Assembly (NCBI GenBank): GCA_012026925.1
Contig: VEPJ01000146.1
Coordinates: 1-32,308 of the forward strand
Length of the DNA stretch: 32,308 bases
Reading direction: 5' to 3'
DNA from: Gammaproteobacteria bacterium
GTDB lineage: Bacteria > Pseudomonadota > Gammaproteobacteria > Steroidobacterales > Steroidobacteraceae
How positions within the stretch are numbered: position 1 is the first letter of the stretch; each line of letters begins with the position of its first letter. Shown piece by piece: positions 1 through 32,308 of this stretch. The notes under the pieces were generated by a model, which searched no databases, was not told the origin of the DNA, and saw only the letters and a list, made by a program, of their open reading frames with translations. Both the position numbers and the translations under genes were made by a program.

Positions 1-2
1 GC

Positions 3-575
3 GCCTGCGAGGGCAACCTCGTGCTGACCGACAGCTGGCCCGGCCAGATGCGCACCGTGTTCGGCGACCACCAGCGCTTCATCGACACGTACTTCAAGAC
101 GTTCCCGGGCCGGTACTTCACCGGCGACGGCGCGCGCCGCGACGAGGACGGCTACTACTGGATCACCGGCCGCGTGGACGACGTGCTCAACGTCGCCGGC
201 CACCGCCTCGGCACGGCGGAGATCGAGAGCGCGCTCGTTGCGCATGCGAAGGTCGCCGAAGCCGCGGTGGTCGGGTGCCCGCACGACATCAAGGGCCAGG
301 GCATCTACGCGTACGTCACGCTGGTGGTGGACGCGACGCCGACCGAGGAACTGCGCAAGGAACTGCGCGAGTGGGTGCGTCGCGAGATCGGGCCGATCGC
401 CACGCCGGACTTCATCCAGTGGGCGCCCGGGCTGCCGAAGACGCGGTCCGGCAAGATCATGCGTCGCATCCTGCGCAAGATCGCCGCCAACGAGTCGGAC
501 CAGCTCGGTGACATCTCGACGCTCGCCGACCCGTCCGTCGTCGCGCAGCTCGTCGACAACCGCATGAACCGCTGA
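3..575 (+). CDS. acs: Acetyl-CoA synthetase, C-terminal part (5' truncated by window edge)
   Basis: The reading frame is open from base 3, so only the last 190 codons are present. The enzyme activates acetate to acetyl-CoA through acetyl-AMP in the cytoplasm. Visible hallmarks are the adenylate-forming core ending [20 protein letters not shown], the hinge region [20 protein letters not shown], and the C-terminal [17 protein letters not shown] segment. The Lys of SGKIMRR is the conserved catalytic lysine, which is the acetylation/Pat control site in known Acs. The GTG at 21 reported in the ORF track is internal and not the start. The acetate-uptake genes yjcH and actP follow on the same strand, which is a common arrangement. 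Identification is secure; the N-terminal domain cannot be assessed. Confidence 0.97.
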
Positions 576-592
576 CGGAAGGGGACAGAAAG

Positions 593-656
593 AGGGGACA
601 GACGAAAAAGGGGACAGTCCCCAATTGGGGACTGTCCCCTTTTTCGTCTGTCCCCT
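593..656. repeat. Perfect 64-bp palindrome of GGGGACAG units (REP-like / terminator)
   Basis: The two 32-bp arms are exact reverse complements, centred on CCCCAATTGGGG. The unit GGGGACAG occurs at 581, 594 and 610, and its complement CTGTCCCC at 632 and 648. The right arm runs into TTTTT at 656-660, so the RNA form would be a long hairpin followed by a short U tract, able to terminate acs transcription. Extra units outside the palindrome suggest a repeat family rather than only a terminator. Palindromes of this kind are typical of REP elements mobilised by RAYT (TnpA-REP) proteins; no such gene lies in this window, so that link is inference. Confidence 0.85.
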
Positions 657-676
657 TTTTCCTGTCGCCTCCTTTC

Positions 677-738
677 CTACGACCAAGGTCGTAGACCGCC
701 GCGCGCCTCGACCCCTCCGCCTACGACCAATGTCGCAG
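677..738. promoter_or_regulatory. Two operator-like dyads upstream of yjcH-actP
   Basis: CTACGACCAAGGTCGTAG (677-694) has exact 8-bp arms around AA. CTACGACCAATGTCGCAG (721-738) is a degenerate second copy with an identical left half. Their starts are 44 bp apart, about four helical turns, so a regulator would bind both on one face of the DNA. A -10-like TAGATT follows at 761-766, about 45 nt before the DUF485 start. Acetate uptake genes in related bacteria are activated by LuxR-type response regulators (CrbR/ErdR family); assigning these sites to such a protein is inference. The dyads themselves are directly visible. Confidence 0.6.
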
Positions 739-811
739 TGGGCGCGCACCGGGCCCTTGCTAGATTCCGCCCACGCAGTCCGCGTCGGCGACTACAAACG
801 GGGGACTATTC

Positions 812-1132
812 ATGGCCACAGCGCCCAAGATCGACTGGAATGCGGTGATTGCCGATCCGCGCTTCCAGGCTCTGCACCGCAGAAAGCAGGGGTTCCTCAC
901 GGGACTCATGATTTTCTCCGTGGTGTTCTACTTCCTGCTGCCGATCGGCGCCGCCTATTTCCAGGACCTGTTCAAGACCAAGGTCTGGGGCGTCGTCAAT
1001 TTCGGCATCCTGTTCGCGCTGCTCCAGTTCGTGGTCGCCTGGGGAGTCGCGATCTATTACTCCCGCGTCGCGAACCGCGACTTCGACCGCATGGCCCGCG
1101 AGATCGCGGCCGACTACGAGAAGGGGGGCTGA
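812..1132 (+). CDS. yjcH: DUF485 inner-membrane protein (YjcH-like)
   Basis: This 106-residue protein has two hydrophobic segments (about residues 29-51 and 63-83) and charged ends. The N-terminal DPRFQALHRRKQGFL is typical of DUF485. Members are encoded directly before ActP acetate permeases and are thought to assist them, although their biochemical role is unproven. The ATG at 812 has the purine-rich GGGGGA about 7 nt upstream. The stop lies 3 nt before the actP start, so the two are almost certainly cotranscribed. Expression probably depends on the paired dyads at 677-738. Family assignment is firm; the exact function is unknown. Confidence 0.9.
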   Translation: MATAPKIDWNAVIADPRFQALHRRKQGFLTGLMIFSVVFYFLLPIGAAYFQDLFKTKVWGVVNFGILFALLQFVVAWGVAIYYSRVANRDFDRMAREIAADYEKGG

Positions 1133-1135
1133 GCC

Positions 1136-3046
1136 ATGCTGACTTCGAATCGACGACTCGTCGTCTACGGGATCGCGGGCGCGCTCGCCATCGGCAGCGG
1201 CGCGGCGTTCGCGCAGGGTGCGGTCGCCGCGCAGTATCGCTGGCTGACGTTCGCGGTGTTCGCGGCCATCATCTGCGTGACGATGTACGTCACGTACCTG
1301 GCCGCCAAGCGCGTGAAGTCGGCCTCCGACTTCTACACCGCCGGCGGCGGGGTATCGGGACTGCAGAACGGCTGGGCCATTGCGGGTGACTATCTCTCCG
1401 CGGCTTCCTTCCTCGGCATCGCGGGCCTGATCTCGCAGTACGGCTACGACGGGTTCATGTACTCGGTCGGCTGGCTCGTCGCATACATCACGGTGCTGCT
1501 GGTGATCGCGGAGCCCTGCCGCAACATCGGCAAGTACACGCTGCCGGACATCCTGGCCTACCGCAACAACCCGAAGGCGATGCGCATCGTCGGCGCGATC
1601 TCGGTCGTCACGGTCTCGACGTTCTACCTGACGGCGCAGATGGTCGGCGGCGGCGTGCTCGTGAAGACGCTGATCGGCATCGACTACGAGATCTCGGTGA
1701 TGGCGGTCGGCGTCCTGATGCTCGCCTACGTGCTGTTCGGCGGCATGGTCGCGACGACCTGGGTGCAGATCATCAAGGCCGTCCTGCTGGTGATCGCGTC
1801 GCTCGTGCTCGTGATGCTGGTGTGGACGCCCTACGGGTTCTCGCTGCCGGCCTTCCTCGCCGACGTGGTCGGTGACACGAAGGTGCAGGCGAAGGTGGCG
1901 GGCCTGCTCGGCGATGCAGCGAAGAACATGACGCCCCAGGAACTTGGGCAGCGCTTCCTCGAGCCCGGCCTGTACTTCAAGGCGCCGATCGACCAGATCT
2001 CGCTCGGCATGGCGCTCGTGTTCGGAACGGCGGGCCTGCCGCACATCCTGATGCGGTTCTTCACCGTGCCCACGGCGCAGCAGGCGCGCAAATCGGTCGT
2101 CTGGGCCATGGCGATCATCGGCGGCTTCTACGTGCTGACGCTGTTCCTCGGCTTCGGCGCAGCCAAGGAAGTCGGCCCGGGCGTGATCGCGTCGATCGAC
2201 GCGGGCGGCAACATGGCAGGCCCGCTGCTCGCGCAGCACCTCGGCGGAGGTCCGGACTCGTTCCTCGGCAATTTCATGCTGGCGTTCGTGTCCGCAGTGG
2301 CCTTCGCGACGATCGTAGCGGTGGTGGCGGGGCTCGTGCTCGCGTCGGCATCGGCGATCGCCCACGACCTGTACGTCGGCGTGTATCACGGCGGCGACAT
2401 CGTTCCGCCGCAGCAGCAGGTCCGCGCTGCGCGCATTGCGACGGTCATCGTGGGCGCCGTGTCGATCTCGATCGGCATCGCGGCGAAGGGCCAGAACGTG
2501 GCGCACCTGGTGGCGCTCGCCTTCGCGGTGGCGGCCTCGGCGAATTTCCCGTGCGTCCTGCTCACGATGTACTGGAGACGCTGCAACACCGGCGGCATCG
2601 TGCTCGGCATGGTCGTCGGCACGGTCGCAGCGGTCGGCCTGACGCTGGTGTCGCCGAACCTGACCTACCCGAAGGCGGTCCGCGCGGCTTCGCAGAAGGT
2701 ACTGGACGGCGAGGCGGCGAAGCGCAGCGCGATCGAGGCCGCACTGGCGTCCGGCGACGCCGCGGCGATCGAAAAGGCCACGGTCGACCAGAAGGCACTC
2801 GACAAGGCCGTGACCAAGGCCAAGGACGACATGAAGAAGGTCGAGGGCAAGGAAGTGTCGATCATGGGACTCGAGGAGCCGCTGTTCAAGCTCAAGAACC
2901 CGGGCATCATCTCGATCCCGCTCGGGTTCCTGGCGGTGCTGCTCGGCGCGCTGCTCTTCCGCGACAAGCGCTCGGAGGAGTTGTGGCCGGAGGTCTATGC
3001 CCGCCAGAACACCGGCATCCTGGCGTCGAAGGCCACGAGCCACTGA
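1136..3046 (+). CDS. actP: Cation/acetate symporter, ActP type (sodium:solute symporter family)
   Basis: This 636-residue polytopic membrane protein should take up acetate or similar short carboxylates with Na+ or H+. Signature stretches shared with E. coli ActP include DFYTAGGGVSGLQNGWAIAG, DYLSAASFLGI, MVATTWVQIIKAVLL and GTAGLPHILMRFFTV. A signal-like hydrophobic start ending AAFAQ precedes the first core helix, as in ActP. The length exceeds the roughly 550 residues of E. coli ActP, mainly because of a charged, Ala/Lys-rich insertion at about residues 508-580 between two late membrane helices. The ATG follows the yjcH stop by 3 nt, and AAGGGGGGC at the yjcH end can serve as ribosome binding site. 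Substrate specificity is inferred from family and neighbours. Confidence 0.93.
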   Translation: MLTSNRRLVVYGIAGALAIGSGAAFAQGAVAAQYRWLTFAVFAAIICVTMYVTYLAAKRVKSASDFYTAGGGVSGLQNGWAIAGDYLSAASFLGIAGLISQYGYDGFMYSVGWLVAYITVLLVIAEPCRNIGKYTLPDILAYRNNPKAMRIVGAISVVTVSTFYLTAQMVGGGVLVKTLIGIDYEISVMAVGVLMLAYVLFGGMVATTWVQIIKAVLLVIASLVLVMLVWTPYGFSLPAFLADVVGDTKVQAKVAGLLGDAAKNMTPQELGQRFLEPGLYFKAPIDQISLGMALVFGTAGLPHILMRFFTVPTAQQARKSVVWAMAIIGGFYVLTLFLGFGAAKEVGPGVIASIDAGGNMAGPLLAQHLGGGPDSFLGNFMLAFVSAVAFATIVAVVAGLVLASASAIAHDLYVGVYHGGDIVPPQQQVRAARIATVIVGAVSISIGIAAKGQNVAHLVALAFAVAASANFPCVLLTMYWRRCNTGGIVLGMVVGTVAAVGLTLVSPNLTYPKAVRAASQKVLDGEAAKRSAIEAALASGDAAAIEKATVDQKALDKAVTKAKDDMKKVEGKEVSIMGLEEPLFKLKNPGIISIPLGFLAVLLGALLFRDKRSEELWPEVYARQNTGILASKATSH

Positions 3047-3061
3047 GGCTCGCAAGGCCGT

Positions 3062-3135
3062 ACCCTCACTCGGTCCCGGCCAACCCCCTCCCGCGCTCGC
3101 GCGGGAGGGGGCGAACCCGGGAGACCGGTGAGGGT
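3062..3135. repeat. Nested inverted repeat, REP-like
   Basis: An outer imperfect pair (ACCCTCACTCGGTC / GAGACCGGTGAGGGT) encloses an inner hairpin, CCCCCTCCCGCG-CTCG-CGCGGGAGGGGG (3084-3111), with exact 12-bp arms. The CCCTC...GGGAGGGG layout resembles intergenic REP elements of high-GC Proteobacteria. There is no following T tract, so rho-independent termination is doubtful, although the structure could protect the actP mRNA 3' end. Membership of a genome-wide family cannot be tested here. Confidence 0.6.
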
Positions 3136-3153
3136 CGGGGCGGGGGCCCCGGC

Positions 3154-3159
3154 TAGAAT
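3154..3159 (+). promoter_or_regulatory. -10-like TAGAAT six nt before the DUF294 gene
   Basis: TAGAAT lies 6 nt upstream of ATG 3166 and there is no Shine-Dalgarno sequence in between. This spacing would put the transcription start on or next to the A of the ATG. No convincing -35 box was found at 16-18 bp (AGGGTC at 17 bp). Confidence 0.45.
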
Positions 3160-3165
3160 TGAGCG

Positions 3166-5073
3166 ATGGCGACCCCGGTGCTCATCGCCGAGACGACCGT
3201 CCGCTTCCTGCGGTCGCACGTGCCGTTCTCGCGCATGGCGCGCAAGGACCTCGAGTTCGTCGCGGAACGCGTCAAGCTCGCGTACTTCCCGGTAGGCACG
3301 ACGATCGTCGACCCGGCGCACGGCGTTGCCGAGCAGCTCCACATCATCCAGCGCGGCCACGTCCGCGTTCACAACACGACGACGGCGTCCGACGACGAGG
3401 TGCGCGGCCCGGGCGAGTGCTTCCCGGTCGCGGCGCTCGCGGCCGGCACTGCGGGTGCCCGGCGCTTCGAGGCCACCGAGGACGTGTTCTGCTACCAGCT
3501 GACCCGCGAGGACTTCGAGTCGCTGCGCCTGCGCTCCGTGCCGTTCGCGGAGTACTGCACGGCGGTGCTCGAGAGCATCGTGCAGCAGTCGCTCGGGCAG
3601 CTGCGCCAGAACTTCAGCCATCGCGCAGTCGAGCAGCGGACCCTGCTCGAGCCGCTCAAGGTCCTCGTCCGCCGCGACCCCGTGTTCTGCGAAACGACGA
3701 CCACGGTTCGCGAGGCGCTCGAGGCGATGCGCCAGGAACGGATCGGCACGATCGCCGTCGTCGACGGGCAGCGTCGCCCGGGCGGCATCTTCACGCTGAC
3801 CGACCTGATGGATCGCGTCGTGCTGCCGGGCGTGGACCTCTCAGCCTCCGTGGCCGAGGTGATGACGCCTGCGCCCGGTACGCTGGACGAGCTCGCGACC
3901 GCGCAGGAGGCGCTGTCCCTCATGGCGCAGCTCGGCTACCACCAGCTCATGGTCACGCGCGAGAACAGGCTCGTGGGCGTGGTCTCCGAGCGCGACCTGT
4001 TCGCGCTGCAGCGCGTGACGATGCGCAACATCATGCAGTCGATCCGGCTGTCCCGCGACCTGACGGGCCTGCAGCGCGCGCGACGCGACATCGACGCCCT
4101 CACCGACAACCTCATCGCGCAGGGCGCGGCGGCCGAGCCGCTCACGCACACGATCACCGCGCTCAACGACGCGCTCGCGGACCGGCTGTTCGGGCTGCTG
4201 GCACCGCGCTTCGAGCTCGACGGCATCGACTGGTGCTGGCTGTCCGTCGGCAGCGAAGGGCGCCGTGAGCAGACCGTCGCGACGGACCAGGACAATGCGA
4301 TCCTGTTCGACTGCGAGGCCGCGGACCGGGACGCGGTGCGGCAGCGCCTGCTGCTCTATGCACGGGCTGCGAACGACGCGCTGGCAGAACTCGGCTTCCC
4401 GTTGTGCACGGGCGACATCATGGCGCGCAACCCGGACCATTGCCTGGCGGCCGAGGAATGGCGGGCCCGATTCGCCGTGTGGATCCGCGAGCCGACACCG
4501 GAGGCGTTGCTGCAGGCGAACATCTTCTTCGATTTTCGCGCGCTGTTCGGCAACCTGGCGCTCGGCGAGGGCCTGCGCAACTGGCTCATGGGAGTGACGC
4601 CGGAGAACCGGCTCTTCCAGCGCCTGCTCGTCGCGAACGCGCTGCAGGCCGAGCCGCCGCTCGGCATGATCCGCAGCTTCAGGACGGACGACGGCGAGCA
4701 CGCGGGCACGATCGACCTCAAGACCCACGGCACGCGCATCTTCGTGGACGCCGCGCGCGCGTTCGCGCTCGCTCTCGGCATCGCGGACACCAACACGGCG
4801 CAGCGCCTCCGTCTCGCGGGACGGCGTCTCAACATCGACGAGCGCGAGACCGACTCGGCGGTCGAGGCCTACCATTTCCTGCAGATGCTGCGGCTGCGCG
4901 CGCAGCGCGATGCGCTGGAGCCCGACAGGGGCGACGCGGCCGAGCGGCCGCGGACCGTCGTCAACCGCATCGACCCGTACACGCTGAACGACCTCGACAA
5001 GCGGATGCTGAAGGAAGCGTTCCGCCAGGCGCGCTCGCTGCAGCAGCGCCTCGAGCAGACCGTCGGCCAGTGA
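3166..5073 (+). CDS. cNMP-binding / CBS-pair / DUF294 nucleotidyltransferase-like signalling protein
   Basis: This is a 635-residue soluble protein. Residues about 12-130 form a cyclic-nucleotide-binding-like fold. Residues 166-282 form a CBS pair, with repeats ending IFTLTDLMDR and VVSERDLFAL. Residues about 288-445 are a DUF294 nucleotidyltransferase-like domain with GSEGRREQT (from residue 362) and the metal-binding-type D374-Q-D376 of TDQDNAILFD. The remainder is the helical DUF294 C-terminal domain. The layout recalls the GlnD uridylyltransferase core, but the substrate is not known. In Pseudomonas the same protein is encoded beside the acetate symporter and an exonuclease, as here, suggesting a role linked to carbon or energy state. 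It sits 119 bp after actP and 25 bp before the exonuclease gene. Confidence 0.88.
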   Translation: MATPVLIAETTVRFLRSHVPFSRMARKDLEFVAERVKLAYFPVGTTIVDPAHGVAEQLHIIQRGHVRVHNTTTASDDEVRGPGECFPVAALAAGTAGARRFEATEDVFCYQLTREDFESLRLRSVPFAEYCTAVLESIVQQSLGQLRQNFSHRAVEQRTLLEPLKVLVRRDPVFCETTTTVREALEAMRQERIGTIAVVDGQRRPGGIFTLTDLMDRVVLPGVDLSASVAEVMTPAPGTLDELATAQEALSLMAQLGYHQLMVTRENRLVGVVSERDLFALQRVTMRNIMQSIRLSRDLTGLQRARRDIDALTDNLIAQGAAAEPLTHTITALNDALADRLFGLLAPRFELDGIDWCWLSVGSEGRREQTVATDQDNAILFDCEAADRDAVRQRLLLYARAANDALAELGFPLCTGDIMARNPDHCLAAEEWRARFAVWIREPTPEALLQANIFFDFRALFGNLALGEGLRNWLMGVTPENRLFQRLLVANALQAEPPLGMIRSFRTDDGEHAGTIDLKTHGTRIFVDAARAFALALGIADTNTAQRLRLAGRRLNIDERETDSAVEAYHFLQMLRLRAQRDALEPDRGDAAERPRTVVNRIDPYTLNDLDKRMLKEAFRQARSLQQRLEQTVGQ

Positions 5074-5098
5074 CGGCCACGCAAGGGCGCAAGGCACC

Positions 5099-5830
5099 AT
5101 GCGGTTGCCATTCCAGCGCTCGCTAGAGGCGCGACGCACGCGGCGGGCCCTGCCGCCTGCCGTGCGGGACGGCCTGCGCCTGCTGCGGATCCGCGCCCGC
5201 GAGCGGATTGCCGAGGAGCGCTGGAGCGACTCGGGCCTGCTGTCGCTGGCGCGCTTCGTGGCCCTCGATCTCGAGACGACCGGGCCGAACATGCACGCGG
5301 ACCGGATCATCTCGATCGGCGCGGTGGCGGTCGCAGCCCGGGCCATCCGTCACGACGACGCATTCGAGGTCGTCGTGCGGCAGGAGCGCGAGAGCGGCGT
5401 CGACAACATCCTGATCCACCAGATCGGCGGGCAGGAGCAGCGCGGCGGGGCGGACCCGGTGGGCGCGCTGGTCTCGTTCCTGCGGTACCTCGACGGCGCC
5501 GTGGCGGTCGCGTTTCGCGCGGAGTTCGACGCGACGGTCCTGGAGCGCGAACTGCGCGCCTGGCTCGGCATCCGGGTCGGGGTCCGGTTCCTCGACCTCG
5601 CGGCCATCCTTCCGGCACTGCTGCCCGGCACGCCCAACGATTCCCTCGACGACTGGGCGCGGCACTGCGGGCTGCCGCCGATCGGCCGCCACCATGCGAT
5701 TGCGGACGCCTACGCAAACGCGCAATTGCTGCTGATCGCGCTGGAACGCGCGCAGCGGCTCGGATTGACGACGACCGCCGACCTGATCGCCCTCGAGAAA
5801 TCGCAGCGTTGGCTCGGGCGCAGGCGCTGA
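5099..5830 (+). CDS. 3'-5' exonuclease, DnaQ-like (DEDDh)
   Basis: This 243-residue protein has a basic N-terminal extension (about 50 residues) followed by an exonuclease domain. Motif Exo I is ALDLETTGP with D57 and E59, Exo II is AEFDATVL with D144, and Exo III is HHAIADA with H198 and D203. All four acidic metal ligands and the catalytic His are therefore present, which predicts an active DEDDh nuclease related to the DNA polymerase III epsilon subunit. No polymerase-binding tail is recognisable, so it is probably a free-standing nuclease. It lies 25 bp after the DUF294 gene, likely in the same operon, with AAGG upstream of the ATG. The partnership is conserved in Pseudomonas-type actP loci, but its physiological meaning is unknown. 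Confidence 0.88.
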   Translation: MRLPFQRSLEARRTRRALPPAVRDGLRLLRIRARERIAEERWSDSGLLSLARFVALDLETTGPNMHADRIISIGAVAVAARAIRHDDAFEVVVRQERESGVDNILIHQIGGQEQRGGADPVGALVSFLRYLDGAVAVAFRAEFDATVLERELRAWLGIRVGVRFLDLAAILPALLPGTPNDSLDDWARHCGLPPIGRHHAIADAYANAQLLLIALERAQRLGLTTTADLIALEKSQRWLGRRR

Positions 5831-5858
5831 GCCATCCGGGTCGCGCTGCTCCGGGCAG

Positions 5859-5864
5859 GATAAT
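5859..5864 (+). promoter_or_regulatory. -10-like GATAAT upstream of the CFI-box gene
   Basis: GATAAT matches five of six bases of the sigma-70 -10 consensus and sits in a locally AT-rich patch (GATAATTACGTA) within a GC-rich gap. It would give a leader of about 60 nt before GTG 5930. The -35 region is poor. The rest of the gap 5831-5929 holds nothing else recognisable apart from the ribosome binding site at 5917-5923. Confidence 0.4.
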
Positions 5865-5916
5865 TACGTACACGACCGGTGCGGCCGGAGCGGGAGAATC
5901 GATCGCATCGTCGGGA

Positions 5917-5923
5917 CGGAGGA
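5917..5923 (+). promoter_or_regulatory. Ribosome binding site deciding the GTG start at 5930
   Basis: CGGAGGA lies 6 nt upstream of GTG 5930. This favours 5930 over the GTG at 5879 used by the ORF track. Starting at 5930 also places a signal peptide exactly at the N-terminus. Confidence 0.75.
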
Positions 5924-5929
5924 CGGGCG

Positions 5930-7096
5930 GTGAGGCTCCGGTGCCGCCGCGCGAGCGGCGCTTGTTGCGTGATTGCGGCGGCAGTCTGGGCGATGGCCCC
6001 GGTCCCCGCGTTTGCGGCGCCGGATCTCGAGCTCAGGAAGTCCGTCAGCGATGCCACACCGGGGCCGGGGCAGCCGGTCGAATTCAAGGTGAGCCTGGGC
6101 AACGTCGGCGCCGACGCAGCCGCCGACGTCGTGGTGCGCGACAAGCTGCCACCGGAACTGGCCATCCCCGCCGGCACGGCCGCGTTCCCGAGCATCGGAT
6201 CCTACGATCCCGTCGCCGGGACGTGGACGGTCGGTACGTTGAACGCCGGCGCGTCGGCGACACTCGTCATCCCTGCGATCGTCACGGCCGCCAACCCGCC
6301 GGCGTGCATCGTCAACGTCGCCACGACCAGCGATCCGGGCGACACGCATCGCAGCAACGACCGTGCGACTGCGGCGGTGCGCCGGAGCGTGACCGATCGC
6401 TGCGCGGACCTCGCGGTGGCGTTCGGTGCCATCGGTTTCCCCGACTGCGGCACGTGGCGGAACCTCGACTTCCAGGTCTCCGTCGGCAACCTCGGACCGG
6501 AGGAAGCACGCGACGTCTTCGTCGACCTGGGCCAGAACCCGGTCCTGGCGCCGAACCTCCGCTTCCAGGACACCCGCTGCAGCGGGACGCGCTGCACGAT
6601 CGCGCTGCTGCCGGCCGGCGCGACGGTGTCGCTGCGCGCGGTCTCGGACCAGTTCGCCAACTCGGTGCAGCAGTCGCTGACGCTCACCGTTTCCGCGTCC
6701 AGCAACGACAGCGACTACGACACCTCGAACAACCAGGCCCGAACCACCGTGGTCGTCCCGCCATTCACGGCGTGCCAGGGCACCTTCATCGCGGCCTCCT
6801 GCTTCATCGCCACGGCAGCCTACGGGTCCCCGCTCGAGCCGCACGTCGCCGCCCTGCGCGAGTTCCGCGACCGCTACCTGCAGCGAAACGCGCTCGGGCG
6901 GGCGTTCATCCGCTTCTATTACCGCCACTCGCCGCCGCTCGCCGCAGTCATCGCGGCGCATCCCTCGCTGCGCCTCGCGACACGATGGGTCCTGACGCCG
7001 CTCGTGCTTGCCATCGAGTATCCGCTGCGGACACTGGCGTTCGTGCTGCTCGCGCTGCTGTCCGTCGTCGGGTGGCGACTGCACTTCCGGCGCTGA
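5930..7096 (+). CDS. Secreted DUF11-repeat protein with C-terminal CFI-box domain
   Basis: The 388-residue protein starts at GTG 5930, with an Arg-rich n-region, a hydrophobic core and a signal peptidase site near PAFA-APD. Two immunoglobulin-like DUF11/CARDB-type repeats follow (about residues 30-145 and 158-275); both contain the N-x-G 'VSLGNVG'/'VSVGNLG' strand typical of DUF11. From C291 comes [16 protein letters not shown] and an Arg/hydrophobic tail ending in a membrane segment and basic residues. This matches the CFI-box C-terminal domain found on exported bacterial proteins and suspected to direct anchoring or sorting. The protein probably lies in the envelope with its repeats outside the inner membrane. 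A DUF4382-like lipoprotein gene follows 17 bp downstream. Its partner and role are unknown. Confidence 0.8.
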
Positions 7097-7113
7097 CAGA
7101 CTGGAGTCTCGAA

Positions 7114-8763
7114 ATGCGACACCCACGACCATTCCGGCCGGCATTCATGGTGGCTGCGGCCACTTGCGGTCTTGCGGCCATCGCGGGTTGCACGAGTCGA
7201 ACGGACGTGGGAGCCACGGGGACCGCGCCTGCCGATGCGACGCACCTGTGGGGCACGGTGCAGGAGGTGTGGTTCGCGACTGCTGCCGAGACGCTGCCCG
7301 ACTCGCAGACCGGATGGACCCGCAGGGCACTGTCGAAACCGGTGGTGCTCGACCTCGCGACGGCATCCTCGAGTACGCTGGTCGCGCTGGGATCGAGCCT
7401 CTCCCTGCCGTCCGGCACCTACAAGCAGATGCACCTCGAGCTGGCGGACTCGTGGGACCGGCTGGTCGGTGCGGCGAGCGACGCCGGACTCGACTACAAC
7501 GCCCAGATCGACCTGGCGGACGGCAGCGGCGCGAAGTCGAGGGCGCGGCTCGAACTCCCGGTGCCGGGTACGGGCCTCACGGTCCCGGTGGACCTGGCGA
7601 TCAGGGACCGCACCGATTCCGGGTCGTCGGGCTCCGGCTCGGCCGCGAATCTGTCGCTGGCCATCACGATCGACGCCGCGCGCGACGTCGTCCGGTACGA
7701 CTACGGCTCGAACAAGGGGTACCTCCTGACGCCCTACGTGTCGGTGGACGACGAGGACAGTTCCGGGACCCTGAAGGGTAGCGTCGATGCGAGCGCGCTT
7801 CCGGCCGGTCACCCGCCGATCACGGTGAGCGCCGAGGTCCGGACGAGTTCCGGCAGTCACCGCGTCGTCGTGCAGCGACGCCAGGTCGCCGCCGACGGCT
7901 CATTCATCCTCTATCCGCTGCCGGGTTCGAAGAGCGGCAAGAAGTACGACGTCGTGATCACCTGCGCCGGTGCGGACACGGTGATCGTCCGGGACGTGCC
8001 CGTCACCGCCGGTTCCGCGGCCAGCCCGACCACGGTGCAATCGACGCCGATCGTCCTGGCGGCTGCGCGGACCGTGTACGCGAACGCGACGACCCAGTCG
8101 CCCGCGCTCCCTGCCGGTACCCGCGTCGAGTTCTACCAGACGCGGCCGGGCAGCGACGGCGTCCCGTACCTGGTCGACGGTACGGCGGTCGACCCGATCT
8201 CGCGGCAACTCCCGCACGACGCGTTCGCACTCGCGGCGGGCTCGCTGGTCGTCGGCACCTACGCGGGCGGCAATACGATTGCATTCGCCACCGAGACGCC
8301 GGCCGAAGGGAGCGGCGGCTACGTCGTCGGTTCGGCGGGCCAGTATCGCTCCGACACACTCGCCAGGAACTCCGTGGACGTCGGCGGCGGCAGCAATCGG
8401 CCGACGATCGTTGCGGTGCCGTATCCTGCGGTCGCCTCGGCGGGCATCTCCGGGACCTTGACCGTCAATGTGCAGGCCCCGGTCGGCCGTTTCGATTCAG
8501 GATTCATCGCGCTGAGTTCCGGCTCGCGCCTCATGGAGACGGCGAGCGTCGGCGCGCTGCTCGAGCGCGGAAGCGGCATCGTCACGATCGCTGGATTGCC
8601 GGCCGGCACCGGGCTGGTGCCCGGTACCGGAGTGCCTTACCGGGTGTCGCTGCGCGCCTGGAACTCGCGCAACGCCGTCACGACGCTCACGGTGGTGAGT
8701 GCTTCGACCAGCGTGGTGCTGGGAGACGTGGGGACCGCGAGCACCGCTCTCGTGGTGCAGTGA
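7114..8763 (+). CDS. DUF4382-like lipoprotein
   Basis: This 549-residue protein starts at ATG 7114, giving a signal peptide with lipobox IAGC and acceptor Cys26. The track's 984-residue ORF from 5809 is a frame extension across the neighbouring gene and is not used. The N-terminal domain (about residues 45-200; strands such as LWGTVQEVWF and LPSGTYKQMHLEL) resembles the DUF4382 carboxypeptidase-regulatory-like fold. The rest is beta-rich, Ser/Thr/Gly-rich repeats resembling carbohydrate-binding or invasin-type beta-sandwiches. No catalytic motif is visible. It is probably cotranscribed with the CFI-box gene 17 bp upstream, suggesting a shared surface role. Outer-membrane location is inferred from the lipobox. 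Confidence 0.78.
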   Translation: MRHPRPFRPAFMVAAATCGLAAIAGCTSRTDVGATGTAPADATHLWGTVQEVWFATAAETLPDSQTGWTRRALSKPVVLDLATASSSTLVALGSSLSLPSGTYKQMHLELADSWDRLVGAASDAGLDYNAQIDLADGSGAKSRARLELPVPGTGLTVPVDLAIRDRTDSGSSGSGSAANLSLAITIDAARDVVRYDYGSNKGYLLTPYVSVDDEDSSGTLKGSVDASALPAGHPPITVSAEVRTSSGSHRVVVQRRQVAADGSFILYPLPGSKSGKKYDVVITCAGADTVIVRDVPVTAGSAASPTTVQSTPIVLAAARTVYANATTQSPALPAGTRVEFYQTRPGSDGVPYLVDGTAVDPISRQLPHDAFALAAGSLVVGTYAGGNTIAFATETPAEGSGGYVVGSAGQYRSDTLARNSVDVGGGSNRPTIVAVPYPAVASAGISGTLTVNVQAPVGRFDSGFIALSSGSRLMETASVGALLERGSGIVTIAGLPAGTGLVPGTGVPYRVSLRAWNSRNAVTTLTVVSASTSVVLGDVGTASTALVVQ

Positions 8764-8782
8764 CAGTCGCTGCGCGCCGTCG

Positions 8783-9280
8783 TCAGTACAAGCGCCCCGC
8801 GCCTGCGTAGCGCTTGCGATACCACTCGTCGTCGAGGCTCGCCATCCGCACCTCGCCGCCCGACTGGGGCGCGTGCACGAACTGGTCGTTGCCTGCGTAG
8901 ATGCCGACGTGACTCACGTCCCGGCCGGACAGCCGGAAGAAGACGAGATCGCCCGGGCGCAGGTCGCCGCGAGTCACGGGTTGTGCGGCTGCGTACTGTT
9001 CCGCCGCGGTGCGCGGCACGCTGATTCCGGCCTGGCGATAGGCGTACGAGACGAGGCCGCTGCAGTCGAATGCGTCGGGCCCGGATCCTCCGTAGCGGTA
9101 GGGCGCGCCGATGCGCGACTCGGCTGCGACCAGCGCCGCCGCACCCGGGGTCCCGGGCATGCCCGCTGTCGTCTCACGCTGGAACGGCGCGCACGCCGCG
9201 AGCAGCGCGGCAAGCACGACGACGGCGGCCGGGCGAGCGGCAATGGGCAATGCAGACAGAGTGTTGCGGGCGGGTGCCAT
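8783..9280 (-). CDS. NlpC/P60 family lipoprotein (peptidoglycan endopeptidase)
   Basis: This 165-residue protein has a signal peptide ending in lipobox LAAC (Cys30), followed by a compact NlpC/P60 domain. The catalytic Cys73 lies in FDCSGLVSY, His124 in SHVGIYAG and the third polar residue His136 in FVHAP, so the triad is complete. Such enzymes (Spr/MepS, NlpC) cleave D-Glu-DAP-type bonds in peptidoglycan stem peptides from the periplasmic side of the outer membrane. It is shorter than MepS and has little linker. It runs convergent to the DUF4382 gene with a 19-bp gap. The ATG has no Shine-Dalgarno sequence; a TAGACT hexamer lies 6 nt upstream. Confidence 0.92.
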   Translation of the reverse strand: MAPARNTLSALPIAARPAAVVVLAALLAACAPFQRETTAGMPGTPGAAALVAAESRIGAPYRYGGSGPDAFDCSGLVSYAYRQAGISVPRTAAEQYAAAQPVTRGDLRPGDLVFFRLSGRDVSHVGIYAGNDQFVHAPQSGGEVRMASLDDEWYRKRYAGAGRLY

Positions 9281-9286
9281 GCGCGG

Positions 9287-9292
9287 AGTCTA
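9287..9292 (-). promoter_or_regulatory. -10-like TAGACT six nt before the NlpC/P60 start
   Basis: Read on the minus strand, TAGACT-CCGCGC-ATG leaves no room for a ribosome binding site and predicts a leaderless message. The -35 region is poor (TGTCCC at 17 bp). The 136-bp divergent gap 9281-9416 has no other recognisable element. Confidence 0.4.
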
Positions 9293-9416
9293 GATCCGCA
9301 GCTGCCGCCGGGACATGCAGCGCGTCTCAAAGTCGTGCGCAGGTGGCCCGGATTGCAGGTCCGCTGGGGAGGTGCTGCAATGCCTTCCGGACTTCGGAAC
9401 ACCGGGATTCTCGCGG

Positions 9417-10544
9417 ATGAAGTGGCGTACCTGGGCGGTGCTGGGGGGTGTTGCGGCGGTCGCCGTGGGAGCCACGCTGTGGCTCGGGCGCCCTAAGCCG
9501 ATCACCGTCGATACGGTCGAAGTCACGCGCGGCAAGGTGGATCAGACGGTCACCAACACGCGCGCCGGGACCGTCAAGGCCTGCCAGCGCGCGAAGCTCG
9601 CACCGCAGACCGGCGGGCAGATCGCGCGCCTGCCGGTGAAGAAGGGTGACCGCGTCGAGAAGGGCCAGGTGCTGCTGGAGCTGTGGAACGACGACATCCG
9701 CGCCGAACTCAATCTCGCCGAGCGCGACGCCGCTGCCGCACGGGCCCTCAAGGACGAGGCGTGCATCGCGGCCAAGGTTGCGCGGCGGGAGTCGGACCGC
9801 CTCCAGGGCCTCGTCGACCGCAAGCTCGTCTCGGTCGAGCAGGCCGAGAGCGCGGCGGGCGAGGCGGACAGCCGCGCGGCGGCCTGCCGTGCGGCGACGG
9901 AACAGATACAGGTGAGCCAGGCGCGCATCGACGCGGCTCGCGCCCGGCTCGAGCGGACGATGCTGCGGGCGCCGTTCGCCGGCACGGTGGCCGAGATCAA
10001 CGGCGAGGTGGGTGAGTTCGTGACCCCGTCCCCGGTGGGGATCCCGACGCCGCCGGCCGTGGACGTGGTGGACTCGAGCTGCATCTACATCACCGCGCCG
10101 ATCGACGAGGTGGATGCGCCGAAGGTGCGCCAGGGCATGGCGGCCCGCGTCACGCTCGACGCATTCAAGGATCGCAGTTTCCGGGCGCACGTGCGCCGCA
10201 TCGCTCCCTACGTACTCGAGGTCGAGAAGCAGGCCCGGACCGTCGAGGTCGAAGCCGAGATCGACGAGCGCGACGACGCGGCGCTGCTGCCGGGTTACAG
10301 CGCGGACCTCGAGATCATCATCGCCGAGCGCCCGGACGTGATCCGCGTGCCGACGCGTGCGCTGGTCGAGGGCAGCAAGGTGTACGTCCTCGAAGGCGGG
10401 CGCATCCACGAGCGCAAGGTCACGACCGGCATCGGCAACTGGGAGTACACCGAGGTCACGGAGGGCCTGAAGGCCGGTGACCGGGTCGTGGTCTCGATCG
10501 ATCGCGAGGGCCTCAAGGACGGCGTCGCCGCCGTTTCGTCCTAG
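9417..10544 (+). CDS. MacA/HlyD-type periplasmic adaptor subunit
   Basis: The protein has 375 residues from ATG 9417. That start places an N-terminal membrane anchor (WAVLGGVAAVAVGATLWLG) directly after MKWRT; the track's start at 9315 would add 34 residues before the anchor. A biotinyl-lipoyl half-domain (LAPQTGGQIARLPVKKGDRV) is followed by an Ala/Glu/Arg-rich helical hairpin (about residues 95-175), the second lipoyl half (LRAPFAGTVAEINGEVGEFV) and a beta-barrel with the membrane-proximal region at the C-terminus. Such adaptors link an inner-membrane ABC permease to an outer-membrane TolC-like duct. The ATPase gene follows 14 bp downstream. No outer-membrane channel gene is present in the window. 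Confidence 0.88.
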   Translation: MKWRTWAVLGGVAAVAVGATLWLGRPKPITVDTVEVTRGKVDQTVTNTRAGTVKACQRAKLAPQTGGQIARLPVKKGDRVEKGQVLLELWNDDIRAELNLAERDAAAARALKDEACIAAKVARRESDRLQGLVDRKLVSVEQAESAAGEADSRAAACRAATEQIQVSQARIDAARARLERTMLRAPFAGTVAEINGEVGEFVTPSPVGIPTPPAVDVVDSSCIYITAPIDEVDAPKVRQGMAARVTLDAFKDRSFRAHVRRIAPYVLEVEKQARTVEVEAEIDERDDAALLPGYSADLEIIIAERPDVIRVPTRALVEGSKVYVLEGGRIHERKVTTGIGNWEYTEVTEGLKAGDRVVVSIDREGLKDGVAAVSS

Positions 10545-10558
10545 CCGCGAGGCGCCGC

Positions 10559-11244
<686 letters not shown>

Positions 11245-11248
<4 letters not shown>

Positions 11249-12456
11249 GATTCGGCGACCTGCTGCACCTGGCGACCGAATCGCTCGTGCGGGCGCGGCT
11301 CAGGAGCATCATGATGCGGCTCGCCATGGCGATCGGCGTCGCCGCGGTGGTCGTGCTCACTTCGCTGGGCGAAGGCGCGCGCCGCTACGTGACCGGCGAA
11401 TTCCAGGCCCTCGGTACGGAGCTCCTCATCGTGCTGCCCGGCCGCTCGGAGACGACCGGCGTGCAGCCGGGCATGTTCGCCGGCGAAACGCCGCGCGACC
11501 TGACGCTCGACGACGCGCGCTCGCTGCTGCGGATCCCGGGTGTCGCGCGCATCGCGCCGCTCGTCATCGGCTCGGTGCCGGTCGCGGCCGGCGAACTCAC
11601 GCGCGAGGTCCCGGTCGTCGGCAGCAACTCGGATTTCCTGGCGGTGCGCAACCTCAGCATGGCGCAGGGATCGTTCCTGCCGCCCGGCGAGCTCGATCGC
11701 GACCTGGCGGTGTGCGTGCTCGGCAGCAAGGTGCGCTCGGAACTCTTCCCGCGCGGGCCGGCGGTCGGCGCGACGGTGCGGATCGGCGACCGGCGCTTCC
11801 GCGTCATCGGCGTGCTCGCCGATACGGGGCGGGCGATCGGCTTCGACCTGCAGGAGCTCGTCATCATCCCGGTGTCGAGCGCGCAGCAGCTCTTCAACAC
11901 CCAGTCGCTGTTCCGGATCATGATCCAGGCCACTTCGCGCGAGGCCATGCCCCGCGTCCGCGAGGCGGTCCGCGCGATGCTCAAGGAGCGTCACCAGGGC
12001 GAGGAGGACGTCACGGTCATCACGCAGGACGCCGTGCTCGCGACGTTCAACCGCATCTTCACCGCACTCACGCTCACGCTTGCCGGCATCGCATCCATCA
12101 GCCTGGCCGTCGCGGGCATCCTGATCATGAACGTCATGCTCGTGGCCGTGAGCCAGCGCACGGCGGAGGTCGGTCTGATGAAGGCCCTCGGTGCGCGGGG
12201 CCGGCAGATCACGGCGATATTCCTGACCGAAGCCGTGCTGCTCTCGATCGTGGGAGCGCTGGGCGGGCTCGTCATCGGCTTCGTCGCCGACGCAATCGTG
12301 TCGCGCTTCTACCCGACGCTGCCGCTCGGTCCGCCGCCGTGGGCCGTGGTGCTCGCCGTGCTGATCGCGGTCGCGAGCGGCGTCGTCTTCGGACTGCTGC
12401 CGGCCCGGCGCGCGGCGCGGCTCGATCCCGTCGTGGCACTGGCCGGGAGGCGCTGA
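11245..12456 (+). CDS. MacB/FtsX-type ABC permease, first copy
   Basis: This 403-residue protein starts at GTG 11245, overlapping the ATPase stop by 4 bp; the track's 659-residue version runs back through the ATPase in another frame. It has one N-terminal helix (about residues 17-38), a large periplasmic MacB core domain (about 40-245) and three C-terminal helices of the FtsX domain. The conserved segment SQRTAEVGLMKALGARGRQI between the last helices is the FtsX coupling region. The C-terminus PARRAARLDPVVAL is the usual family ending. It is clearly homologous to the next gene, and the two probably form a heterodimer with a dimer of the ATPase. Confidence 0.92.
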
Positions 12457-12459
12457 GCC

Positions 12460-13659
12460 TTGCGCGGTTCCGACATCGTGCGTTTCACGAGCCGGTCGGT
12501 GCTGGCGCATCGCATGCGTGCGGTCCTCACGGCGCTCGGCATCGCGGTCGGCGTCGCGGCGGTCGTGCTGCTCACGTCGATCGGCGAGGGCGTGCGCCGT
12601 TTCGTCATCTCCGAGTTCACGCAGTTCGGCACGAACATCATCAGCGTGAGCCCGGGCACCGCGAAGACCATGGGCGGATCGATCGGGGTGTTCGGCACGG
12701 TCCGGCCGCTCACGATCGACGACGCCGAGGCGCTGAAGCGCGTGCCGTACGTGCTCGACGCCGATCCCCTCGTGCAGGGCAACGCGGAAGTCGAAGGCAA
12801 CGGCCGCAAGCGTCGCGTCACGGTGTACGGCACCGGCCCGATGTTCGCGGAGGCCCTGCGCTTCCCGGTGGGCCAGGGAACCTACCTGCCGCCCGACGAC
12901 CCGCGCGCGCCCCGCGCGTTCGCCGTGCTGGGTTCCAAGATGGCGCACGAGCTGTTCGGCAAGACGAACCCGCTCGGCGCCAGCGTGCGCGTGGGCGGCC
13001 AGCGCTATCGCGTCGTCGGCGTGATGGCGCCGAAAGGAACGATGCTGGGCTTCGACCTCGACGACACGGTCTTCATCCCGGCCGCGAAGACGCTCGAGCT
13101 CTTCGACCGCGACAGCCTCTTCGAGATCGACGTCGTCTACGAGGAGAACGCTCCCGCCCGGGAGGTCGAGGACGGCATCCGGCGCGTGCTCGGGGCGCGC
13201 CACGGCGACGAGGACTTCACCGTCACGCCGCAGCAGCAGATGCTCGACGCGCTGGGCTCGGTCCTGAACGTGCTCACTTTCGCGGTGGGTGCGCTCGGCA
13301 GCATCTCGCTCTTGGTCGGTGCCGTCGGCATCTTCACGATCATGACGATCTCGGTGCGCGAGCGGACCGGCGAGATCGGGCTGTTGCGTGCGCTCGGGGC
13401 GGAGCGCGCGCAGGTACTCCGGCTGTTCCTCGCGGAGGCGGTCGTGTTGTCCGTGCTGGGAGGGCTGGGCGGACTCGCGGCCGGGGGCGGCATCGCATTC
13501 CTGCTGAGCCAGGCCGTGAAGCAGCTGCCCGTGAGCTACTCGCCGCTGTTCATCGGCCTGGCGCTCGGGCTGTCGGCCGTGATCGGCCTCGTCGCTGGCA
13601 TCCTGCCGGCCTTCAATGCGGCGCGACTCGACCCCGTCGAGGCGCTGCGGGCGGAGTAA
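12460..13659 (+). CDS. MacB/FtsX-type ABC permease, second copy
   Basis: This 399-residue paralogue of the preceding gene has the same topology: N-terminal helix, periplasmic domain (about residues 40-250) and three C-terminal helices with VRERTGEIGLLRALGAERAQ. It ends PAFNAARLDPVEALRAE. The TTG start at 12460 is chosen because GGGAGG lies about 10 nt upstream; a GTG at 12478 has no ribosome binding site. The gap to the first permease is 3 bp. The gene ends 6 bp before the convergent hrpB stop. Two related permeases suggest an asymmetric transporter. Confidence 0.9.
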   Translation: MRGSDIVRFTSRSVLAHRMRAVLTALGIAVGVAAVVLLTSIGEGVRRFVISEFTQFGTNIISVSPGTAKTMGGSIGVFGTVRPLTIDDAEALKRVPYVLDADPLVQGNAEVEGNGRKRRVTVYGTGPMFAEALRFPVGQGTYLPPDDPRAPRAFAVLGSKMAHELFGKTNPLGASVRVGGQRYRVVGVMAPKGTMLGFDLDDTVFIPAAKTLELFDRDSLFEIDVVYEENAPAREVEDGIRRVLGARHGDEDFTVTPQQQMLDALGSVLNVLTFAVGALGSISLLVGAVGIFTIMTISVRERTGEIGLLRALGAERAQVLRLFLAEAVVLSVLGGLGGLAAGGGIAFLLSQAVKQLPVSYSPLFIGLALGLSAVIGLVAGILPAFNAARLDPVEALRAE

Positions 13660-13665
13660 GCCGGC

Positions 13666-16221
13666 TCAGTCCCCGTCCCTGGGCCGCACGCGCCGCGTCG
13701 CGATCGCCTCGTGCGGGTCTTCCGGCCAGTAGTGCTTCGGGTAGCGGCCCTTCAGCTCCTTGCGCACCTCGTGGTAGCCCCGCGACCAGAAGCTCGCGAG
13801 GTCGCGCGTCACCTGCACCGGGCGGCGGGCCGGCGAAAGCAGTTCCAGCGTCACCGGGACCCGGCCGTCCACCACGCGCGGCGACTCCATGAGGCCGAAG
13901 ACCTCCTGCAGCCGCACGCTGAGGCTCGGACCGCTGCCCGCATAGTCGACCGCGATCCGTGATCCGCTCGGCACCGCGAGGTGAGTCGGTGCGAGTTCAT
14001 CGAGCCGGCGCTGGGCGTTCCAGTCGAGCAGCGAGTGCAGCGCGCCGCGCAGGTCGAGCTTCGCGAGCTGGTCGCGCCGCGTGATGCCGTCGAGCCAGGG
14101 GCCGAGCCACGCGTCGAGCGTGTCGAGCAATGCGGCATCGCCGACGTCCGGCCACTGGCCGCGGCCGCGCGGATCGTGTTCGCGGACCAGCTTCAACCGC
14201 GCGCGCCACTGCTCGAGGTCGCGAGTCCAGGGCAGGCATCCGAGGCCCAGCGAGCGAATGCCGTCGAGCATCGCCGCGGCCGAGGCGTCTGCGGCGACGT
14301 TGCGCAACGGCTCGTCGCGCAGCACGAGGTCGCCGAGCCGGCGCACGCGGCGCGCGGCCACGGATTCCGACCGCGAGTCCCAGCCGACGCTGGAAGATTC
14401 CTCGATCGCAGCGGCAAAGTGCTCCTCGAGCTGGGCCGGGTCGAGCCGTGCGGCCAGCTGGATTCGCGCCTCGCGTTCGCCGGCGTCGAGTGCCGCGACC
14501 ACGATGAACTCGGACCTCGCGAGCGCCGTGGCGTCGGCGAACACCGCGCCCCGTCCGCCGCTCAGGTGATAACGGCCACCGCCTCCTTCGCGGGCCCGGC
14601 CGATGCGATCGGGATACGCGAAGGCAGCCAGCAGACCGGCGGCTTCACCCTCGCCGATCGCGGGGATCGCCGGCGCGGCCCGCCGATCGAGTCGGCCGAG
14701 CTGGCGCTCGACCTGCTGAAGCACGCGCTGGATGCGCCTCACGGCCCCACTGTCGACCTGCATGCCCGCCGGCGGCGCCCGGCCGCGTAGCACGTCGAGA
14801 CGCGCCTGCAGGTCCGGGTCGCGGCCGGGACCGGTCGGGCGCAGCGGATCGCGCTCGGAGAGCAGCGCCGCGATTTCGGCCGCGAGCCGTGCGAGCCCCA
14901 GCGCGCGAGCGCGCAGCACCATGTGGGCCAAACGCGGATGCAGGCCGAGCGCGGCCATATCACGGCCGAGCGGTGTCACTTGCCCGCTTGGGTCGAGCGC
15001 CTCCAGGCGCAACAGCAGGTCGCGCGCCTGCGCGAGCGGCGCCGCAGGCGGAGGATCGAGCCAGGCGAGCGATGCGGGATCGCGACAGCCCCAGCATGCA
15101 AGCTCGAGCGCGAGGGGCGCAAGGTCGGCCTCGAGTATCTCGGCGGGAGCCTGCGGCAGCAACGCCGCTTGCGTCGACTCGCTCCAAAGCCGGTAGCAGG
15201 TGCCGGGTGCGGTGCGGCCGGCGCGTCCGCGTCGCTGGTCGGCCGATGCGCGCGAGATGCGCACCGTCTCGAGCCGGCCCATGCCCGTGGCTGGGTCGAA
15301 TCGCTGGCGTCGCTCCACCCCGGAGTCCACGACGATGCGGACGCCGTCGATGGTGAGGCTGGTCTCCGCGATGTTCGTCGCCACGACGACCTTGCGTCGT
15401 CCGCGTGGATCGGGGCGGAGCGCCAGGTCCTGCTCCGCGGCCGCCAGCTCCCCGTAGAGTGGCAGGAGGCTGAACTCGCGGGCGTCGAGACTTGCCGCCA
15501 GTCCTTCCACCACGCGGCGGATCTCACCCGCGCCCGGCAGGAAGAGCAGTGCGTCACCTTCGTGCTCGTGCAGGGCGCGCAACGTGGCGGAGACGACCGG
15601 GCCTTCGATGCGCGTCCGTCGTCCGTCATCGCTCCGCGGCTGCGGCAGGTAGTGCGTTTCTACGTCGAACATGCGGCCCGGGGAGCGCACCGCGACCGCG
15701 TCGTCGAGCAGCCGCAGCAGCGCTTCGCCGTCCAGCGTCGCCGACATCACGAGCATCCGCAGCGTATCGCGCAGGTGCCGCTGGCTCTCGAGACAGAGCG
15801 CCAGGCCGAGGTCGCCCTGCAGGTTGCGCTCGTGGAACTCGTCGAACACGACGCACGCGGTGCCGTCCAGCGCGGGGTCGTGCTGCAGCATGCGGGTGAG
15901 GATGCCCTCGGTGACCACCTCGACCCGCGTGCGCGGCCCCACTCGCGTTTCGAGCCGCGTGCGAAAGCCCACGGTCTGCCCGGTGTCCTCCCCGAGCAAC
16001 CGGGCCATGCGCTCGGCCACGGCCCGGGCGGCGATGCGTCGCGGCTCGAGCATCAGGATGCGGCCGTCCTGGCGCCACCCGGCCTCGAGCAGGGCCAGCG
16101 GAACCACGGTGCTCTTGCCGGCGCCCGGCGGAGCCTCGAGCAGCACGTTGCGGTGCGTGGACAGCGCTTCGTGGAGCGCCGGCAACGCCGCGAGGATCGG
16201 CAACTCGGGGAGTCGAGGCAT
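13666..16221 (-). CDS. hrpB: ATP-dependent helicase HrpB (DEAH/RHA superfamily 2)
   Basis: This 851-residue protein has the usual HrpB length. The N-terminal RecA domain carries Walker A PPGAGKST (about residues 31-38), motif II as DEFHER and motif III SAT. The second RecA domain has TNIAETSLTIDGV and QRRGRAGRTAPG (motifs V and VI). The C-terminal domain with SGRGAVF-type and YPKHYWPEDP motifs is diagnostic for HrpB rather than HrpA. The biochemical role is incompletely defined; HrpB is an RNA-helicase-like protein that is non-essential in E. coli. It runs convergent with the permease operon. TACACT lies 9 nt before the ATG with no clear ribosome binding site. Confidence 0.95.
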   Translation of the reverse strand: MPRLPELPILAALPALHEALSTHRNVLLEAPPGAGKSTVVPLALLEAGWRQDGRILMLEPRRIAARAVAERMARLLGEDTGQTVGFRTRLETRVGPRTRVEVVTEGILTRMLQHDPALDGTACVVFDEFHERNLQGDLGLALCLESQRHLRDTLRMLVMSATLDGEALLRLLDDAVAVRSPGRMFDVETHYLPQPRSDDGRRTRIEGPVVSATLRALHEHEGDALLFLPGAGEIRRVVEGLAASLDAREFSLLPLYGELAAAEQDLALRPDPRGRRKVVVATNIAETSLTIDGVRIVVDSGVERRQRFDPATGMGRLETVRISRASADQRRGRAGRTAPGTCYRLWSESTQAALLPQAPAEILEADLAPLALELACWGCRDPASLAWLDPPPAAPLAQARDLLLRLEALDPSGQVTPLGRDMAALGLHPRLAHMVLRARALGLARLAAEIAALLSERDPLRPTGPGRDPDLQARLDVLRGRAPPAGMQVDSGAVRRIQRVLQQVERQLGRLDRRAAPAIPAIGEGEAAGLLAAFAYPDRIGRAREGGGGRYHLSGGRGAVFADATALARSEFIVVAALDAGEREARIQLAARLDPAQLEEHFAAAIEESSSVGWDSRSESVAARRVRRLGDLVLRDEPLRNVAADASAAAMLDGIRSLGLGCLPWTRDLEQWRARLKLVREHDPRGRGQWPDVGDAALLDTLDAWLGPWLDGITRRDQLAKLDLRGALHSLLDWNAQRRLDELAPTHLAVPSGSRIAVDYAGSGPSLSVRLQEVFGLMESPRVVDGRVPVTLELLSPARRPVQVTRDLASFWSRGYHEVRKELKGRYPKHYWPEDPHEAIATRRVRPRDGD

Positions 16222-16230
16222 GGGTCGCGC

Positions 16231-16236
16231 AGTGTA
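16231..16236 (-). promoter_or_regulatory. -10-like TACACT close to the hrpB start
   Basis: TACACT lies 9 nt upstream of the hrpB ATG on the minus strand, which would leave a leader of about 2-3 nt. No Shine-Dalgarno sequence or good -35 box is evident. Confidence 0.3.
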
Positions 16237-16311
16237 ACGTCACGGCCGCGGGTGACGCCGCCTGTGGCGGGATGCAATATCCGCGGATCGCGCGACCAAT
16301 CGAGGAGTCCG

Positions 16312-16797
16312 ATGTCTGGATCCGTGGGTCTGTGGTTCCTGGCGGCCGTGCTCGTGCTCGGCGGCGTCGCCGGTTCCGTCCTGCCGGCGCTGCCCGGCGT
16401 GCCGCTGGTCTTCGCGGGGCTCGTCGTCGGCGCGTGGGCCGACGACTTTCAACGCGTCAGCTGGATCACGCTGACGTTGCTCGGCCTGCTGATGCTCGCG
16501 TCGTTCGCGATCGACTTCGTCGCCACCGCGCTCGGGGCGAAGCGCGTCGGCGCGACTCGGCTGGCGGTCGTCGGGGCGATGGTCGGGACGCTGGGCGGCG
16601 TCTTCCTCGGCTTTCCCGGGCTGATCCTCGGGCCCTTCGCCGGTGCGGTCGCGGGCGAACTCATCTCCCACGGGAAGATGGACCAGGCGACCCGGGCGGG
16701 CCTCGCGACCTGGATGGGGCTCCTCTTCGGCACGCTTGCCAAGCTCGCGCTCGTGTTCACGATGCTCGGCGTTTTCGCGCTCGCGTACTTCTTCTAA
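16312..16797 (+). CDS. DUF456 family membrane protein
   Basis: This 161-residue, very hydrophobic protein has about five membrane segments. The opening GSVLPALPGVPLVFAG and the glycine-rich middle (VGTLGGVFLGFPGLILGPFAG) are the two Gly/Pro-rich repeats typical of DUF456. A conserved ISHG segment faces one side. No transport or enzymatic function is established for the family. The ATG at 16312 has GAGGAG about 5 nt upstream. A weak promoter (GTGACG, 17 bp, CAATAT) can be drawn at 16252-16280. The stop is followed immediately by a 55-nt palindrome shared with the convergent neighbour. Confidence 0.88.
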   Translation: MSGSVGLWFLAAVLVLGGVAGSVLPALPGVPLVFAGLVVGAWADDFQRVSWITLTLLGLLMLASFAIDFVATALGAKRVGATRLAVVGAMVGTLGGVFLGFPGLILGPFAGAVAGELISHGKMDQATRAGLATWMGLLFGTLAKLALVFTMLGVFALAYFF

Positions 16798-16798
16798 G

Positions 16799-16853
16799 AG
16801 GGGACGCTTCCCTTTTAGGTCCCCCTGGGGGACCTAAAAGGGAAGCGTCCCCT
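16799..16853. repeat. Perfect 27-bp-arm palindrome filling a convergent intergenic gap
   Basis: The arms (starting AGGGGACGCTTCCCTTTTAG) are exact reverse complements around a single central T at 16826. The element occupies nearly all of the 57 bp between two convergent stop codons. A further partial unit (CGTCCCC at 16861) lies inside the minus-strand gene, whose last residues KKGTL are encoded by it. It shares the GGGGAC core with the palindrome at 593 but differs elsewhere. It may act as a bidirectional terminator or be a REP-type element. It has no T tract on either side. Confidence 0.85.
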
Positions 16854-16854
16854 T

Positions 16855-17781
16855 TCAGAGCGTCCCCTTCTTGGCGTAGTACTCGCGGCAGCCGGCCTCG
16901 CGCCCGCGCACGACGCGCCGCCCGACCAACGGGCCGTGCGTCTCGGTGACGACCGTGTGCTGACCCTCGGCGTGCTCGTGGTCGTAGAAGTACAGCACGA
17001 CCCAGTCGCGGGTCCGGTTCAGCTGGTGGGCCTGCGCCGTATTCGAGTAGAGCGCGGTGAAGTGCCACCCGTCGCGGTCCGCGTGCAGCACCGGCAGCCA
17101 CGCGGCGCCCGAGGGGTTGAACCGCTTCGGCGCGATGGTCGGCAACGAGCCGGCCGCCGCCTTCTCCCGGTACTCCCGATCGACGTCGAGCAGGACATCG
17201 ACCGACGGACCAGGCGCAGTGCCCGGGTGCAGGGCGGCTCCTTCCGTTGCGCGTCGGGCCCGCCCGCGCGCCAGCATCGACTGGAGGCTCGAGCGGATGG
17301 CGGCCGCGCGGCGTGGGCCGACGCCGGGGACCGTCTCGAGCCGGCCATCGTGGGCGGCGACTTCGAGCGCCTCGAGCGTGTCGATGTGCAACTCGTCGTG
17401 GATGCGCTCGGCCAGGCGGTGCCCGAGCCCGGGTACGGCGGTGAAGAGCTGTACCGGGTCGGCGCTGCCCCGCAGGCGCTCGAGTTGCATCCAGCGACCG
17501 GTGCGGTTCAGTTCGAGCAGCGCCGAGGCGATGCCGCGCCCGACTCCGGGGAGCGCGTCCAGGCCGGCCGCGCCCTCGCGCGCAATCAGCTGCGAGATGT
17601 CCTCCCCGAGGTCGCGGACGGTGTCCGCCGCACGCCGGTAAGCGGCGACTCGGAACGGGTTCGCGCCCTGCGCCTCGAGCAGGTCGGCCGCCTCGCGCAG
17701 CCGGTCCGCACACATCGCATTGCCCGGCCCCCGTGCCTCGGTCGCGGCCGGTCGGGCGGCAGGAACTGAGTCGGCGTCCAT
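16855..17781 (-). CDS. Helix-hairpin-helix protein with PolX-like N-terminal domain
   Basis: The protein has 308 residues from ATG 17781; the track's start at 17853 would overlap the upstream CBS gene by 22 codons. Residues about 20-100 resemble the 8-kDa domain of family X polymerases (NPFRVAAYRRAADTVRDLG, then the HhH LPGVGRGIASAL). Two further HhH motifs follow (VPGLGHRLAERI and VPGVGPRRAAAI). No polymerase palm or PHP nuclease residues are present. The C-terminal 110 residues form a conserved-looking domain (DWVVLYFYDHEHAEGQHTVV) of unknown role. It probably binds DNA without cutting or copying it. It begins 5 bp after the CBS gene and is likely cotranscribed. The last residues come from repeat DNA. 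Confidence 0.75.
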   Translation of the reverse strand: MDADSVPAARPAATEARGPGNAMCADRLREAADLLEAQGANPFRVAAYRRAADTVRDLGEDISQLIAREGAAGLDALPGVGRGIASALLELNRTGRWMQLERLRGSADPVQLFTAVPGLGHRLAERIHDELHIDTLEALEVAAHDGRLETVPGVGPRRAAAIRSSLQSMLARGRARRATEGAALHPGTAPGPSVDVLLDVDREYREKAAAGSLPTIAPKRFNPSGAAWLPVLHADRDGWHFTALYSNTAQAHQLNRTRDWVVLYFYDHEHAEGQHTVVTETHGPLVGRRVVRGREAGCREYYAKKGTL

Positions 17782-17786
17782 CGGCG

Positions 17787-18227
17787 TCAGGCGACTTCGT
17801 CGGGCCCGGAGTGCGGATGCTGCTCGCGCAGGACCTTGGCGAGCGCCCGGCACACGTCGGTCGTCGTAAAGATCCCGACGAGCTTGCCGCCGCGGGTGAC
17901 GAGCGCCGAGCCGACGTGCCGTTCCGCCATGTGGTTCGCCACGTCCTCGAGGGAGGCGCCCGCGTCCACGATGTACGAGTCCGACTGGTACACGTCACGG
18001 ACGGCCAGCTCGCGCTCGGGAGGCGATCCGAGGTCGGGTCCCAGCGCGAGCTTGATGTCACGGTCGGTGAGCACGCCCGCGAGCTGGCCGCGCTCGGTCA
18101 CCGGCAGGTGGCGGATGCGGCGCTCGCGGAGGAACGCGTGCGCCTCGGCCAGTGGCGCGTCCACGTCGATCGAGTACGGGAACGGCGTCATGTAGGCGAG
18201 GACTTGCGGCAGACGGTGGCGCGACAC
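17787..18227 (-). CDS. CBS-domain pair protein
   Basis: This protein has 146 residues when started at GTG 18227, which has AGGGG about 10 nt upstream. The track's 192-residue version adds an Arg/Pro-rich leader without homology-like character. Two CBS motifs fill the protein: the first includes MTPFPYSIDVDAPL and ends GVLTDRDIKLAL; the second ends VGIFTTTDVCRAL. Such minimal CBS proteins sense adenosine nucleotides and modulate partners. Five bases separate its stop from the HhH gene, suggesting coupled translation and a possible functional link to DNA. A 9-bp-arm hairpin lies just upstream. Confidence 0.82.
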   Translation of the reverse strand: MSRHRLPQVLAYMTPFPYSIDVDAPLAEAHAFLRERRIRHLPVTERGQLAGVLTDRDIKLALGPDLGSPPERELAVRDVYQSDSYIVDAGASLEDVANHMAERHVGSALVTRGGKLVGIFTTTDVCRALAKVLREQHPHSGPDEVA

Positions 18228-18249
18228 GACGGTGGCATCCCCTGGCCAC

Positions 18250-18271
18250 GGAGCAGCAGGGATGCTGCTCC
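18250..18271. promoter_or_regulatory. Inverted repeat between divergent CBS and hydrolase genes
   Basis: GGAGCAGCA-GGGA-TGCTGCTCC has exact 9-bp arms and a 4-nt loop. It lies 22 bp upstream of the CBS GTG and about 50 bp upstream of a TATGAT hexamer (18323-18328) that may be the -10 box of the divergent hydrolase gene. It could be an operator or a 5'-leader hairpin. Confidence 0.5.
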
Positions 18272-18368
18272 ACCCGGTCGCCGCGGGCCATTCGGGTTTT
18301 ACGAGAGGCGCCCTGGACGGTCTATGATCCGGCGCTGGCCGGGCCCGCGCCCGGAGGGTGTCCATCGA

Positions 18369-19847
18369 ATGATCAAGTCAACGTTGCGGTTGATCCGCTG
18401 GGCCATCGGCTCGGTCCTGCTGGGACTGGTCCTGATCCTGGTCGGGGCCTATGTCTGGTTCCTGCGCAGCGGCCCGGAGCCCAGGGTCTGGCACACGGCC
18501 CATCTCGACAAGGAGTTCACTGCGGCCCGGGTCATGGACGTGACCACGATCGAGGCCTACCGCAAGCTCGAGGACCGCCTGTTCGCGGAACTCCAGGCGA
18601 AGATCGTGGACAAGGTACAGCCGGGGGATCGCAACCCCTTCAACCGTTACAGCGCCGGCAGCCGCAGCGATCCTGCGGTCTGGCCGACCAACTGGAACCG
18701 CACGTTCGAGATCACGCCCGAGAACCCCGCCGGAGCCGCGCTGCTGCTGCACGGGCTGACGGACTCGCCCTACAGCATGCGCTCGATCGGCGAGCACCTC
18801 GCGGCGCGCGGGCTCAAGGTCGTGGGGCTGCGGCTGCCGGGCCACGGCACGGCGCCCTCGGGCCTGCTTAGCTTCACGATCGAGGACATGGAGGCCGCGG
18901 TGCGTGTCGCCATGCGTGACCTGCGCCGGCAGATGGGGCCCAACAGGCCGATCTACCTCGTGGGCTATTCCAACGGCGCCGCGCTGGCGGTGGACTACTC
19001 GGTGTCCCTGCTCGAGGGGGCAGACCTGCCGCGACCGGCCGGGCTCGTGCTCCTGTCCCCGGCCATCGGCATCTCGCCATTCGCCGTCGTGGCACGCGTC
19101 AAGACGGGGCTTTCCTCGGTGCCGGGTTTCGAGCGCGCGGCGTGGCAGGTGGTGACGCTCGAGTTCGATCCGTACAAGTACTCGTCCTTCAGCTTCCACG
19201 CGGCGGGCGAGACGCAGCGCCTGACCAGCGGACTCGCAAAGCGGATCCGGGCGCTCGCGGCCGGCGGCAAGATCAAGGATTTCCCGCCCGTGCTCGCGTT
19301 CCTCTCGACGGTCGACTCCACGATCGTCGCGCCCGCCGTAGTGGACACGTTGTTCGAACATCTCGCGCCCGAGTCGCACGAACTGGTGCTGTTCGACGTC
19401 AACCGGTACGCCGGGATCCAGGCGCTGCTCGTGAACGACCCGGGTCCCCTGACGCAGAGGCTGCTCTCGATGCCCGATCGCTCGTTCGCGCTCACCGTCA
19501 TCACGAACGCGAACCCGGGCACGCTGCAGGTGCAGGAGCTCAGGGCCGAGCCCGGTTCGGCCAGCCAGTCGTCGCGCCTGCTCGACCTGTCCTGGCCCCT
19601 GCAGGTCTTTTCGCTGTCGCACGTCGCCATACCGTTCCCACCGGACGACCCGTTGTACGGTTACGAGGCGCCCACCGACCCGCGACACAACGTGCACGTG
19701 CAGCTCGGGCGCGTGCAGGTGCACGGCGAGAACGGCGTGCTGCGCGTGCCCGACTGGGTGCTGACGCGCCAGCGCAGCAACCCGTTCCATTCGTACATGC
19801 TCGAGCGCATCGACGGATTCGTCACGGCGGCGGAACCGCAGCCTTGA
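18369..19847 (+). CDS. Membrane-anchored alpha/beta hydrolase
   Basis: This 492-residue protein starts at ATG 18369 with GGAGGG about 10 nt upstream; the track's 704-residue frame extends through the opposite-strand gene. An N-terminal helix (about residues 12-32) anchors it, with the enzyme predicted on the periplasmic side. The hydrolase core shows oxyanion-loop HGLTDSP (128-134), nucleophile Ser201 in GYSNG, likely acid Asp316 in STVDST and likely base His418 in LSHVAIP. The order and spacing fit a serine lipase/esterase, with an insertion between acid and base. Its TGA overlaps the TTG start of the phospholipase D-type gene, so a lipid-related substrate is likely but unproven. Confidence 0.85.
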   Translation: MIKSTLRLIRWAIGSVLLGLVLILVGAYVWFLRSGPEPRVWHTAHLDKEFTAARVMDVTTIEAYRKLEDRLFAELQAKIVDKVQPGDRNPFNRYSAGSRSDPAVWPTNWNRTFEITPENPAGAALLLHGLTDSPYSMRSIGEHLAARGLKVVGLRLPGHGTAPSGLLSFTIEDMEAAVRVAMRDLRRQMGPNRPIYLVGYSNGAALAVDYSVSLLEGADLPRPAGLVLLSPAIGISPFAVVARVKTGLSSVPGFERAAWQVVTLEFDPYKYSSFSFHAAGETQRLTSGLAKRIRALAAGGKIKDFPPVLAFLSTVDSTIVAPAVVDTLFEHLAPESHELVLFDVNRYAGIQALLVNDPGPLTQRLLSMPDRSFALTVITNANPGTLQVQELRAEPGSASQSSRLLDLSWPLQVFSLSHVAIPFPPDDPLYGYEAPTDPRHNVHVQLGRVQVHGENGVLRVPDWVLTRQRSNPFHSYMLERIDGFVTAAEPQP

Positions 19848-21409
19848 CGCGGGCAGCGACGCGCTGGCTGCTGCTGGGGATCCTCCCGCTGCTGGCGCAC
19901 TGCGCGTCGGCGCCGCGGCTCGACGGCGTGGAGACCAGCCACGCCATTCCGCCGGCGACCTCGACGCGCCTCGACCAGATGGTGCTGAAGCGGCTGGGCG
20001 ACGAGCCCGGGGTGTCGGGCGTCCAGCTGCTGCAGCAGAACGCGCTGGCGTTCGCGTACCGCGCGGGAACTGCGGCGGCCGCCGAGCGCAGTCTCGACGT
20101 CCAGACCTATCTCTGGAGCGCCGACTTCACCGGCAAACTGCTGGCCGCGGAGCTCATGCGGGCGGCCGAGCGGGGCGTGCGGGTGCGCGTGCTCGTGGAC
20201 GACATGGACGCTCGCGCCAAGCACGACATCTTCGCCATCGCCGACCTGCACCCCAACATCGAGGTGCGCATCTTCAACCCGTTCTACGACCGCTACGGGT
20301 TCATCGGCCAGTGGAGCGAGTTCATGCTTCGCAGCACGCGCCTCAACCACCGCATGCACAACAAGGCGTGGATCGCCGACAACCGCGTGGCCATCGTCGG
20401 CGGCCGCAACATCGGCGACGAGTACTTCGGCGCATCGGACCAGTCGAACTTCAGCGACACGGACATCCTGCTCGCGGGCCCGGTCGTGGAGCAGGTGAGT
20501 CGCGAGTTCGACGAATACTGGAACAGCGTGGACGCGGTGCCCGTCTCGCGCTTCGAGGCACACGAGCCGACGCAGGCGGAATTGCAGCAGCTCGTGACGG
20601 CCGCGCAGGAGTTCCGCAAGGAAGCCGGAGAGACGCCGTACATGGCCGCGCTGCGCGACCCGAAGCGGCGGGCCGAGCTGCTCGCCAGCGCCCCGGCGCC
20701 GCTCAAGGTACGCGACATCCAGGTGCTTGCGGACGACCCTTCCAAGATCGGCATGAAGGAGGAAGGACTGCGGGCGTCGCAGGTGCTGAAGGGCCTGTCG
20801 AAGGTCATGGGCCAGGCCGAGAAGGAACTCCTGGTCGTCTCGGCTTACTTCGTGCCAGGCAAGAGCGGCGCGGAGAGCCTCGTGGCGCTCGCGAACCGGG
20901 GCATCCACGTCGAGGTGCTGACGAATTCGCTCGCGGCCACCGACGTCGTGGCCGTGCACGTGGGCTACGCGCGGTACCGGCGCGAGCTGCTCAAGGGCGG
21001 CGTCGAGCTCTACGAGATGAAGCGCAGGACCGACGATGTCGCGGGCCAGAAGCGCATCAGCCTGATGGGCTCGTCGGGCGCCACGCTGCACACCAAGGCC
21101 ATGATGGTGGACGAGCGCTGGGCGTTCGTCGGCTCGATGAACCTAGATCCGCGCTCGGCCAACCTGAACACCGAGATGGGCGTGCTCGTGGACAGCCCCG
21201 AGCTCGCGAAGCAGCTCCGCGAGCAGTTCATGCACAATGTCTCACCCGACCTGAGCTATCGCGTGGAGCTGGACGAGAAGCACGGCCTCGTATGGCACGA
21301 CCGCGAAAACGGCCAGGACCGTGCGCTCGAGGACGAGCCGGACGCGAGCGTCGGCCGCCGCCTGAGTGCTACCTTGATGAGGGCCCTGCCGATGGAGTCG
21401 CAACTATGA
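19844..21409 (+). CDS. Phospholipase D-family lipoprotein, cardiolipin synthase C-like
   Basis: This 521-residue protein starts at TTG 19844, inside the hydrolase stop (TTGA overlap). The N-terminus RWLLLGILPLLAHC looks like a lipoprotein signal, although His at -1 of Cys20 departs from the usual lipobox. Two HKD motifs are intact: HNKAWIAD (172-179) followed by GGRNIGDEYFG, and HTKAMMVD (416-423) followed by GSMNLDPRS. This pair and the overall length match ClsC/YmdC-type enzymes, which move phosphatidyl groups to make cardiolipin. Nuclease activity is unlikely given the two full HKD repeats and the context. It is coupled to the hydrolase upstream and, by ATGA, to a small membrane protein downstream. 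Confidence 0.88.
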   Translation: MTRAATRWLLLGILPLLAHCASAPRLDGVETSHAIPPATSTRLDQMVLKRLGDEPGVSGVQLLQQNALAFAYRAGTAAAAERSLDVQTYLWSADFTGKLLAAELMRAAERGVRVRVLVDDMDARAKHDIFAIADLHPNIEVRIFNPFYDRYGFIGQWSEFMLRSTRLNHRMHNKAWIADNRVAIVGGRNIGDEYFGASDQSNFSDTDILLAGPVVEQVSREFDEYWNSVDAVPVSRFEAHEPTQAELQQLVTAAQEFRKEAGETPYMAALRDPKRRAELLASAPAPLKVRDIQVLADDPSKIGMKEEGLRASQVLKGLSKVMGQAEKELLVVSAYFVPGKSGAESLVALANRGIHVEVLTNSLAATDVVAVHVGYARYRRELLKGGVELYEMKRRTDDVAGQKRISLMGSSGATLHTKAMMVDERWAFVGSMNLDPRSANLNTEMGVLVDSPELAKQLREQFMHNVSPDLSYRVELDEKHGLVWHDRENGQDRALEDEPDASVGRRLSATLMRALPMESQL

Positions 21410-21840
21410 GTACCACTCCCGTCCCGCCGATCGCGCCCGTCCGGCCACGTCGACCGTGGCGGTGGTACGTGGTGGGCTTCCTGTCGGCGGTGGTGCTGCT
21501 CGTCGTCCTGTACACGACGTTCATGCTCCGGTGGAGCTACTCGCAGGGTGAGCGCGCCGGCGTCCTGCAGAAGTTCTCGGAGAAGGGCTGGATCTGCAAG
21601 ACGCACGAAGGCGAGCTGGCGATGTACGTGGTGGCCGGCGTGGCGCCGACTATCTGGAATTTCAGCGTCCGCGACCAGGGCACGGCCGAGGCGCTGAGCA
21701 GGGCCGTCGGCCAGCACGTGCGGGTGCACTATTCGGAGCACCCCGGCCTGCCCACCCGCTGCTTCGGCGAGACCGCCTACTTCGTCGACCGCGTGGAGGT
21801 CACGCCGGCGCCCCAGCTGCAGTTGCAGCCCGCGCCCTAG
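21406..21840 (+). CDS. Small membrane protein with conserved-looking two-Cys domain
   Basis: This 144-residue protein has a Pro/Arg-rich start, one membrane helix (about residues 21-42) and a soluble domain. The domain contains SYSQGERAGVLQKFSEKGWI, then CKTHEGELAMY, and later TRCFGETAYFVDRVEV. The two cysteines could form a periplasmic disulfide. I recognise this as a recurring conserved hypothetical type, but no function is known to me. The ATG overlaps the PLD gene stop (ATGA), and GGAG lies about 9 nt upstream. Its tail overlaps the convergent secretin-like gene by 4 bp (CTAG). The context suggests an accessory to the hydrolase/PLD pair. Confidence 0.8.
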   Translation: MSTTPVPPIAPVRPRRPWRWYVVGFLSAVVLLVVLYTTFMLRWSYSQGERAGVLQKFSEKGWICKTHEGELAMYVVAGVAPTIWNFSVRDQGTAEALSRAVGQHVRVHYSEHPGLPTRCFGETAYFVDRVEVTPAPQLQLQPAP

Positions 21841-22658
21841 CGCTCTTCGTCGACCTTCACCCAGGCGGAGTACTGCGAGCTGCCGGTGCGGCGGCCCCAC
21901 ACCAGCAGCCCGCTGCTCGAGCCCGAACTCGATTCCTGCACGGCACCGAGTTCGATCCATTCGCCGAGCCTGCCGGTCACCACCGAGGTCGCGCCGCGGG
22001 TCTCGATGGTGCCGCCGTTCGCGGGCCGGTATTGCTGCTGGCGCGGCGAGATCTCGAGCGTGACGAGATCGCCGTTCACGCGGGCCGTCGCGTAGAAGCC
22101 CGTGTCGACGTCGCGATAGGTGGTGGACTGTCGCACCGTACCTCCCCAGCCGTTGGTCACGACCTGGGTCGACGTGATCGGCACCGACTGCCCGATCGCG
22201 ATGTAGGTCTCGCTGCCTTCGAGCGTGCGCACGCTGCTCTGGTTGCGCAGGTTGGCCTGCTGCCGGCGGCCCTGCATGCTCACCTGCGCGCCGGCCTGCG
22301 GAGCGGGCGGACGATTCACGCCCACCTGCACGTCGCCGCCGCCGATCGTGGCGGAGCCCCGGACGCTCGCTGCGTCGAGATCCGAGACCGTGCCCTGGCC
22401 GACGGTGATGAGCAGCTGGCGCCGCGGGCGATCGATGGCTGCAACGGCAGTCCGGATCTGCTCGAGATTGGACGGCGTCGTGCGCACCAGCAGCTTGTCG
22501 TCGAGTCCGCTCACCACGCCACCCGGCGCGACGAGCGGCTGCACGATCGGCAGGACCTCGTCGGCGCGACGATAGTGCAGGTCGATGACCTGAAGTTCCT
22601 GGCCGAAGGCGGCGGACGCGGTGAGCAGGGCCAAGGGCGCCCAGAAGAAGCGTGTCAT
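21837..22658 (-). CDS. Free-standing secretin-fragment protein (exported)
   Basis: This 273-residue protein has a signal peptide ending AAFG-QE. Residues about 21-75 resemble a secretin N-type domain (LQVIDLHYRRADEVLPIVQPL ... LLVRTTPSNLEQIRTAVAAID). After a Gln/Gly-rich linker, residues about 140-265 resemble part of the secretin beta domain (VRTLEGSETYIAIGQSVPI). It is far too short to make a full GspD/PilQ channel and lacks the transmembrane lip. No type II, III or IV secretion genes lie nearby. It starts 4 bp after the threonine aldolase stop, so the two are cotranscribed. It may be a periplasmic adaptor or a remnant of a larger secretin. Confidence 0.72.
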   Translation of the reverse strand: MTRFFWAPLALLTASAAFGQELQVIDLHYRRADEVLPIVQPLVAPGGVVSGLDDKLLVRTTPSNLEQIRTAVAAIDRPRRQLLITVGQGTVSDLDAASVRGSATIGGGDVQVGVNRPPAPQAGAQVSMQGRRQQANLRNQSSVRTLEGSETYIAIGQSVPITSTQVVTNGWGGTVRQSTTYRDVDTGFYATARVNGDLVTLEISPRQQQYRPANGGTIETRGATSVVTGRLGEWIELGAVQESSSGSSSGLLVWGRRTGSSQYSAWVKVDEER

Positions 22659-22662
22659 GGAG

Positions 22663-23706
22663 TCAGCGTCCTGCAGCGACGGCCTCGCGCACGCATTTCA
22701 CCAGCGCGTCGATCCCTTCGGGCTCCTGGTCGGCGCGGCAGACGAAGCGTACGTCCCGGCCCAGCTTGTAGAAGCGGAATGGCCCGGAGTCGAGTGCCCG
22801 CACGGCGACGTCGGGCAGGCGCAGGAACAGCATGTTGACCTGCACCGGCGCGACCAGCCTCACGCCGGGGATCGCCTCCAATCGCCGGGCGAGGTCGGCC
22901 GCAAGCGCATTGGCACGGCCGGCACGCTCGAGCCAGCGACCGTCCGCGAGATAGCGCTCGAGCTGCGCGGAGACGAACCGCGCCTTCGACAGCACCTGTC
23001 CGCCGCGCTTCATGCGATACGGGATCGCGGCGGCGAGTCCCGGGTCGAGGACCACGACCGCTTCGGCATTGATCGCGCCGTTCTTGGTCGCGCCGAGCGA
23101 AAGCACGTCCACGCCGCTGCGCCAGGTGAGGTCGGCAGGGCTGCAGCCGAGCGCCGCGACGGCATTGGCGAAGCGTGCGCCGTCCATGTGCACGCGCAGC
23201 CCGTGCCGGTGCGCGACGGCGGACAGTGCGGCGACCTCCCCGGCCGTGTAGAGCGTGCCGAAGTCCGTCGGCTGGGTGATGTTCAGGGCAAACGGCTGCA
23301 CCCGGGTCGGGTTGCCCCGGCCGGCGAGCCCGAGCGCTTCATCGAGGGCGGCGGGGTCGAGCTTGCAGTCGCGGCCCGGCAGGCCAACGAGCTTGGCGCC
23401 CGTGAAGAACTCCGGCGAGCCGCACTCATAGACGTTGATGTGCGCCGTCTCGTGGCAATAGATTGCGCCGTACGGGTTGGCGAGCGCGGACAGAGCGACG
23501 GAATTCGCGCCGGTGCCGGTGGCGACCGGGAATACCTGCACGGGTCGCTCGAAAACGTCGCTGAAACGCTGGATCATGCGACGCGTCCAGTCGTCGTCGC
23601 CGTAGGGGGCGGCGGTGCCTGTGTTGGCCGCGACGATCGCCTCGAGGATCTCGGGCGCCGCGCCGCCGACGTTGTCGCTGCGGAAGTCGTGGACGGTCTC
23701 GGGCAT
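22663..23706 (-). CDS. ltaE: Low-specificity threonine aldolase (PLP-dependent)
   Basis: This 347-residue fold-type I PLP enzyme splits L-threonine or L-allo-threonine into glycine and acetaldehyde. Ser10 and Asp11 sit in DFRSDNVG. His85 (CHETAHINVYE) stacks on the cofactor, Asp175 in HMDGARFANA binds the pyridine nitrogen, and Lys208 in SLGATKNG is the Schiff-base lysine. The length and motif order match LtaE. Beta-eliminating lyases share the fold but differ around the lysine. Its start is separated from the divergent acetyltransferase by 29 bp. The stop is followed at once by the secretin-like gene, an odd operon partner. Confidence 0.92.
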   Translation of the reverse strand: MPETVHDFRSDNVGGAAPEILEAIVAANTGTAAPYGDDDWTRRMIQRFSDVFERPVQVFPVATGTGANSVALSALANPYGAIYCHETAHINVYECGSPEFFTGAKLVGLPGRDCKLDPAALDEALGLAGRGNPTRVQPFALNITQPTDFGTLYTAGEVAALSAVAHRHGLRVHMDGARFANAVAALGCSPADLTWRSGVDVLSLGATKNGAINAEAVVVLDPGLAAAIPYRMKRGGQVLSKARFVSAQLERYLADGRWLERAGRANALAADLARRLEAIPGVRLVAPVQVNMLFLRLPDVAVRALDSGPFRFYKLGRDVRFVCRADQEPEGIDALVKCVREAVAAGR

Positions 23707-23735
23707 GGTGTGACGGCAGACCAGGGGATTGGGGG

Positions 23736-24299
23736 ATGATCCTACTAGAGACGCAGCGCCTGCGGCTGAGGCGATTCGATCGCAGTGACGTCGATCGGCT
23801 GGTGGAACTCGATTCGGACCCGGAAGTGATGCGATTCATCACCTACGGGGTGCCGACGCCGCGCTCCACCTACGAGGACGTGATCCTGCCCCGGTGGTTT
23901 GCGATCTACGAGGCTACGCCGTTGCTCGGCTACTGGGCGGCGGAGGAACGCGACAGCGGTCGATTCCTCGGCTGGTTCCACCTGCGGCCCGACCGCATGG
24001 ACCCGGACGAGCAGGAACTCGGATACCGCTTCCTGCGCTCCGCGTGGGGCCGCGGGATCGCCACCGAGGGCGCCGCGGCCGTCATCGAGCACGGTTTCCT
24101 GCGCGTCGGCGCAGACAAGATCTCTGCGCGCACGCTTTCGCACAATTTCGCGTCGCAGCGCGTGATGCAGAAGTGCGGTCTCGCCTTTGAAAAGGACTTC
24201 GTCTATCCGGAGGACGTGATCGCCGGCCGGTCGGAGATCGAGCGCGCGGCCGTCAAGTACTCGATCACGCGCCCTGCGTGGCTGGCGCGGCAGGGCTGA
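23736..24299 (+). CDS. GNAT-family N-acetyltransferase (RimJ/RimL-like)
   Basis: This 187-residue protein has the full GNAT fold. The N-terminal LLETQRLRLRRFDRSDVDRL is typical of the RimJ/RimL/YdaF branch. The acetyl-CoA loop reads WGRGIATEGAAAVIEHGF, with the R-G-x-A core near residue 110. The segment SHNFASQRVMQKCGLAFE matches motif B, in which the Asn-x-x-S/A contacts CoA. The ATG has AGGGGA about 8 nt upstream. Substrates in this branch include ribosomal protein N-termini, small amines and antibiotics; none can be assigned here. Its end overlaps the convergent thioredoxin-like gene by 35 bp. Confidence 0.88.
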   Translation: MILLETQRLRLRRFDRSDVDRLVELDSDPEVMRFITYGVPTPRSTYEDVILPRWFAIYEATPLLGYWAAEERDSGRFLGWFHLRPDRMDPDEQELGYRFLRSAWGRGIATEGAAAVIEHGFLRVGADKISARTLSHNFASQRVMQKCGLAFEKDFVYPEDVIAGRSEIERAAVKYSITRPAWLARQG

Positions 24300-25929
24300 G
24301 GAAGCGCTCGCAGTTCTTCCTTCCCTCGTCGCCTGCGGGCAGGCCGCGGCAGATGTCCCCGGTCCGCTTGCGCAGCGTCTCGACGACCGCGGCCCGGTCG
24401 CCCGTCCTGCCCCACTCGAGCAGCTTCGCGCTCAACTGCTCGAGTCGGGTCCGCGTGCGCTGGTAGAAGGCGTCCGGCGAGCTCCCGAGCTCGCCGATGA
24501 CCTTCAGCCCCGTCTGCTCGATCGCCTTGGTGTCGTCGGGCGTCATCTCGAGCAGCCCGACGAGATAGCTGTAGCCCCACTGGAACCGCGTTGCGGGCCC
24601 CTGCGCACCGTCGTAGGCGCGCGCGAGCCACTGGACGGCCTCGTCCTTGCGACCTGCCTTTTCCGCGAGGTCGGCGAGATCGAGCATGAAGTAATACGGC
24701 GACGGCGACTTCTCGAGCGCGGCCACGAGCAGCGCGTTGGCGTCCTCGTCGAGCCCCGCTTCCCAGTACACGTTGGCAGCGGCATTGATGACCGCCTGTC
24801 GCGCATTGGGATCCTTCGTCTCGGCATCGAGGCGCGCGATCGTCGAGTGGATCTGGTCGAGCAACGCCGGCGGCAGCGGGGCCCCCGGATGATCGAGCTG
24901 GGCCAGCAGCACTCGCGCGCGCAGCACCTTGATCTCGTCGGGTGCGGAGAGCGGGGTCGCCTTGTCGGCGACCAGGCGATCGAGAGCGGCTCCCCACGCG
25001 CGGGTGAGCTCCGCGCGCTCCGGCGTGCCGGCGTTCGACAGCAGTCCGATCGCGTCCCGCGAGCCGTAGATCAGGTTGTCGAGATTCGCCTGGTCCACGG
25101 ACGGTGAGGCGAGGAGATCGACGAGCTGCTTGCGCGCAGCGGCGCGATCGAGGCCTGTGAGGGGCGACTTGCCGCCCGTCGTTTCGGCCGCCGCGGCGCC
25201 GAGGTATTCGAAGAACAGTCGCGCGCAGTCGCCCTTCATCTCGGCCGGACAGCGCTGGCTCAACGTCCGGAACGTCTTCAGCCGGTCCTTCGCCGGCAGG
25301 ACGCGACCGTTGTCCGAGCCCCAGGAGTAATAGGCGAGCAGCTGCCAGTCGTTGGCCGTGACGTCCCCGCCGGCCGTGGCGGCCGCGAGGATTTCCTTCA
25401 CCGGCCGCGCGTCCGCAATCGCGACGTCGAGGATCTTCGCGTAGCGCTCGATGTTGACGTTGCCGGGCAGCCGCGTGATCTCGGTCCCGTCCGGCCGGAA
25501 CAGGATCATCGTGGGATAACCCACGACGCCGAAGCGCTCGCCCTGCTTCTGGGCGCTGGGCGTGTCGCCATCGAGATAGACGGGTACGAACAGGCGGCTG
25601 CGCTCCTGGAACTCGCGGCGGTTGAAGATCGTCGCCTTGATCTGCGCGCAGGGCGGGCACCACTCGGCGCCCCAGTACAGGAAGAGCGGCTTCGGCGCCG
25701 CCTTGGCCGCGGCGAACGCGGCGTCCACGTCGCCGTCGAACCAGGCGATGCCGGGTGGCAGGTGCGAGTCGGTCTTTGCCCCGACTGCGGCTGCTGCGGG
25801 CGGCTTCTCGCTGGCGGGCACGGTTGCCGACGAGGGCGTCTGCTTGCGCGAACACGCAGCCAGGGAGAGTGCAAGGGCCAACGTCGCAACGACGGCGGTC
25901 GCGTGGATGGAAGAGGTATTCGGTCGCAT
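24265..25929 (-). CDS. Thioredoxin-fold lipoprotein with C-terminal helical repeats
   Basis: The protein has 554 residues from ATG 25929; the track's 597-residue start lies beyond the divergent promoter. The lipobox is LAAC with Cys26. A thioredoxin domain (about residues 60-185) has the redox pair C91-P-P-C94 in GAEWCPPC and the cis-Pro loop GYPTM. The remaining 350 residues are alpha-helical and Ala/Leu/Asp-rich, resembling TPR-like repeats (YYFMLDLADLAEKAGRKDEA). It probably acts as a periplasmic thiol oxidoreductase or thiol sensor attached to a membrane. No partner is visible. The start has no usable Shine-Dalgarno sequence; a well-spaced promoter ends 6 nt upstream. Confidence 0.87.
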   Translation of the reverse strand: MRPNTSSIHATAVVATLALALSLAACSRKQTPSSATVPASEKPPAAAAVGAKTDSHLPPGIAWFDGDVDAAFAAAKAAPKPLFLYWGAEWCPPCAQIKATIFNRREFQERSRLFVPVYLDGDTPSAQKQGERFGVVGYPTMILFRPDGTEITRLPGNVNIERYAKILDVAIADARPVKEILAAATAGGDVTANDWQLLAYYSWGSDNGRVLPAKDRLKTFRTLSQRCPAEMKGDCARLFFEYLGAAAAETTGGKSPLTGLDRAAARKQLVDLLASPSVDQANLDNLIYGSRDAIGLLSNAGTPERAELTRAWGAALDRLVADKATPLSAPDEIKVLRARVLLAQLDHPGAPLPPALLDQIHSTIARLDAETKDPNARQAVINAAANVYWEAGLDEDANALLVAALEKSPSPYYFMLDLADLAEKAGRKDEAVQWLARAYDGAQGPATRFQWGYSYLVGLLEMTPDDTKAIEQTGLKVIGELGSSPDAFYQRTRTRLEQLSAKLLEWGRTGDRAAVVETLRKRTGDICRGLPAGDEGRKNCERFLSPAAPATQGA

Positions 25930-25935
25930 CCTGTC

Positions 25936-25964
25936 AGGATACTGATCCGGTCGAACGCGGGCAA
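25936..25964 (-). promoter_or_regulatory. Sigma-70-like promoter for the thioredoxin-like gene, leaderless geometry
   Basis: On the minus strand TTGCCC (25959-25964), a 17-bp spacer and TATCCT (25936-25941) form a plausible promoter. Six bases (GACAGG) separate the -10 box from ATG 25929, so the message should begin at or next to the start codon. Confidence 0.6.
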
Positions 25965-25974
25965 AGCGCGCGCA

Positions 25975-26003
25975 TTGCGCATCTTCGCGGCGACGACTAT
26001 CGT
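25975..26003 (+). promoter_or_regulatory. Sigma-70-like promoter for the CDF transporter gene
   Basis: TTGCGC (25975-25980), a 17-bp spacer and TATCGT (25998-26003) precede ATG 26030, which has AAGGG about 8 nt upstream. The promoter is back to back with that of the divergent thioredoxin-like gene, with 10 bp between the -35 boxes. Confidence 0.6.
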
Positions 26004-26029
26004 GAATCGCACACCCAAGGGCTCCCGCG

Positions 26030-26941
26030 ATGTCGTCCGACCACGGCTCCTCCGCCAAGGCGATCCTTTATGCGTTCCTCGCGAACCTGGGGATCGCGAT
26101 CACGAAGAGCGCGGCGGCCGCTTTCACGAACTCCGGGAGCATGCTCGCGGAAGCGATCCACTCCTACGCCGACTGCACGAACCAGGTGCTGCTGTACCTG
26201 GGCCTGAAGCAGGCGGACAAGCCCCCCACGGCCGAACACCCGCTCGGCTTCGGCAAGGCGACCTATTTCTGGAGCTTCGTGGTCGCCCTGCTGCTCTTCA
26301 GCATCGGCGGCCTGTTCTCGATCTACGAAGGCTGGCACAAGCTGCACCAGCCGGAGGCACTCAACAAGGCCTGGGTCGCGCTCACCGTGCTCGGCATCGC
26401 GATCGTGCTGGAAACCGGCAGCCTGGTCGGATGCCTGAACGAGATACGCAAGATCCGGCGCGACCGCGGGTTCGGCACGTGGCTCGAGCACACCCGCAAC
26501 GCGGAACTCGTCGTCGTACTCGGCGAGGACATCGCGGCGCTGACGGGACTCGCGCTCGCCTTCGTGTTCGTCTCGCTCGCGGCCTGGACCGGCGACACGC
26601 GCTTCGACGCGATCGGTTCGATCGCCATCGGCGTGGTGCTGATCCTGGTCGCGGCGTTCATCGCGGTGCGCATCAGCGCGCTCCTGATCGGGAAGTCGGC
26701 CGAGCCGCACCTCGAGCGTCGCATCGACGCGCTGATCGCGGCCGACCCGGCCATCGAGAAGCTGCTCAACACGATCACCCTGCAGATGGGGCCGAAGGTC
26801 GTGCTCGCCGCCAAGGTGAAGATGCAGCCGGGTCTCAGCATCGAGACGGCCGTGCAGCGCCTGAACGAGCTCGAGCGGCGCATCAAGGAGGAGGCGCCGG
26901 AGGTCGGCTGGTGCTTCGTCGAGCCCGACGTCAGCGACTGA
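26030..26941 (+). CDS. Cation diffusion facilitator (CDF) metal transporter
   Basis: This 303-residue protein has about six membrane helices and a C-terminal cytoplasmic domain (about residues 215-303), as usual for CDF exporters of Zn2+, Fe2+, Mn2+ or Co2+. The helix-2 metal site is H44-S-Y-A-D48 in EAIHSYADCTNQ, followed by HPLGFGKATYFWSF. In helix 5 the usual HxxxD is replaced by E166-D167 in VVLGEDIAALTG, a form I associate with the ZnT9/SLC30A9-like branch. Metal specificity therefore cannot be read from the standard quartet. It has a clear promoter and ribosome binding site. Its 3' end overlaps convergent hutG by 11 bp. Confidence 0.92.
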   Translation: MSSDHGSSAKAILYAFLANLGIAITKSAAAAFTNSGSMLAEAIHSYADCTNQVLLYLGLKQADKPPTAEHPLGFGKATYFWSFVVALLLFSIGGLFSIYEGWHKLHQPEALNKAWVALTVLGIAIVLETGSLVGCLNEIRKIRRDRGFGTWLEHTRNAELVVVLGEDIAALTGLALAFVFVSLAAWTGDTRFDAIGSIAIGVVLILVAAFIAVRISALLIGKSAEPHLERRIDALIAADPAIEKLLNTITLQMGPKVVLAAKVKMQPGLSIETAVQRLNELERRIKEEAPEVGWCFVEPDVSD

Positions 26942-27905
26942 ACGCCGCGATCTCGTAGATGATGCGGGCCGCGGTGCGCGCGGTCCGGCCGGCCACGTCG
27001 TGGGCCGGGTTGAGTTCCGCGACGTCCGCCAGCAGCAGCTTGCTGGACGCCGTGCCGTGGAGGCACGCGGCAAGCACTCCACGCAGGAGCCCGATCGCGC
27101 GATGCAGCGCCAGGCCCAGGCCGGACGGCGCGCTCACGCCGGGGGCCACTGCGGGTGGCAGCACGTCGAGGCAGAACGTCAGGTAGATCGCCGAAGACTC
27201 CTCGACGAAGCGGCGCAGCCGATCCTCGGCTTCGCGTTCGGCGGCGTCCACGTCGTAGATGATCTCGGTCCCCAGCGCGGCCGCCCTGCGGAGGAGGGCC
27301 TCGGTATTGGATGCAGGGCTCGCACCGATGCAGAGATAGCGGAACTCGCGCCCGGCAGCAGCCCGCGCTTCCGCGATCTGCAGGAACGGCGTGCCGGACG
27401 TGCCGCGCCCCGCCGTTTCCGGGCGGCGGAGATCGAGGTGCGCGTCGAAATTGATGATGCCCAGGCGATCGAGGCGGGGATCGCCGGCAAGGGAGAGTTC
27501 CGCACCCTGGTATGCCGCCCAGGCAATCTCGTGTCCGCCGCCGAGCCCGATCGGCAGGTGCCGGGCCCGGAGCAGTGCGGCGAGGCGGGTTGCGTAGTCC
27601 TGCTGCGCGACCTCGAGCGCATCGCCCTCGCAGACGACATCTCCCGCGTCGTAGAGCCTCGCGACGTCGCCGCCGTGCCACGCCAGATTGCCCAGCGCGC
27701 GACGCAGTTCGCGCGGGCCGTCGGCGGCGCCCGGACGGCCATGGTTGCGCCGCACGCCGGCGTCGCACCCGAAGCCGAGCAGCGCGACACCCTTGCCGTC
27801 GGCGGCCGCGACGGGCCGGACGACCTGGTGCCAGCGCCGGCCGAGCTCGCCGTCCGCGGCGTCCACCCGGCCGGTCCATGAGCTCATGTCGTCGCGATGC
27901 GGCAC
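26931..27905 (-). CDS. hutG: Formimidoylglutamase (ureohydrolase family)
   Basis: This 324-residue protein is the last gene of the hut operon. It hydrolyses N-formimidoyl-L-glutamate to glutamate and formamide, completing the direct histidine route. Manganese ligands are His125 in GGGHE and Asp154/His156/Asp158 in NFDAHLD. In the third site the usual D-x-D reads C245-L-D247 (TFCLDVLPPAVAPGVSAP). The PAVAPGVSAP run still identifies a formimidoylglutamase rather than arginase or agmatinase. GTG 27905 is chosen because AGGAGG lies 4 nt upstream; ATG 27887 would be 22 nt from that site. The gap to hutI is 10 bp. Confidence 0.9.
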   Translation of the reverse strand: MPHRDDMSSWTGRVDAADGELGRRWHQVVRPVAAADGKGVALLGFGCDAGVRRNHGRPGAADGPRELRRALGNLAWHGGDVARLYDAGDVVCEGDALEVAQQDYATRLAALLRARHLPIGLGGGHEIAWAAYQGAELSLAGDPRLDRLGIINFDAHLDLRRPETAGRGTSGTPFLQIAEARAAAGREFRYLCIGASPASNTEALLRRAAALGTEIIYDVDAAEREAEDRLRRFVEESSAIYLTFCLDVLPPAVAPGVSAPSGLGLALHRAIGLLRGVLAACLHGTASSKLLLADVAELNPAHDVAGRTARTAARIIYEIAAFSR

Positions 27906-27915
27906 CGTGCCTCCT

Positions 27916-29139
27916 TCAGATCGGGCGCTCGAGCACGATCGCGCCGTCCTTGACGACCATGCTGCATGGATTGAAGCCCACCCAGTAGCCGAGTTCGTCG
28001 AGCGTGTCGACGGACCACACGGCGAAGTCCGCCGCGCTGCCGGGCGCGATCGAGCCGCGTTGCCGGGCGAGTCCGAGTGCGCGAGCGGCGTGGCGAGTGA
28101 CGCCGAGCAGCACTTCCTCGCTCGTCATGCCGAACAGGCGGCGCGCCATGTTCATCGCGAGCAGCAGCGAGGCGCCCGGCGCGGAGCCCGGATTGCAGTC
28201 CGACGCGACGGCGAGCGGGACTCCGTGCGCACGTAGCGCCTGCAGCGGCGGTAACTGCTTCTCGGCGAGCACGTAGAACGCGACGGGCAGCATCACGGCG
28301 ACCGTGCCACTGCGGCCGAGCGCCGCGGCTTCCTGTTCGCTTGCGTACTCGAGATGGTCGCAGGACAGCGCGCGGTGCCGTGCGGCGACCTGGCTGCCGC
28401 CCACGTTGGACAGCTGCTCCGTGTGGAGTCGCACGGGCAGGCCCAGGCTTCCCGCGGCTGCAAAGATCCGATCGCACTGGGCCGACGAGAAGGCGATGTC
28501 CTCGCAGTACGCGTCCACGGCGTCGACCAGGGCGGGTTCGCGCTCCCGTGCCAGTCGGGGCAGCCAGTCGCTGCAGATCGTATCGACGTACTCGTCGGCG
28601 CGGCCGCCGAATTCCGGCGGCAGCGCATGCGCAGCCAGGAAACTGGTCGAGACCGTGACCGGATGCTCCGTACCGAGCCTGCGCGCCACGCGGAGCATCT
28701 TCGCTTCCGCTTCGAACTCGAGGCCATAGCCCGACTTGATCTCGACCGTGGTCACGCCTTCGTGCAGCAGCGACTGCAGGCGAGGGCGGCTGTGCTCAAC
28801 GAGCGAGTCCTCGGTGGCGGCACGCGTCGCCCGCATCGTACTCACGATGCCGCCACCCTCGCGCGCGATCTCCGCGTAACTGCTGCCGGACGTGCGACGG
28901 GCGAACTCGGCCGCGCGCTGTCCCGCGAACACGAGGTGCGTGTGGCAATCGACCAGGCCCGGCGTCAGCCAGCGTCCGGCGAGTTCGACGGTGCGGTCGG
29001 GCCGCGTTCCTGCGGGCAGTTCCTGCTCGGCGCCGACCCACTCGACGATTCCGTCGCGTGTCAGCACGGCGCCCGGCGCGTGCACCTGCATGCGTTCGTC
29101 GCAGGTGGCGATGCGGGCCTTGCGCCAGAGCGTGCGCAT
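27916..29139 (-). CDS. hutI: Imidazolonepropionase
   Basis: This 407-residue amidohydrolase opens the imidazolone ring to give formimidoylglutamate, the third step of histidine breakdown. Metal-binding H66 and H68 lie in VDCHTHLVFAG, H239 and E241 in LHTEQLSN, H262 in SCDHLEY and D314 in SDCNPGS. Length and motif order match HutI. The start ATG lies 4 bp after the hutU stop with only a weak ribosome binding site, so translation is probably coupled. The product passes to HutG, encoded next. Confidence 0.96.
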   Translation of the reverse strand: MRTLWRKARIATCDERMQVHAPGAVLTRDGIVEWVGAEQELPAGTRPDRTVELAGRWLTPGLVDCHTHLVFAGQRAAEFARRTSGSSYAEIAREGGGIVSTMRATRAATEDSLVEHSRPRLQSLLHEGVTTVEIKSGYGLEFEAEAKMLRVARRLGTEHPVTVSTSFLAAHALPPEFGGRADEYVDTICSDWLPRLAREREPALVDAVDAYCEDIAFSSAQCDRIFAAAGSLGLPVRLHTEQLSNVGGSQVAARHRALSCDHLEYASEQEAAALGRSGTVAVMLPVAFYVLAEKQLPPLQALRAHGVPLAVASDCNPGSAPGASLLLAMNMARRLFGMTSEEVLLGVTRHAARALGLARQRGSIAPGSAADFAVWSVDTLDELGYWVGFNPCSMVVKDGAIVLERPI

Positions 29140-29143
29140 GGGA

Positions 29144-30798
<1,655 letters not shown>

Positions 30799-30802
<4 letters not shown>

Positions 30803-32151
30803 GTGGGGCGTACCCGCGGCGCGAGCCAGCGATAGAGGAGCAGGGTCGCGAGCAGGCCGACGCAGAAGAGCGCGATCAGCCACGCCACGCGAACGAAGAA
30901 GTAATCCACCAGCGAGCGCCCCTTGCTCACGCTCGCGTCGAGCGCGGTGCCGAGTTGCGGCGCCTGCGTCCCGACCGTGCCGAGCAGGACCTGCAGCTGG
31001 TTCGCGGCGCGCGTGATCTCCGCCGCGGCCTGCGTGTATTCGCTGATGTCGAACGGCTTGCCGGGCGGCTCGCCGGGCTTGCGATCGAAGCGCGCGACGA
31101 GCGTGTCGATCGCCTGCACCGCCTGGTCCACCGATGTGGCGGCGGTGTTGCCGGCCTCGAGCGCCGCGCGCACGTCGAGCAGCATCGGGCGCAGCGTGGC
31201 CTGCTGCGACTCGAGCGTGTCGGACAGCTGCCGGATCGCGGCGTCACGCTCGGCGGACAGCGTCGCGGGCAATGCCTCGGCCACGGCGGCGAAGCGGGCT
31301 GCGGAGTCCGCCAGGCTCGCGGTCTGCTGCTGCAGCTTCTGCGACTCGGGCCCGGCCGCCATGCGATTGAGCGAGCGGTCGAGCTGCAGGTCGAAGATCA
31401 CCGGCATGCGCTGCGCGTAGAAGATCGCGCGTTCGGCCATCAGGCGCGTCTGCTCCACCTGGCGTACCGCGGGGTCGAGGCCGGCCATCGGGTCGAGCCC
31501 GATCAGGCCCATGAGGCCACCGGAAAGGAGCGTGCCGCCCTTCGCGTCCTGCACGTGCATCTCGTTGACGAAGCTCTGGAAGCGGACGAACGGAACGTTC
31601 ACCACGTCCGGGTTCTGCTTCTGCCACTCGACGAAGAGACTGCGGAGTTCCTGCTGCTGGGCCGGGCTCAGGGTGTCGGTGACGAGCAGCCACGCGGCCG
31701 ATTCGAGTTCGCGGTGCGCCGTCAGCAGCGGCTGCGCCTGCGGCGGCAGGCGATGACCGATCGTCTCCTCGACGACCATCCTGCTCAGCGTGGCGAGCGT
31801 GACGAGGTCGAGGCTGCTCACGACGGGACTGTCGCCCGAGGCGCTGATGTACGCCGCGTTCGCCTGCTCGAGCAGCCATCCGGAGAGGACGTAGCGCTGC
31901 CCCGCGTCCATCACCATCGGCTCGGTGTCCCGCACCGCCTCGATCAGCCGGCCGACGTACTCGTCCGCGAACCGGAGATTGCGGGCCTGGCGCTGCACGA
32001 GCAGGGGCTTGGTTTCCTCGGCCTTGCGGGCCGAGGGTGTCATGTCCTCGATCGTCTTGCAGCCGGCGAGCGCGATCGCCGCGGCCACCATGCAGAGGAG
32101 GGTGGGCCCGAGGCGGGAGGACGCAGGAAGCAGGGAGCCGGTACGGAACAT
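30799..32151 (-). CDS. Unrecognised lipoprotein with helical body and C-terminal membrane anchor, coupled to hutU
   Basis: This 450-residue protein has a signal sequence with lipobox LAGC (Cys31). Its long body is rich in Ala, Gln, Leu, Glu and Asp and should be mainly alpha-helical; residues about 270-410 look coil-forming ([40 protein letters not shown]). One strong membrane segment near the end ([19 protein letters not shown]) is followed by a basic tail. The body recalls the sensory or spacer regions of chemoreceptor-like proteins, but there is no signalling domain. It may bridge a lipid anchor and the inner membrane. No family or function is recognised. Its TGA overlaps the hutU ATG. A promoter with leaderless geometry precedes it. 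Confidence 0.8.
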
Positions 32152-32157
32152 CCGCGA

Positions 32158-32186
32158 AGTATGGTCAGCGGGAGGTCCCGTGCAAA
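32158..32186 (-). promoter_or_regulatory. Candidate promoter of the envelope-protein/hutUIG operon
   Basis: On the minus strand TTTGCA (32181-32186), a 17-bp spacer and CATACT (32158-32163) lie upstream of ATG 32151, with TCGCGG as the only 6 nt between. No HutC-like palindrome was noticed in the gap 32152-32271. Confidence 0.45.
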
Positions 32187-32233
32187 GGGCGGGCGCGGCG
32201 GGCGGGTCAGGAGCGCCGTGCCCACGGTGCGCC

Positions 32234-32239
32234 TAGAAT
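32234..32239 (+). promoter_or_regulatory. -10-like TAGAAT for the gene at the right edge
   Basis: CCTAGAATGGCAGAC carries TAGAAT 32 nt upstream of GTG 32272. Unlike the leaderless cases, a GGAG ribosome binding site lies between. The -35 region is poor. Confidence 0.4.
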
Positions 32240-32271
32240 GGCAGACAACCCGTCATCACCCCGGAGCCCAC

Positions 32272-32308
32272 GTGATCCGCTGGATCGTCATCCTCTCGCT
32301 GCTGCAGG
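32272..32308 (+). CDS. Start of an unidentified gene (3' truncated by window edge)
   Basis: GTG 32272 has GGAG (32262-32265) 6 nt upstream and opens a frame reading MIRWIVILSLLQ, a short basic n-region plus hydrophobic stretch typical of a signal peptide or first membrane helix. Only 12 codons are present. It diverges from the envelope-protein gene. No product can be named. Confidence 0.45.
   Translation, partial: MIRWIVILSLLQ

Follow-up and report, generated by a model that had tools for sequence, protein, structure and literature searches.

Closest described systems

In enterobacteria, regulation of acs and actP is CRP-dependent. The CbrA/CbrB system of Pseudomonas combines an SLC5-fused histidine kinase with CbrB, an activator of the NtrC type. 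The closest counterpart of the locus presented here is the CrbS/CrbR system (MxtR/ErdR, AcsS/AcsR) of Pseudomonas, Vibrio, Shewanella and Xanthomonas, which targets acs, actP and a CBS/DUF294 gene through ACTU sites with the core GAC-n4-GTC. The ACTU site of P. fluorescens acs is positioned at -52 to -36, and the published system works with one such site (PMC5715377). Examples of ACTU sites are TACGACTAAAGTCTAAA and TAATACTAAGGTCGTCT, and the sites are given in Table 4 of that study (PMC5715377). The CBS/DUF294 genes controlled by CrbR in Pseudomonas are PFLU5625 and PP_0354 (Table 3), and genes of the PFLU5625 type belong to the CrbR regulon and are co-transcribed with actP in several species (PMC5715377). 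The same study detected no ACTU motif in enterobacteria (PMC5715377). Gel shifts have been reported for AcsR of Vibrio vulnificus, and the part of the text searched contains no mapped site.

Organization of the acs-yjcH-actP locus

The window, which is the whole stretch of 32,308 nucleotides that was analysed, begins within acs and continues into a symporter gene cluster:

3..575, plus strand: 3' part of acs (acetyl-CoA synthetase), NCBIfam acetate--CoA ligase, profile positions about 446-646; the contig begins inside the gene
577..671, no strand assigned: GGGGACAGTCCCC palindrome, a terminator-like hairpin on both strands (RNA fold -85.9 kcal/mol, z -14.8)
812..1132, plus strand: yjcH, DUF485 membrane protein (Pfam DUF485, 5e-27)
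1136..3046, plus strand: actP, sodium/acetate symporter (Pfam SSF, 7e-93; the sole Pfam SSF match in the assembly)
3166..5073, plus strand: cNMP-binding/CBS/DUF294 protein of the PFLU5625/PP_0354 type (Pfam DUF294, DUF294_C, CBS, cNMP_binding)
5099..5830, plus strand: DnaQ-type 3'-5' exonuclease, a usual neighbour in the cluster (Pfam RNase_T, 1e-18)

The gene order including the exonuclease is repeated in loci L064, L079 and L148. The acs fragment is 92% identical to Acs of G003, a genome of the same genus. The assembly to which the window belongs (G000) has a completeness of 72%, and the acs promoter is missing from it because the contig starts inside the gene. Two AMP-ligase genes, on contigs C189 and C122, were considered as sources of the absent 5' portion of acs and rejected, with identities to G003 Acs of 43% and 36%, respectively. 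The nearly perfect palindrome at 577-671 is made of GGGGACAGTCCCC repeats and separates acs from the yjcH promoter and its dyads. The corresponding interval of G003 lacks it, and the rest of the G000 assembly contains only weak, partial copies. The element is possibly a small mobile palindrome that serves as a terminator.

Two ACTU-like dyads and an extended -10 element precede yjcH

The interval from the acs stop (575) to the yjcH start (812) contains two dyads and a promoter element:

677-694, no strand assigned: distal ACTU-like dyad CTACGACCAAGGTCGTAG, a perfect 8-2-8 repeat of 18 bp, centred about -88 from the predicted start
721-738, no strand assigned: proximal ACTU-like dyad CTACGACCAATGTCGCAG, 14/16 with two mismatches, centred about -43.5
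758-766, plus strand: extended -10 element TGCTAGATT, in which TG precedes the hexamer TAGATT (761-766); no good -35

An earlier note on this DNA had described an exact 18-bp dyad and a degenerate copy starting 44 bp apart, with a possible -10 box just downstream, and these observations are borne out. With up to three mismatches to the dyad allowed, the 32-kb window contains two matches against 0.16 expected, and one of 100 dinucleotide shuffles reached two. Perfect 8-2-8 dyads occur five times in the window, so that one alone is not rare; a second copy of at least 14/16 in the same intergenic region has a p of about 1.5e-4 by shuffling. The degenerate consensus TNNGACYWWDGTCKNA matches the two dyads alone in the 3.14-Mb assembly. 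The genome-wide search proposed in the note thus returns no further copies from an assembly in which the acs promoter is missing, and the expected copies near acetate genes were found in relatives, before acs, actP or a second type of symporter. A dyad with two mismatches, TTACGACGAAGGTCGTAG, is located at L002 1501-1518 (G000:C21:31082-31099), shortly 5' of a minus-strand formate dehydrogenase-like gene.

Both dyads fit the ACTU form TAcGACcnnnGTCgnA, an imperfect inverted repeat, of which they are near-ideal versions. They are placed directly 5' of yjcH-actP-CBS/DUF294, the location typical of ACTU sites, and the proximal dyad fits the ACTU position of about -52 to -36 beside a sigma-70 promoter when the start is predicted from TAGATT. 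This start is at about 773, taken as ~7 bp past the conserved hexamer; a consensus scan identified no full sigma-70 promoter at yjcH. Because the proximal centre at -43.5 is equal to the published ACTU position and the distal centre is at -88, we assign the role of conserved core operator to the degenerate copy and that of auxiliary upstream site to the perfect one.

The core promoter is conserved among relatives. GACCAATGTC and TAGATT are invariant, the former exactly 36 bp ahead of the -10, in five promoters of the same genus (G000, G002, G003, G006 and G008), whose 26-bp spacers share 13 to 21 positions with that of the window. G002 and G008 have the proximal site only, as TTAGACCAATGTCTCA. 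Nine promoters from several genera share a distance of exactly 36 bp from the proximal GAC to the TA of the -10 element; they include those of yjcH in G000, G002 and G008, of the DUF4212-symporter in G003, G193 and G194, and of acs in L062. The composite pattern GACYWWDGTC-N26-TANNNT also matches two promoters from other families, that of DUF4212 in G524 and that of acs in G377; a second 36-bp match in G524 faces a divergent CrbS-like gene. In its own genome the pattern occurs once, at the yjcH promoter (721-766), and it provides a very specific search pattern for acetate-switch promoters.

CrbR-like regulator and CrbS-like kinase

The genome encodes a candidate reader of the dyads on another contig (G000:C50:31815-32489). 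The protein of 225 residues is composed of a receiver (PF00072) and a LuxR-type helix-turn-helix domain (PF00196). Its best NCBIfam match is RR_TF_ErdR with 229 bits, followed by NarL with 110. The score is below the curated ErdR cut-off of 390 bits, which belongs to an 'exception' model, as would be the case for a distant relative, and we therefore call the protein CrbR-like. Another candidate, L016, has the best GerE match but was rejected as CrbR because it is of the NarL type and its neighbouring kinase is a different one.

A CrbS-like kinase of 1169 residues is encoded adjacent and convergent to the CrbR-like gene, and was identified by reading this neighbourhood. It is formed by an SLC5-type N-terminus followed by PAS_7, HisKA, HATPase_c and Response_reg domains, which is the architecture of CrbS. 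In a phmmer search, residues 8-604 aligned with the SLC5-type histidine kinase of PDB entry 10ed (2e-63). A search of the genome for CrbS with the Pfam SSF model retrieved ActP only, since the SLC5 part of the kinase scores below the model and obtained no score from it. The crbS-crbR pair is unlinked to acs-actP in the assembly, and no ACTU site was seen 5' of its crbS. Adjacent crbS-crbR pairs are present in G002, G007 and G008, and one is partly visible at a contig edge of G003.

The locus resembles the CrbS/CrbR system in the GAC-n4-GTC core and its distance from the start site, in the target genes, and in the presence of both CrbS-like and CrbR-like genes. It differs in the second, perfect dyad at about -88, in the GC-rich Steroidobacteraceae-type host, and in the adjacent and convergent arrangement of crbS and crbR. 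Like CbrA, the kinase is an SLC5-fused histidine kinase. The differences from CbrA/CbrB lie in the regulator, which is of the LuxR type, and in the receiver domain of the kinase. The controlled genes acs-yjcH-actP are those of enterobacteria, whereas the operators are ACTU-like.

The dyads accompany the regulator in related genomes. Within the family, genomes that have both a close yjcH and the regulator (G000, G002, G008 and G013) have dyads before yjcH, and none were found in those with a close yjcH that lack the regulator (G017, G021, G030 and G036). Three dyads separate the divergent crbR and yjcH of G013. In L062, acs is divergent from yjcH and is itself followed by crbR, and a dyad lies in the acs-yjcH interval. 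In a survey of 80 yjcH loci, six had canonical sites, which in five cases lie between acs and yjcH; most of the 80 are from betaproteobacteria, with neither dyads nor a nearby regulator.

Proposed mechanism and function of the second site

We propose that the dyads are ACTU sites for a dimer of the CrbR/ErdR-like response regulator of this genome and that they form part of a CrbR-dependent promoter, because of the ACTU match in sequence and position, the conservation, and the co-occurrence of the regulator (probability about 0.88). The sequences, their positions and conservation, and the CrbS-like and CrbR-like genes are observed; CrbR binding, activation, the extent of the operon and any cooperation between the dyads are inferred. 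Upon activation of CrbS in the acetate switch, phospho-CrbR would occupy the proximal site near -43.5 and contact RNA polymerase at the extended -10 promoter, which has no usable -35. This would switch on yjcH-actP and probably also the downstream genes for the CBS/DUF294 protein and the exonuclease. The perfect dyad, located 44 bp further upstream, may serve as another CrbR site and increase occupancy or activation.

Alternatively, the proximal dyad alone may be functional, with the distal one a drifting or redundant copy of little effect, which we consider possible but somewhat doubtful. The distal site is absent from the yjcH promoters of G002 and G008, its copy in G006 is degenerate and at 45 bp, and one ACTU site suffices in the published system. 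Against this, the distal dyad is perfect in the window and intact in G003 of the same genus at 44 bp, despite only 26/44 matches between the two genomes in the 44 bases 5' of the proximal core. Furthermore, acs or symporter promoters with at least two sites are found repeatedly, in G013, G119/L085, G031, G193, G194 and G377. The distances between such sites bear on the possibility that two CrbR dimers bind cooperatively on one face of the DNA and require the 44-bp spacing. This spacing is shared by G000, G003 and the acs promoter of G031, where the spacer is unrelated, but it is 28 bp in G119/L085, 33 bp at G377 acs, 39 bp in G193 and G194, and 40 and 60 bp in G013, and the tandem spacings have no common 10.5-bp helical phase (Rayleigh p 0.77). 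We therefore regard required same-face cooperation as unlikely: tandem ACTU sites recur, and the several different spacings do not support a same-face rule. The earlier note had placed both dyads on the same helical face and read this as cooperative binding by a dimeric activator. The same-face placement holds only approximately in the window, where 44 bp makes 4.19 helical turns of 10.5 bp each and leaves the dyads about 69 degrees out of phase, and it is not supported as a rule, as spacing and phase differ among lineages and two same-genus species have the proximal site only.

The dyads might also be read by a different dimeric regulator, either another LuxR/NarL-type protein or a TetR/GntR-type repressor. 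Many dimeric regulators typically bind perfect dyads, and the genome encodes several other GerE-domain proteins; however, the ACTU match by both sequence and position and the co-occurring CrbR-like gene, including a divergent crbR-yjcH pair with dyads between, make this very improbable. The LuxR-type regulator of the CrbR/ErdR kind suggested in the earlier note is the best-supported reader, given the ACTU match, the CrbR-like gene next to a CrbS-like kinase, and dyads that track the regulator in relatives. The locus is thus well supported, as judged from sequence, as a new example of a known switch, a putative CrbR-dependent promoter with a second ACTU site. It extends the CrbS/CrbR switch and the ACTU motif to Steroidobacteraceae-type bacteria known mainly from metagenomes.

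The tandem spacings (G013, G119, G193, G377, G000 and G031) cluster weakly at multiples of ~5.25 bp, a half turn; this post hoc observation is based on eight values, including a G524 pair that belongs to two divergent promoters and is no true tandem. Many class-wide tandem matches (G511, G456 and G272) were set aside as repeats or as being away from acetate genes.

Possible exchange of the symporter operon behind the promoter

In G003 (L162 7103-8353, G003:C218) and G006 (L197, G006:C296), the acs-linked promoter precedes a DUF4212 gene that stands in place of yjcH-actP. The DUF4212 gene of G003 is followed by a VC_2705-type symporter, and yjcH was not detected in either genome. The window resembles G003 and G006 in its promoter down to the -10 element, and G002 and G008 in its genes. 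In these few incomplete genomes, the arrangement resembles the outcome of an operon swap in which the promoter was retained, and suggests that one CrbR promoter was kept while the transporter operon behind it was exchanged between sister species.

A tandem arrangement is not described in the ACTU literature examined. We speculate, at somewhat less than even odds, that the tandem ACTU array is a recurring and tunable form of the CrbR switch, in which the invariant proximal site fixes activation and variably spaced upstream sites set sensitivity. Within the genus, the switch would retain its linkage to acs, with the yjcH-actP and DUF4212-symporter operons exchanged for one another under its control.

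Two ACTU-like sites were also observed in a distant gammaproteobacterium (L182/G524:C2:1099586-1099713), at divergent promoters of a CrbS-like kinase and a DUF4212-symporter, each 36 bp from a TAG. In G007, a TAG follows 36 bp 3' of an ACTU-like site (L158 1501-1545, G007:C47:8122-8166) that is situated immediately ahead of a gene for an acetyl-CoA acetyltransferase (thiolase), a possible further target of CrbR.
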